The notes under the pieces were generated by a model. It saw nothing but the letters and a program-made list of their open reading frames with translations, was not told the DNA's origin and searched no databases. Below are positions 1 to 61,079 of a stretch of DNA of 61,079 nucleotides, piece after piece. Every line of letters begins with the position of its first letter. The stretch's first letter is position 1. The stretch is from NCBI GenBank assembly GCA_022750455.1, contig JAKIVR010000005.1, positions 1 to 61,079 on the forward strand, written 5' to 3'. Made by a program: the position numbers and the translations under genes. This stretch comes from Thermoplasmata archaeon. Lineage in GTDB: Archaea; Thermoplasmatota; Thermoplasmata; Lutacidiplasmatales; UBA184.

Positions 1-2
1 TC

Positions 3-3000
3 AGTGAGCTCACCCAGATCCTGCAGAACCAGCAGACGCCGAGCTCCCCCGAGTTCCAACACTGGTTGACGCACTCCCAAGAGGCGTCGATGTTCGGACC
101 GAACCCGGTGGTGATGCAGAACGCGCTGACCTACTTCCAATCCGAAGGGTTCACGCTGCAGACCCGGGGGATCGCCTCTCTCTCCTTCTCGGGCACGGTC
201 GGCCAGGCCCAGAGCGCGTTCCGAACGGACCTGGTGAACGTCCACTTCCCGAACGGCTCCTTCGGGTCCCTCGACGCCCAACCGCTCTCCCTCCCCGGCG
301 CCCTCGCCCCGTACGTCCAGACCGTCAACGGCGTCGCGGAGACGAGCGTCAACCAGTACGAGATGATCCAGCTCCCGACGGACATCGCCCCGGTGGTCGG
401 TGGTGGCCCGTCGTCGCAGACCGGCTACGCGCAGACGAACCTCTCCGACCTCTACAACTTCACCAACCACGCCTTCGGGTGGACCTCGTACTACACGGAG
501 GGCCCGAAGGGCGAGCAGGTGAAGGTGAACTCGCAGCTCATCACGCCGGGCGGGATCAGCTACGCGTACGACGCCCTCCCCTTGCTCAACGCCGGCTACA
601 ACGGCGACTCCACGGGCACTCCGATCACCATCGCCATCGTGATGGGCCTCGGCCTGAACCCGGGGGATTTCTCCGAGTACGCCCAGCAGGTCTGGAACAA
701 TCCGAACCAGATTCTCGACCGGCTCACCGCCCTCCCCGTCGATGGGGCGTACGGATTGAACGGCACGAAGTACTACACCGACGGAACCTCCGGGGAGATG
801 GCCCTCGATATCGAGTACTCGAGCACCATGGCTCCCGCGGCCCACATCGACGCGGTGTATGGCCAGGGCGGGCTCGACACGAAGACGCTCGATGACGATT
901 ACGCGAAGCTCTGGAGCCTCGCCAAGGCGCCGAACATCATCTCGAACTCCTGGGGCGGGGGCGAGGACTACAACAACCTTTACGGGCCGAACTGGGAGAA
1001 CTTCCAGACGATGAACAACTACATCATGCTCCTGACGGCGATGGGATCGACCGTCCTCGCCTCCTCCGGGGACGGGGGCGGATTCGACCTCGGCGACGGG
1101 GTGCTGACCGCCTCCTATCCGGCCGCCGACCCGTACGTGGTCTCGGTCGACGGCGCCCGGACGGTGCTCGCGGGACCGGACGGACTGCCGTACACCCCGG
1201 TCCCGAGCCTCGGCGCCGTGAACGTGAGCCTCTCCGGCCCCAACGGGCCGAACAACTTCGTCATGCGCGTCGGCACGGCGACCCAGGTGATCAACGAGTC
1301 GTACTGGTACAGCCCCTACTCGAACTACTCCCTTCTCCGGGCGGCCCCGTTCGCGGCCGGCGGGTTCGGGACGAGCAGCTGGTTCAATCAGAGCTGGTGG
1401 GAGCATGGCCAGACGATGCCCAACGTCGGGCGCGAGCTCGGGAGCACGGTCGCGGCCGAGGGCGACTTCAACGAGTCGATCTACTTCGATGGGGCGTGGG
1501 AGTTCAACTACGGCGGGACGAGCTTCGCGTGTCCGACGGCCGCCGGGGAGCTCGCTCTCGTCGAGGATTATCTGGCGGCCCACGGCCACAGCTCGTACCT
1601 CGGGAACGGCAACATCGTCACCGCGACGATCGGCAATGCCTGGTGGAACGGCAACCTCACCCTCGACCCGTACATCGACATCACCAACGGGACCAGCTAC
1701 TGGGCGAACCAGGGCGAGGTCAACGGCTGGTCGTGGACCCCCGGACAGGTCTTCCCGTACAACGGCACCACCCCGACCTACGGCGACACCCACCGCGGGT
1801 GGAACTTCCCTGACGGCTGGGGCATCATCAACGCCTACAACTTTGCGGTCGACCTGAACGCGATGGAGTCGATGCCCGGCAGCTTCGCCTCGATGAACTC
1901 GGCCGGGTCGACGTACGATCCGTCGGTCTGGGGGAATCTTGCGACGAACGGCAGCTACACGCTCCACGTCAACTCGACCTCGGCGATCGATCTCCTCTCG
2001 CCCCGCGTCACCGTCCTCTTCTGGAACGCCTCGGGCGTGGAGACGGCGTCCGTGCCCACGCTGACATCGGACGGGACCGGATACACGTTCTCTCTCGACA
2101 CCACCGGATTCAACAGCGCGGGCTACGTCGTCTTCGAATTCGGGGACTCGACCAATTCGACCCTCGGATTTGCCTATTCCTGGATCGCCCCGTTCATCCC
2201 GAAGGACGAAACGCTCTCGGTCACGGTCGTCGACCCCGCGAGCGGGGTCATCCCGGGCGGAACGCCCGTGTTCAACGCGGCGCTCGGCCAGGACCCGTTC
2301 GTCTACGGCTACCCCGATGACCCTCTGCCCGCCGGGATCTTCCAGGACACGGTCACGGTGCTGGTCACTTACAATGGCGTCCCCGTCTACGACGTCCCCG
2401 TCACCGCCACCATCCCCTCGTACCAGGACATCGCTTGGCAAGGCTCGGAATCGTCGAACCTGACGGGATGGGGCCAGACAGCGGGGGCGGCGACCGTCAC
2501 CAACGAGATGTCGTCGAGCCTGACGAACGTGAGCGGTGAGGCGTTGATCTATACCACCAACGTCAACCGGCCGACGACGTACACCCTCACCGCGTCGTAC
2601 GCGGGACAGGTCGCCCACACGACGTTCCAGGACGTCCCACCGCCCAACATCGCGCCCATCGACAACGACGGCGGCAACTGGTCCGAGTTCGACTGGATCG
2701 ACTTCCAGTCGTGGGAGTACCGGGACGAATTCACGGCGAATCAGCTGGCGTACAACGCCGAGAACCAGTCCGACTACTACTCGGAGATCTACGCGTGGCA
2801 GGGCGAGGACCTGACGGTCAAGGTCACGAACTCCACCGGGGCCAATGTGCCGGACGGCACCAAGGTGTGGCTCGGTACGCTCGACACGGGCCGCCAGACG
2901 GAGTTCAACCTCTATTCGGCGTCGGGAGGCATCTTGGGCATCACCAACACTTCGGGGACGAACTCCTCGACGGGCGCGAATGGGGATCCCGCGGGAGAGG

Positions 3001-4577
3001 CGACCGTCTACGTCCCGGACAACATCACCCCGACCGTCGACGGGGTCACCCAGGTCGGCCCATATCCCGAGACCGCCGTCGAGTATCCGTTGGAGTTCCT
3101 CTCCGTCGATCTCGCGGGACAGCAGAACCGGACCTCGAGCCGGAACGAGCCGTGTTTCCCGTATCCTTTCCCCTTCCAGGCGCCCGTGGCGCTCACCAAC
3201 TGCGTCTACAACAACTCGTATCAGAGGAACTACTCCTCCGCGGCGTTGGCCGTGCTTCCGGACCCGGTGACCGCGTACACCCAGACCCAGGCCGGGAGCC
3301 CGCAGGACTTCTTCCGGACCGGTTCCAACATCTCCTGGGAGGTCAACGTGACCCTACCGGATCTCGACCCGTTCGCCGGCCAGTTCTGGATCGGCTGGGA
3401 GTGGCCCGCCGGCCTCGAGCATATCGTCAATGAGACGGGGTACGTCGATTGTCCCAACAACGATTATGCCAATTGCGCGCCGGCTGGATATCTGACGGTC
3501 GACGCCAATGACAATCAGGCGTACGACGAGTTCGGGAACCTGACCGGCGTCTACACCCCGGGGATCCACACCCTCGAGGTCGTCGTGCGGGACTCTATGG
3601 GGCACGTCTTCACCGCGCGCCACGTCTTCATCATCGGCCAGATCGCGCTCACGGACCTACCGGCCTCGCAGGTGTACACCCCGATCCCGTTCAACCTGAC
3701 CTGGACCCTCAACATCCCCTCGACCCAGGTCTCCAACAAGACGTTCAACGAGTCGCTCGAGATCAGCTACGTGACCAACGTCTTCGTCGACGGCTCGCTC
3801 CAGGGATGCGGTGGGTTCGGCCGACTACGCTGCCCGCAGGTGGTGAACCTCTCGATCCCCGTCCGTCCCGGAGAGACCAACTACACCCAGAACGTGAATC
3901 GGTCGACGTTAGAGCACAACGGGTTCTACTCCGGGGGTACGGACATACCTCCGGGTCAGTACCAGATCCTCGTCTGGCTGAACGCGAACCACAGCGGTTC
4001 GATCTCCCAGGAGGCAGTGACGTACCTGGTGTTCGACCCGCTCGCCGCGGAGATCACCGGACCGTCCGCGAACGCCGTCGTGCCGTTAGGCAACGTGACG
4101 TTATCGTACTCGTACACGGGGCAGTACATCTCGAACGCCCAGCTCTTCGTCTATGCCCAATCGAACCCGACGTCGGCGGTGTTCGAGTCGTCGATCTACT
4201 CGCCGGGCACGGGGATCCGCGGCGGCGGGGTGAGCTGGACGGCGGTGACGCCCGGGGCGTATCGGGTGGCGCTAGGTCTCTCCACCCCGTACGGGAACAG
4301 CTCGATCTCCGAATGGATCAACGTCTCCATGACGAGCCCGTACGTCTGGCTCAACCTGACCCCGGTCGGGGCGCTGGGCGGACTCTCCCCACCGACCGCG
4401 GCGGCGAGCCTCGCCATCGTCGGGGCCCTCGTGGGCCTGACGCTGGGGTACTTCGTGGTCAATCCGAGCCGGCAGAAGGTGCCGTCCGACCGCAAGCTGC
4501 CGACCCCGTCGGACCAGCCCGTACCGTCGAAGTCCCCCGGGACTCCGACCCCGACGTCCACGCCGAGCTCCGGTTGA
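3..4577 (+). CDS. S53 family (sedolisin/pseudomonalisin-like) secreted peptidase with long beta-rich C-terminal extension and C-terminal TM; 5' end lies outside the window
   Basis: The frame stays open upstream of the listed start (SELTQILQNQQTPSSPEFQHWLTHSQEASMFGP, typical S53 prodomain), so the ORF start at 66 (TTG) is internal. GEMALDIE (E-x3-D), SSGDGG and GGTSFACP catalytic motifs are present. C-terminal TM AAASLAIVGALVGLTLGYFVV is followed by a Pro/Ser/Thr tail. Confidence 0.9.
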   Translation, partial: SELTQILQNQQTPSSPEFQHWLTHSQEASMFGPNPVVMQNALTYFQSEGFTLQTRGIASLSFSGTVGQAQSAFRTDLVNVHFPNGSFGSLDAQPLSLPGALAPYVQTVNGVAETSVNQYEMIQLPTDIAPVVGGGPSSQTGYAQTNLSDLYNFTNHAFGWTSYYTEGPKGEQVKVNSQLITPGGISYAYDALPLLNAGYNGDSTGTPITIAIVMGLGLNPGDFSEYAQQVWNNPNQILDRLTALPVDGAYGLNGTKYYTDGTSGEMALDIEYSSTMAPAAHIDAVYGQGGLDTKTLDDDYAKLWSLAKAPNIISNSWGGGEDYNNLYGPNWENFQTMNNYIMLLTAMGSTVLASSGDGGGFDLGDGVLTASYPAADPYVVSVDGARTVLAGPDGLPYTPVPSLGAVNVSLSGPNGPNNFVMRVGTATQVINESYWYSPYSNYSLLRAAPFAAGGFGTSSWFNQSWWEHGQTMPNVGRELGSTVAAEGDFNESIYFDGAWEFNYGGTSFACPTAAGELALVEDYLAAHGHSSYLGNGNIVTATIGNAWWNGNLTLDPYIDITNGTSYWANQGEVNGWSWTPGQVFPYNGTTPTYGDTHRGWNFPDGWGIINAYNFAVDLNAMESMPGSFASMNSAGSTYDPSVWGNLATNGSYTLHVNSTSAIDLLSPRVTVLFWNASGVETASVPTLTSDGTGYTFSLDTTGFNSAGYVVFEFGDSTNSTLGFAYSWIAPFIPKDETLSVTVVDPASGVIPGGTPVFNAALGQDPFVYGYPDDPLPAGIFQDTVTVLVTYNGVPVYDVPVTATIPSYQDIAWQGSESSNLTGWGQTAGAATVTNEMSSSLTNVSGEALIYTTNVNRPTTYTLTASYAGQVAHTTFQDVPPPNIAPIDNDGGNWSEFDWIDFQSWEYRDEFTANQLAYNAENQSDYYSEIYAWQGEDLTVKVTNSTGANVPDGTKVWLGTLDTGRQTEFNLYSASGGILGITNTSGTNSSTGANGDPAGEATVYVPDNITPTVDGVTQVGPYPETAVEYPLEFLSVDLAGQQNRTSSRNEPCFPYPFPFQAPVALTNCVYNNSYQRNYSSAALAVLPDPVTAYTQTQAGSPQDFFRTGSNISWEVNVTLPDLDPFAGQFWIGWEWPAGLEHIVNETGYVDCPNNDYANCAPAGYLTVDANDNQAYDEFGNLTGVYTPGIHTLEVVVRDSMGHVFTARHVFIIGQIALTDLPASQVYTPIPFNLTWTLNIPSTQVSNKTFNESLEISYVTNVFVDGSLQGCGGFGRLRCPQVVNLSIPVRPGETNYTQNVNRSTLEHNGFYSGGTDIPPGQYQILVWLNANHSGSISQEAVTYLVFDPLAAEITGPSANAVVPLGNVTLSYSYTGQYISNAQLFVYAQSNPTSAVFESSIYSPGTGIRGGGVSWTAVTPGAYRVALGLSTPYGNSSISEWINVSMTSPYVWLNLTPVGALGGLSPPTAAASLAIVGALVGLTLGYFVVNPSRQKVPSDRKLPTPSDQPVPSKSPGTPTPTSTPSSG

Positions 4578-4602
4578 GCTGGGACGTCGGACCGCGGTCG
4601 GT

Positions 4603-5832
4603 CTAGGCGAACCGTAGCTTCGGGTAGTTCCGTCGCCAGGCGAGCACTTCGGCACCGACCCGCTCCCCCCGGACACCCGATCGGAGGAGCAGTTCGGCGA
4701 GCCGCGGCATCTCCGTCGGGGTGAGCCCGAGCCGGGCGATCTCGGCGGTCCCGAGCCGACCCACGAGATCGGTGATGAGGCGGCTTCGCTCCCACCGTCG
4801 GCCGATCGCCCCTGGTCCGAGGCCGGACGCGGCGCGGAGCCGGGGGAGGTCGATCACGAGCTGGTGGGATTCGGTGAAGTCCCGCTCCGCGGCGAGCAGC
4901 GGGAGCCCGCCGGGTGCGAGCGCGGCGCCGAGCGCCCGGGCATTGGAGATCGTCGTCTGCGCGTACTCGGGCCCGACCCGCTCCATCTCGAGCAGCGTCT
5001 GGCCGAGCGCCGCGATCCGGTGCCAGTGCGCGTTGTCGAAGACGCGCCAGACGAGCGCCGGGGCGATCTGGGCGAAGAGGTCCTCCCGGTTCGTCACCAA
5101 CAGACCGCCCTGGGGGCCCGGGAACGTCTTGTGCGTGCTGCCGAACATCACGTCCGCGCCCTCACGCAGCGGGTCCTGGAAGGTGCCGCCCGCGATCAGC
5201 CCGAGCACGTGGGAAGCGTCGTACAGCACGAGGGCGCCCGCCGCGTGGGCCTCCTCGGCGATCTCGCGGAGCGGGTACGGGAACAGCACCACGCTCTGTC
5301 CGAGAAGGACGGCCGCCGGCCGCTCCCGCCGGATCTCGACGGCGACCTCGGCCGGGTCCAGGATCTCGGCCGGCGATCGGACGGGCAACGGACGCATCAC
5401 ATAGTCGAGCACCGCGTGGAGGTACCCCGGCCCGTAGCCGTCGTAGCCTCCCGCCTCGGCGGGAACGGCCAGGAACTTGGAGCCGCGGGGCAACAGCGGT
5501 ACTAGGGCGCTCATCGCCGCGATGTGACCGGAGAGGGGGCGGGTCGTCGCCCACTTCGCCCGGAACACCCGGGCCGCCGCGGCGTCGGCGAGCGCCTCGA
5601 TCTCATCGGTGTAGCGGGTGCCCCCGTACGCGTTGTCCACGGTCTCGCCGTTGACCTGATGGGGTCCGGGCAGCGTATACCGCCCTGCGAGGTCGGAGGC
5701 GAGCAGACGTCGCGCCGCGGGAGAGACGGCGTTCTCGCTCGGCAAGAGGTTGAAGACTTCCCGACCGCGCCAGCGGTCGTGGGCGCGGACGAGCGCGGCG
5801 AGGTGGCGCTCGGACTCAGTGGCTCCCGGCAT
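4603..5832 (-). CDS. glyA: Serine hydroxymethyltransferase-like PLP enzyme
   Basis: FNLLPSENAVSPAARRLLASDLAGRY, YGGTRYTDEIE and FGSTHKTFPGPQGG PLP-lysine motif. Confidence 0.85.
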   Translation of the reverse strand: MPGATESERHLAALVRAHDRWRGREVFNLLPSENAVSPAARRLLASDLAGRYTLPGPHQVNGETVDNAYGGTRYTDEIEALADAAAARVFRAKWATTRPLSGHIAAMSALVPLLPRGSKFLAVPAEAGGYDGYGPGYLHAVLDYVMRPLPVRSPAEILDPAEVAVEIRRERPAAVLLGQSVVLFPYPLREIAEEAHAAGALVLYDASHVLGLIAGGTFQDPLREGADVMFGSTHKTFPGPQGGLLVTNREDLFAQIAPALVWRVFDNAHWHRIAALGQTLLEMERVGPEYAQTTISNARALGAALAPGGLPLLAAERDFTESHQLVIDLPRLRAASGLGPGAIGRRWERSRLITDLVGRLGTAEIARLGLTPTEMPRLAELLLRSGVRGERVGAEVLAWRRNYPKLRFA

Positions 5833-6430
5833 GGTGTCCGCCGGGGGCGCGCGCCTTCAGGGGCGCGTGCAGGGTCCCGTAGCTGTGGCTCATCTTGCGG
5901 GTCTCCGTGGCGCCGCATCGGGGGCAGTGGAGTCCCCGATCCCCCCCGGCGAGGATCCCGTGGCAGCTGTGGCAACGGGCCGCGACGACGCCGAGCGAGG
6001 CGGGCGCGGTGGTGAGCTTGACCGTCGGTTGGGCCTGGAGCACCTTGGCGAGGACGATGTCGCCGGTCGAGAACGCCTCGTTGAGGGAGTCGGTGTACCC
6101 CTCCTTGGCCTTGGAGATGTGGATCGTCGCTTCGGGCGTCCCCGGGACCGCCCGGTTCGTGGACGCGTCGGACAGGAGCGTGACGATCGCCATCTGGCTC
6201 TTCAGCTCGTCCACCCGGGCGTACACGAGGTCGCCCTCCCCGAGATGGGGGATGGCGTGGACGGCCCGGACCGAGACCGAGCGGTCGTTGGCGTCGACGT
6301 GGGTACTTCCGAGAAGGGCGGCGTAGACCCGGCCCTGCTCTTCGTAGGTGCCGTGGCCCGGGACGAACTCTTCGGCGGTGCCCAGCAACTCGCCTGGCAG
6401 GACCAGGCGGCTCGCGTGCGATGCAGTCAT
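5816..6430 (-). CDS. csl4: Exosome complex RNA-binding protein Csl4
   Basis: LVLPGELLGTAEEFVPGHGTYEEQGRVYA, S1-like domain, C-terminal zinc ribbon CHSCHG...CPRCG; start overlaps the upstream stop (ATGA). Confidence 0.88.
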   Translation of the reverse strand: MTASHASRLVLPGELLGTAEEFVPGHGTYEEQGRVYAALLGSTHVDANDRSVSVRAVHAIPHLGEGDLVYARVDELKSQMAIVTLLSDASTNRAVPGTPEATIHISKAKEGYTDSLNEAFSTGDIVLAKVLQAQPTVKLTTAPASLGVVAARCHSCHGILAGGDRGLHCPRCGATETRKMSHSYGTLHAPLKARAPGGHHAGSH

Positions 6431-7026
6431 GGTGTGTTCGGCTTCGGCGTCACGATCCACAGGTCCACTTCGAGCTCCACCCGCGCCTTCCGATGGTGCG
6501 GAAGGGTCGCCGGGAGGGGCCAGTGAACCGGGATCGTCTCGTCGATGCCTCCACCCGAGTCGACCGTCAGACGGGCTATAAAGGTTCGGGAGTCGGAGAG
6601 GGCGAACGCGTAGATCCGACGGTGGGCGACGCGGAACGCGGTGGCCCAGAACGGCCGGTCCGCATGTCGGAACTGGGCCCCGAACGGGGCGTTCATGAGG
6701 ACCGAGTCGACGGGCTCGTCGAACAGCTCGACCGAGCCCTCCATCACCTCCAGCTTCACGTCCGTGGCGGCCGCGTTCTGGCGCAACACGTCCACCACCT
6801 CGGGATCGATCTCGACGGCGTGGACCGGTCGGGCGCCGGAGAGGGCGGCGCCGATCGCCAGGATCCCGGGGCCGGCCCCGAGGTCCGCGACGGACCGTCC
6901 CCGGAGGTCGCCCCGCCGATCGGCCTCGGTGAGCAGCCGAATGGCGAGCTCGGAAGGGGTGGACAACTGCTCCCGCCGGGCGGAGGGATGGGGGAACCCC
7001 TGCAGCTCGTGGAGCTGGGCGCCCAA
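6427..7026 (-). CDS. METTL5-like N6-adenine RNA methyltransferase
   Basis: LHELQGFPHPSARREQLSTPSELA, VADLGAGPGILAIGA SAM motif, NAPFG (variant of NPPF). Confidence 0.8.
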   Translation of the reverse strand: MGAQLHELQGFPHPSARREQLSTPSELAIRLLTEADRRGDLRGRSVADLGAGPGILAIGAALSGARPVHAVEIDPEVVDVLRQNAAATDVKLEVMEGSVELFDEPVDSVLMNAPFGAQFRHADRPFWATAFRVAHRRIYAFALSDSRTFIARLTVDSGGGIDETIPVHWPLPATLPHHRKARVELEVDLWIVTPKPNTP

Positions 7027-7076
7027 CGTCGCCCGACGGAGGGTCGGCGCGGCAGCTTCGCGGCGCCCCGGGGCGA

Positions 7077-7192
7077 TGCGGGGAGCCGGATTTGAACCGG
7101 CGGACGCCTTACGCGACAGGATCTCTCACGGCGGCCGGACGAGCCGGCGCCGGTTTAAGTCCTGCGCCGTTGCCAGGCTTGGCTATCCCCGC
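7077..7192 (-). tRNA. tRNA-Leu(UAA) with predicted 31-nt intron (7123..7153) at anticodon position 37/38
   Basis: Perfect acceptor stem GCGGGGA/TCCCCGC, anticodon stem CAGGA/TCCTG, loop CTTAAA|A, 15-nt long variable arm, T-arm GCCGG-TTCAAAT-CCGGC, discriminator A; CCA not encoded. Confidence 0.93.
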
Positions 7193-7195
7193 GTG

Positions 7196-7492
7196 TTACC
7201 GGGCCGGGGCGGCCACGGCTTCAGCCTGCGGTGGGTGGGCCGGTGCCTTCTTCATCGAGACGCGTCGGGGGAAGAACCGAAGGATCACGACATCGTTGAC
7301 CGCGGACACCCAGCGATACGGGACATTGATCGGTTTGGACTCCTCGACTAACAGGCCGCTCGGCTCCGCCAGGAAGAGACCGTCGATCTTGGCGTTCTCG
7401 ACGTCGACGACAAGGTTCGTGACCTCGCCGAGAAGACGTCCGTCGTTCGTGTACACCTGGCGTCCCAGAAGCTCCGTCGACTCAACCAGCAT
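7196..7492 (-). CDS. PRC-barrel domain protein
   Basis: LLGRQVYTNDGRLLGEVTNLVVDVENAKIDGLFL typical PRC-barrel fold sequence. Confidence 0.8.
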   Translation of the reverse strand: MLVESTELLGRQVYTNDGRLLGEVTNLVVDVENAKIDGLFLAEPSGLLVEESKPINVPYRWVSAVNDVVILRFFPRRVSMKKAPAHPPQAEAVAAPAR

Positions 7493-7562
7493 GACGTGGA
7501 CCTAGCTGCCCGACCGTGGTGCCCCCTTTTAACCGTTGTCACGGAGTCGCAGCGCCGGGACG

Positions 7563-9356
7563 TCAGCCGGCGTCGCCGGGGCCCTCGACCGCGTGGTGCC
7601 GGACCTGGGAGGTGTACAACTTCACCAACTCGTCGGCCGTCGTCGCCTCTTCGGGACCCTTGTCCTCCCGGAAGTTCCCGGTAAAGCGCGGGAAACGGAG
7701 GGCGAACCCGGCGCCGGGACGAACCGCCCCGAACGCCGCCCGGTGGATCGCGCTCAGGCTCAGCTCCGCCCCTCGGACCTCGAGGACGAGACCGGGCCGG
7801 AACCATTGGTCAGGCACGATCGAGGAAGAGACGTTCTTGGGCGATTCCGGGGACCGGAACCGCTCGAGTCGTTTCGGCATCTCCGCGAGCTGCGCATCGT
7901 CGAACCCGCTGCCGGCTTTACAGAAGGTCTCGTACAGGTCGCTCTGCCGGTTGTACGTTGCCAACAGGAACGCTCCGAACGCCCCCGCCCGCCGGCCGCG
8001 GCCGTGGAACGCGCCCACGACGACGCCGTCTATCGAATCGGCGAGAGAGATCGTGTACTCGCGCTTGTACTTGATCCACCAGAACCCCCGGGCCCCGGCG
8101 CGATACCGGCTGCCCGCCGCGAGTGACTTGGCCATGACCCCCTCGCAGCCGTCGGCGATCGATTCGTCGAAGAACGCGGTCGCCTCCTCCACCGATGCGA
8201 CGACGCGCTGGGTCGCGAGCTGGACCCGATCCGTGGGCGCGAGGATCTTCTCCAGACGGTGGCGCCGCGCGGGGAAGTCCAGCTCCGCGCTCTCCTCGTC
8301 GCCGGCCAGGAGCACGTCGAAGAGGAACAGACGGACGGGCACCTCGGCCTGCATCCGCTCCAGGTCGTACTTTCGACCCCGCCGACGGGAGATCTCCTGG
8401 AACGGTTGCAGCTCCCCGGTCTCGGGGGAGACGGAGACACACTCTCCCTCGACGATGGCCGGCCGGGTGGTGATCACCTTCGGCAGCTCCTCGATGAGCT
8501 CCGGGAACTGGGCGCTCATCTCCTCGAGACGACGGGAGAACAGCTTCGCGGGTCCCGTCGCCGGGATGTGGGCCTGGATCCGCAGCCCATCGTACTTGTA
8601 CTCCAGGGCCGCCCCGCCGTCCATCCGCTTCAGCACGTCCACGAGGTCAGGAGATCGCTCCGCCAGCATCGGCCGGATCGGTCGACCGACCTGGAGATGG
8701 ATCCCTTGGAGACCGGGGAGGCCATCCTTCGCCAACGACGTCGCCACGAGCCCGAGATCGCTCGAGACGTTGTACGCGTTCTCGATCGGAAGGCGCGCGG
8801 CCTTGTCCCCCGGAGCAAACGCGTCCGCCAACGAGTCGAGAATCGTCTGGGTGCCGACCCCGAGGCGCAGCTGGCCGAGTACGAGCCGGGTGAGGTACTT
8901 CGCTTCGGACGGGCCGGCGCCCCGGAGCACCTCCGCGAGAAGTTCGATCTTCTTCTTCTGCGACCCGTCCCCGCTCGCCGTGGCGATGGCGAGCAGCGCC
9001 GCGTACACTTCGCGGACGGTGGAGGTGCGTCCGGCCCCCTCGCCTCCCGACGGCCCGCCGGCCGCAAGCTCGGCGGCCGTCGTTCCAAGGTCCCCGCTTT
9101 GCCGGACGTGCTGGGCGACCTTCTCCTCGGGGATCCCGAGCGCGTCGGCCAAGGCTCGCCGCGCGAGCTGACCGGCGACACCCAGCTCGATCCCTTCGAA
9201 CTCCGGCCGCAGGAGCCCCTGGGAGAGGTAGACCGCCTCCGCGATCTCGTCGGGAGGCAGCCGCTGGAACAGCTCGGCCAGGATCTGGCGCATCTCGAGG
9301 CGCTTGGTCGTCGCGGCGAGCTTGTCGTACGTGGCCACGAGCTCAGCGAACTGCAC
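7563..9356 (-). CDS. lig: ATP-dependent DNA ligase (archaeal type)
   Basis: ALEYKYDGLRIQAH adenylation motif, EGVMAKS and WWIKYKREY motifs; likely GTG start (VQFAELVATYDKL). Confidence 0.92.
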   Translation of the reverse strand: MQFAELVATYDKLAATTKRLEMRQILAELFQRLPPDEIAEAVYLSQGLLRPEFEGIELGVAGQLARRALADALGIPEEKVAQHVRQSGDLGTTAAELAAGGPSGGEGAGRTSTVREVYAALLAIATASGDGSQKKKIELLAEVLRGAGPSEAKYLTRLVLGQLRLGVGTQTILDSLADAFAPGDKAARLPIENAYNVSSDLGLVATSLAKDGLPGLQGIHLQVGRPIRPMLAERSPDLVDVLKRMDGGAALEYKYDGLRIQAHIPATGPAKLFSRRLEEMSAQFPELIEELPKVITTRPAIVEGECVSVSPETGELQPFQEISRRRGRKYDLERMQAEVPVRLFLFDVLLAGDEESAELDFPARRHRLEKILAPTDRVQLATQRVVASVEEATAFFDESIADGCEGVMAKSLAAGSRYRAGARGFWWIKYKREYTISLADSIDGVVVGAFHGRGRRAGAFGAFLLATYNRQSDLYETFCKAGSGFDDAQLAEMPKRLERFRSPESPKNVSSSIVPDQWFRPGLVLEVRGAELSLSAIHRAAFGAVRPGAGFALRFPRFTGNFREDKGPEEATTADELVKLYTSQVRHHAVEGPGDAG

Positions 9357-10038
9357 GGTGGGTCGCCTCCTCGAGGGCCCGGCGCAGGGAGGCGAGGTTC
9401 GCCCCGACGTCCCCGCCGGCGAAGGCGGAGTTTCCGCAGACGAGGAACGTCGCGCCGGCTCGGACGACCTCGGGGGCGGTCGTCGCCGTGATCCCTCCAT
9501 CCGCCGAGATGTCGGCGGACGAGCCGATCTCGTCCAGGCGGCGATCGACCTCCGCCATCTTGGGCAGGATGTCGGGAAGGAACTTCTGGCCCGAGAATCC
9601 CGGATGCACGCTCATCACGAGGACCTGATCGAGCCGGTCGATCCACGGAAGGACGCGATCGATCGGAGTGTCGGGCCGCAGGGCCGCCCCGACCTGGGCT
9701 CCCAGCGCGTGGCCCGCCTCGATGGCGCGTCCCATCGACACGTCCGACTCCACGTGGACGACCAGGGTGTCGCCGCCGGCCTCACGGAACACCGGAAGGT
9801 ACTTCTCCGGATCTTGGATCATCAGGTGGATGTCGAGCGGGAGCGTCGTCCTCTCCCGGACCGCGCGGACGAGGGCCGGACCGAAGGAGAGGTTCGGGAC
9901 GAAGTGCCCGTCCATCACGTCGAGATGGAACGCGTCGGCGCCCCCCTTCTCGGCCGCCTCGACCGCAGCGCCCAACGCCCCAAAATCGGCGCTGAGCAGC
10001 GAGGGAGCGAGCCGGATCGCTCGGCGTGGACGGGGCAC
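9343..10038 (-). CDS. rpe: Ribulose-phosphate 3-epimerase
   Basis: RLAPSLLSADF, FHLDVMDGHFVPNLSFG, VMSVHPGFSGQKF, ADGGIT. Confidence 0.92.
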   Translation of the reverse strand: MPRPRRAIRLAPSLLSADFGALGAAVEAAEKGGADAFHLDVMDGHFVPNLSFGPALVRAVRERTTLPLDIHLMIQDPEKYLPVFREAGGDTLVVHVESDVSMGRAIEAGHALGAQVGAALRPDTPIDRVLPWIDRLDQVLVMSVHPGFSGQKFLPDILPKMAEVDRRLDEIGSSADISADGGITATTAPEVVRAGATFLVCGNSAFAGGDVGANLASLRRALEEATHRAVR

Positions 10039-10098
10039 GACCGGCCGACCGCGGCTGGATATATTACGGACCCGCGCCCGGAGGGCTCTCCGGGCCGG

Positions 10099-10572
10099 TC
10101 AGAGGAACTCGCTCGGATCCGGTCCCGTCGGTCGGCCCTCGAACGGGTCCTCCCCCCGGCGGGCGTGCTCCGCCTCGGGGGTCCACCGTCCGAAGCGGGT
10201 CGGGCGCAGCCAGGTCGGGTGGAACTTCTGGTGTCGGCTCTCCTTCTCCGGATCGGGTCGGTACCAGAGATAGCGCGTGAGGAGGAACTCCAGATAGACC
10301 GCGACGACGAGCCCCAACGCCGCAACTCCGGGTCCCTCGGGAAGGTTCAACAGAGCGAGGGCGAGAATGACGTCGAGGACGAAGTAGGCGAGTCCCAGCC
10401 ACCACTTGAGGAACTGTCGATAGAAGTACTCGCTCCACGTCGGGCCCGGGTCGGCCAACGCGGCGGCGCGCTCCTCGTCCGACAGTCGGGGGAACAGCTC
10501 GTCAAACCCGCGACGGCGTCGCCGCCTACGCTTCGCCGGTTTCGGCCCGGACGCCTCGGTCGAGCCGCTCAC
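10099..10572 (-). CDS. Hypothetical membrane protein
   Basis: Two predicted TM helices (WLGLAYFVLDVILALALL; GVAALGLVVAVYLEFLLT) with basic N-terminus; no recognised family. Confidence 0.6.
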   Translation of the reverse strand: MSGSTEASGPKPAKRRRRRRRGFDELFPRLSDEERAAALADPGPTWSEYFYRQFLKWWLGLAYFVLDVILALALLNLPEGPGVAALGLVVAVYLEFLLTRYLWYRPDPEKESRHQKFHPTWLRPTRFGRWTPEAEHARRGEDPFEGRPTGPDPSEFL

Positions 10573-10573
10573 G

Positions 10574-11836
10574 TTACGTCGCGGGGGGCTCCGCGCTCGC
10601 CGAAAGGCCGGGCGCCACCAGCTCCTCGCTCGCGAGTACCTCGGGTCGCTGTTGGATCGGGATCGTGGTCGCGTCCGCCCCTTCGGGGTACAAGTGGCAC
10701 GCGACCCAGTGGTCCCCGGCCAGTCGGAGGAGCGGCGGGTCGACCTTCGAGCAGATCGGCATCACGGCCGGGCACCGCGTGTGGAATCGGCAGCCGGAGG
10801 GCGGGTTCGCCGGGCTCGGTACGTCCCCGGAGAGGATGATCCGCTCGCGGCGGACGTCCGGGTCGGGGATCGGGATCGCGGCGAGGAGCGCCTGGGTGTA
10901 CGGGTGGAGGGGGTGGTTGAACAGCTCCTCGGTGGGCGCGCGCTCGACGACTTTCCCAAGGTACATCACCACCACGTGGCGGGAGATGGCGCGGACGACC
11001 GAGAGGTGGTGGGAGATGAACAGGTACGACAGGTTCAGCTCCGACTGGAGCCGGGTGAGGATGTTCAGGACCTGGGCCTGCACCGAGACGTCCAACGCGC
11101 TCGTCGGCTCGTCCAAGACGATGAACTCGGGACGGAGGGCGAGGGCCCGCGCGATGCCGATGCGCTGCCGTTGGCCACCAGAGAACTCGTGGGGGAAGCG
11201 GTACAGGTGGTCCGGGTTTAGCCCGACCTCCTGCATCAGCTCGGCGACGCGCTCGAACCGCTTCTGTCGGGTCCCCCAGTGGTGGACCAACAGCGGCTCG
11301 GAGACGACGTCGCGGACGAGCATGCGGGGGTTCAGCGAGGAGAATGGGTCCTGGAAGACGATCTGGAGCTTCCCGCGGACGTCGGCAAGCCGGGCGCCCT
11401 TCATCCGATAGATCGAGCTCTGGGTGGCGATCTCGTCGAGCTCCTTCAACAACGCCTCCGCGTTGGCCGGTCGCGTACGCACGGCGCCGCCGTCCTCCTC
11501 CTGGGTCTCGAGCGCGGGGTAGATCTCCTCCATCCGGCGCAGCTGCGCGGAGGTCGGACGGTAGTAGACGTGGCCCGAGGTCGGCTCGGTGAGCCGCAAG
11601 AGGGTCCGGCCGACGGTCGTCTTGCCGCAGCCGCTCTCCCCCACGAGACCGACCGTCTCGCCGACGTGGATGTCGAACGAGACGCCATCGACGGCGCGGA
11701 CGTCGCCGACGTGCCGGGAGAAGACGCCCCCTTGGATCGGGAAGTACTTTCTCAGATTTCGGACGGAGATGATGACGTCGCTGGGGTCGGCGGAGGACGG
11801 CAACGCCGAGGAGGAGGGGGCGGAGGCGGCGGCCAT
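10574..11836 (-). CDS. Oligopeptide/dipeptide ABC transporter ATP-binding protein (OppF-like)
   Basis: Walker [39 protein letters not shown]-terminal GCRFHTRCP oligo_HPY motif; ATG overlaps the upstream stop. Confidence 0.92.
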
Positions 11837-13443
11837 CAGTTCCTCCGGACGACGGGGCCGTGATACAGGTGGCAGGCGACCGTGTGCTCGGGGCCCTCTT
11901 GCGTCACGGGAGGTCGGATCTCCTTGCAGATCGGCATCGCCTGGGGGCAACGCGGATGGAACCGGCACCCCGGCGGCGGGGTGATCAGGTTCGGCACGGA
12001 GCCGGGGATCGACTCGAGCTTCCGATCGGGGTCGTCGATCCTCGGGATCGACGCGAGCAGTCCTTGGGTATACGGGTGGAGCGGGTGGTGGAAGACGTCC
12101 CGGGTCGTCCCGACCTCCACGATGTTCCCGGCATACATGACACAGAGCCGGTCGGCGACCTCGGCGATGACCCCGAGGTCGTGGGTGATGAGCAGGATCG
12201 CCGTCCCGATACGCTGCTTGAGCTCGCGCATCAGCTCCAGGATCTGCATCTGGACCGTCACGTCGAGCGCCGTGGTCGGCTCGTCGGCGATCAGGAGCTC
12301 GGGCTCGGCGGAAAGCGCCATGGCGATCATGACGCGCTGCAGCATGCCCCCCGACAGTTCGTGCGGGTACCCCCGGGCGACCTGGACCGGGTTCGCGATC
12401 GAGACGCCTTCCAGCAACCGGACCGATTGCCAGACCAGCTCCTCTTCGATGGGCCGGCGGGACCACCCGCGGATCCCCCAGAGCTCGAAGTACGCCGATT
12501 GGAGGATCACCTGGAGGCGCTTGCGTCGGATGGCGCCCCGTCTCGCGTTCTCGAGGCGTCCGTTCTTCATCTCGTCGAAGTAGACGAGTTTGAGCTGCTT
12601 TTGGATCTCTTGGAGACGGCGCTCCCGCTTCAAGTACCGGCGGTGGAACCCGGAGATGCGCAGACGGTCGATCGCGTCCTCGAGGTCGTCCCGCTTCTTG
12701 TCGGGGTTCGGGGCGCCGCGGAAGATGTAGTACGCCTCGGTCCCGACCGACGGGAGGTGGACCGCCTCGCCCAGCGCCCGGCAGGCGACCCGGAGCTTCT
12801 CGCCGTCGCCCGTCCGGGCGGCGACCATCACCGCTTCGACGGCCGGAGCGACCTCGGGGGCGTCCGGGGTCGCCAACAACAGCCCGTCCAACAGCTGGAT
12901 CCCCCGGTGGAGCAGGATCGCCTCCCCGATCTGGTTCGAGATGGAGAAGATCGGGTTCATGGCGCTCATCGGCTCTTGGAAGATCATCGAGATCCCCCCG
13001 CCGCGCACGGAGACGAGCCGTTCCAGGTTCGCCTTAATCTCCCGGAACCGCCGCGTGACCTTGATCCGGTTGCTCTTCGGGATCGGCTTGTACGTCGCCT
13101 CCTTCTCCACGTTCCAGAGCAGGTTGGCGCCCCGGAACCGGATCGTGCCGTCCATGATGCGTCCGGGCGGGTCCGCGATCAATCGGGTCACCGAGAACGC
13201 GGTGACGCTCTTGCCGCACCCCGTCTCCCCGACGAGTCCGAGCGTCTCACCGCGGCGGACGCTGAAGGTGACCCCGTCGAGCGCCTTCACGACGCCGTCG
13301 TAGGTGAAGAAGTACGTTCGGAGGTTCCTCACATCGAGGACGGTGTCCGCGGCGAGGGGCGCCGAGGCCGCGGTGGCCGTCGTCGTATCCGCGGCCAGCT
13401 CCGGGAACGCTTCCCCGGCGGGCTTGGACTCGGCCATGCTCAT
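11836..13443 (-). CDS. Oligopeptide/dipeptide ABC transporter ATP-binding protein (OppD-like) with large insertion
   Basis: [50 protein letters not shown]. Confidence 0.92.
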
Positions 13444-13450
13444 CTCCGGT

Positions 13451-14593
13451 CTACCTCCTCAATCGCGGGTCCAACGCGTCCCGCATGCCGTCCGAGAGGA
13501 AGTTCACGGAGATCGCCAGGAGGAAGACGGCCATCCCCGGCAGCAGAACCTGCCACCACGGGAAGACGCAGTCCGCGCTGGCGGCGACCTCGCAGTACTG
13601 GATGAACGTCCCGACGGACTGCGCCCCAAACGCGGCGATCGATCCCCACTCGGGGAAGTACTGCGTCGGGAAGATCGTCTTGAATCCCAGGAAGACGAGG
13701 GCCCCCAACGCGAGGGGCGTGCTCGCGATGTCGAACGCGATCCCGACGAGCACCGGGAACATCGTGTTCGGGATGATGTGCTTGCGGAGGATGTGGCCGG
13801 TCTTCGCCCCGCTCGCCTTCGCCGCCTCGACATATTTCTGCTCCCGGGTCACCAGGGCGAGTCCCCGGACCTGACGCGCGTACCCCGGCCAGTCGGTGAT
13901 GATGAACGCGAAGAACAGGATGCCGAGACGTGCGTCGAAGCTCGCCAAGGACGGGATACTTCCCGTCACGGCGAGGATCACGATCAAGAGCAGGAGCGAG
14001 GGGATGGTGAGGAAGACGTCGACGACCCGCATCACGATGTCATCCATCACCCCGCCCAGGTACCCGGCGAGAGCCCCGAGGAACAGTCCGATCGAGGCCC
14101 CGGAGACGGCGACGACCGCCGAGATCCCGAGGTCCCACGGCGCGGCCTTGACGAGTCCCTCGAAGAGGTTGAAGAACTGATTGTTCCCCGGCGTCAGGCT
14201 CAACGACCCGAGGGGCAGCCGGCCCAACGTCCACGGACTCACGCTGAACGTAGGCGGAATGACCCCAGGGAACAGCGTGTTCACCGGGTAGCAGTTGGGG
14301 CCGGGGACCGGGGCCGTGCTCGCGTACGTGCAGATCGTGATGATGCCCGGCGACGGGGTCGCGTTGAACCCGTTGCCGGTGAACGTTCCCTGGTACGGCT
14401 GGAGGTAGTCGGAAGGTTGGGAGGTGTAGAACAAGGAGGCGATGGCGACGAACACGAGCAACACCAAGATGCCCAGTCCGATCATCGCGAGCTTGTTCCG
14501 GCGCAGGAAGTAGAACGTCCGCCTCCACTGCGCGATCGTCGGGTTGGGCCGGCGTCCGGTCGGTTTGGCGGCGGGGGCGGGAGAGGCGCTCAT
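13451..14593 (-). CDS. Peptide ABC transporter permease (DppC/OppC-like)
   Basis: N-terminal TM, EAAKASGAKTGHILRKHIIPN permease EAA-like loop, LSDGMRDALDPRLR. Confidence 0.9.
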   Translation of the reverse strand: MSASPAPAAKPTGRRPNPTIAQWRRTFYFLRRNKLAMIGLGILVLLVFVAIASLFYTSQPSDYLQPYQGTFTGNGFNATPSPGIITICTYASTAPVPGPNCYPVNTLFPGVIPPTFSVSPWTLGRLPLGSLSLTPGNNQFFNLFEGLVKAAPWDLGISAVVAVSGASIGLFLGALAGYLGGVMDDIVMRVVDVFLTIPSLLLLIVILAVTGSIPSLASFDARLGILFFAFIITDWPGYARQVRGLALVTREQKYVEAAKASGAKTGHILRKHIIPNTMFPVLVGIAFDIASTPLALGALVFLGFKTIFPTQYFPEWGSIAAFGAQSVGTFIQYCEVAASADCVFPWWQVLLPGMAVFLLAISVNFLSDGMRDALDPRLRR

Positions 14594-14600
14594 TGGTCGA

Positions 14601-15770
14601 TCACCCGAGCCTCACCCGGGGGTCGAGGAACGAATAGAGCACGTCCACGATCAGGTTCGCCGCCACGACGATGTACGTGAACACCAACGTCGTGCCGAAG
14701 ATGAGCCCATAATCGAACGGTTGGATGATCGACCGCGTCAGCAACAGCCCGATGCCGTGGAGCTGGAAGACGGTCTCGATGACCGCGAACCCTCCGATAA
14801 ACCCGGCGAACGTGAGCCCCAGGATCGTGATCGTCACCGTGAGACTGTTCCGGCCGGCGTGACGGGCGATGACCACCCGTTCGCTGACCCCCTTCGCTCG
14901 CGCGGTCCGGATGAAATCCTGGTTCATCACCTCGAGCATGGAGCTTCGGACGAACCTGAGCAGGACGCCAATCGATCCGTACGCGATGATGAGCGCCGGC
15001 AGGACCATCCGCTTGACCGACTCCGCGGCGAAGTAGAAGCTACCGTTGTAGAGCGCGTCGACCGTGGGGAACCCGGTGGGGTAGGTTTGCTGGTTGGGCC
15101 CGATCCAACTCGGTAACGCGCCCCCGGCGAAGCAGTGCGGGTCGGGCCAGGAGCCCACCCAGTTCAGGTACGCGAACGAGTTGCCGTTGCAGACCTTGGT
15201 CAGCCCGCCGGAAGCGTCGACGACCCCGTACAGCAGCAACGTGGCGAGAAGGAACCCGGGAATGGCGATCCCACTGAAGGAGACTATACGCGCCGCCTGA
15301 TCGACCGGTCGATTTCGATTCACCGCCGAGAGATTACCTAACGGGATCGAAACGAGCAGGATGATGAGGAGGGAGAACGCCGCGAGCTCCAACGTGTAGG
15401 GGAGATACCAGGAGAGAACCGTCGTGACGGCGATACTCTGACCGGCGAGACCGTAGGAGATGCTCGCTTGACTATTCTTGTCGGTGTTCCCTAAGTTGAG
15501 AGTCAAGCTGTTGTAGACGTACTTCGCCCACTGGTACGGCGGATTGGCACGATACTGGTCGAGGAACTTCTGATACGCCGGAATATTGCACGTCTGGCTC
15601 GCGTTGTCCGCGCACGGCATCGTGAGCCCACCCCTCGGGCTGCCGTTGATGACGACGAACTCCTGTTGGGGGGGCAGCGCCCAGAGCAGGATGAACGTGA
15701 TGGTCATCACGCCGATGACCACCGGAATGACGAGGAGAAGCCGGCGAACTACGAAGATCCAGAGCTTCAC
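14601..15770 (-). CDS. Peptide ABC transporter permease (DppB/OppB-like)
   Basis: FVVRRLLLVIPVVIGVMTITF, RTARAKGVSERVVIARHAGRNSL, VDVLYSFLDPRVRL. Confidence 0.92.
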   Translation of the reverse strand: MKLWIFVVRRLLLVIPVVIGVMTITFILLWALPPQQEFVVINGSPRGGLTMPCADNASQTCNIPAYQKFLDQYRANPPYQWAKYVYNSLTLNLGNTDKNSQASISYGLAGQSIAVTTVLSWYLPYTLELAAFSLLIILLVSIPLGNLSAVNRNRPVDQAARIVSFSGIAIPGFLLATLLLYGVVDASGGLTKVCNGNSFAYLNWVGSWPDPHCFAGGALPSWIGPNQQTYPTGFPTVDALYNGSFYFAAESVKRMVLPALIIAYGSIGVLLRFVRSSMLEVMNQDFIRTARAKGVSERVVIARHAGRNSLTVTITILGLTFAGFIGGFAVIETVFQLHGIGLLLTRSIIQPFDYGLIFGTTLVFTYIVVAANLIVDVLYSFLDPRVRLG

Positions 15771-15822
15771 TTCAGAATGACTCCGCTGCCCTGCGCAGTG
15801 CCGCGGATTGAGTCAGGCCCCT

Positions 15823-15838
15823 GTATATTAGTACTTTA
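15823..15838 (-). promoter_or_regulatory. Putative BRE/TATA promoter of the peptide ABC transporter operon
   Basis: Minus-strand AAAGTACTAATATAC in an otherwise GC-rich intergenic region, ~55-65 nt before the dppB-like ATG. Confidence 0.5.
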
Positions 15839-15878
15839 GTGGGGCCAGATTTGTGGGGGCTCGGGCGCGAGGACCGGG

Positions 15879-16220
15879 TCACAGGAGGGGCAGGGCTCCC
15901 GTGATGGCGTCGACCTCCGCGGCGGGCGCCGGACCGATGCCCAAGCAGGTCCGCGTCCCCGGAGCGACCTCGGTCATCCCCGCGTCCTCCACCCAGACGA
16001 CGGGAAGGTGCCGGGCCAAGGCGCGGCGCCGGAGCTCCTCCATCTCGTTGAGATCGTTCGCGAGGAGGGCGATCTTCTTCTGACCCTGCTGTCGCCAGAC
16101 GGCCACCCATTTCGGATGGGAGACGCGGGTGCTGTCGGCGAGCATCACCGCCGCGTGGGCGGCTTGGACCGCCGTCTTTCCGGCCGTCAGTCGGAGCTCC
16201 CCTCGAAGGACGAGGACCAT
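15879..16220 (-). CDS. pth2: Peptidyl-tRNA hydrolase (Pth2 family)
   Basis: MVLVLRGELRLTAGKTAVQAAHAAV, W..QGQKKIAL, VWVEDAGMTEVAPGTRTCLGIGPA. Confidence 0.92.
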   Translation of the reverse strand: MVLVLRGELRLTAGKTAVQAAHAAVMLADSTRVSHPKWVAVWRQQGQKKIALLANDLNEMEELRRRALARHLPVVWVEDAGMTEVAPGTRTCLGIGPAPAAEVDAITGALPLL

Positions 16221-16242
16221 CTTCACCTCCCCGGGCGTACGA

Positions 16243-16776
16243 TCAGTCGGCAATCTCCGCCTCTCGTCGCGCCCGAACCTCTCGGGCCTCTTGGTCCAAT
16301 CGGTCCAGATCCTTTCGGCACTCCAGTTCGCGGTCCACATCGCCGCGGGCGGCGTGGAGCGCTCGGCGGGCCCGCACGCGATCCCGTTCGATCCGGTCGA
16401 GGTCTCGGAACGCGGCCGTGATCGACGGTTCCTCCGAGGTGGGCGACCCCCCGGGAGCTCCGTCCCAGGAGAGCCCCCCGCGCAGGGCCGCCACGACGAG
16501 GCCGACCGCCGTCGCCGCCGCCAAAAGGAGCTCCACCGTGGGGGCCGACCACGTCGCCGAGAAGTCGAGAGTGTTGTTCCGGCTGAGGGCGGAGCCGATG
16601 ACGATCGTCAACGAGACGCTCATCAGGAAGCTCAAGGTCAACGTCTCGACCCACCGGATCGAGGCGGACGGTCCCCGCAACGGCCACTCGGGGAACAACG
16701 CGCGGCTCCAGGCGAATCCGGGGAGTACGAAGAGGAGCAGTCCTCCCGCGACCGGTTCGAGAACGTCGAAAACCAT
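16243..16776 (-). CDS. DUF1616-like membrane protein
   Basis: LLLFVLPGFAWSRALFPEWPL...IRWVETLTLSFLMSVSLTIVIG resembles DUF1616 N-termini. Confidence 0.55.
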   Translation of the reverse strand: MVFDVLEPVAGGLLLFVLPGFAWSRALFPEWPLRGPSASIRWVETLTLSFLMSVSLTIVIGSALSRNNTLDFSATWSAPTVELLLAAATAVGLVVAALRGGLSWDGAPGGSPTSEEPSITAAFRDLDRIERDRVRARRALHAARGDVDRELECRKDLDRLDQEAREVRARREAEIAD

Positions 16777-16788
16777 CCGAACTCCCGG

Positions 16789-18126
16789 TTAGGCGGGGTC
16801 GCCGCCCTGGCCGAGCTGGCGTTCCAACTGTCGCCGGAGCCGACGGTTGCTGGTGATGCCGTGGGCCGCCTTGCGCGTCGCTTCCCAATACTTCAGGAGC
16901 GCCCGGACGTCTTGCGGCCGCTGTCCGCTCCCCCGGGCGATTCGTTGGATCCGGTCTCCCTTGATGAGGTGACCGTCGGACAGCTCTTCCGCCGTCATCG
17001 AGTCCAGGATCGCCCGGAACTTCTTCAGTCGCTCTTGGGTCTCGGCCATCTGCTTGTCGTCCAGCTTGGCGTTGCCCATTCCGGGGAGGAAGGAGAGGAG
17101 TTTGGAGACCGAGCCCATCTGGCCGAGGGATTCGATCTGGGTCCGCATGTCCCGGAGGGTGAACTTGCCGCTGAGCAGGTTCTCCCCGGCTTTCTGCGCC
17201 TCCTCCTGGTTCTCGAGGTCTTGGAACCGCTCGAGGAGGGTCCGGATGTCGCCCATGCCGAGCAGTCGGGAGACGAATCGGGTGGCGTCGAACCGTTCGA
17301 GCTCATCGAGATGTTCGCCGGTACCGATGAAAACGATCGGGGCCCCGCTCGCGGCGACGGCGGAGAGCGCGCCGCCTCCTTTCGCGGAGCCGTCCAGTTT
17401 GGTGACGATGACCCCTGTGAGTCCGACCGCCTCGTGGAACGCTTTCGCGCTCCGTTGGGCCGTCTGCCCCATCGCCGCGTCGAGAACGAGCCAGACCTCG
17501 TCGGGTTGGAAGACCTGTCGCACGCGCTTCAGCTCCTCGATGAGCTCGGCGTCGATCCCGGAGCGACCGGCCGTGTCGACGATGATCGCCTCGCTCGTGC
17601 CGAACTTGACGAGCGCCGCCCGGACGACCTCCTCGGCCTTCGGTTGGCTCCGGTCGGAGTAGATGTCGCACCCGACCTTGGCGGCGAGCTGCTCGAGCTG
17701 GTCGATCGCGGCCGGCCGGTGAACGTCCGCCGCCACGAGAGCCGTCCGCACGCCCTTCTTCTGATAGAAACGGGCGAGCTTGCCGGCGCAGGTCGTCTTG
17801 CCCTGTCCGAAGAGACCGGTGAGGAGGATCCGTCGAGGTTTCACGTCGAGCGTCCGCTCGGCGCCGAGGATCCGCCGGATCTCCTCGTAGATGATGCGGA
17901 CGAGAAAGTCCCGCATCGTCGCGCCGGACGGGGGCTTCTCCTCCGTCGCCCGCCGGCGGACCCGCTGGGTCAGCTCCAGCGCGACCTGCACGTTGACGTC
18001 CGCCTGGAGCAGGGCGCGTTGGATGTCCCGGACGATCTCCGCGAGGAGCGCCTCATCCACGGTGTTGCTCCGGGCGACCTTCTGCAGCACCCCCCGGAGC
18101 GATTTTCCCAGCCCTTCGAGAACCAT
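16789..18126 (-). CDS. srp54: Signal recognition particle 54 kDa protein
   Basis: TGLFGQGKTTCAGKLA G1 motif, VDTAGR, TKLDGSAKGGGALS, M-domain. Confidence 0.95.
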   Translation of the reverse strand: MVLEGLGKSLRGVLQKVARSNTVDEALLAEIVRDIQRALLQADVNVQVALELTQRVRRRATEEKPPSGATMRDFLVRIIYEEIRRILGAERTLDVKPRRILLTGLFGQGKTTCAGKLARFYQKKGVRTALVAADVHRPAAIDQLEQLAAKVGCDIYSDRSQPKAEEVVRAALVKFGTSEAIIVDTAGRSGIDAELIEELKRVRQVFQPDEVWLVLDAAMGQTAQRSAKAFHEAVGLTGVIVTKLDGSAKGGGALSAVAASGAPIVFIGTGEHLDELERFDATRFVSRLLGMGDIRTLLERFQDLENQEEAQKAGENLLSGKFTLRDMRTQIESLGQMGSVSKLLSFLPGMGNAKLDDKQMAETQERLKKFRAILDSMTAEELSDGHLIKGDRIQRIARGSGQRPQDVRALLKYWEATRKAAHGITSNRRLRRQLERQLGQGGDPA

Positions 18127-18287
18127 GGAACCCTGGAGAGGAAGTAGGGCGACCCGCCTGCGGCTAGTTATCCTTTCTTCCGAGGGCGTCCGCCGTCGGC
18201 GCCTCGAACCTCGAGCGGCTCGCCGTGCGATGGGGGCTCACGCGGGAAGGCCTATATCGGATTCTCGACGTAGAATGCTTGAGAAAC

Positions 18288-19739
18288 ATGGCGGCCGCGG
18301 TCAAGCCTCCCACCCCCCCCAAACTCAACCCGGTCCGCGTTCCCATCTTCGAAGAAGCGGTCGCAGAGCGCGTCACCGATTTTCGGGAGATCCTCCACGC
18401 CTACTCGCCCGAGGACGCCGTCCTCGAAGGGAAACGTTGCATCCAGTGCCGGCGGCCCTGGTGCGTCGAAGCGTGCCCGATTTCGCAAGACTGCCGGGAG
18501 TACATCCTGAAGTGCGGGGAGCGCGACTTCGATGGCGCCGCGCGGGTCACGCTCGCCGAGAACCCGCTCGCGACCAGCCTGTGCAAGGTCTGCTACCGCT
18601 ACTGCGAGGACTCCTGCGTTGTCAAGAAGAAGGGCGTCCCGATCGCCATCCGTCACCTCAAGCGCGCGTCGCTCGAGCTCGGCCGTTCGGACCTCGCCTA
18701 TGTCCCGTCGGCGCCGATCGACCAGCGGATCGCGATCGTCGGCGGCGGCCCTGCCGGCATGATGGCGGCCTGGGAGCTCGGCATCCGCGGTTACGGGGTC
18801 ACGGTCTTCGAGCAGGACGCTCGGGTCGGCGGTCTGATGCAAACCATCCCTTCGTACCGGATGACCGACGCCGACGTGCAGGCCGACCGGGCCCGATTCC
18901 GGGACCTCGATGTCACGTGGGTCAACGACCGGAAGATCGGACCCGGCGGAACGTCGCCCGAGACGTTGCTCGAGCAGGGGTACGCGGCGGTCGTCATCAC
19001 GATCGGTACCTCGGCCCACCGCTCCCTCCAGGTCGCGGGTGAGGATCTGGACGGGGTCTTCCCGGCCCTTCCGTTCCTGAAGGCGATCAACCAGGGCACG
19101 AAGGTGCCGCTCGGTCGCAAGATCGTCGTGATCGGAGGCGGGGACGTGGCGATGGATTCGATCCGTAGCGCGATCCGGCTCTCCGAGGCCCGGGATGTGA
19201 CGTTGATCTACCGGCGCAGCCGGGAGGAGATGCCCGCCGACCATGAGGAGCTCCACGGAGCCGAAGAGGAGGGGATCCACTTCCTCTTCCAGCGGGCCCC
19301 CGTGAAGATCGTCGGGACCGGTCACGTGGAAGGCGTCGTCGTCCAGACGATCGAGCTGGGCCCCCCCGACGCCAGCGGCCGCCGTTCCCCGGTCCCGGTC
19401 GCCGGATCGGAGACCACTGTCCGGTGTGACACGGTGATCGTGGCGGTCGGCCAGAAAGCGGACCTGGCCGGCTTCTCTCCGTCGCTCCAGTTGAAGATCA
19501 CTACGCAAGGATGGCCCGAAGGCGCCGGCGAAGGTTTCTCCACCGCGGTCCCCGGGGTCTTTGCCGCGGGAGGGCGCTCCGTGGTGTACGCGATGGGCGC
19601 GGCGACGAAGGCCGCGGACGCCGTGGACCAGTACCTGCGCTCCAAGCGCGGACTCGCCCCGGCCCCTCGACCGGACCCGTGGGGCGGGGCCACGACCTAT
19701 CATCTCCCCGAGGGATACACGAAGCCGATCCGCGTCTGA
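18288..19739 (+). CDS. Glutamate synthase small-subunit-like NAD(P)H/FAD oxidoreductase
   Basis: N-terminal Fe-S Cys motifs CIQCRRPWCVEACP and LCKVCYRYCEDSC; IVGGGPAGMMAA; VIGGGDVAMDS. Confidence 0.88.
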   Translation: MAAAVKPPTPPKLNPVRVPIFEEAVAERVTDFREILHAYSPEDAVLEGKRCIQCRRPWCVEACPISQDCREYILKCGERDFDGAARVTLAENPLATSLCKVCYRYCEDSCVVKKKGVPIAIRHLKRASLELGRSDLAYVPSAPIDQRIAIVGGGPAGMMAAWELGIRGYGVTVFEQDARVGGLMQTIPSYRMTDADVQADRARFRDLDVTWVNDRKIGPGGTSPETLLEQGYAAVVITIGTSAHRSLQVAGEDLDGVFPALPFLKAINQGTKVPLGRKIVVIGGGDVAMDSIRSAIRLSEARDVTLIYRRSREEMPADHEELHGAEEEGIHFLFQRAPVKIVGTGHVEGVVVQTIELGPPDASGRRSPVPVAGSETTVRCDTVIVAVGQKADLAGFSPSLQLKITTQGWPEGAGEGFSTAVPGVFAAGGRSVVYAMGAATKAADAVDQYLRSKRGLAPAPRPDPWGGATTYHLPEGYTKPIRV

Positions 19740-19779
19740 CCCGACCCAGAAGGCTGATACTCCGCCACCGGTGTGTACT

Positions 19780-22329
19780 ATGAGCATGCGGCCCGCGCGG
19801 ACACGTCGGGGACTCGCGGCGCTCGCGGTCTGGGTCGCCGTGATCACGATCGTTTCGGGCGCTCCCGGGATCAGTGCGGCGAAGGCGCTCCCGCCGGCGA
19901 CCACCCCGGCGACGGTTTCGCCGTCCACCGCCCAGCCGTCCGAGGTCATGCCGGCGTTCGTGTCGATGCCGTGGAGCGAGAGGGCCGGATACTACCCCCA
20001 GTATTGGGGATCGGTCTCGAACGAGACCCCTCTCACGTCGACCATCAACATCGAGGTGACGTTCTGGCCCCGGGACATGTCGCTGTACCTGCCGCTCGCC
20101 GCGGGGGCGCCTCCCCTCACCTTGGCCCAGTTCAACGCCGAGTACTCCCCGTCCAATGCCACCTACGAAGCCGTCGCCTCCTACCTCACGGAACGCGGTC
20201 TGACCGTGGTGGATACGGAGCCGGACCGGATGTCGCTCGGTCTGGTGGGAGCCGCCGCGGACGTCGGCTCGGCGTTCGGGACCAGCTTGATGGCCGGTCG
20301 GTGGCACGGCGATCTCGTCCACGTGCCTCTCACGGCGCCCTCCCTCCCGGGGAACCTGGCGGGCTCCATTGCCGCCATCTCGGGTCTGGCGGACGGCTTC
20401 ACCCAGTTCTCCCTCCCCCTGAACCGGATGCCGTACCCTTCGACGACCGTCGCCCCGGCGCCGATCCCCCTCCAGGCGCGGACGACGTCGTTCATCACCC
20501 CGGGGGAGGTCCGGAACGTGTACGATGCGGACGATCTGTACAACTACTCCGGTTCGGCCCACTGGGCCACTTCCGTAGGTATCGCTCTCGTGTTGTGGGG
20601 CGATGGGTTCGATCCCACCGACGTCAGTACATTCTTCGACTCGGACTACCCGTCCGAGTTCCCGACGCCGACGATCAGCTACGTGAACGTCGATGGAGCG
20701 CCCGCCCCCAGCGCGGCCGCGCTCGACGATCCGAGCAATGCGCCGCAGGAGCTCACCCTCGACATCGAATGGTCGGGGTCGATGGCGCCGGGGGCGCAGC
20801 TGTTCGCCGTCTACGCACCGGATGGACCGTCGACCAACGGCTACTCTCCATCCGACTCGACCCTCGAGGACGCGCTCAACCGGGCGGCGGGTCTCGCCGC
20901 GGTCGAGGTCGTCTCCATGTCGTTCGCGACCCCGGATGGGGCCGATCCCGCCTTCCAGACGGCCTTCAGTACGACGTTCGCCAGCGGCACCGCCCGCGGC
21001 CTGACGTTCCTCGCCGCGTCCGGCGATGACGGCGGGACGAACAACCCGAAAGGCGCGTGCACCAATATCCCGGAGCCCGAGTTCCCGGCCGCCTCCCCCG
21101 ACGTCCTGGCGGTCGGCGGCACGGCGCTCTCCGTGGGACTCACCTTGACCGGCGGGATCGACGGGATCGCCGCGGAGCCCGCCTGGAAGGACAGCGGGGG
21201 CGGATTCTCCGTCACGTACGACGCGCCGAAGTGGCAGCTCGTCGGCTCCGCCGCGAGCGTCATCGGCCCCACCGGTCGACGGGGGATTCCCGACGTCTCG
21301 GCCCCGGCCGCGGACAATTTCTTCTACTACAATGGCCAGAACGCGGCCGGGAACGGGACGAGCTTCGCCTCGCCGACCTGGGCCGGCCTCGTCGCGGAGA
21401 TGGACGCCATCCACGGGCAGGCGCTCCCCTCCCTCGGCCCGCGCATCTACGGCATCGGCGCCGCGGAGGAGGTCGGTTCGGATGCCCAAGGCCTCGCCGA
21501 CATCACGACCGGGTCGAACTGTCTCGGCAATGCGACCGTGGGATGGGACACCGCGACCGGGTGGGGGAGCCCCCGCGCCCTCGCGCTCTACCAGGACTTG
21601 GTCTCGTCGTACGTCACGGTCAATCTGACCTTGGGTCAATCGATCGTACCGCCGGGCGGGGACGTGGCGGCGTCTGCCGAGATCGCCAACGCCACGGACC
21701 ACGCCCCCATCGACAACGTCACCGTCAATTTCACCGTCTCTAGCCCGGGGTACATCGGCCCCTGCGCCGGCACCCTCGGGGTCGCGGCGCAGGCAACAGG
21801 AACGAACGGCGTCGCCGCCGCCTCCATCCCCGTGCCGGCGTGCTACTTCGGCGATTCGGTCTTCGTGGTGGCATCCGTCACCAGCCGGGGCTACTTCGGC
21901 ATGAACCAGTCCTCGGCCCGGGTGAACCTGCTCGGGTACCTCCCCTCCCTCACGTTCCTGCAGAGTGGACCGTGGAACGTGATTGGCTTCGCGGTCATCG
22001 TGAGTGCCGCTACGGCGTTCTCTTGGTGGCTCGGTCGGCGGAAGGGGACGCCGCTCTCGTTCGTTCGATGGTTCTCCCGCTCGGCCCCTCCGGTGGCTGG
22101 GACCCCGGGGCCCGGACCGCCGGCGCCGGCCGATCCCGACGCCTCCGGGGGCGGGATCTTGCCGGCCGGGATCTTCGGCGGTACGCCCGCCACGTCGATC
22201 GGCGCCGCGCCGTCGGATGGGAGCACGTGCATCCGGTGCGGGGGGGCGCTCGACCCCACGATCGATTTCTGCCCTCGGTGCGGCCACGAACGAGGCCCGG
22301 AACCCTCGACCCCGGCGCCCCCCGCGTGA
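19780..22329 (+). CDS. S53 family peptidase with C-terminal TM anchor and zinc ribbon
   Basis: Signal peptide, ELTLDIEWSGSMAP, AASGDDGG, NGTSFASPTWAG; TM WNVIGFAVIVSAATAFSWWLG; C-terminal CIRCGGALDPTIDFCPRCG. Confidence 0.92.
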   Translation: MSMRPARTRRGLAALAVWVAVITIVSGAPGISAAKALPPATTPATVSPSTAQPSEVMPAFVSMPWSERAGYYPQYWGSVSNETPLTSTINIEVTFWPRDMSLYLPLAAGAPPLTLAQFNAEYSPSNATYEAVASYLTERGLTVVDTEPDRMSLGLVGAAADVGSAFGTSLMAGRWHGDLVHVPLTAPSLPGNLAGSIAAISGLADGFTQFSLPLNRMPYPSTTVAPAPIPLQARTTSFITPGEVRNVYDADDLYNYSGSAHWATSVGIALVLWGDGFDPTDVSTFFDSDYPSEFPTPTISYVNVDGAPAPSAAALDDPSNAPQELTLDIEWSGSMAPGAQLFAVYAPDGPSTNGYSPSDSTLEDALNRAAGLAAVEVVSMSFATPDGADPAFQTAFSTTFASGTARGLTFLAASGDDGGTNNPKGACTNIPEPEFPAASPDVLAVGGTALSVGLTLTGGIDGIAAEPAWKDSGGGFSVTYDAPKWQLVGSAASVIGPTGRRGIPDVSAPAADNFFYYNGQNAAGNGTSFASPTWAGLVAEMDAIHGQALPSLGPRIYGIGAAEEVGSDAQGLADITTGSNCLGNATVGWDTATGWGSPRALALYQDLVSSYVTVNLTLGQSIVPPGGDVAASAEIANATDHAPIDNVTVNFTVSSPGYIGPCAGTLGVAAQATGTNGVAAASIPVPACYFGDSVFVVASVTSRGYFGMNQSSARVNLLGYLPSLTFLQSGPWNVIGFAVIVSAATAFSWWLGRRKGTPLSFVRWFSRSAPPVAGTPGPGPPAPADPDASGGGILPAGIFGGTPATSIGAAPSDGSTCIRCGGALDPTIDFCPRCGHERGPEPSTPAPPA

Positions 22330-22376
22330 GCCTCGCGCGCAACCTATTGTAGGGGCGTCCGCTCCTCAGCTGCATC

Positions 22377-23105
22377 GTGCCCGCCGCGAAGCGTTCCGCC
22401 CCCTCTTCCGCCGATGCGACACGCGCGTTCATCGACGAGCACCCGAGCATCCGTCAGGCGCTGTTGGATGACTTCGTCCACATCGCCTCCCTCGCGCGGA
22501 AGATCCAGGACGAGCGGGACGTCCACCATCAGGAGGCGGTCGAGATCGCCGCGCGCCGGTATCAGCAGGAGATGATGGCGCTCGGCGTGGAAGAGATGCC
22601 GGTCCGCGCGATCCTCCGCGAGAGCCGTCTGGAGGTCCGCTCCCGGATGGCGATGCTGCGGATCCGCGAGAACGGGAAGATCCTCCAGGACGTGTACCAA
22701 TTGGGCCAGGGCCTCTTCCCCACGCTCCGCCAGCGGGGCGTCTTCCAGATGATCCAGGGCAGCGAAGCGCTCACGATCCTGTGCGGGGACGATCTGCTCG
22801 GTTCGTTGCTCGAGATCATTCCGAAGGAGGCGGTCCTGCGCACGGAACGCGGGCTCGCGACCCTCACCTTCCGCAGCGACCCGTCGATCGAAGAGACGCC
22901 GGGCGTGATCGCGCTCCTCGCCGAGCTGCTCTATCGGAGCGGTCTCAACTTCCTGGAGACGGTGAGCGTCCATACCGACTCCACGTTCGTCTTCCGCGAG
23001 GAGGACGTGATCCGTGCGTACGGGATCCTCTCGGAGCTCACAGAGAACCGGAGCGTCGCGACGCCTCGGCGGAAGGGCGTGGCCTCGCGAACGACCGGCT
23101 CGTAG
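22377..23105 (+). CDS. ACT-like domain protein with N-terminal helical (possibly HTH) region; paralog of 23685..24389
   Basis: EETPGVIALLAELLYRSGLNFLETVSVHTDSTFVFREEDVIRAYGIL resembles ACT domains; strong similarity to the downstream paralog. Confidence 0.7.
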   Translation: MPAAKRSAPSSADATRAFIDEHPSIRQALLDDFVHIASLARKIQDERDVHHQEAVEIAARRYQQEMMALGVEEMPVRAILRESRLEVRSRMAMLRIRENGKILQDVYQLGQGLFPTLRQRGVFQMIQGSEALTILCGDDLLGSLLEIIPKEAVLRTERGLATLTFRSDPSIEETPGVIALLAELLYRSGLNFLETVSVHTDSTFVFREEDVIRAYGILSELTENRSVATPRRKGVASRTTGS

Positions 23106-23115
23106 ACGCGGTCGG

Positions 23116-23517
23116 TCAGACCTCGGCGGTCTCGACCGGAGCAGTTCCCCCGCTGGGAAGCTCTCGGGTCGCGGGGGTGGTCGCCCACGGCGCCGGGCCG
23201 CGCAGTGCCTGCTGGAGGAGCGAGGAGCGCTCCCGGAGCGTCAGCCCCGGATGCTGGCCGTACAAGTGGATCTCCAGCGAAGCCCGCGTCGCGTACTTTC
23301 GCGAGCAGAGCGGGCACGGCACCATCGCCACGTCCGATAGGAATTGGCGGCACTCGCAGCCCACGACGTGACAGGGCATCGGCGTGGTCCGGTCCCGCGG
23401 GCGCGTGAAGTGGCGGCGGATTCGGCCGTCCGGAACGGCGAAGATGTAGTGGCTGCCTCGGAGATGGTCGCAGGTCGTGCAGGAGAGAAGTCGCAGGTAA
23501 CGCCTCTGGGTGACCAC
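23116..23517 (-). CDS. Small C2H2-like zinc-finger protein
   Basis: CPLCSRKYATRASLEIHLYGQH (CxxC-x12-HxxxxH) plus further Cys pairs CTTCDH and CHVVGCEC; GTG start preferred because a TATA-like element overlaps the longer ORF's 5' end. Confidence 0.6.
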   Translation of the reverse strand: MVTQRRYLRLLSCTTCDHLRGSHYIFAVPDGRIRRHFTRPRDRTTPMPCHVVGCECRQFLSDVAMVPCPLCSRKYATRASLEIHLYGQHPGLTLRERSSLLQQALRGPAPWATTPATRELPSGGTAPVETAEV

Positions 23518-23684
23518 GCGCTTCCTTCCCTCCCGGGGACCCTGCGCCGGCGGACGCACACCGCGTTCCGGACCGGCCAGTGAACCCGTACCGAGCGCCC
23601 CCGTAGCGGGGGGCCGATATATCCTCATGGGCCGCGAACGGCAACCTTCTTCATCCTCTGTCGGGCTGCGGCGTGGAGACCATC

Positions 23685-24389
23685 GTGCCGAAGGAGCGAA
23701 CTCGGGCCCCGACCGCGGCGGAGGTCGCGCGCCGGTACATCGAGGACCACCCGGCGATCCGGGACTGCCTCGGCTACGACATCGTCAACTTCACCTCGCT
23801 CGCGCGGAAGATCCGCGCCGAGACCGGCCTCGCGAACCAAGAAGCGGTCGAGGTCGCGTGCCGCCGGTACCGCCGGGAGATGCGCGTGGCCCGGTCGCTC
23901 GAGGACCGGATCCTCGAGGTGATCCGGGCGAGTCGCATCGAGGTGCGAACCCGGGTCGCGATCATCACGGCTCCGAACGATTGGGGCCTGCTCGGGCAGA
24001 TCCTCGACGTGGGGCGCCCGCTCCTGACGGATCGCCGCCATCTGTTGCAGCTCGTCCAGGGTCCGGGGGCGCTCACCGTGCTGTGCGAGGAGGACATCGC
24101 GGACGCGATCCTTGGCTCCGTCGGCCGGAGGTCGGCCCTCGGGGTCCACCGCCAACTCTCCGCGGTCACCGTGCGGAGCCCGGAGTCGATCGTGGAGACG
24201 CCGGGGGTTCTCGCGTACCTCGCCGGGACGCTCTACCGAGCCGGGGTCAACAGCCTCGAACTGATGAGCGTCTACACGGACTCCACGTTCGTCGTCCGGG
24301 AGGCGGACGTCCTCCACGCGTTCCGCGTGCTCTCCGGTCTCGTCCACCCGCCGCAAGGCGGTGCCGGAGCCGAAGGAACGTCGGCGTGA
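23685..24389 (+). CDS. ACT-like domain protein, paralog of 22377..23105
   Basis: VETPGVLAYLAGTLYRAGVNSLELMSVYTDSTFVVREADVLHAFRVL; GTG start aligns with the paralog (VPKERTRAPT vs VPAAKRSAPS). Confidence 0.7.
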   Translation: MPKERTRAPTAAEVARRYIEDHPAIRDCLGYDIVNFTSLARKIRAETGLANQEAVEVACRRYRREMRVARSLEDRILEVIRASRIEVRTRVAIITAPNDWGLLGQILDVGRPLLTDRRHLLQLVQGPGALTVLCEEDIADAILGSVGRRSALGVHRQLSAVTVRSPESIVETPGVLAYLAGTLYRAGVNSLELMSVYTDSTFVVREADVLHAFRVLSGLVHPPQGGAGAEGTSA

Positions 24390-24419
24390 ACCGCCCCGGG
24401 CGCCCGGCGAAGGAAGAGG

Positions 24420-24426
24420 TATATAC
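24420..24426 (+). promoter_or_regulatory. TATA-box-like element upstream of the solute-binding protein gene
   Basis: TATATAC ~55 nt before ATG 24482. Confidence 0.4.
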
Positions 24427-24481
24427 GACTCACACGGGTAGCGGCGCGGGCCAATATCCCACCTCGGCAACGGGAAGTAGC

Positions 24482-27400
24482 ATGTCAGAACCGATCGACT
24501 TTCAGCGGGCGACCCTGCGACGCGATCCTCGGGCCATGACTCCGATCACTTCGATCGTGGTCGTCGTGGTCGTCCTGGCCCTCGTCGGCCTTTCGGCGTA
24601 CGGCATCGCCGGAGGGTTCTCCCCGGCGGCGGTGCAGACGTGCCAACCCGCGACCTCGATCGCCTGCGGCGCCGCGAGCAACGCCCATGACATCGTCTTG
24701 ATCGCTCCGTTCCACTCCGTCCAACAGGGCGGCGCAGTGCCCTTGACCGTCAGCCTTCCCGCCGGAGAATCCACCTCTTCCTACACCTACAACTTTGGGG
24801 ACGGCACGTCCACCACAACGGCCTCGCCGACCGTCTCGCACATCTACAACACGACCGGAACCTATCTGATCAGTGTGAAGGCGATGGTCGACGGCCTGCC
24901 CCATGACAACTACCTGAACCTGGTCGAGATGCAGGTGACCCAGTCGTTCGCCAACGACGTGAACGGCACCCTCCCGACGGTGCAGGCCTCGATCGTCCAC
25001 AACGCGACGAACGTCAGTGGCGGTCCCTCCCCGACGGCCGCTCTCCTCGCCGGCCAATCCATTACCCTCCAAGGCACGTACGCCACGCCTCCCTCGGCGG
25101 CGTCGTTCGTCGACGTCAAGCCGACGTTCAAGTTCCCGAGCTCGGTCACCGAGACCCCGGTGGGGACCAGCACGAACTCCTCCATCGAGGGGGCGTTCCT
25201 CTTCCCGACGGCCGGCATCTTCAATGTGACCTTCGTCGGCGGCGCCACGAACAACACCAACAACCTCACGGTGCCGAACCAGTACGCCAACTACACCTGG
25301 ACGGTCATCGTTCCACCGGCGGACACCGGCATCGGTGTCGCGGGTCAGGTCGTCCACAAGAGCCCGCACCCCGGTGAGATCATCAACTACGAGATCGCCC
25401 CGGGCGGCGCTCGTTCGGAGGATCCGGCGATCGCTTACGACACGGTGAGCGCGGAGCCCGTCGCCAACGTCTATCAGACGCTGATCCAATACAACGGCTC
25501 CCAAACCGGTCCGACGTACGCCTCCTACGTCCCCGTCCTGGCGACGTGCGTTCCCGGCAGCCCGCAGTGCCAGAACATGTACGGCAGCGACCTGATCAAC
25601 AACGTGAACAATTACACATTCGTCATCAGTAGCGCGCCCCAGTTCTACGACCACGCGACGGGGAACAGCTGGGGAGTGTACCCCACGGACGTCCTCTTCT
25701 CCATGGCCCGCGACCTCGGGTTTTCGACGCTGCCAAGCCCCACCATCAATCCCGGCTGGATCGTGGCGCAGGCGCTCCTCGGGCCGGGGAACGCCACGTG
25801 GGACACGATCCACCAATCGTACAACAACAGCCCGTTGGACATCCTCGACTCGATGACCGTGAACGGCTCGTTCTGCCCGGCCATCGCCATGTCGCAGGCC
25901 CACGGCTGCATCACCTTCAACGCCGATGCGAAGGGGCTTCAGTGGCCGTACTTCCTCGAGCTCATCTCCGATGACCTCGGCGCCGGTATCGTGCCATGCG
26001 GATGGTTCAGCGCCCAGGCCCAGAACGCGGGCATCCCGTACTGGACGGCCGGCAACTCGACCGGTAACGGCGATCACCCGTGCCAGGTCCCCGGGGCGAC
26101 CGCGAACGGAATTACGTGGGGACGAGCCGCGAACCAGATCCCCGCCGAAGGCTGGGACCAGTGGGAGACGATCGGCTCCGGTGCGACGGGGCGGTTCGGT
26201 GGGAACGTCCAATACAACATGGCCGGCAGCGGCCCGTACTACCTCTCCCAGTACTCGGTCGGCCTCTCCTTCACTCTGACGGCGAGCCCAGTCTACTCGT
26301 CCAACCCGCTCTGCACCTGGGCAGGCTGCATGCCCAAGCCCGGAACGTTCGCGAAAACGGTGAGCGTGACGTGGGACCCGACCGCCCAGGAAGGCGAGCA
26401 GGCCCTCGGCGCCGGCATCGCGGACTTTGCGGGGGTGCCTTCGACCGACTTCGCGTTCCTGTTGGAACTGATCAGTCAAGGGAAGGTCGTCGCTTCGACG
26501 TCCCCGACGCTGAGCGTCTTCTTCGACGCGTTCGATCTGCAGTTCTCGCTCTCGGGCGCGCAGCAGTTCTCCACGGTCCCGATCACGGTGAAGAGCGACT
26601 TCTTCTCGTATCTCGGTGTGCGCGAGTTCTTCACCCACGCGTATCCGTACAACACGATCGAGAAGGAGCTCAACACGTACGACGGGATCGTCCTCGGGAC
26701 GAACTACGGCGGCGCCATTCCGCAGTACATGGCCAACTACTACCCGACGAACATCAGCTGGCCGAGCGGTGATCCGTGCACCTCGACCACCGATCCGGCG
26801 TGCGCCGCGTACTGGTGGTTCCAGCTGCACAATGACACCAACGGCGTCCCGGGCCCGTACTACGACCCGGAGCTCGCCTCCTGCTCGTCGGCGAACCCGT
26901 GCACGTTGCCCCTCGTCGGTCAGACGGGGAATCCGACGGGAGACGAGGAGAACGCCCTCTGGGTCGACCAGCTCACCTCCCTGAGCGGCGGCGCCTTGAA
27001 GGTGATCCCGACGGACATCAACTTCCTGTCGTCGATCATCAACTCCCAGGATTCGGCGCCGACCCAGAACCCGATGCCGATCTTCGGGATCGGCTGGGCC
27101 CCGGACTATCCGGACCCAACGGACTACACGACCCCCCTCTATCTGGAGAACTCGACGTACACGTACGGGGACGCGGACGCCCAGTCGCTGTACACCAGCG
27201 CATACGGGGCGAAGAGCTGCCCCGTCGCGACCGACTACAGCTACTACGCGAACAACATGTTCGCCCAGGACTGCCAGGGTGTTGCGTACAAGTCGATGGT
27301 GAAGCTGTTGGGAATGGCCGGCGTGACCCCGGCGTGCACCACGGGCACTGCGTTGACCTGCCAGCGGAACATCCTCTACACCATGGGAGAGAAGATCGCG

Positions 27401-27547
27401 AACCAGCTCGCGTTGTATGTCTACACCGACCAGCAGGCCGGGTTCAGCTACGCAGCGTCCTGGATCAACATCTATGCGACGCCCCCCAACGTCGTGACGG
27501 CGGGCCCCCAGTACGCGTTCGTGCAGGGGAACGGAGTCATCGGCTAA
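24482..27547 (+). CDS. ABC transporter extracellular solute-binding protein (family 5 peptide-binding-like) with N-terminal TM and PKD domain
   Basis: N-terminal TM; PKD motif YNFGDGTSTTTASPTVSHIYNTTGTYLISVKA; then VVHKSPHPGEIINYEIAPGGARSEDPAIAYDTVSAEPVANVYQTLIQYNG and IFGIGWAPDYPDPTDYTTPLY typical of SBP_bac_5. Confidence 0.85.
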   Translation: MSEPIDFQRATLRRDPRAMTPITSIVVVVVVLALVGLSAYGIAGGFSPAAVQTCQPATSIACGAASNAHDIVLIAPFHSVQQGGAVPLTVSLPAGESTSSYTYNFGDGTSTTTASPTVSHIYNTTGTYLISVKAMVDGLPHDNYLNLVEMQVTQSFANDVNGTLPTVQASIVHNATNVSGGPSPTAALLAGQSITLQGTYATPPSAASFVDVKPTFKFPSSVTETPVGTSTNSSIEGAFLFPTAGIFNVTFVGGATNNTNNLTVPNQYANYTWTVIVPPADTGIGVAGQVVHKSPHPGEIINYEIAPGGARSEDPAIAYDTVSAEPVANVYQTLIQYNGSQTGPTYASYVPVLATCVPGSPQCQNMYGSDLINNVNNYTFVISSAPQFYDHATGNSWGVYPTDVLFSMARDLGFSTLPSPTINPGWIVAQALLGPGNATWDTIHQSYNNSPLDILDSMTVNGSFCPAIAMSQAHGCITFNADAKGLQWPYFLELISDDLGAGIVPCGWFSAQAQNAGIPYWTAGNSTGNGDHPCQVPGATANGITWGRAANQIPAEGWDQWETIGSGATGRFGGNVQYNMAGSGPYYLSQYSVGLSFTLTASPVYSSNPLCTWAGCMPKPGTFAKTVSVTWDPTAQEGEQALGAGIADFAGVPSTDFAFLLELISQGKVVASTSPTLSVFFDAFDLQFSLSGAQQFSTVPITVKSDFFSYLGVREFFTHAYPYNTIEKELNTYDGIVLGTNYGGAIPQYMANYYPTNISWPSGDPCTSTTDPACAAYWWFQLHNDTNGVPGPYYDPELASCSSANPCTLPLVGQTGNPTGDEENALWVDQLTSLSGGALKVIPTDINFLSSIINSQDSAPTQNPMPIFGIGWAPDYPDPTDYTTPLYLENSTYTYGDADAQSLYTSAYGAKSCPVATDYSYYANNMFAQDCQGVAYKSMVKLLGMAGVTPACTTGTALTCQRNILYTMGEKIANQLALYVYTDQQAGFSYAASWINIYATPPNVVTAGPQYAFVQGNGVIG

Positions 27548-27621
27548 GGGACGCGGTCCCGGCGCTCCGGGCGGCCTCGCCGCCCGGAAACCTCTAAATC
27601 GCACTCCCCTGTGCTCCGACG

Positions 27622-29139
27622 ATGGAGCCCGGGGAAGAGTCGCCCGAGGCGCTCCAGGAGCGCTCCGAGACGCTCTCCCCTCTCGAGGTCGACCTGCTCC
27701 TTCGTCTGCGCCGGTCGACGGAGCCGCTGGCGGAGAGCGAGCTGCTCGGCCCGATGACGGCGAACACCGATACGGTCCGCGGCACGCTGCAGCGGCTGAG
27801 GGCGAAGCGATTTGTCGTCGTGGAGGAGATCCATCACCGGGACCCTCGTCTCACGCACCGGGGGGAGGAGGCCCGCCGCGCGGGGCTCCCGGAACGTAGA
27901 CTGATCACCCTGTTGCGAGGCCAAGACTCCGTGGACCCCGCCGGTCTCGCGGCCGCCGGCTGGTCGGACGAGGAGCGCTCGGCCGCGATCGGCATCCTAA
28001 GGCGCGCCGGGTACCTCGCCGACGGCGTCCCGTTCCGTCTCGCGCCGAGCACGCCGGCGGACGTCCGACTTCCCGAAGAGGCGATCCTCGACAAGGTAGA
28101 AACTGGAGCCCCGGTGGAGGAACGCGCGCTCGCCTCCGCGATCAAGCGCGGCCTCGTATCGATCGAGAGCCGGACCGACCGGCGGTGGGGGGCCTCCGAG
28201 GAAGGTCGGAGCCTTCCCCTGGAGACCGGCGGTCGGCCCGCCGTGGGCGCCCTGACGGCCGAGATGCTCCGGGACGGCCGGTGGCGTTCTGTCGCCCTGC
28301 GGCCGTACGACGTCCGGGCCGATCCTCCGTTCGCGCCCGTCCTGCGGCCCCATCCATACCTTGAGTTCCTCGAGGAGTTCGAGGAGATCCTGATCGGCCT
28401 CGGCTTCCAAGAGGCGCTGGGGCCCCTGCTGGAGAGCGAGTTCTGGAACGCCGACGTGCTGTTCATGCCCCAGGAGCACCCGGCGCGTTCGATCCACGAC
28501 GTCTTCCACGTCCGAGACGCGCCGCCCGTGGCGCCCCCCGAGGCGCTGCTCGAGCGCGTCGCCGCCGTCCACGAGGGTCGCGCCCTCCCGGGGGAGAGTG
28601 CCCCGGTCTCCCGCGGGTGGAGGGTCCCGTACGACCGGTCGTTCGCCGCCGCCCCCGTGTTGCGCTCGCAGACGACCGCGATCTCGGCCCGAGTCCTCGC
28701 GACGCACCCCCGGCCGCCGTTCCGCCACTACGCCATCGACCGGAACTTCCGGTACGATCCTGTGGACGCCACCCACCACATCGAGTTCGCCCAGTGCGAA
28801 GGGATCCTCGGAGGCGAGGGGACGTCGCTCCGGGACCTCGTCGCCTTGTTCCGGTCGGTGGCCGAGGCGATCGGGATTCGGGAGCTCAAGATCCGGCCGA
28901 GCTACTTCCCGTTCACCGAGCCGTCGATCGAAGGATACGTGCGGCACCCGAGGCTCGGTTGGATCGAGGTGTTCCCCGGCGGAATGTTCCGCCCGGAGGT
29001 GCTCCGGCCGCTGCAGATCGACGTACCCGTGATCGCGTGGGGCATCGGCATCACCCGCCTCGCCCTCGTCTCCCTCGGCGTACGCGACATCCGCGAGATC
29101 TACACGGACGACGTCGCCCGATTGACGGGGAGGCAGTAA
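27622..29139 (+). CDS. pheS: Phenylalanyl-tRNA synthetase alpha subunit
   Basis: HPYLEFLEEFEEILIGLGFQE, RSQTTAISARVL, IDRNFRYDPVDATHHIEFAQCEG, WGIGITRLAL. Confidence 0.95.
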   Translation: MEPGEESPEALQERSETLSPLEVDLLLRLRRSTEPLAESELLGPMTANTDTVRGTLQRLRAKRFVVVEEIHHRDPRLTHRGEEARRAGLPERRLITLLRGQDSVDPAGLAAAGWSDEERSAAIGILRRAGYLADGVPFRLAPSTPADVRLPEEAILDKVETGAPVEERALASAIKRGLVSIESRTDRRWGASEEGRSLPLETGGRPAVGALTAEMLRDGRWRSVALRPYDVRADPPFAPVLRPHPYLEFLEEFEEILIGLGFQEALGPLLESEFWNADVLFMPQEHPARSIHDVFHVRDAPPVAPPEALLERVAAVHEGRALPGESAPVSRGWRVPYDRSFAAAPVLRSQTTAISARVLATHPRPPFRHYAIDRNFRYDPVDATHHIEFAQCEGILGGEGTSLRDLVALFRSVAEAIGIRELKIRPSYFPFTEPSIEGYVRHPRLGWIEVFPGGMFRPEVLRPLQIDVPVIAWGIGITRLALVSLGVRDIREIYTDDVARLTGRQ

Positions 29140-29140
29140 C

Positions 29141-30820
29141 GTGCCGAAAGCGAGCTTGTCCGCCCCCGAGCTGTGGCGGGGTTGGGCGGATCCCCCCACT
29201 CTCGAGGGGGCCCGCGAACTGCTCGCGCACGCGAAGCTCGAGCTCCTCAGCGTGACCGGCGATCTCTGGAACGTCGAGGCGACGGCCGACCGGCTCGACA
29301 TGCTCTGTGAGAGCGGCCTTCGGGCGTACCTGGACGGGATCGCCGGACACCACCACGGGCCGATCCCGATGCACGAGGCCGGCGTACCGTTCGGCACCAT
29401 CGAGGTCGACGCCAACGTCACGCCGCTCCGACCGTACATCGCGGCGTTGACCGTCGCCCCGCCGTCCGGCTCCCGCGGCATCGACGAGGGATTGTTGGAC
29501 GAGGTGATCCGGTTCCAGGAGCTGCTTCACGCTACCATCGGGTTCGGACGGCGCACGGCGAGCCTCGGAGTCTATCCGGCCCAGCGGATCCACGCCCCGT
29601 TGCACTACCGACTCGTTTCGGCCTCGTCGATCCACTTCACCCCACTGGACCGCGAGACCCCCGAGTCCGCCGCCGCGTTCTACGGGAGCCATCCGATGGC
29701 GCTGCAGTACGGGGCGTTTGGACGCTCGGGGGATTCGTGCCTCGTACTGCAGGACCACGCCGGCACCGTGCTGAGCCTGCCTCCTGTTCTCAACAGCCGG
29801 GAGGCCGGGCGGGTCGTCGAGGGGGATGGCGTTCTGCTGGTCGAGGGAACCGGGACCCGGGCGGCCCGGGTCGAAGAGGCGCTGGGACTTCTCGCGCTGC
29901 CGTTCGTCGCCCACGGGTACACCGTCACTCCGCTCGCGGTCCGGTACCCGACCGACGTGACGGACGATCCGCGCCCGCTCGCCCCACGGACCCTCCCGTT
30001 GAGCGCGTCGATGGTCTCCGCTGTGCTCGGAGCCGAAGTGACGTCGTCCGAGATCGAAGGGGCGTTCGCCCGATGCCGCCTCCACGCCGAGCGCCGGGGC
30101 GAGGGGCATTGGGTCGTGCACGTTCCGCCGTGGCGTCCCGATCTCCTCGGCCCCATCGATCTCGTGGAAGAGGTGCTGCTCTTGCACGACCTACAGTCCG
30201 ATCGGTCTCTGCTTCCACCCTCGGCGACGCGCGGCGGTCGACACCCCTCCCGACGGCTCGAGCGCCGGGTCGGCGCCGAGCTTCTCGGCTTGGGGTTCGT
30301 CCCGCTCTGTAACCCGGTGCTCGTCGCGGAGGAGACTGTCGCGATGCTCGGCCGCACCGGGGCGATCGCTCTTTCGAACCCCGTCTCCCGGGAGTACGCA
30401 CGGACGCGGGACGCGTTGCTGATCTCGCTGGCGGCCTCTCTCGGACGGAACGTCCGTCATCCGTACCCCCAGAGGCTCGGCGAGGTCGGTCCGGTGATCG
30501 CCCGGCCCCGGGACGGTGGGGCCCCGATGACCCGCCAGCACGCCGCGTTCGCCATCGCGCGGGATGGCACGGGATTTGCCGAGGCCGCCGCGATCGTCGA
30601 CGGGATCCTTCGAACGTTCTCGGTGGTCGGCGTTCGCGAGCCGATCGTCCTCCCGGGAACCGTGCCGGGCCGGGCGGCCCGCTTGCGGGTCGCGGGGGAA
30701 GTGATCGCCGAGCTCGGGGAGCTCGATCCCGCCGTGCTCGAGACGCTGCGCGTTCCGGTCCCCGTGGTGTGGGGCGAGATCGACCTCACCGCCCTGTTTC
30801 CCCTCGTGCGCGCGGAATAG
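29141..30820 (+). CDS. pheT: Phenylalanyl-tRNA synthetase beta subunit (archaeal type)
   Basis: Follows pheS directly; [47 protein letters not shown]. Confidence 0.93.
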
Positions 30821-30848
30821 CCATATACCGCACCCCGCTCGGCGGCCG

Positions 30849-32516
30849 ATGGTGACGCGTCGGGCGACGACCGCCTCGACCTCCCGCCGAAGATCCGGGG
30901 CACCGCATGCGGCCGCCCCGGCCGAATCGGCCGCGGCCGTTCTCGCCGGTCCGGACGGGGAACCGTACTCCACGAGCCGCTCCCGACTCGGATTCCCGGG
31001 AGAGGCGCCGTTCACCCGCGGGATCCAGCCGACGATGTACCGCGGCCGGTTCTGGACATTCCGGCAGTACGCGGGATTCGGCACCGCGGCCGCGACGAAC
31101 CGCCGGTACCGGTATCTCCTGGCCCACGGCCAGACCGGTCTCTCCGTGGCGTTCGACCTGCCGACCCAGATCGGGTTCGATTCGGATCACACGAAGTCGA
31201 AGGGAGAGGTCGGTCGATGCGGCGTGGCGATCGCGGACCTTGGGGACATGGAGACCTTGTTCCGGACGATCCCGCTCGACAAGGTCACCGTCTCCATGAC
31301 GATCAACGCCACCGCGCCGATCCTCACCGCCCTCCTCGTCGCCGTGGCCGAAGGGACGGGCGTCCCCCGGGCGAAGGTCGGGGGCACCGTCCAGAACGAC
31401 ATCCTGAAGGAGTACATCGCCCGGGGCACGTACATCTATCCACCCGCCCCGTCGATGCGGCTGACCGTCGATCTGATCGAGTTCGCCACGCGCGAGATGC
31501 CCCAGTGGAACTACCTCTCCGTCTCGGGGTACCACATGCGGGAGGCCGGCGCGACCGCACCCCAGGAGGTCGCATTCACGATCGCGAACGCCATCGCCTA
31601 TGTCCGGGCCGTGACCGAGCGCGGCCTCGACGTCGACGAGTTCCTGCCTCGACTCTCCTTCTTCTTCTCCTCGGACCGGGATTTCCTCGAAGAGATCGCG
31701 AAGTTCCGGGCCGCCCGGCGGCTCTGGGGCACGGTCGCCGGCGAGGTGCTCGGGGCCCGGTCCGCGCGCTCGCGCTCGTTGCGGTTCCACACCCAGACAG
31801 CGGGCTCGTCGTTGACGGCCCAGCAGCCCGAGCTGAACGTCGTTCGGACGACCCTCGAAGCCCTCGCCGCCGTCCTGGGCGGCACCCAATCCCTTCACAC
31901 GAACGCCCTCGACGAAGCCTTGGGGCTTCCCACGAACGACTCGGCGCGTCTCGCCCTCCGCACCCAGCAGCTGTTGGCGGAGGAGTCGGGGGTCGCCTCG
32001 ACGGTCGATCCGCTCGGCGGCGCCTGGGCGATCGAAGCGATGACCGACCAGATCGAGACCGAGGCCCAACAGTACCTCGACCGGATCGAGGCGATGGGCG
32101 GGGCGTTGGTCGCCGTCGAGAAGGGATTCCAGCAGTCCGAGATCGCCCGGGAGGCGTACCGCGTCGCGCGGGCGCGCGAGGCGAAGGAGGAGATCGTCGT
32201 CGGCGTGAACGCGTTCCCCGAGGGAAACGCCGATTTCTCCCTCATGCCCACCCGGGGACAACCCGGAGGGACCGCCGCGCAGCGGATCACTCCCGAGGAG
32301 GAGGCGGCCCAGGTGCGCCGCGTCGCGCGGTGGCGGGCCCAGCGCGACGCCTCCCGGGTCACTAGCGCCTTGGACGAGCTCTCGCGAGCGACGGAGAAGG
32401 GCGAGAACGTCATGCCGCACGTGCTCACCGCGCTGCGGGCCCGTGCGACCCTGGGGGAGATCGCCGATGTCTGGCGTGCCCAGTTCGGGGAACACCGACC
32501 GTTGCGAGCCTTCTGA
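30849..32516 (+). CDS. Methylmalonyl-CoA mutase large-subunit catalytic domain (no B12-binding domain)
   Basis: [94 protein letters not shown]. Confidence 0.94.
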
Positions 32517-32534
32517 GGAGACCGGTAACCAACC

Positions 32535-32930
32535 ATGCAGGCCGATCACATAGGAATCGCCGTCCGCTCGATCGCGACGACCCTCCCCCACTGGGAACGG
32601 ACCCTCGGGGTCGTCGGAAGCCCTCCCGAGGAGGTACCCACGCAGAAGGTCCGCGTCGCCTTCCTCGCCGCCGGGGATACCCACATCGAGTTCCTGGAAC
32701 CGATGACTCCGGACTCCGCCGTGGGGAAGTTCCTCGACGCCCGGGGCGAAGGGATGCACCACCTCGCGTTCGCTGTCCCCAACGTCGACCTGAAGCTCGC
32801 CGAGCTCGCCAAGGAAGGCGCGCGACTGATCGACAAGGTCTCCCGACCGGGGGCCCGGGGTCGACGGGTCGGCTTCGTCCATCCGTCCGCCATGGACGGG
32901 GTGCTCGTGGAGTTCGTCCAGACGCCATGA
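32535..32930 (+). CDS. mce: Methylmalonyl-CoA epimerase (glyoxalase/VOC fold)
   Basis: DHIGIAVRSI, HIEFLEPM, GEGMHHLAFAV, HPSAMDGVLVEF. Confidence 0.9.
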   Translation: MQADHIGIAVRSIATTLPHWERTLGVVGSPPEEVPTQKVRVAFLAAGDTHIEFLEPMTPDSAVGKFLDARGEGMHHLAFAVPNVDLKLAELAKEGARLIDKVSRPGARGRRVGFVHPSAMDGVLVEFVQTP

Positions 32931-34138
32931 CCGAGGTCCGCGAGGTCTCGCTCCGGCCGATCTACGATAGCCGCGGCGCCCTGACGGTCGAGGCGGCGGT
33001 GACGACCGCCGGCGCAGCCCTCGGATGCGCCGGGGCCCCGAGCGGCGCCAGCACCGGGACCCACGAGGTCCGGGCGTGGCCGGAGGGAGGCGTCCCGGCA
33101 GCTCTGCAGACGTTCCGTGAGAGCGTTCGCCCCCGTCTCCTGGGACGGGAGGTCGAGGACGCCACCGGATGGGACGAGGCGCTCCATGCGATCGATGGCA
33201 CGCCGAACTTCGCTCACCTGGGAGGGAACGTCGCCACGGCGCTGTCGGTCGCCGCGGCCCTCGCCCGGGCGAAGGAGCGGGGCGTCGAGCCGTGGTCTTT
33301 GTGGGCGAGGCCGGGCGTCGACGGACGGCGATTCCCCGCCATCGTGGGCAACTGCATGAACGGCGGCCGGCATGCGATCGGGGGCCCGGAGTTCCAGGAG
33401 TTCCACGCCATCTCCCTCGCGGAACGCCCCGAGGACTCCGTACGGGCGGCGGTCGCCGTCCATCACGCGATCGGGAAGGCGCTCCAGGGGAAGTTCCCGA
33501 CCTTGGCGCTCGGCCGCGGTGATGAAGGCGGCTGGGTCGCACCGATCACCAACCTCGAGGGTCTCGAGATCCTCAGCGCGGCGTGCGCGCAGGTGCGCGA
33601 CTCGCTCCATCTCCCGGTCCAACCGGGCCTCGACCTCGCGGCGAGCGAGTTCTTCCGGGACGGCCGGTACCGGTACCGGGACCGGTCGCTCGACGCGGCC
33701 GGACAGGTCGCCTACCTCACCGAACTCGTAGACCGGTTCGGTCTCGTCTACCTGGAGGACCCGTTCGCCGAGGAGGAGTTCGCCTCGTTCGCCGAGTTCA
33801 CCCAGGCCGTGGGGTCCAAGACCGTCGTAGTCGGGGACGACCTGTACACCACCGACCCGATCCGCCTCGCCCGGGGTCTCACCGAACGGGCGTCCAATGC
33901 GATCCTGATCAAGGTGAATCAGATCGGGACGATCTCCGATGCCCTGGCGACGGTCGACGCGGCCCGGGCCGCCGGGTGGAAGACGGTGACCTCGCACCGG
34001 TCCGGGGACCTGCCCGATGGATGGCTCGCGCAGCTCGCCGTCGCGACGGGGGCGTACGGCTTGAAATGCGGAATTCTCGGCGGCGAGCGGGTGGCAAAGC
34101 TAAATGAACTCCTGCGGCTCGGCGCCCTGCCCACTTGA
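32927..34138 (+). CDS. eno: Enolase (divergent)
   Basis: IYDSRGALTVEAAV, GAPSGASTGTHE, YLEDPFAEEEF, VVGDDLYTTD, ILIKVNQIGT, SHRSGD. Confidence 0.88.
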   Translation: MTEVREVSLRPIYDSRGALTVEAAVTTAGAALGCAGAPSGASTGTHEVRAWPEGGVPAALQTFRESVRPRLLGREVEDATGWDEALHAIDGTPNFAHLGGNVATALSVAAALARAKERGVEPWSLWARPGVDGRRFPAIVGNCMNGGRHAIGGPEFQEFHAISLAERPEDSVRAAVAVHHAIGKALQGKFPTLALGRGDEGGWVAPITNLEGLEILSAACAQVRDSLHLPVQPGLDLAASEFFRDGRYRYRDRSLDAAGQVAYLTELVDRFGLVYLEDPFAEEEFASFAEFTQAVGSKTVVVGDDLYTTDPIRLARGLTERASNAILIKVNQIGTISDALATVDAARAAGWKTVTSHRSGDLPDGWLAQLAVATGAYGLKCGILGGERVAKLNELLRLGALPT

Positions 34139-34800
34139 CCGCGATGACGCTCGATGAGATGACGGAACCACCCGCCGTGCGGGACTCCGAGAGCCAGGAC
34201 ATCCAGTCCGGCACGTTGCTCCTCCCCGAGGAGACGTACCTCACCAGTGGCATTCACATCGGCACGCAACAGAAGTCGGCGAGCATGCGCCGCTTCGTGT
34301 ACAAGGTCCGGTACGACGGGCTGTACGTTCTCGACATCAAGCAGACCGACCAGCGCATCCGGAACGCGGCCGCCTTCCTGGCCAAGATCCCCGCCGAGAA
34401 GATCCTCTGCGTCTCCGCCCGTCAGTACGGGCAGAAGCCGGTGCGGATCTTCGCGCAGACGATCGGCGCTGTCTCCTTCTCCGACCGGTTCGTCCCGGGC
34501 TGCCTCACCAACCCGAACCTGACCGAGTTCATCGAACCGAAGGTCCTCGTCGTCACCGACCCCGCCACGGACCAGCAGGCGCTCAGCGAGGCCGTCGCGG
34601 TCGGCATCCCCGTCGTGGGGATCTGCGACGTGAACAACGAGACCCGGAACGTCGATCTGGTGATCCCGGCGAACAACAAGGGCCGGGTCGCGCTCGCGAC
34701 GATCTACTGGCTGCTCGCCCGCGAGACGCTGAAATCGAGGGCCGGGGGAGCGGACGTGCCGTTCACCATGACCGTCGAAGATTTCCAGGCCGCGCTCTAA
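34135..34800 (+). CDS. rps2: 30S ribosomal protein uS2
   Basis: SGIHIGTQQKSASMRRFVYKVRYDGLYVLDIKQTDQRIR, PIVCVSARQYG-like region, VNNETRNVDLVIPANNKG; precise start uncertain (34135 or 34144). Confidence 0.95.
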   Translation: MTAMTLDEMTEPPAVRDSESQDIQSGTLLLPEETYLTSGIHIGTQQKSASMRRFVYKVRYDGLYVLDIKQTDQRIRNAAAFLAKIPAEKILCVSARQYGQKPVRIFAQTIGAVSFSDRFVPGCLTNPNLTEFIEPKVLVVTDPATDQQALSEAVAVGIPVVGICDVNNETRNVDLVIPANNKGRVALATIYWLLARETLKSRAGGADVPFTMTVEDFQAAL

Positions 34801-34863
34801 CGCGGGAGCGTCGGTCCCGTCGTGGACCGGGACGTTTAATCCTATTGCACCGTCGTACCGATC

Positions 34864-36135
34864 GTGGCACCGAATCGCGTCGGGCTGCTCCGTCTTCTCG
34901 CCGAGCACAACGTCCCGGAAGCGGCCGCCCGGATGTACATCGTCGCGAGTCGCAGCGGTCCGATGACCGCGAGCGAGCTCTCCCGCGCCACCGCGATCCA
35001 CCGCGTCCACGGCTATCGATTCCTGAAGGACCTCGTGCAACGCGGGCTGCTGCGACCGGTCGGCACCCGACCGATGCGCTTCGCCGCCCTCCCGGTCGAA
35101 GAGCTCGTCGATCGGTGGATCGGCGACGCCTCCCGCCGCCTCGACGGGCTGCGCCGGGACCGCGATCAGATCCTGCACGAGTGGAAGGAGTCGGGCGCCA
35201 GCCCCGAAGAGGTCGGCGGTCGCCACTTTGTCGTCATCGAAGGGCGGGGTCCGATCAACCGCTTCATTGAGCGCCGGTGGGGCGCGGCGCGCCGGAGCAT
35301 CGAGATCACGGCCCGGGCCTCCTCGCTCGGACGGATCATCGATGGCGGGATGGACCGGACCTTGCGCGCCGCCACCAAGCGCGGGGTTCGGAGCCGCATG
35401 ATCACCGAGGTGACGCCCTCGAACCTCTCCGAAGCGAAGATCCTCGCCTCCGGGGTGGAGCTCCGGCACTCCCCCCGCCACGTCTCCAGCCGTACGTCCG
35501 TGATCGACAACGCCGGCGTCGCGCTGTTCGTCACGGGGGAGGAGGGGCTCGGCTCTTCGGACGACGAGCAGGTGCTGCTCTGGACGACGGAGCCCCGGTT
35601 CCTGACGTTGACGCGGCAGTACCACCGCCGGCTCTGGACCCGGGGCATCCCCATGCACGAGCGGGTCGCGGAGGTGGAGAGCCCCTCCCGGGCGTTGCTC
35701 CCGGTCGTCCGCGGGCACGCGAGCGAGCCGTTCCGGCGGCTGGCGTCCCTCACCGAGCTCGGCATGACCGCGACGGGGGTCCGGGAGATGCAGCTCGACC
35801 TCACGACGTTCATCGAGGGGGTCGCCGGCCAGGTCGGCCGTCAGGTCGCTCAATCGATCGAGGGCAGCACCCCCGATGAGATCATCGCGGGGTTGGAAGG
35901 GTTCTACGCGCAGCATGCGACGGCGCGGATGGACGAGGCGAGATCGCACCCTCGGACGCTGCGCGTGCGGAACTGCTTCGCGTGCGTGCAGTCGCCCGAG
36001 GTCGGTCGCCTCTTCTGCCCGAAGATGCTCCAGACCGTGCTCGAGACCCGGAGCAACGGCCTGTGGGAGGTCTCCAAGCCTGACCCGACGCGGCATGCCA
36101 AGAAGGGATGCCTCTTCTCGCTCCGCGCCGCGTGA
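34864..36135 (+). CDS. TrmB-like HTH transcriptional regulator with C-terminal Cys cluster
   Basis: N-terminal wHTH (EAAARMYIVASRSGPMTASELSRATAIHRVHGYRFLKDLVQRGLL), PLD/TrmB-like middle domain, C-terminal CFAC...C...C. Confidence 0.75.
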   Translation: MAPNRVGLLRLLAEHNVPEAAARMYIVASRSGPMTASELSRATAIHRVHGYRFLKDLVQRGLLRPVGTRPMRFAALPVEELVDRWIGDASRRLDGLRRDRDQILHEWKESGASPEEVGGRHFVVIEGRGPINRFIERRWGAARRSIEITARASSLGRIIDGGMDRTLRAATKRGVRSRMITEVTPSNLSEAKILASGVELRHSPRHVSSRTSVIDNAGVALFVTGEEGLGSSDDEQVLLWTTEPRFLTLTRQYHRRLWTRGIPMHERVAEVESPSRALLPVVRGHASEPFRRLASLTELGMTATGVREMQLDLTTFIEGVAGQVGRQVAQSIEGSTPDEIIAGLEGFYAQHATARMDEARSHPRTLRVRNCFACVQSPEVGRLFCPKMLQTVLETRSNGLWEVSKPDPTRHAKKGCLFSLRAA

Positions 36136-36240
36136 GCGGCGGGCGGGCTCCCGGGATCGACCCGGGGGGGTCGGAGGCGCGAGATCCGAGCCCCCCTTGG
36201 AGCCTCTCCTCGACCGTGCTAGGTGCTATCATTGTGTATC

Positions 36241-36286
36241 TCGTGTAGCTACAACATATACACGATTCGTCCATATCTATTTATAC
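36241..36286 (+). promoter_or_regulatory. AT-rich promoter/operator of tfb: 7-bp inverted repeat (TCGTGTA-N11-TACACGA) followed by TATA box TATTTATAC
   Basis: 36241..36247 and 36259..36265 are exact reverse complements; TATTTATAC around 36278 lies ~35-40 nt before the ATG. Confidence 0.55.
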
Positions 36287-36320
36287 GCTGACTGCGGTTG
36301 GCGGGCCGAGGTTTGAGTTC

Positions 36321-37373
36321 ATGAGGGCAACGGCATCGAGGTCGCAGCAAGTGCCACCGTCCGCCGCCGGACCGAATGCGAACGCCTGTCCGGAGTGCAG
36401 CTCCACGCACCTGACCCGGGACGACGTCCGCGGGGAGATCGTCTGCTCGGACTGCGGGTTCGTCGTCGACGCGAGCGCCCTCGTCTCCGACCGCGGCCAG
36501 CGCGGGTCGAAGGAGGACACGGGTCGCGAGGCGCGCGGCTGGGGCCCGGTCATTTCACCCCTCATGCCGGACAAGGGCCTGTTCAGTGAGATCGGGGTCC
36601 CGACCCGGGACTTCCAGGGGAACTCCCTGAGCCGGAACACGTCCCTGAAGTTCTACCACCTGCGCAAGCTCAACCACCGGCTGCGCGCCGCCCGCACCCA
36701 CCAGCGGAACCTCGTCGTGGCGCTCGGGGAGCTGAACCGACTCGCCGGCGTCCTCGGCCTCTCGCGCGAGGTCAAGGAGTCCGCGACCTACATCTATCGA
36801 CGCGCGCTCGAGCACAAGGCGACCCGCGGCAAGAAGATCGTGGCGCTCGTCGCCGCGAGCGTCTACGCGGCGTGCCGCCAGTGCCACGTCCCGCGCACCA
36901 TGAAGGAGATCATCGCGCACTCCAAGGCGACGAAGATCGAGGTCGGACGGGCGTACACCCTGCTCGCCCGGGAGCTCAAGCTCGGTCTGAAGCCCGTCGA
37001 GCCGCGCGACTACCTCGTCCGGTTCACCCAGGACCTGAACCTCTCGAAGGAGGTCCGGGCGAAGGTGCTCGAACTGCTGGAGCAGGTGGAGCAGGTCTAC
37101 TCCACCAGCGGCGTGCTCCCGAACGGGATCTTGGCGACGATCATCTACATCGCGTCGAACCTGATGGGAGAGCCGCGCAGCCAGGACCGCATCGCCGCCG
37201 TCGCGAACGTGACGCCGGTGACGATCCGGAACCACTACAAGGAGCTGCTCGAGCTGCTGGGGCTGCCGAAGAACCTCGCCAACCCGCAGCTCCGGACCCC
37301 GCTCCCGACGGGCGCGGGGGCCCGGCACGGCTCGACGAAGGCCGACGAGCCCGAGCTGATGGTCGACGCGTAG
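36321..37373 (+). CDS. tfb: Transcription initiation factor IIB (TFB)
   Basis: Zinc ribbon CPECSSTHLTRDDVRGEIVCSDCGFVV; two cyclin-like repeats (ALVAASVYAACRQCHVPRTMKEI; ATIIYIASNLMGEPRSQDRIAAVANVTPVTIRNHYKEL). Confidence 0.95.
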   Translation: MRATASRSQQVPPSAAGPNANACPECSSTHLTRDDVRGEIVCSDCGFVVDASALVSDRGQRGSKEDTGREARGWGPVISPLMPDKGLFSEIGVPTRDFQGNSLSRNTSLKFYHLRKLNHRLRAARTHQRNLVVALGELNRLAGVLGLSREVKESATYIYRRALEHKATRGKKIVALVAASVYAACRQCHVPRTMKEIIAHSKATKIEVGRAYTLLARELKLGLKPVEPRDYLVRFTQDLNLSKEVRAKVLELLEQVEQVYSTSGVLPNGILATIIYIASNLMGEPRSQDRIAAVANVTPVTIRNHYKELLELLGLPKNLANPQLRTPLPTGAGARHGSTKADEPELMVDA

Positions 37374-37449
37374 GCCTCGCCCCGCAGCGCCCCGGTGGGG
37401 CACGGCCGCATGCCGTTAACTCTCCCGGGGGTTCGTCTCTCCGATCCTT

Positions 37450-38673
37450 GTGCCCGCGACCGCTCCTCTCAGCTACTCCTCGCTCCGGACGTACTCCGAA
37501 TGTCCCCAGCGGTGGAAGTTCCTCTACGTCGACAAGCTGCCGGAGACCCCTCGGGGCTACTTCGCGTTCGGACGGACGATCCACTCCGTTCTTGAGACGG
37601 TCGTGCGACCGTACATCGTCCCGCAGGCCCGTAAGACGCCGACCGGCCGACAGCGGATCCTCGAGGATTTCTCCGCGCGGTCCTCCGGGCCCCCGGACCC
37701 GTCCGCCCCTACGGTGCCGCTCGACATGGACGGGGTGCGCGCGCTGTTGGACAAGCTGTGGAGCTCGGAAGGGTACACCTCGGCGGAGGAGGAGGCCAAG
37801 TACCGGACCCTTGGCGTGGAGATCCTCGAGCAGTACTTCGAGGAGTTCTCCGCCCATCCCCCCACCCCGATCGCCGTCGAGGAGCATCTCGAAGCGACGT
37901 GGGACGGCTTGCCCGTCCACGGGTACATCGATCGGATCGACCTGCGCCCCGACGGCGGGCTCGACGTGATCGATTACAAGACCGGCCGCGGGCTCACGCA
38001 GCAGGACGCGGCCGAGTCGGACCAGCTCTCCTTGTACCAGGTCTTGGTCGAGAACAACTTCGAGCGGCCGGTCACTTCCCTCTCCCTCATCGACCTCCGG
38101 GGCGGCCATCGACTGAGCGTCCCCCGCCGCGAGGCGAAACAGCTCGAGCCGCTGCAACGAAAGGCCCAGACGGTGGTCGACGGGATCCGCGCGGAGGCGT
38201 TCGAGCCGACGCCGGGGCGCTACTGCCAGCGGTGCGACTTCCGGCCGATCTGTCCGGTGTTCCGGGAGCTCGCCGGCGCCGACCGGGAGCGGCTCGCGCT
38301 CTTGGTCGACCAGTTCCAGAACCTACGGATCGAAGCCGACCGCCTCGACGGAGAGCTGCGCCGGGTCGCCGAGCAGCTCCACCAGGAGGCCGAGCGGCTC
38401 GACGTGCGACAGCTGGCCGGGACCGGACGGCGCCTCGTGCGCCACCGCGAGGAGACGTGGACGTTCCATCCCGCGTCGGTCCGGCCGCTGTTGGAGGCCC
38501 ACCGGCTGACCGAGCGGACGACCTCCTTGGATGAGGGAGCGATCCGGGGGCTGCTCTCCGATCCGACGTTGGACCCGGAGCTGCGGCGCACGCTCGAGCG
38601 GGCGGGGAGCCGCAGCGTGCGGTGGTACTGGGAGTTCGACTCCTCTGCCGAACCGACGCCCCGTAAGGGCTAA
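37450..38673 (+). CDS. RecB/Cas4-like PD-(D/E)XK nuclease with predicted 4-Cys Fe-S cluster
   Basis: SYSSLRTYSECPQRWKFLYVDK, GRTIHSVLE, GGLDVIDYKTGRG, C-terminal CQRCDFRPIC. Confidence 0.85.
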   Translation: MPATAPLSYSSLRTYSECPQRWKFLYVDKLPETPRGYFAFGRTIHSVLETVVRPYIVPQARKTPTGRQRILEDFSARSSGPPDPSAPTVPLDMDGVRALLDKLWSSEGYTSAEEEAKYRTLGVEILEQYFEEFSAHPPTPIAVEEHLEATWDGLPVHGYIDRIDLRPDGGLDVIDYKTGRGLTQQDAAESDQLSLYQVLVENNFERPVTSLSLIDLRGGHRLSVPRREAKQLEPLQRKAQTVVDGIRAEAFEPTPGRYCQRCDFRPICPVFRELAGADRERLALLVDQFQNLRIEADRLDGELRRVAEQLHQEAERLDVRQLAGTGRRLVRHREETWTFHPASVRPLLEAHRLTERTTSLDEGAIRGLLSDPTLDPELRRTLERAGSRSVRWYWEFDSSAEPTPRKG

Positions 38674-38697
38674 GGGGGCTTCCGTTTCCTACTGGTA

Positions 38698-39765
38698 ATG
38701 GGGACACGGCCGAGCTCCCGGGCGCTCATCGACGCGCTCCGTCATCGCCCGGTCACGGTGGCGACGCTCTGTTCTCACTCCTCGCTCCAGATCTTTCACG
38801 GGGCGCGCATGGAGCGCCTCTCGACCCTCGGGATCGCCGTCGGCAAGCCCCCTCGCTACTACGAAGCGTTCCCGCTCGCGCGCCCCGACTCGTATCTCAC
38901 CGTGCCCAAGGCGACCGAGGTCGGAAAGTACGCGAAGCAGCTGAACGCGCTCGGCTCGGTGATCGTCCCGCACGGTTCGTTCGTAGAGTACATGGGCGCC
39001 GACCGCTTCCAGGCACTCCAGGTCCCGGTCTTCGGGAACCGAGCGGTGCTTGGGTGGGAATCGGACCGGAGGAAGGAGCGCGCCTGGCTCGACTCCGCCG
39101 GCGTTTCGATGCCGCGCCGGTACGAGACGATCGACGACATCGACGGCCCGGCGATCGTGAAGTACTACGGGGCGAAGGGCGGGAAGGGATTCGTCCTCGC
39201 CAAGAACCGATCTGACCTGAAGGATTTCAAGCCGTCCGGGCCGTACGTGATCCAGGAGTACGTTCTCGGCACGCGGTACTACCTTCACTTCTTCTACTCG
39301 CCCCTGTCCCGCGACGGGTATCGCGTAGGCCCCGGTTCGCTCGAGCTCCTCGGGATGGACCGGCGCGACGAGGCGAACATCGACGAGCTGTACAAGCTCG
39401 GCTCCCAGGAGGAGCTGACCCGCGCCGGGATGCGCCCGACGTTCGTCGTCACGGGGAATGTGCCGGTGGTCGCGCGGGAGTCGCTGCTCCCGAAGCTGTT
39501 CGATGTCGGGGCGCGGATCATCGAACGCTCGATCGAACTGTTCGGGGGCATGACCGGGCCGTTCTGCGTCGAGGGGATCGTCACGGAGGAGCTCGAGTTC
39601 AAGGTCTTCGAGATCTCCGCACGGATCGTCGCCGGGACGAACCTGTTCCCGAACGGCTCGAGCTACTCCGACCTCGTCGCTCCGCAGCTCTCGATGGGCC
39701 GGCGGATCGCCCAGGAGATCCTCCGGGCGCAGAGCGAGGACCGCCTGGACGCCGTCATCAGCTGA
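38698..39765 (+). CDS. purP: FAICAR synthetase-type IMP biosynthesis enzyme PurP
   Basis: VATLCSHSSLQIFHGARMER, VIVPHGSFVEYMG, RIVAGTNLFPNGSSYSDL ATP-grasp features. Confidence 0.85.
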   Translation: MGTRPSSRALIDALRHRPVTVATLCSHSSLQIFHGARMERLSTLGIAVGKPPRYYEAFPLARPDSYLTVPKATEVGKYAKQLNALGSVIVPHGSFVEYMGADRFQALQVPVFGNRAVLGWESDRRKERAWLDSAGVSMPRRYETIDDIDGPAIVKYYGAKGGKGFVLAKNRSDLKDFKPSGPYVIQEYVLGTRYYLHFFYSPLSRDGYRVGPGSLELLGMDRRDEANIDELYKLGSQEELTRAGMRPTFVVTGNVPVVARESLLPKLFDVGARIIERSIELFGGMTGPFCVEGIVTEELEFKVFEISARIVAGTNLFPNGSSYSDLVAPQLSMGRRIAQEILRAQSEDRLDAVIS

Positions 39766-39862
39766 CGCCTCCCCGCCGGAAGGGGCACTCGCTAAATGGA
39801 CCTCCCAAATCGGGCCGAGGCCGCGACGACGGGTCCCCCCCGAGGTCAGGCGGAGAGGTTCG

Positions 39863-40801
39863 GTGGACGCGGTCAACACCCACGGCTTGGGCCGGACCTA
39901 CGACTCCGGCAAGGACGGGACGCGCGCGCTCGATGGCGTGAGCCTCAAGATCCCGGCGGGCTCGGTGTACGGGCTGATCGGTCGCAACGGCGCCGGCAAG
40001 ACCACGTTCCTTCGGATCATCGGTACGCAGCTGATGCCCACCGACGGCTCGGCCGAGGTGCTGGGGTTCGACGTGGTCCGGGAGCCGCGCCCGATCCGCG
40101 AGAGGATCGCCGTGATCCCGCAAGAGTCGAGACCGCTGTACTTCCTGACGGTCGAGGAGCTCGTTGACCTGCACCTTCGACAGCGCGGGATGGCCCGCGC
40201 CGAGGCGAAGGAGCGGACGCGGAAGGTCCTCGCGGACCTCGACCTCACTCGCCTCTCTCACAAGATCGTCAACCGGCTCTCGGGCGGGATGCGACGACGG
40301 GCGATGGTGGCGATGGTGCTCGCCTCCGACGCGGAGTTCCTCTTGTTGGACGAGCCGACCACCGGGCTCGATCCGCTCGCGCGCCGGGAGGTCTGGGCGG
40401 CGATCCGGCAAGCGAGCCGCGACCACCGGACCGTGCTGTTGACCACGCACTATCTCGACGAGGCCGAGGCTCTCTCTCACCGGCTCGCGCTCCTCGATAA
40501 CGGCAAGCTGATCGTCGAAGGGACCCCGAACGAGATCCGGGCGCGCGTGCGGTGGCCGTTCCGGGTGACGGTCCCCCTCACCATCCCCGAGGAGGAGCTC
40601 CGGTCGTACGGCGAGGTCTCCGCCTTCGCCGGAGGCCACCTCGTGTTTACGCGCGAGGCGCAGGCCCGCAGCTTGACCGAGCTTGCGCTGAAGCGGAACT
40701 TGCCGGTGTCGATGGCGCCCGTGTCCCTCGAAGACGTCTTCCTGCAGCTGGTCGGGCGACCGCTCGACGAGGCGACGCCGACGGAGGAGGCCGAGTCGTG
40801 A
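39863..40801 (+). CDS. ABC transporter ATP-binding protein (ABC-2 exporter type)
   Basis: GRNGAGKTTFLRIIG, NRLSGGMRRRAMVAMVLASDAEFLLLDEPTTGLDPLAR. Confidence 0.92.
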   Translation: MDAVNTHGLGRTYDSGKDGTRALDGVSLKIPAGSVYGLIGRNGAGKTTFLRIIGTQLMPTDGSAEVLGFDVVREPRPIRERIAVIPQESRPLYFLTVEELVDLHLRQRGMARAEAKERTRKVLADLDLTRLSHKIVNRLSGGMRRRAMVAMVLASDAEFLLLDEPTTGLDPLARREVWAAIRQASRDHRTVLLTTHYLDEAEALSHRLALLDNGKLIVEGTPNEIRARVRWPFRVTVPLTIPEEELRSYGEVSAFAGGHLVFTREAQARSLTELALKRNLPVSMAPVSLEDVFLQLVGRPLDEATPTEEAES

Positions 40802-41565
40802 CCGGACGGAACCGGCTCCGGTCGCTCCTGACGATCGCGTACTGGAACGGCGTGCTCCCGATGAAGCGGATGCCGCTGTTCCTGTTGAACACGATCGCCT
40901 CCCCGCTCTCGTTCCTATTTTTCATCGTGGTCGTCTCCCACGGGGCGCTGCTCCTCTACGGGGTCGCCGGCGGGATCGTGCTGACGATGCTCTCCATCGG
41001 CACCTCCGTGCAGACCGACCTATCGCACTACAAGTCCGATCTCAAGTTGCACGACCTCGTCGTCGCCTCGCCGGTCGAGGCGCCGATCTACGTCGCGGGC
41101 CTCGCCCTCAGCGAGTTCCTCTTCGCCATCCCGGGGATCTCTCTCTTCATCGTGATCTGGGCGCTGAGCGGAAATCCGATCAGCCTGAGCTCCGCTTTGC
41201 TCGTCGTCCTCGCCCTCATCCTGGTCTGGGCGTTCGCCTCGGCGCTCGGTTTCACCCTCGCGACGTACTTCGAGGATATCCGGGAGACGTTCGTCTTCTC
41301 GCCCCTCCTCTCCCTCGCCCTGACCGTCCTGCCCCCGATCTACTATCCCGCCTCGTTCCTCCCGTCGTGGCTCCGGCCGTTCGCCTACCTCTCGCCGGCG
41401 ACGTACGCGGTCGATCTCGTCCACCAGGCGATGGGACTCACGAACTTCAACGGGATCCCCGAGCCGTACCTCCTTCCCGCGTGGGCCGACATCTTGGCGC
41501 TGGTGGCGTTCGCCGCGGCGTTCTTTGTGATCGCGGCGAAGAAGGCCCGCTGGCGCGAGCCGTGA
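40798..41565 (+). CDS. ABC-2 type transporter permease
   Basis: GTG start overlapping the upstream stop; ~6 TM helices; LTVLPPIYYPASFLPSWLRPFAYLSPATYAVDLV. Confidence 0.88.
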   Translation: MTGRNRLRSLLTIAYWNGVLPMKRMPLFLLNTIASPLSFLFFIVVVSHGALLLYGVAGGIVLTMLSIGTSVQTDLSHYKSDLKLHDLVVASPVEAPIYVAGLALSEFLFAIPGISLFIVIWALSGNPISLSSALLVVLALILVWAFASALGFTLATYFEDIRETFVFSPLLSLALTVLPPIYYPASFLPSWLRPFAYLSPATYAVDLVHQAMGLTNFNGIPEPYLLPAWADILALVAFAAAFFVIAAKKARWREP

Positions 41566-41598
41566 GGCGCGGCTCCTCCGAAGGCCGCGCTCGCGGGG

Positions 41599-41606
41599 AT
41601 ATATAC
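41599..41606 (+). promoter_or_regulatory. TATA-box-like element upstream of surface cassette
   Basis: ATATATAC within GC-rich intergenic DNA. Confidence 0.4.
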
Positions 41607-41673
41607 CGGCACCGGCTTAGCACGGCACAAGGAACGACCGCTGAGCCGCGCCCCCGGTCGGCCGCGTGTGTCG

Positions 41674-41720
41674 GTCTCACTCGGAAGTGACACTTGTATC
41701 ATGGGCAGGTCTTGAAGAAG
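41674..41720 (+). promoter_or_regulatory. Conserved upstream element copy 1 with TCACT-N4-AGTGA dyad
   Basis: GTCTCACTCGGAAGTGACACTTGTATCATGGGCAGGTCTTGAAGAAG; matches 44025..44071 at about 33 of 48 aligned columns by hand. Confidence 0.5.
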
Positions 41721-41740
41721 CCGAACGCCTCTCGGAAGGA

Positions 41741-43978
41741 GTGAGGACATCCATGGAACCGACCGGTCCCGTACCTTCCCCCGACGGATCTACGCCGGAG
41801 CCGTTGGCCCCGTCGCCCTCGCCGTCGCGGCCCCGCCCCGGCTTCGCCCTGCTCCTGCTCGCGATCGCGATCACCGCCATGGCGATCATCGGGTTCAACC
41901 CGGCGCTCACCGGTCTCGGTCCGTCCCAGACGATCGGCACGGGGCCGGCGATCCATGGCGTCGCCATCGCCACCGCGGGCAGCTCCGACGTCACGACCGC
42001 CGCGGCGGTCGGCGCCGCGAGCGCCGTCCCGGGCCTCTCCCTGAGCATCTCCGACACCCCTCACTCGATCTGTGCGTTCAACGTCGAAACCTGTTCGGCG
42101 GACGCCGGGCAGAGCCGCGTGACCCTCACCGCCGCCGCCTCCCCGAACGGGGAGCAGTCGTGGCCCGCGGTCCAGATCGCCTTCGTCATCGAGACGACGG
42201 CGTACGACGGCGTCTACGACCCGACCGCCGACGACGCCGGGAACCCGTACCCGGACGTTTGCGCCGGAGCGGACCTCGGCGTCTCGGTCGTCTGCGAGGA
42301 GTCGAACGGCGTCCCGTTCTTCGTCGTCAACGCCCAGGCGATCGCGAACGCGATCCAGGCGGCGAACCCGAACACCCAGGTCTCGTTCGCCCTGGTCGAC
42401 TACTTCGCGAGCCTCGACCGGTTCGATGACGGGGACGGCGCGGAGTACCACGTCGACATCCCGCAGTTCGTCGCCGCCCAGTCGTTCGGTTCGGAGGTGC
42501 AGAGCACCTTCCAGGCGGAGCAGCTGGCCGGACATCTCTACTACGAAGACTCGGACCTCTCGGACAACATCCTCCACTCCTCCTCGATCACGGCGCTCTA
42601 CGGCACGATCATCGGGAGCGGACTCGACTGGTCCGAGGATACCCACCACGTCATCGTCTGGATGGGCTCCACGGCCCCCCGCGACCCCGCCTACGTGCAG
42701 AACTACTGCGTCTCCCCCTCGGATTATCAGGATGGCCTGGGCGCGGGATGTATCTCCCCCTCGTGCGAGCCGTCGTACACCTTCGCGGCCCAGAGCAGCC
42801 CGCAGTGCGAGGGCTGGGTCAAATCGCAGGACGGGAACGTGACCCACTCGATCGCCGAGCTCGCGAGGACCTCCCCGACGTGCACGGACTCGGTCGGCAA
42901 GGTCTGCACGATCGACATGATCGACTATTATGACGGGATGACCGATCCGTACTCCGAGGCGTGGCCGACCCACTACAAGAGCATCGGCGGTGGCCCGGGC
43001 GGACCCGTCGTCATCACCGACTCCGACCACATCCTCTTGGCCGGGTGCGACCTCGCCGCCGCGACCGGGGGCACGTGGGACGGTCCGGATTTCTTCTCCT
43101 GTCCGAACGGCGTGGGCGGGTCGTTACAGTACGTGAATCACGGCTCGTACAACAATCCCACGACCTCGAACCCGACGCTGCTCAGCGCCCTCCGGGGGGT
43201 CGGGTTCGGGCCGGTGGAGACGACCCTCGTCGCGAACGGCACCGGCAAGCCGATCTTCTCGTTCGTGCCCTACGGCAACATCCGCCTCGCCCCGGACCCC
43301 CAGTTCGCCTCCGCCTGCACCCTCGGCACAGGAGAGACGTGGGGCGGTCACCAGGACGACGGGAAGAACTGCCCGGCGACCCCGGTGAACCTCAGCACGG
43401 TGAGCGGGACGAAGTACTGGGGCTGGAACTGGTCGAACAACGCGAGCCAGAACGCGATGTACCTCGGCGACACATGGTCGGTCTCGTTCTTCATCGTCGC
43501 GGACGGACCGCCGTACACCACGGTCCCCATCGATTCCTGCATCACCGTGGATTGCCGGGCCTCGGGATCGACCTCAGTGAACGGAGTGTACTCTTCGGCG
43601 ACGTACATCCCGCAGACGAACGGAACCGCGGAGACGCTGTCGTTCCCGCCCGCCACGATCCAAGTGATCCTCACCCCCGTCCCTTCCCCCGTCCCGGTCT
43701 CGGCCCCGCCGCCGCCTCCGCCTCCCCCCGGGCTCATCGCGCCGGTCATCTCGCCGGTCTCGATCCAGACCCCGGTCGGGGTCTCGGCCCAGGTCCCCGT
43801 CGGGAATGTCGCGTTGCAAGCGACCGCCGTCGGATTCCTGGTCGGCGCCGCGATCCGGGTCAGCCAGCGGAACCGACCGATGGCCGTCGTGAACCTGGCG
43901 GGGAAGCCCCAGAACTTCCGCTCGAAGTTCGACACCGACTCGGGCGGCAGCGGAGTGGGCGTCGGCCGCTTTGAATGA
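41741..43978 (+). CDS. VWA-like surface membrane protein, paralog A (start 41741 GTG or 41753 ATG)
   Basis: N-terminal TM, VQIAFVIETTAYDG and HHVIVWMGSTAPRD VWA-like strands, poly-Pro linker, C-terminal TM, conserved tail RNRPMAVVNLAGKP...GVGRFE. Confidence 0.75.
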   Translation: MRTSMEPTGPVPSPDGSTPEPLAPSPSPSRPRPGFALLLLAIAITAMAIIGFNPALTGLGPSQTIGTGPAIHGVAIATAGSSDVTTAAAVGAASAVPGLSLSISDTPHSICAFNVETCSADAGQSRVTLTAAASPNGEQSWPAVQIAFVIETTAYDGVYDPTADDAGNPYPDVCAGADLGVSVVCEESNGVPFFVVNAQAIANAIQAANPNTQVSFALVDYFASLDRFDDGDGAEYHVDIPQFVAAQSFGSEVQSTFQAEQLAGHLYYEDSDLSDNILHSSSITALYGTIIGSGLDWSEDTHHVIVWMGSTAPRDPAYVQNYCVSPSDYQDGLGAGCISPSCEPSYTFAAQSSPQCEGWVKSQDGNVTHSIAELARTSPTCTDSVGKVCTIDMIDYYDGMTDPYSEAWPTHYKSIGGGPGGPVVITDSDHILLAGCDLAAATGGTWDGPDFFSCPNGVGGSLQYVNHGSYNNPTTSNPTLLSALRGVGFGPVETTLVANGTGKPIFSFVPYGNIRLAPDPQFASACTLGTGETWGGHQDDGKNCPATPVNLSTVSGTKYWGWNWSNNASQNAMYLGDTWSVSFFIVADGPPYTTVPIDSCITVDCRASGSTSVNGVYSSATYIPQTNGTAETLSFPPATIQVILTPVPSPVPVSAPPPPPPPPGLIAPVISPVSIQTPVGVSAQVPVGNVALQATAVGFLVGAAIRVSQRNRPMAVVNLAGKPQNFRSKFDTDSGGSGVGVGRFE

Positions 43979-43996
43979 GCGGCTGAGCGCTCCGTT

Positions 43997-44021
43997 CCGG
44001 AGGGGTCGAACCCCCCTCCGG
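43997..44021 (+). repeat. Perfect 9-bp stem-loop in intergenic region
   Basis: CCGGAGGGG-tcgaacc-CCCCTCCGG. Confidence 0.6.
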
Positions 44022-44024
44022 CGA

Positions 44025-44071
44025 GTGTCACTGATGGGTGAACCTTGTGTCAGGGCTGAGTCTTCAATAAG
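44025..44071 (+). promoter_or_regulatory. Conserved upstream element copy 2 (TCACT-N4-GGTGA dyad)
   Basis: GTGTCACTGATGGGTGAACCTTGTGTCAGGGCTGAGTCTTCAATAAG; see copy 1. Confidence 0.5.
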
Positions 44072-44155
44072 GGGGCCGCACTCTCCTCAGATGTGTCTGG
44101 CCAGCGTTATATGGCGTCCGCGTCGTCAAGCGCATGGCACGACACAGAGCGAGGC

Positions 44156-47100
44156 ATGCGAGAGGGGAACGTTGCGGTGGGATTCGTTCATCGAATAGTG
44201 CCATCCCCGGAGAGCCGGGAGGCGCCTCGATCGGTCCGGGTGCCCGCCCGCTCGCTCGCCTTCGCGGTCGCGATCGGGCTCCTCATGATCGGCTCCGCCT
44301 GGTCCGGCACCGGTTTCTCGGCCGTCACCTCCGCCGGGGCCACCCCGAGCTCGGTCCACGCCGTCGCGCCCTCGTCCGTCGACTCCCGGTCCCCGGTGGC
44401 GGCTGCGTCCCAACCCCCGACCGCCGGCCTTCCCGGCCAGAGCCCCGTGGGGGAACCGACCGTCCTTCCGAACGCCGCATTCACCGGTCATCCTCTCCTC
44501 AACCCCTCGGCCAATCTCACCAGCACCCCCACCGTTCCCTCCACCTCGGTAGCATCCAGCCCGCCGCCCGCGGCACGAACCCTCGGACCGGTCGAGCTCG
44601 CCCCGCCCCCGGTCCCGAGCGTCACGATCAACGGCACGGTCCTCGCGGACCCGTTGCCCCACGATCCGATCTCCGGGGCCTCGGTCACCTACATCACCGT
44701 CGGTCGGGCCTGCTCGGGCAACTCCCCGTGCGCGGGGACGAGCACCAGCAGCACCGGCGCGTTCCAGCTGAAGGGCGTGTCGCCCGGCACGATCGTCGTG
44801 ACGGTCGCGGTCGGCGCCAACATGACGAACTATACCACGCTGTTCAACGTCTCGGCGGGCTCCTTCGTCAACACCGGGATCATCTACATGGTGCCGGACG
44901 CGGTCGTCTCGGGCTGCGTCAAAGGCGCGGACCCGAAGCACGAGGCCGCGACGTTCATCCAGGTCGCCGGGTACAGCCGCAACGGACAGATCGAAGCGGA
45001 GTCCCCGGTCACGACGAACGGCAACACCGGCTGCTTCAACACCCCCGGCGTCCCTGTGCCGCCGGGCCCCGCGGTGATCGATTTCACTCCCGAGGCGGCC
45101 GCCACCGGCTTCTACGAAGCGAACGATACGTACGTCGACCTGTACGCGGGCGAGCATTACAACGTGGGCACGATCTATCTGACCGTCGGGGTACGCGTGC
45201 TCGCGATCCCGTACGATTCCGTCACGAAGAAGCCGCTCCCCGGCGGCACCTGCCAGCTGTACGAGCAGAACCCGGAGTGCGTCTCGATCCAGTTCGAGAG
45301 CCGCCTGACGGGCGTGACGTTCACCCAGGGCGCGGCCCAGGGCGAAGGGACCGACTGCTCGGCGAGCTCCACCAGCCTCTGCCCCGTCGCGATCGCACCC
45401 CCTGGCAACGACACGATGACGGTGCTCGCGGACGGCTACATCGAGAACGATAGCGCCGTGTACGTCCCGGCCGAACCGCCGACGAAGACCGTCAACCTCC
45501 ACATCGTCTGGCTCGTCCCCGACGGCGCGATCAACGGGACGAACGGCTTCACGTGGCCCAGCACGGTCAAGGATTCCAAGTGGTACTCGACCGTCAGCGG
45601 GGCGGAGTACACCATGTCCGTCTGCAGCCTCGACGGGTACCTCCCCGCCTACCACCTCGCCGGGGGCCGCGAGTACTTCCATCCGAACTACAACATGAGC
45701 TCGAACACGTGCATCACGAACTGCCAGTTCGCGGACACCTCGTTCGCCTCCCTCGCGCCCCCGCTCCGGGTCAGCATCCTGATCAAACCCGACACGGAGG
45801 GCCAGTGCAGCTACCAGCCGACGTGGCCGATCCCCGACTCGTTGCCGGTCTTCTCCAACAGCAGCTACGCGAACGTCACGCCCGAGAAGGAGGTCTCCGT
45901 CGGGCACATCGACTGGACCGCCGGCACGTACGTCACGGGTCAGGTCCTCCCCGGCTACGCCTGGACCGTCACCGTCTGCTCCACGGACGAAGTGAAAGTC
46001 TGCTTGCAACCGGCGAGCTCGATCAACACGACCGGTGCGGGGGATTATGGCGGCAACAACCCGTGCACCTCGAGCGGTCAGGGCCAGTGGTCGGTCTGCC
46101 CGGACGATCCGCAGTACTGCCCGAACCCGACGGGTCACACCCCGTCCCCCGGGAACACGTTCTGCGTCCCGGCGTTCCCCGGCCCGGATGAGCTCCTCGT
46201 GACCTCCCCGTACTCCGGTTCGAACCTCACGTGGATCTACATCAAGCCCGGCGACTTCTCGGGGGGCCCGCTCTCGTTAGCTTCGGTGACGACGAACCAC
46301 GTCAGCTCCATCAATCTCTCGGGCGGGTCCATTGTCGGGAACCTCACCGATGCCCTCACCGGCGCTCCGATCCCGAACTGGCTCTCCCCCCTCGCCCAAG
46401 CGGCCTCGGCCGGTCAAGGGGCGGGCGGCGGCTCCGGCGGCGCCGTCAACGGCAAGTTCAACATCACCACGACCTCGGGGTGGCTTTCGGTGACGGGGAT
46501 CGCTTCGGACTTCCAGCCGAACGTCACCTGGGTCCACGTCAACAACTCCGTCGTTTCCGCGAACGTCGGCAACATCAGTCTCGAGCCGACCTCGTGGCTC
46601 GCCGGCCAAGTCTTCGACGTCAATGGGACGCCGATCAGCTTCGCGGACGTCAACACCTGCGAGATCGGCAGCAACGCGTGCGTCCCCGTGCTCAACGGAG
46701 GTCAGACGAACACGTTCGGCCAGTACTCGGCGGCGCTTCCCGGCGGGCCGTTGCCGCTGGGAACGTACGTCGTCAGTGCGAGCGCGCCGGGGTACATCAC
46801 GAACTTCACTTGGGTGAACATCTCCGCCCCCGGCCAGTACTACAACGCCTCCCCGATCAACCTCACGCCGTTCCTGGAAGTGCACTCTGGCAACATCCTT
46901 GGCCCCTCCCACGATCAGACGCCGCCGCCGCCCGACCCCGATGAGTACCTCGTCGGGGCGTTGGTCGACAACATCTCCGGGGGAGGGATCCCGACGGGGA
47001 CGATCACCTTGAACTCCGTCTACGGCGGGACGATCCTGCTCCAGGGCTCCGTCACGGACGGGGGCCAGTTCAACTACACTGTCGCCTCGGGGCTGTACTG

Positions 47101-50095
47101 GGCGAACATCACGGCCCAGAACTACTACCCGACGACGTTGTTCCTGAACGTCAGCGGGCTCGCGCCGTCGCTCGACTTGGGCACGGTCGGGCTGGAGCCG
47201 TTCGTCGGCTACGTGGCGGGCCAGGTCTACATCGCCCCGTGGCAGTCGTTCAGCCTCGCCGACGGACTCGGCCCGGGGAAGCTCGAAGTGACGGTCTGCC
47301 TCGAGTTCGACACGGCTGTCTGCGGCCAGGGAGAGGCGGATTCGAGCGGCTTCTTCAACGTCAGCGCTCCGTGGGGCTACCACGACCTCGTCATCCTCCA
47401 GCCCGCCGGGACCGTCCCGGCGAACCTCGGTTCGGCCCCGTACGGCTTCCTCAACGGGACGACGAACGCGAACGTCATCAACGAGTCGAACCGGACGTTC
47501 GTCAACACGACCCTTCTGATCTTCGGTGGGTTCACGGGGTTCGCCCTCGATGAGAGCACCCAGAACACGACCCCCGTCCGCTTCGGGAACATCGGCGTCG
47601 ATCTCACCAACAAGACGAACGGTCAGACCTCCGCCTCCGAGGAGCTCGGGGGCGGCGGCGAGTTCACCGTCTTCCTCCCCCCAGGATCGGTGAGCGCGGA
47701 GTTGACCGGTTCCGCGTACGTACCGGATAATTTCACTTCCCCGAAGACGCTCTCGAACATCACGCCGGGGAACGTCACCGCCATGCCGGACCAGGACCTC
47801 CTGCACTTCGGCTGGGTGACGGGGAACCTCACCTCCTCGGTCGCCCCGTACGGGCAGCTCGACGACTGGGTCGTCGGAGCCGGTGTGAGCACCACGTACT
47901 TCGACCTCTTGCTCGGCGGGAACATCGGCGGGCAGACGGCCGCCGACGACACGGGCTACTTCAACGTCACCGCGCCCCCCGAGCAGGGCGTCTCGCTCCA
48001 GACGACGGCGCCGGATTACAACGCGACGTTCAAGTTCAACATCGATCTGAACCAGAGCCAGACGATCGCGCTCAATGCCACGGCGGTGCCGGCGATGGTC
48101 CCGTGGGGCTGGGTCTCGGGGACGGTCGTCGATCCGACCCTCGGGATCCCGGTGAACTCCGCGAGCATCCTGATCACGGACCCGACGGGGATCTACCAGT
48201 CGAACACCGGGCTCGTGACCTCCGAGGCCGGCCACTTCCTCGCCGACGCGATCACGGGCCCGACCGACCAGATGGTCATCCGGCACGACGCGTACCTCAC
48301 GAACACGTCCACGGTCAATGTGACCGCCGGGAACCTGACGTCGCTCTCCGAGGTCCGGCTGACGGGCACCGGCGTCATCGCCGGTCAGGTCATCGGGTTC
48401 CCCGGAGGGATCCCTCTCGGCGGCGCCGACATCTCGGTCTGCTCGGTCAAGACGCCCACCTGCAGCAACTTCACCACGCAGGCGAACCAGGAGGGGGTCT
48501 TCTGGGCGCTCGCGCCTCCCGGCACGGACATCATCGATGCCACGTTCGGGGAGTACGCCTCGAACGTTTCGATCATCGTGCAAGTCGCGTCGGACTCGTG
48601 GGAGTGGGTCGGCCAGATCGGCCTGTACGGATATGCGACGGTCACGGGCACGCTGCTGGGCATCCCCTCGGGACTGGCGCTCCCCGGAGCGAACGTCAGC
48701 TTCTGCTCGACGCTGGTCCAGCCCGGCGAGGTGACCGGGCCGTGCTTCACGACCGTCCAGACGAACCCGATCGGGCAGTTCACGATCTCCGCGGAGGCCG
48801 GGACGTACATCCTGCAGCTCAACGACTCGGGATACGCGCCGACGTACCTCCCCGTCTCCCTGACCCCTGGCGAGCAGGTGCAGCTCGGCTCGGTGCTCCT
48901 CCTCCAGGACGGGACGCTCTCGGGAACCGTCGTCGGGTCGGACACGTTGAGCCCGGTCGCGGGGACCCTCATCGTCGCCTGCACGGCGGGCGTCACCTCG
49001 ATCTGCACGCCGACGTACACGGCGAACGTCGACGGCGCCTTCTCGTTCCCGGCGAACCCGGGCGTCTACGTCCTCGTCGTCAGCGCACCCGGGTACGAGG
49101 ACCGGTACCTTGGGGCGAACGTCCAGTCCGGGTTCATCACGTCGCTCAACCTGATCCAGCTCACCCCGATCGGGACCGACCAGCTGTACACGATCTCGGG
49201 GTCGGTCATCGCGACGAACAGCTCGGCGCCGATCGTCGGCGCCTCGGTGATCAGTGCGGGCGGCTACGTCTCCGCGCCGACGAACGAGTTCGGGGACTTC
49301 TCGATCCAGGTGCCCTGGGGGACGTATGACTTCGTGGCGCGCGCCGCGGGGTACGAAGCGCAGTCCCAGAACGTGACGGCTCACGCGGACGTCACGGGCG
49401 TCGACTTCCTCCTCGCGCCGACGGCGTACACGTTCTCGGGCCTCGTCACCGACGGTCTGACGGGATCGGTCGTATCGGGCGCCGACATCGAGACCGAGTA
49501 CGTCGGCGTCTCCTCGGTCATCGCGACCTCCGACGCGGACGGTCTCTTCTCGGCGGTGCTCTCGAACGGCAGCTATTCGATCGTGCTGCAACCCCCCGGG
49601 ACGGGTGGGTACGTCCCCCAGACGTTCCCTCTCTCCATCAACGGGGCGAACGTCAGCCGGAACCTCTCCCTCTACCCGCCCCAGACGGTCGTCGACGGGC
49701 TCGTCGTGGACGCGTCGACGGGACTCCCCGTGATCCACGCCTCGATCATGATCGTCGGCACGACCGTGACCGGGATCCCGTGGAACGAGACATACTCCGC
49801 CTCGTCGCTCGGGACGGTCTCGGCCTCGGTCTACTCCGGGACGTACACCATTGAGGCGTCGGCGAGCGGCTACGCGTCGGCGAGCCAGTCCGTGGCCCCC
49901 CGCGGCAGCAGCCAGCAGGTCGTCTTCTCGCTCAACGTCGAGCCGACGAACGCGACGACCACTCCGGCCGGCTCGGGCTCGTCGTGGAACCCGACGCTGG
50001 CGATCGGCGCCGTGGTCGCCGTCGGCGCCCTCGCGTTGGTCGCCGTCGCCTTGATCACCCGCCGCCAGCGCTTGACCCGCGGAGGCGCGACGTGA
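44156..50095 (+). CDS. Giant (~1980 aa) surface protein with many carboxypeptidase-regulatory-like (CarboxypepD_reg/PEGA-like) beta repeats and C-terminal TM
   Basis: Repeated patterns such as VSGTVVDPTLGIPVNSASILITDPTG, LSGTVVGSDTLSPVAGTLIVAC, ISGSVIATNSSAPIVGASVISAGG, FSGLVTDGLTGSVVSGADIETEY; signal-like N-terminal TM; C-terminal TM LAIGAVVAVGALALVAVALITRRQR. Start codon uncertain. Confidence 0.85.
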   Translation: MREGNVAVGFVHRIVPSPESREAPRSVRVPARSLAFAVAIGLLMIGSAWSGTGFSAVTSAGATPSSVHAVAPSSVDSRSPVAAASQPPTAGLPGQSPVGEPTVLPNAAFTGHPLLNPSANLTSTPTVPSTSVASSPPPAARTLGPVELAPPPVPSVTINGTVLADPLPHDPISGASVTYITVGRACSGNSPCAGTSTSSTGAFQLKGVSPGTIVVTVAVGANMTNYTTLFNVSAGSFVNTGIIYMVPDAVVSGCVKGADPKHEAATFIQVAGYSRNGQIEAESPVTTNGNTGCFNTPGVPVPPGPAVIDFTPEAAATGFYEANDTYVDLYAGEHYNVGTIYLTVGVRVLAIPYDSVTKKPLPGGTCQLYEQNPECVSIQFESRLTGVTFTQGAAQGEGTDCSASSTSLCPVAIAPPGNDTMTVLADGYIENDSAVYVPAEPPTKTVNLHIVWLVPDGAINGTNGFTWPSTVKDSKWYSTVSGAEYTMSVCSLDGYLPAYHLAGGREYFHPNYNMSSNTCITNCQFADTSFASLAPPLRVSILIKPDTEGQCSYQPTWPIPDSLPVFSNSSYANVTPEKEVSVGHIDWTAGTYVTGQVLPGYAWTVTVCSTDEVKVCLQPASSINTTGAGDYGGNNPCTSSGQGQWSVCPDDPQYCPNPTGHTPSPGNTFCVPAFPGPDELLVTSPYSGSNLTWIYIKPGDFSGGPLSLASVTTNHVSSINLSGGSIVGNLTDALTGAPIPNWLSPLAQAASAGQGAGGGSGGAVNGKFNITTTSGWLSVTGIASDFQPNVTWVHVNNSVVSANVGNISLEPTSWLAGQVFDVNGTPISFADVNTCEIGSNACVPVLNGGQTNTFGQYSAALPGGPLPLGTYVVSASAPGYITNFTWVNISAPGQYYNASPINLTPFLEVHSGNILGPSHDQTPPPPDPDEYLVGALVDNISGGGIPTGTITLNSVYGGTILLQGSVTDGGQFNYTVASGLYWANITAQNYYPTTLFLNVSGLAPSLDLGTVGLEPFVGYVAGQVYIAPWQSFSLADGLGPGKLEVTVCLEFDTAVCGQGEADSSGFFNVSAPWGYHDLVILQPAGTVPANLGSAPYGFLNGTTNANVINESNRTFVNTTLLIFGGFTGFALDESTQNTTPVRFGNIGVDLTNKTNGQTSASEELGGGGEFTVFLPPGSVSAELTGSAYVPDNFTSPKTLSNITPGNVTAMPDQDLLHFGWVTGNLTSSVAPYGQLDDWVVGAGVSTTYFDLLLGGNIGGQTAADDTGYFNVTAPPEQGVSLQTTAPDYNATFKFNIDLNQSQTIALNATAVPAMVPWGWVSGTVVDPTLGIPVNSASILITDPTGIYQSNTGLVTSEAGHFLADAITGPTDQMVIRHDAYLTNTSTVNVTAGNLTSLSEVRLTGTGVIAGQVIGFPGGIPLGGADISVCSVKTPTCSNFTTQANQEGVFWALAPPGTDIIDATFGEYASNVSIIVQVASDSWEWVGQIGLYGYATVTGTLLGIPSGLALPGANVSFCSTLVQPGEVTGPCFTTVQTNPIGQFTISAEAGTYILQLNDSGYAPTYLPVSLTPGEQVQLGSVLLLQDGTLSGTVVGSDTLSPVAGTLIVACTAGVTSICTPTYTANVDGAFSFPANPGVYVLVVSAPGYEDRYLGANVQSGFITSLNLIQLTPIGTDQLYTISGSVIATNSSAPIVGASVISAGGYVSAPTNEFGDFSIQVPWGTYDFVARAAGYEAQSQNVTAHADVTGVDFLLAPTAYTFSGLVTDGLTGSVVSGADIETEYVGVSSVIATSDADGLFSAVLSNGSYSIVLQPPGTGGYVPQTFPLSINGANVSRNLSLYPPQTVVDGLVVDASTGLPVIHASIMIVGTTVTGIPWNETYSASSLGTVSASVYSGTYTIEASASGYASASQSVAPRGSSQQVVFSLNVEPTNATTTPAGSGSSWNPTLAIGAVVAVGALALVAVALITRRQRLTRGGAT

Positions 50096-52278
50096 CGACG
50101 CCGTTCGCCTCGGTGTCGCGCCGCCGACTGCTCCTGCTCGCCGGCTCCGGCTTCATCGTCTTCGTGACGATCGTCAGCGGCGGCGTCAGCGTCGGCCTCT
50201 TCAGCGCGCCGACCGTGCATCTCGGCGGGGGCGCCGAGGAGTCGGTCGGACTCGCCGCGAGCTCCGATGCGACGGCGACCCCCGGTGGCTCCGTGGCCGC
50301 CTCCCCGATGATCCTGAGCATCTCCGCGACGCCGCACGCGATCTGTGCGTTCGGAGGTCTGACGTGCACCGCCGGCGCCGGCGAGTCGCGGATCACGCTG
50401 ACGGCGCAGGCGCCGTCGACGGGCGCCGAGACGTGGCCGAACGTCCAGGTCGCCTTCGTCCTCGACACCTCCGCCTACAACGGCGACTACGACCCGTACG
50501 GGAACCAGAATGCGGACCCGTGCGCGATGCAGAACTACCTCATCGACACGCTCTGCGAGGAGTCGAACGGGATCCCGTTCTTCGTGGCGAACGCCCAGGC
50601 AATCGCGAACGCGATCCAGTCGGCGAACCCCCGGAGCGCCGTCACCTTCGCGCTCGTCGACTACTACGCGACGCTCGACGCCTGGGACGACGGCGACGCC
50701 CCCCAGTACCACGTCGACCTCTCGACGTTCGTCCCGGCGAGCGCGTTCGGGAACGCCGTCGACAGCACCTTCCAGGCGACCCAGCTCACGGGCAGCCTGA
50801 GCGGCGAACGCGGCAAGGGCTGGATCTACCCGGACATGGACCTCGACAACGCGTTCCTGCACTCGGACGAGATCACGGCCCTGTACGGCGCGATCATCGG
50901 CAGCGGCCTCGACTGGTCGGAGGGGACCCACCACGTCCTGGTGACGATGGGCGACGGCGCGCCCCGCGCGCCGGGCTACGCCGAGAACTACTGCGTCAGC
51001 TCCTCCTCCTACAACCTCTACGACGAGCGCACGGGCGCGGAGTGCATCTCGGCCACCTGTGAGCCCGCCTACACGTTCGGCGCCGACACGAGCCCGACGT
51101 GCGAGGGCTGGACCGTCTCCCAGGACGGGAACGCCAACGACTCGATCGCGGCGCTCGCGCGCACCTCCCCGACGTGCACCGACTCGATCGGCGGACGGTG
51201 CACCGTCGACGTGATCAACTACTACGATGGCATCACCGACCCGTACTCCGAGGCGTGGCCGACGACCCTCTGGGGCAAGCCGACGACCGACATCGGCGGC
51301 GGCCCCGGCGGCCCGCAGGTGATCGAGGACGCGTACCACCAGCTCCTCGCCGGCTGCGCGATCGCGCAGGCGACCGGCGGCAACTGGGACGGCCCCGACT
51401 TCTTCACCTGCCCCGACGGCCAGGCCGGGACGCTGCAGTACGTCGACCACGGGGCGTACGATGCCCCGACGACGACGAACCCGACGTTGATGTCGGCGTT
51501 CCAAGACATCAGCTTTGGACCGATCCAGGCGACGCTCGTCGCCACGGGGACCGGCCGCCCGATCTTCTCCTTCGTTCCGTTCGGCAACATCAAGATCGCC
51601 CCGGTCCCGCAGTTCCAGACCGTCTGCACCGAAGGCAACGGCGTCCTCTGGCACGGCGGCGAGAAGTGCCCGAACGTCCCCGAGAACCTCTCCAGCCTGA
51701 GCGGAGAGGATTACATCGGCTGGAACTGGAGCAACAACGCGTCGCAGAACCAGCTCTACCTCGGCGACAGCTGGTCCGTCTCCTTCTGGGTGGTGGCGGA
51801 CGGTCCTCCATACACGACCGTCCCGGTGGACGCGTGCACCACGGTCGACTGCCGGGCCGGCGGTTCCACCTCCGTCGGGGGTGTCTACTCCGCGGCGACG
51901 TACATTCCGGCGACGAACAACTCCGTCGTGACCCTCTCGTTCCCGCTCGGGATCGTGGAGGTGGTGCAGACCCCCACCCCGGCGCCGCCCGCAACAGCGC
52001 CGCTGCCCGCGCCGCCCCCCCCGCCGCCGTTCTCGATCCCGGTCACGTCGCCCGTCGCCGTCCAGACGCCGGTCGGCGTCTCGGCGCAGGTGCCGATCAT
52101 CGAGGTCGCCCTGCAGGCGACGGCCGTCGGCTTCCTCGTGGGGGCCGCGATCCGCGTGCAACAGCGCAACCGTCCGATGGCGGTCGTCAATCTGGCGGGC
52201 AAGCCGAAGACGATCCGGTCGAAGTTCGACTCGGAGTCGGGGATGGGCTCCGGAGCGGGCGTCGGCCGCTTCGAGTGA
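50092..52278 (+). CDS. VWA-like surface membrane protein, paralog B
   Basis: GTGA overlap with upstream gene; N-terminal TM, VQVAFVLDTSAYNG, HHVLVTMGDGAPRAPGY; same C-terminal tail as 41741..43978. Confidence 0.78.
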   Translation: MTTPFASVSRRRLLLLAGSGFIVFVTIVSGGVSVGLFSAPTVHLGGGAEESVGLAASSDATATPGGSVAASPMILSISATPHAICAFGGLTCTAGAGESRITLTAQAPSTGAETWPNVQVAFVLDTSAYNGDYDPYGNQNADPCAMQNYLIDTLCEESNGIPFFVANAQAIANAIQSANPRSAVTFALVDYYATLDAWDDGDAPQYHVDLSTFVPASAFGNAVDSTFQATQLTGSLSGERGKGWIYPDMDLDNAFLHSDEITALYGAIIGSGLDWSEGTHHVLVTMGDGAPRAPGYAENYCVSSSSYNLYDERTGAECISATCEPAYTFGADTSPTCEGWTVSQDGNANDSIAALARTSPTCTDSIGGRCTVDVINYYDGITDPYSEAWPTTLWGKPTTDIGGGPGGPQVIEDAYHQLLAGCAIAQATGGNWDGPDFFTCPDGQAGTLQYVDHGAYDAPTTTNPTLMSAFQDISFGPIQATLVATGTGRPIFSFVPFGNIKIAPVPQFQTVCTEGNGVLWHGGEKCPNVPENLSSLSGEDYIGWNWSNNASQNQLYLGDSWSVSFWVVADGPPYTTVPVDACTTVDCRAGGSTSVGGVYSAATYIPATNNSVVTLSFPLGIVEVVQTPTPAPPATAPLPAPPPPPPFSIPVTSPVAVQTPVGVSAQVPIIEVALQATAVGFLVGAAIRVQQRNRPMAVVNLAGKPKTIRSKFDSESGMGSGAGVGRFE

Positions 52279-52358
52279 GCTCCGAGAGCGCTCCGGGCGC
52301 CCCGGGGAATTGGAACGGCCAAGCGCTTATGTAGCTCCACGCTGCTCGCGCGCTCGGC

Positions 52359-52601
52359 ATGCTGGCGTTCTCGGACATTCGCAGCTACGCAGCCCCGGAA
52401 GAGCGGTTCACCCACTGTCTGTACTGTGGTCGCGGACTGTACGTCCTCTCCAACGACCGTCGGGGGGGAGCCTGCTTTGATTGCCTCTCGTTGCTCGGGC
52501 CCGAGGCCACTCGTTGCTCCGAGTGTGGGGCGGAGATCGCCCCCGCGCAGCGGGAGGGCGGCTGTGCTTCGTGCCGCCGCCTTCCTGCGGCGCGTGACTG
52601 A
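52359..52601 (+). CDS. Small double zinc-ribbon protein
   Basis: HCLYCGRGL...ACFDC and CSECGAEI...CASC pairs. Confidence 0.6.
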   Translation: MLAFSDIRSYAAPEERFTHCLYCGRGLYVLSNDRRGGACFDCLSLLGPEATRCSECGAEIAPAQREGGCASCRRLPAARD

Positions 52602-52640
52602 GAGCCCTCGCAGGAGATCCCGGCGGCGGCAGTCGCCCGA

Positions 52641-53111
52641 TCAGGGCGCGTCCGATGACTCGGTAGAGGCCTCGTCGGCGGCCGGGCGACGCGTGGTCGG
52701 CCGCTTCGCGCCTTCCTGGGCGCCCCGGACGGCGCCGTGGATCGCGCCCTCGGTCGCATGGGCGACCTTCTCGGCGGTGGGCCGGAGCTCGTCGTACGCC
52801 TTCTTCGAGACCTCGGCCGCGGCGTTCGTGGCCTTTTCCACGGTCGGCCGGACTTCCCGGTAGGCGCGCCGCGACAGCTCCGCCGCCTCGTGGGTCGCCT
52901 TCTCGACCGCGGGGACGACCTCGCCGGCCGCCTGGCGGGAGAACTGGATGGCGTCGTGAGCGGTCTTCTTCGTGGCGTCGAGGGTCTGGTGCGCGAGCTG
53001 GCGGACCGATCCGCCCGGGCTCGGGGGCGGAGCGGTGGGGCCTCCCCGGCCGCAGGTGGGGCAGACGCTCGTCTCGTGGGTCAGCGCGGTTCCGCAGATC
53101 GGACAGTTCAT
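52641..53111 (-). CDS. Zinc-ribbon protein with four 22-residue amphipathic (apolipoprotein/LEA-like) repeats
   Basis: MNCPICGTALTHETSVCPTCG then EVVPAVEKATHEAAELSRRAYR / EVRPTVEKATNAAAEVSKKAYD / ELRPTAEKVAHATEGAIHGAVR; TATA-like GATATACC just upstream on the minus strand. Confidence 0.75.
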   Translation of the reverse strand: MNCPICGTALTHETSVCPTCGRGGPTAPPPSPGGSVRQLAHQTLDATKKTAHDAIQFSRQAAGEVVPAVEKATHEAAELSRRAYREVRPTVEKATNAAAEVSKKAYDELRPTAEKVAHATEGAIHGAVRGAQEGAKRPTTRRPAADEASTESSDAP

Positions 53112-53219
53112 GGTCGGCCTCCGGGAGGGCAGTACGGCCGGGCGAGGTATATCGCCGTCGGGGCCCGTCCGTGAGGGGCCAAAGCTCAAATCGGGGGGCA
53201 CCATGAAAATCGTGGGCGT

Positions 53220-53337
53220 GCCGAGGTGGCTCAGTCCGGTACGGCGCAGGCTTGGAAAGCCTGTGGCGAATTTCGTCTCGGGAGTTCAAACGCCGCCACC
53301 GGCCGTTCCGGTGCGGCGGAGATTCTCCCCCTCGGCG
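53220..53337 (+). tRNA. tRNA-Ser(GGA) with predicted ~33-nt intron in the T-loop (about 53291..53323, position 59/60)
   Basis: Acceptor GCCGAGG/CCTCGGC, anticodon stem CAGGC/GCCTG with loop TTGGAAA, long variable arm GGCGA/TCGTC, T-stem GGGAG/CTCCC interrupted after TTCAAA, discriminator G. Confidence 0.88.
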
Positions 53338-53363
53338 CTTCCCTCCGAGGTTGAAGATCGCTC

Positions 53364-53861
53364 ATGACCGCCCTCTCCCGACAGACGACCCCCGCGCTGC
53401 TCCAGATCAACTCGATCTTCCGCCACCTCGACGGCCCGGCCGCGCTCACCGAGATCTGCCGGTACCTTCGCCGGGAGTTCCCCCATTACCACTGGCTCGG
53501 CATCTACCGTCTCGAGGGGAGCGAGCTCGTGCTGGACGCCTGGGACGGGGACGCCCCCACGGAACACGTCCGGATCCCCGTGGACAAGGGATTGTGCGGA
53601 CAGGCGGTCCGGGAGGGACAGACCGTCCTCGTGAGCGATGTCCGCTCCGCCCCCGAATACCTCTCCTGTTTTCTCGACACCCGCAGCGAGATCGTCGTGC
53701 CGATCCGTCGGGACGGGCAGGTCATCGGAGAGATCGACGCCGACGGTCTCACCGTGGGCGCCTACGACGCGAGCGATGACCGGTTCCTCACCGAGGTCGC
53801 CCGGAAGATCGCGCCGGCGATCGGACGCCCGAGCGGACCCGCCGCCGCTCCGACGAGCTGA
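53364..53861 (+). CDS. GAF domain protein (free methionine-(R)-sulfoxide reductase-like)
   Basis: HYHWLGIYRLEG, IPVDKGLCGQAVREGQTVLVSDV, SEIVVPIRRDGQVIGEIDADG. Confidence 0.8.
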   Translation: MTALSRQTTPALLQINSIFRHLDGPAALTEICRYLRREFPHYHWLGIYRLEGSELVLDAWDGDAPTEHVRIPVDKGLCGQAVREGQTVLVSDVRSAPEYLSCFLDTRSEIVVPIRRDGQVIGEIDADGLTVGAYDASDDRFLTEVARKIAPAIGRPSGPAAAPTS

Positions 53862-54591
53862 GTCGGACGAGCCGTCGCTGGATCTCCTCGAGCGCCGCGC
53901 CCGGGGCATCGAACGAGGGAGGGGCCCGGGCCGGTAGCGGCCGGCGGCTCCGGCGGCGGACCTCCTGAGCGATCCGTTGGAGGGCCCGGTTCAGATCATC
54001 GACGAGGGCGAGGTCGGCCCGCTGCGCGGTCCGGGAGAGCGGGTTGAGGTCGATCGCGATGATGCGGACCCCGTGTCGCTGGAGCGCCTCGGCCCGGTCG
54101 CCGTCCTCGAGAGGGATGATCGCGAGGTCCGCTTCCCCGAGGCCTCGGCGGTCGATCCGGGCCCGGTCCGACGGCAGGCCGGGGAGCCGGGCCGTCGGGG
54201 TGACGCCCAGAACGTCGGGGACCCCGGCCGCCCGCAACCGCTGGGCGATCGCCCGGGCCCGGGCGGGGGTTCGGTGGAACAGGTTCACCTCCACTCGGAG
54301 CGTCGGGAGGAGCCGGACGAGCTCGGCGATCTCGGGGGCGGCGAGGGCCGCCACGTTCCCGTTGACCGAGAGGACCGGGTGCCGGGCCCGTCGGATCCAA
54401 TCGGCCGCGATCCGGGCCGCTCGGCGGGCCGAGGCGGTGGTTCGCTCTCCCAGAAGATAATCGAACGCCTCTCCCCGACCGTGGGCGAGGAGTCCTTCGG
54501 GAACGACGAGGCCGCTCCGGAACGATTCGGCCAATCCGGCCCGACGTCTCAGGCTCGCGTACCGGGGATGTCTCGGCGAGATCTGGGTCAC
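53788..54591 (-). CDS. 4-phosphopantoate--beta-alanine ligase (archaeal phosphopantothenate synthetase)
   Basis: ISPRHPRYASLRRRAGLAESFRSGLVVPEGLLAHGRGEAFDYLLGERTT, VLSVNGNVAAL, VEVNLFHRT, IAIDLNPLSRTAQ. Confidence 0.9.
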   Translation of the reverse strand: MTQISPRHPRYASLRRRAGLAESFRSGLVVPEGLLAHGRGEAFDYLLGERTTASARRAARIAADWIRRARHPVLSVNGNVAALAAPEIAELVRLLPTLRVEVNLFHRTPARARAIAQRLRAAGVPDVLGVTPTARLPGLPSDRARIDRRGLGEADLAIIPLEDGDRAEALQRHGVRIIAIDLNPLSRTAQRADLALVDDLNRALQRIAQEVRRRSRRPLPARAPPSFDAPGAALEEIQRRLVRLSSSERRRVRSGVRSPARSSGRPR

Positions 54592-54612
54592 CGGAGGATC
54601 CCGAGGTCGATC

Positions 54613-55350
54613 CTAGTCCCCGGTCACCGCCGGGGTCGTCTTCTTTCGGGCGAGTTCGTCAGGTGTCCCCGGGCCGTTCTGCGCCTCGAGCGCGGCGATC
54701 CGCTGCTCCAGGGGCTGCAGCGACTGCTCGATCGCCCGGGCGACGACCAACTTCACCGACTCCTCGAGCGCGAGGATGTCGCGGCTGAGGTCGGCGATCC
54801 GGCGGGCGTTCTCGCTGAGCAACAATCGGCTCTGCGCGGCGAGGCGGTAGCCGTCGTCGATCCCCTTGGTCAAGGCGCTCGCCTGCTCACTGAACGCCAC
54901 GATCGATTCGCCGACCGGGGCCCACTTCTGGTCGAGGTTCTCTTGCAGGCTCTGGGCGAGGGTCTCGGAGATCCGGTCCGTCGCCTGGGACATCCCGGCC
55001 GTGATCCGGTCCGTGAGAAGGCCGTCGAGGCTCTCGAGGCGGCTCGCCACCGCCGCTTCGAGGCTCGCCTGGCCCTGCTCGATGCGGACGAACCGGTCCT
55101 CCAGGGCCTCGAAGTGGGCGGTGAGGTTGCCGTAGGCGGAGCCGAGGAACGTGTCGAGGTGGGACGTCTGCACCTCGAGAGCGCGGAGGAGGACGTGGAG
55201 GACCCAGTGCTCGCGGCCTTTCGCTTCCGCGAGCGGCGAGTGGTCGAGCCGGTCCCGAATCTCCCGGTTCTCGATCAGGGTCTGGAGTTCGCGCAACGCC
55301 GCCAGCCGGACCGGCGAAGTGTTCGCGACCGGGCGGCTGGGCTCAGGCAT
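54613..55350 (-). CDS. Hypothetical coiled-coil protein
   Basis: Long heptad-rich helices, no TM seen; in gene order with sfsA (8-bp overlap). Confidence 0.6.
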   Translation of the reverse strand: MPEPSRPVANTSPVRLAALRELQTLIENREIRDRLDHSPLAEAKGREHWVLHVLLRALEVQTSHLDTFLGSAYGNLTAHFEALEDRFVRIEQGQASLEAAVASRLESLDGLLTDRITAGMSQATDRISETLAQSLQENLDQKWAPVGESIVAFSEQASALTKGIDDGYRLAAQSRLLLSENARRIADLSRDILALEESVKLVVARAIEQSLQPLEQRIAALEAQNGPGTPDELARKKTTPAVTGD

Positions 55351-56131
55351 TGCTTCCCAATGCCGCCTCGGACTCTAAAAATCCTCCCCCTGACCGTCCG
55401 AGGGGGTCCCCGAGGTCGACGGGCACTCGTCGACCCCATTCCAACGTCCCGAGGCCGACCCGGAGGGTCCACGCGGAGAACCGGACGCCCGCCGATCGGG
55501 CGTGGCGCACGGCCGCGGCAAAGTCGGGATCCATCTCGGCGTTCGGCTGGAACGACTCGACGTCGTCCCGCTGGATGGCGAACAGGAGCCCCGTGCGCAC
55601 TCCCCGACGGGCGGCAGTCGCGAGGGCGCGGACGTGGTGCGTCCCTCGCTCCGTGGGCGCATCGGGGAAGAGGGCCCGCCGTCCGATCCGCAGATTGGAG
55701 CTCTTCACCTCGACGAGGTGCGTGATCCGCCCGTCCAGCCCCCGTTGGGCGAGGTCCCAGCGGTGCCCGTATCCCCCCACCTCCCGTTGCCACGGCCCCG
55801 ACCCAAATCCGGGTTCGGCGCCGTGTTCGAGGAGTCGAAGGGCGAGAAGGTTGGAGACCTGCGTGTCCAGCCCCACCCATGTTCGTCCGTGACGGACGGC
55901 GACCAGGTCGTGGTGCGTGCGCCGGTCGGGGTTCCGCGGGACCGGTACGACGCATCCGATCGTCCGACCGGGACGGAGCAGCTCCTCGTTCCGACCCGGA
56001 TTCGGCACGTGCGCCCAGAACGACACCCCACCGGACTCAGGCCGGACCCGCGCGAGGAACCGATTGGGGCGCTCGAGGAACCGGACCCGTTGAGGGACTC
56101 CGGGGTAGGTGTAGCGCGGGAGGGCGGTCAC
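55343..56131 (-). CDS. sfsA: SfsA family protein (sugar fermentation stimulation homolog)
   Basis: [63 protein letters not shown]. Confidence 0.9.
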
Positions 56132-57288
56132 CGGGGATCGTCAAAGCCCGGGCCGAGCAGCTCGCGCGCGACGATCAGCCGTCGGATCTCGCTCGTGCCG
56201 GCTCCGATCTCGAGCAGCTTGGCATCCCGGGCCAGCCGCTCCAGCGGATACTCTCGCATGTAGCCGTTCCCGCCATAGATCTGGATGGCGTCGAGGGCGA
56301 CCCGCGTGGACGCCTCCGAGGCGAACGTCAGGGCGGTCGCGCTCGCCTTGGCGCTCCGAAGGTCGTGACGCACGGAGTCGAGGGCCTCGTACATCAGGAG
56401 CCGGGAGGCCCGGAGCTGGAAGTACATGTTCGCCAGCTTCTCCTGGATCATCTCGAACTGGCCGATCTTCCGGCCGAACTGCTCCCTCTCCCGGGAGTAG
56501 GCGACCGAGAGTTCGAGGCACTCTTCGATGATCCCGACGGGGATCGCCGAGAGGACGGCCCGCTCGACGTTGAGGCCGCCCATCATCACCCCGACCCCAC
56601 CGTTCTCGGCTCCGAGAAGTTGGTCCGCCGGGACCTCGCAATCCTCGAACCTCAGCTCCCCGGTCGGCGAGCCCCGCATCCCCATCTTGTCCAGCTGGCG
56701 AGAGACGGAGAATCCCGGTTGACCCTTCTCGACGAGGAACGCCGAGATCCCTCGGGCGCCCCGGGCCGGGTCGGTCTTGGCGTAGACGATCAGCGTGTCG
56801 GCGACCGGTCCGTTGGTGATGAACTGCTTGGTCCCGCGAAGGACGTACGCGTCCCCCCGGCGAACGGCGGTCGTGGTGAGACTCGTGGCATCGGAGCCCG
56901 CTCCCGGTTCGGTGAGGGCCAAGGCGCCCAACGACGCCCCCGTCGCGAGGGCCGGTAGGAATCGCTTCTTCTGGGCCTCGGTCCCGTTGCGCGCGAGGTT
57001 GTCGGCGCAGAGGTTCGAGTGGGCCCCGACCGACAGCGCCAGGGCCGGGCTGACCCGGGCGATCTCTTCGAGGATCACGGCTTGGGCCCAGTACGTGCTG
57101 CCGAGCCCGTCGTACTCCGTCGGGACCGTGGGGCCGAGGAATCCGTTCTCGCCCAACCTGCGGAACACCTCCCGGGGGAAGTGATCCTCCCGGTCCATCT
57201 TCTCGGCGACCGGCGCGACCTCCTTGCGGACGAATCGGCGGGCACCGTCCTGCAGGGCGACGATCTCTTCGGGGAGTTGGAACTCCAC
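56128..57288 (-). CDS. Acyl-CoA dehydrogenase
   Basis: GTG start [74 protein letters not shown]. Confidence 0.93.
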
Positions 57289-57311
57289 GAGCTCCGGACG
57301 CCGTCCGGGGT

Positions 57312-58892
57312 TTAACGGTTGGCGCGCTTCGACCGTTGGGGTCGCTCGACCTCGACGCCGATGTGGAGCGCCCACGCCGGGCGGGGTCGGGGGAAATCGG
57401 TCCGGTAGTGCACCCCGCGGCTCTCGGTCCGCTCGTGGGCCGCTTGGGCAATGCAGAGGGCGACCAGCGCCGCGTGGGCGGTGCCACCCAACGGGGCGCT
57501 CTCCGGATCCTCGGGGCCGAAGCGTTGAAGCAGGGTCTGGAATCGCTCGGCGCTCGCCTCCAGGGCCGGTCCGTTCCGGAGGATTCCCACGTCGTGCCAC
57601 AGCCGGCGACGGATCTCGCGGCGGGCCAAGAGGCTCTCCTCGGCCGCATCCCCGTCCGGCAGGGCGACGGCGACGAGGCGGCGAGGGCGCGGGGGGCCGC
57701 TCCAGGCCCGGCTGCGGAGATGGCGGGCGACCCGCTCCCCGAAGACGACCCCTTCCAACAGGGAGTTGGACGCGAGTCGGTTCGCCCCGTGGACCCCGGT
57801 CGCAGCGACCTCCCCGCAGGCCCAGAGACCGCGGAGGCTCGATCGGCCGACCGCGTCCGTCGCCACTCCCCCGATCAAGAAGTGGGCGGCCGGCGTGACG
57901 GGGATCCCTTCGCGGGTCGGGTCGATCCCGTGCTGCTGCAGAAAATGGCAGATCGTCGGGAACCGGGCCCAGAGCTTCTCCCGGGGGATCCCGGTCGCAT
58001 CGAGGTACACGCAGTCGGTCCGGGTGCGCTCCATCTCGGCGACGATGGCGCGACTGACGATGTCCCGAGGCGCCATCTCCGCCTCCCGGTGATAGCGAGG
58101 AAGGAACCGCTCCCCGGCGCGGTTGCGCAGGAGCGCTCCCTCGCCCCGGATCGCCTCCGTCATCAAGTATCGAGGGGCGCCGCGGTGGGCGAACACCGTC
58201 GGATGGAACTGGACGAACTCCATGTCCGCCAACAGCGCGCCGGCGAGCGCCGCCACCGCGATCCCATCTCCCGTGGCGACCCAGGGATTCGAGCTCTGGC
58301 TGTAGAGCGAGCCAGCCCCCCCCGTGGCGAGGACCACGGCCCCGGTTTCGATCTCGGAGACCGAACCTCCTGTGGAGCGGCCGACGACGGCCCTCACCCC
58401 GTCCGGACCTTGCGAGGTGACCCGGAGCAGTTGCGTCCGCTCCGACAGGTCGATGCCGAGGTCCAACGCTCGATGCTTGAGCGTCTCTTCGACATGCAGG
58501 CCGGTGGCGTCCCCGCCGGCGTGAACGATCCGGCTCCGGTGGTGGGCGGCCTCTCGCCCGAGGGCGACGTGGCCATCGATCGTGTCGAACGGGACCCCGA
58601 GGCGAACGAGATCCGCGATCCGCGCCGGGGCTTCGCCGACGAGGATGCGGGCTCGGCTGCGGTCCACGAGACCCGCGCCGGCCCGCACCGTGTCGGCCAG
58701 GTGTTGCGCGGGGGAGTCGCCCGGACCGATCGCCGCGGCGATCCCGCCCTGCGCGTACCGCGTGTTGGACTCCTCGAGGGTCGCCTTCGTCACCAAGGTC
58801 GGCCGGAGGCCGAGCTCGTGGCAGCGGATCGCCACGTACAATCCGGCGATACCGCTCCCCACGATGAGAGGACGATCCGAGGGACGGGGCAC
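57312..58892 (-). CDS. nadB: L-aspartate oxidase
   Basis: [63 protein letters not shown]. Confidence 0.92.
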
Positions 58893-58947
58893 GAAGTCGG
58901 GAGTAGCCCCGGGGGTAAAGCGCTCGCCCCAGAGTCCGCCATCGAGT

Positions 58948-58963
58948 CACGAACCATTTCGTG
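58948..58963. promoter_or_regulatory. Perfect 6-bp inverted repeat (operator-like) upstream of nadB
   Basis: CACGAA-CCAT-TTCGTG in the 236-bp divergent intergenic region, 56 nt before the nadB ATG. Confidence 0.4.
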
Positions 58964-59128
58964 TCCCGGGCGGTACGACGACATGGTGCCCGGCTTCGGG
59001 GGAGCGGGGCCGACCGTTTCGCATTTTCTCCAGGCTCCTGTCGAGGTCGTACGAATCCTACAAACTCCAACGCCCGTCGGGGGCCAGCTCCGGGGCCAGC
59101 GCGATTTCCGGAGGCGTGAACGGAAAGG

Positions 59129-60514
59129 GTGGTGAGCTCTCCCCCACCCGTGGCCGCCCTCACCTTGCCCGGAGCGTTCGTACTGGCGAGGGACCCGGGA
59201 CTGACGGCCGCTCTCGCCGCCGAGTGGGGCCAGCATGGGAGCCTGCCGGAGCCGGTGTCGGTCACCGACCTGGTCGATCTGCGGCCGGCGTTCTTTCGCC
59301 GGTTCGCACCGGTGGCCCCCTCTCCCGACGTGGAGGCTCGTCGGGAATCGGGTCGGGTCGCGCATGAGGAGATCGAACGACTGCTCGCGCCCCCCGCCGA
59401 CCGCGAGGTGCGCCTGGAACGCGGGGGGATCGTCAGCCGTCTCGACGTGCTCGGCGATACGCCCACCGAACTGAAATGGACGGCCGATCCCCCGGCGGAT
59501 TCGGAGCTGCTCGCGCGTCGCCCTACCTACTTCGACCAGCTGGGAATGTACTGCGCGTTGTCCGGCCGGACCCATGGACGGCTCGTCGTCGTCTCGGGCG
59601 GCGTGGGGGAGAAGCCGAACGCCCGGGTGTACGCCTGCGAGTTCGGTTCCCTCGACCGGATGTGGGAATCGATGCTGCACCGGGCGTCCCTGCTGCGAAC
59701 CGCGTGGCAGACGAAGGACCCGGCCGGGCTGCCTCGCTGCTCGTGGTTTGGCCACGGCTGCGAGTTCCAACAGGCCGGCCGATGCTCGTGCCGTGGGGAT
59801 GAACCGACGGGAACGGACGCCGCCCACGAACATCTCTCGGCGTGGGCCCCGGATGAAGCGAGGTCCCGAGAGCTCCTCAACGGGATCGAACGGGCTCGCC
59901 AGGCACCGCCCTCCACCCCTCCGATCGCCCAGTTTCGCGAGATCCTCTACCCGCGCCGAACGTACTTCGAGCGGACCGCCCCGCCGGGATCGGCCCCTCC
60001 CGTCCCTTCGTTCCCCCTCCCGGCCCCCGGCGAACCTTCGTTCTCGGCCGTCCGATCCACGGTGGAAGCTCTGCCCGGAGCGTGGACCCGAGAGGTCGCG
60101 ACGGGGGGAGAGCCGGAGGAGACGGTGCCGTGTTTGGACCATCATCCCGTTCTGGTCAAGCTCTCTCGCGCGCGCCGCATGATCGCCGACACGGAGCTCG
60201 CCGGGCGGCAACCGCAGTACGTGCTCGAGCTCGGACTGCGGGCGGCCGCGGTGGGGGCCACCGAGGGCCGGCTGTTCTTGGTGTACGGAGCCGTTCCTCC
60301 GGGGGACTCGGTGCGAGCGTATACGATCCGATTCGATCCGGTCTCCCCGTGGACGTCCGAGCTGGACGGTCGAACGGCGGCGCTTCGGGAGGCCCTCCGT
60401 TCGAGGGATCCGTCGAAGCTCCCGGGCTGTCCGCGGTGGATGGCGGAGTCGTGTCCGTACTCTGCCGCCTGCGGCGGGGTTACCGGCTGCTCCGCCGCGT
60501 CCACCGATAGATGA
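59129..60514 (+). CDS. Tandem-duplicated Cas4/RecB-like PD-(D/E)XK family protein with two Cys clusters
   Basis: First module [18 protein letters not shown] (D...ExK) and [18 protein letters not shown]; second module repeats the C-terminal half ending [15 protein letters not shown]. Confidence 0.7.
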
Positions 60515-60923
60515 ACGTCGACTCGGGCGATCCGAACCCCAGTTGGGCATACAACGCGCGGGCCGGGAGGTTCGCCTGCGTCACCCACAGGCGGACCGAG
60601 GAGTACCCCAAGGCGGCCAGCGCCCGAAGGGTGCGCTGCAGGAGAGCCGAACCGATGCCATGGCGCCGCGCGGCCGGGTCGACCGCGAGCGAGACGAGCA
60701 CGGCCCGACGAGGGGTCTCCTCGACGGCGAGCAGGAATCCGACCAGCCGGCCGTTGTCATCGGCGACGGCGGTCGAAGCCAGGTCGAGGTAGCGTCCCAT
60801 CGTCCCCGAGCGGATCCCCTCCAGCATCTGGAGGTCCCCCTCTCGATTGTCCGGGAGAAGGAACGCATCGACCCCGTTCGCGAACGCGCGGCGGTCGAGA
60901 GCGGCGATCTCGGGGACCGGCAC
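60480..60923 (-). CDS. GNAT family N-acetyltransferase (N-terminus possibly incomplete)
   Basis: VSLAVDPAARRHGIGSALLQRTLRALAALGYSSVRLWVTQANLPARALYAQLGFG. Confidence 0.8.
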   Translation of the reverse strand: MPVPEIAALDRRAFANGVDAFLLPDNREGDLQMLEGIRSGTMGRYLDLASTAVADDNGRLVGFLLAVEETPRRAVLVSLAVDPAARRHGIGSALLQRTLRALAALGYSSVRLWVTQANLPARALYAQLGFGSPESTFIYRWTRRSSR

Positions 60924-61079
60924 GTCCGGGATCGCGACGAACGAGTAGCCGGGGAGAGGACCCGGCTCCTCGGGGAGATCGTCGAGCGGGATCGCCCTCT
61001 CGAGGCCGAGACGCTACACCACGTCCCCCCCGGGGATGGTCCGCAGGGTCCGAGCGAGATCGACCTCCGCCGGCACCGA

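Follow-up and report, generated by a model that had tools for sequence, protein, structure and literature searches.

The 33 nucleotides at positions 53291–53323 (+ strand) of the window, the whole 61,079-nt stretch of Thermoplasmata archaeon DNA analysed here, most likely constitute an archaeal bulge-helix-bulge (BHB) intron placed between positions 59 and 60 in the T-loop of the sole tRNA-Ser(GGA) gene, which belongs to a set of T-loop introns running through the whole family Ca. Lutacidiplasmatales. We put the probability of this reading, in which splicing is deduced from sequence comparison, at about 0.94.

The tRNA-Ser(GGA) gene occupies positions 53220–53337 of the + strand and, as read from the sequence, is complete once the 33 nt are omitted. 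Exon 1 (53220–53290), delimited by the sequence, by ARAGORN and by parsing together with the relatives, consists of the 5′ strand of the acceptor stem (53220–53226), the D-arm, the anticodon arm with GGA at 53254–53256, the variable arm, the 5′ strand of the T-stem (53280–53284) and T-loop positions 54–59, UUCAAA (53285–53290). Exon 2 (53324–53337), read from the sequence, supplies U60, the 3′ strands of the T-stem (53325–53329) and of the acceptor stem (53330–53336), and the discriminator base G73 (53337). Once spliced, the T-arm reads GGGAG-UUCAAAU-CUCCC, exactly as in the intact tRNA-Ser(UGA) of this genome, and this match, together with the family orthologues, places the intron (CGCCGCCACCGGCCGTTCCGGTGCGGCGGAGAT, 33 nt) between positions 59 and 60. 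The precursor folds with −62 kcal/mol (z = −3.8 relative to shuffled sequences). The first-pass annotation had given the coordinates of the T-loop insert exactly to the base and had correctly described its hairpin, as the fold confirms; its proposal that a Thermoplasmatota archaeon has a tRNA intron at T-loop site 59/60 is supported, and its warning that gene finders may miss or truncate the gene proved justified. ARAGORN calls a tRNA-Ser(gga) with a false end at 53304, and the Rfam tRNA model stays below threshold, aligning 53220–53283 under loose settings at 22.5 bits, where the cut-off is 29.

The precursor of this gene would adopt a BHB structure built partly from T-loop bases. The intron half of the central helix is GGAG (53318–53321), conserved in 161 introns; G53319, A53320, and G53321 pair with C56, U55, and U54 (53287, 53286, and 53285), and G53318 lies opposite A57 (53288) at the fourth position. 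The inner helix corresponds to a hairpin at 53292–53317, identified from the fold and from compensatory changes among 11 orthologues. According to the geometry of the motif, A58, A59, and the first intron base (53289–53291) form the 5′ bulge, and A, U, and U60 (53322–53324) the 3′ bulge. In a BHB, each 3-nt bulge is cut after its second base. Applied here, this rule predicts cuts at 53290/53291 and 53323/53324, and cleavage at both bulges would give a standard 7-base T-loop.

The same pairing recurs in 161 distinct introns, whose last six bases we label x1, x2, x3, x4, b1, and b2, the last two making up the 3′ bulge with U60. Bases x4, x3, and x2 pair with U54, U55, and C56 in 158/161, 161/161, and 159/161 introns, respectively, a conservation that is partly selected, since the loci were found with a covariance model (R1) made from interrupted tRNAs of the genome under study. 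The coupling at position 57 does not depend on the way in which the loci were detected, because this base is unpaired in R1 and all the seeds have A57 and G. Within the 161 introns, G57 is always opposite C (29/29), while A57 faces G in 116 cases, U in 12, and other bases in 4. Watson-Crick pairs at this position number 41, compared with a mean of 15 and a maximum of 23 in 5000 permutations. Furthermore, base 57 and its partner switch together within the orthologous Asp, Asn, Arg(UCU), and Gly(UCC) tRNAs; among four Lys(TTT) genes of family f34, which lie outside the 161 counts, two have A, not C, opposite G57. The inner helix begins one base inside the intron; of the cells in its first six positions, 89.5% are paired, as compared to 49.7 ± 1.4% when the arms are exchanged.

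A textbook BHB consists of two 3-nt bulges and a helix of four positions (PMC6379350, PMC4090602). Here we find two 3-nt bulges and a four-position helix with three standard pairs in about 98–100% of the 161 introns, the fourth position being G-C or A-U in 41/161 and otherwise mostly A.G. The modelled BHB of the 59/60 introns is thus near-canonical but not perfect, and for the Ser(GGA) gene, with three standard pairs plus A57.G, it is not the relaxed variant that had been suggested at first. The A.G at the fourth position of 116/161 introns is a point that counts against a BHB intron.

The Ser(GGA) insert, which the first-pass annotation called unusual in this context, is only one of many. By reading weak tRNA matches and by searching with R1, which was built from four sequences with Gly(UCC) left out, we identified in this genome no fewer than 13 tRNA genes that are interrupted exactly at 59/60 by 28–35 nt, namely Ser(GGA), Ser(GCT), Ser(CGA), Arg(UCU), Asn(GTT), Asp(GTC), His(GTG), Ala(GGC), Glu(CUC), Gln(CUG), Gly(UCC), Lys(UUU), and Leu(UAG). 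Their spliced T-loops read UUCRAAU, as in intact tRNAs. The use of one site by so many tRNAs can be attributed to the near-universal occurrence of UUCRAA in T-loops, so that any insert ending in G-R-R-N-N completes the motif. Canonical 37/38 introns also occur in this genome, in the tRNAs for Leu(UAA), Tyr, and Met. The tRNA-Leu(UAA) gene at 7077–7192 (− strand) of the window, recognised by an Rfam match and from its sequence but overlooked by ARAGORN at default settings, has its intron in the anticodon loop and an intact T-loop, and shows the ordinary archaeal tRNA intron structure in the same genome. Canonical introns share the motif and presumably the enzymes with the 59/60 introns, whose central helix is instead formed by T-loop bases 54–57 and not by anticodon bases.

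A second position of insertion was also observed. The Lys(TTT) and Leu(TAG) genes carry an extra D-loop insert of about 31 nt besides the T-loop intron, and D-loop inserts of about 30–34 nt, with or without a T-loop intron, are found in these two genes and in the Arg-GCG and CAT tRNAs of the relative G038; the D-loop is a second non-canonical insert site in the same lineage. In addition, a 9.8-kb contig of the own genome (C95) contains two tRNA 3′ portions resembling Ile(GAU), each with an unusual 5′ half, which may represent element-borne tRNAs or D-arm introns.

The trait extends throughout the family. R1 matches 103/103 genomes of Ca. Lutacidiplasmatales, and, given this recurrence and the same pairing in 161 distinct inserts, chance can be ruled out as the source of the Ser(GGA) insert. 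In a class-wide scan, the best E-value was ≤ 3.8e-12 in all 71 family genomes at least 80% complete, compared with 1e-8 to 1e-10 in most other families, approximately the level produced by intact tRNAs. All the genomes compared are MAGs or assemblies. Parsing gave 150 tRNAs with an interrupted T-loop from 56 genomes of the family, or 169 from 66 genomes when those outside it are counted, and interrupted sets recur in all seven genera of the family. Outside it, T-loop inserts were found in Lys(TTT) of families f3, f8, f9, f11, and f13 and of f34, which belongs to another class; in Lys(CTT) of f8, f9, and f11; in Met(CAT), Leu(TAA), and Ser(GGA) of f18; and in Arg(TCT) of f31 and f47. The inserts of the sister family f2 are only 13–15 nt long and end in UGAAAA or GGAAAA, with the central helix kept and the inner helix absent. 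One sister-family genome (G118) shows such 13–15-nt T-loop inserts in Ser and Arg tRNAs, where UUCA pairing without an inner helix gives a bulge-helix-loop. A reasonable reading of these sequences is that an old Lys intron was followed by a later expansion within the Lutacidiplasmatales family.

Concerning their origin, an alternative to old, inherited introns is a recent spread by transposition from one tRNA gene to another, of the kind that has been proposed for Thermoproteales. This would agree with the similarity of the Arg(UCU) and Ser(GCT) introns of the own genome, which score 21 against a maximum of 18.5 among 9209 unrelated pairs. Otherwise, introns of the same genome resemble each other no more (mean score 4.8) than unrelated ones do (5.1), orthologues reaching 8.2, and the sets recur across all seven genera, so that we regard recent transposition as rather unlikely. 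Judged by these similarity scores, general recent transposition among the introns of this genome is unsupported beyond the Arg(UCU)/Ser(GCT) pair. In any case, this alternative bears on the origin of the inserts and not on their status as introns.

The 22 family orthologues of the Ser(GGA) gene are interrupted at the same place and have conserved exons. Eleven of them, with the same intron length, align without gaps; their mean pairwise identity is 94% in the exons and 67% in the intron. The full structure is paired in 95.3% of the cells of this alignment, whereas structures slid along it pair in only 42–56%. Seven pairs are doubly changed, compared with 1.7 in shuffled alignments (0/500), and three of the seven fall in the inner hairpin of the intron. 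A strict consensus pattern that included the own anticodon arm gave almost no matches in the relatives because this arm differs there. The same data bear on the possibility that no splicing takes place and the mature molecule keeps the insert in an extended T-arm, as an expanded hairpin tRNA. Such an arm is conceivable, given a stable hairpin stacked on the T-stem; however, retention would disrupt the T-loop/D-loop elbow simultaneously in 13 or more isoacceptors, it does not account for divergence to 67% identity beside exons that stay at 94%, and the pairing of bases 54–57 with the 3′ end of the intron, outside the hairpin, would serve no obvious purpose without cleavage. We therefore consider retention very improbable and return to the spliced BHB intron.

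The number of gene copies also argues for splicing. In the relative G038, which is 100% complete, 37 tRNA matches were obtained, and none of the intact ones is for Asn, Asp, His, Ser (GGA, GCT, or CGA), Ala(GGC), Lys(UUU), Arg(UCU), Gln(CUG), or Gly(UCC); these anticodons occur only in interrupted genes. Because G038 has no other tRNA for Asn, Asp, or His, the interrupted genes for these amino acids must be spliced and give working tRNAs. The first-pass annotation had pointed out that a second, intact tRNA-Ser(GGA) gene would speak for a decaying pseudogene at this locus; a copy could have been missed in the own genome alone, which is 92.75% complete, but intact Ser(GGA) was found neither there nor in G038, and with exons conserved rather than eroding in 22 family orthologues, a pseudogene is hardly credible. 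Group I or other self-splicing introns were rejected, as inserts of 13–40 nt are far too short.

The genome encodes the enzymes expected for splicing. The EndA-type endonuclease is the product of a single gene (contig C35, 40488–41285) with two tRNA_int_endo domains, best matched by archaeal splicing endonucleases; it is not the heteromeric or three-unit enzyme considered at first, but of the alpha′2 type without a broad-specificity loop. An RtcB ligase is also present (PF01139, E = 1.5e-168). In the alignment of EndA sequences, the catalytic residues are conserved (Tyr in 81/83, with Phe in two; His and Lys in 83/83). At the CSL/ASL site, 82 sequences have a short loop; the only long insertion, of 22 residues, belongs to the A. 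fulgidus variant 3p1y and is read here as a Crenarchaea-specific loop with Lys-Pro-Arg. The features associated with broad specificity, (alpha-beta)2 with CSL or epsilon2 with ASL, were not found in the own genome, which has no second subunit gene and whose EndA has no extra loop with a conserved Lys beside the active site. The protein resembles the alpha′2 enzymes of Archaeoglobus fulgidus (1r0v/2gjw) and Thermoplasma acidophilum (2ohc) in being encoded by one gene with two repeats, in having the catalytic Tyr-His-Lys in the C-terminal repeat, and in lacking CSL/ASL at the usual site. Unlike the A. fulgidus enzyme, it has a longer N-terminal repeat (KTPSKYW region): around residues 85–115, this degenerate repeat is about 14 residues longer and is conserved in Thermoplasmata (LPRGG...KTPS..W), and it might have a part in specificity.

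Another point against a BHB intron is that alpha′2-type enzymes are called narrow in specificity (PMC6379350, PMC4033280), while this genome has many non-canonical introns; alpha2 enzymes are reported to cut canonical BHBs only (PMC4033280), and Euryarchaeota to have few unusual introns (PMC4090602). On the other hand, a study of the homodimeric enzyme of Ferroplasma, another member of Thermoplasmatota, found cleavage of minimal BHB substrates at 30°C and states that homodimers are able to cleave bulge-helix-loop motifs, and that archaeal enzymes act in this way whether or not a mature tRNA domain is present (PMC8707768); near-canonical BHBs at an unusual site fit these findings. In the mechanism that we propose, U54, U55, and C56 (and base 57) of the precursor would pair with the intron GGAG, and the T-stem outside and the intron hairpin inside would leave two 3-nt bulges. 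The two-repeat EndA would cut after A59 and before U60, and RtcB would join the exons into the standard T-loop UUCAAAU. Splicing would then precede T-loop modification and folding onto the D-loop.

Position 59/60 is a known intron site (PMC4090602), and introns in the T-arm have been described for some archaea (PMC4090602, PMC3293823, PMC8707768). The non-canonical BHB introns of Crenarchaeota (especially Thermoproteales), Nanoarchaeum, Caldiarchaeum, and wetland Asgard archaea, the last with introns in more than 90% of their tRNA genes (PMC11291895), are like those described here in site, BHB, short length, the many isoacceptors affected, and the occurrence of D-loop introns in the same genome. 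The differences are that the present set belongs to Thermoplasmatota, is concentrated at one T-loop site, and coexists with a two-repeat endonuclease lacking the Crenarchaea-specific loop. In the literature searched, which excluded most subscription papers, we found no report of T-loop introns in Thermoplasmatota; Sheridan et al. 2022 (PMC9287336), whose Lutacidiplasmatales are the SubAcS and AcS MAGs, say nothing about introns in their main text. As far as we could check, what is new is the lineage, the clustering at a single site, and the type of enzyme, the introns themselves being of a known kind.

In reviews, an abundance of non-canonical tRNA introns is linked to endonucleases of the (alpha-beta)2 or epsilon2 type that carry a special loop, and the euryarchaeal alpha2 enzymes are described as narrow (PMC6379350, PMC4033280). 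By contrast, a whole family with a narrow-type two-repeat EndA and no CSL/ASL loop appears to keep a conserved set of a dozen or more T-loop introns, plus D-loop ones, in essential single-copy tRNA genes. We consider it fairly probable that the spread of non-canonical introns needs no broad-specificity endonuclease, but only UUCRAA as half of a near-canonical BHB, and that in this family splicing comes before T-loop modification and folding. A euryarchaeal-type lineage of about 100 species with a plain enzyme and many such introns makes the co-evolution idea directly testable, and its introns, which evolve fast beside fixed exons, provide enzyme assays with a naturally occurring set of BHB variants. 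Moreover, software with no model for such introns may give wrong counts for the tRNA sets of the Lutacidiplasmatales, which are widespread in acidic soils.

Finally, the tRNA-Ser(GGA) gene is directly followed on its 3′ side by a gene for a GAF-domain protein (53364–53861, + strand), and positions 44093–50095 (+ strand) of the window encode a 2000-residue protein with repeated carboxypeptidase regulatory-like domains, probably a surface protein.
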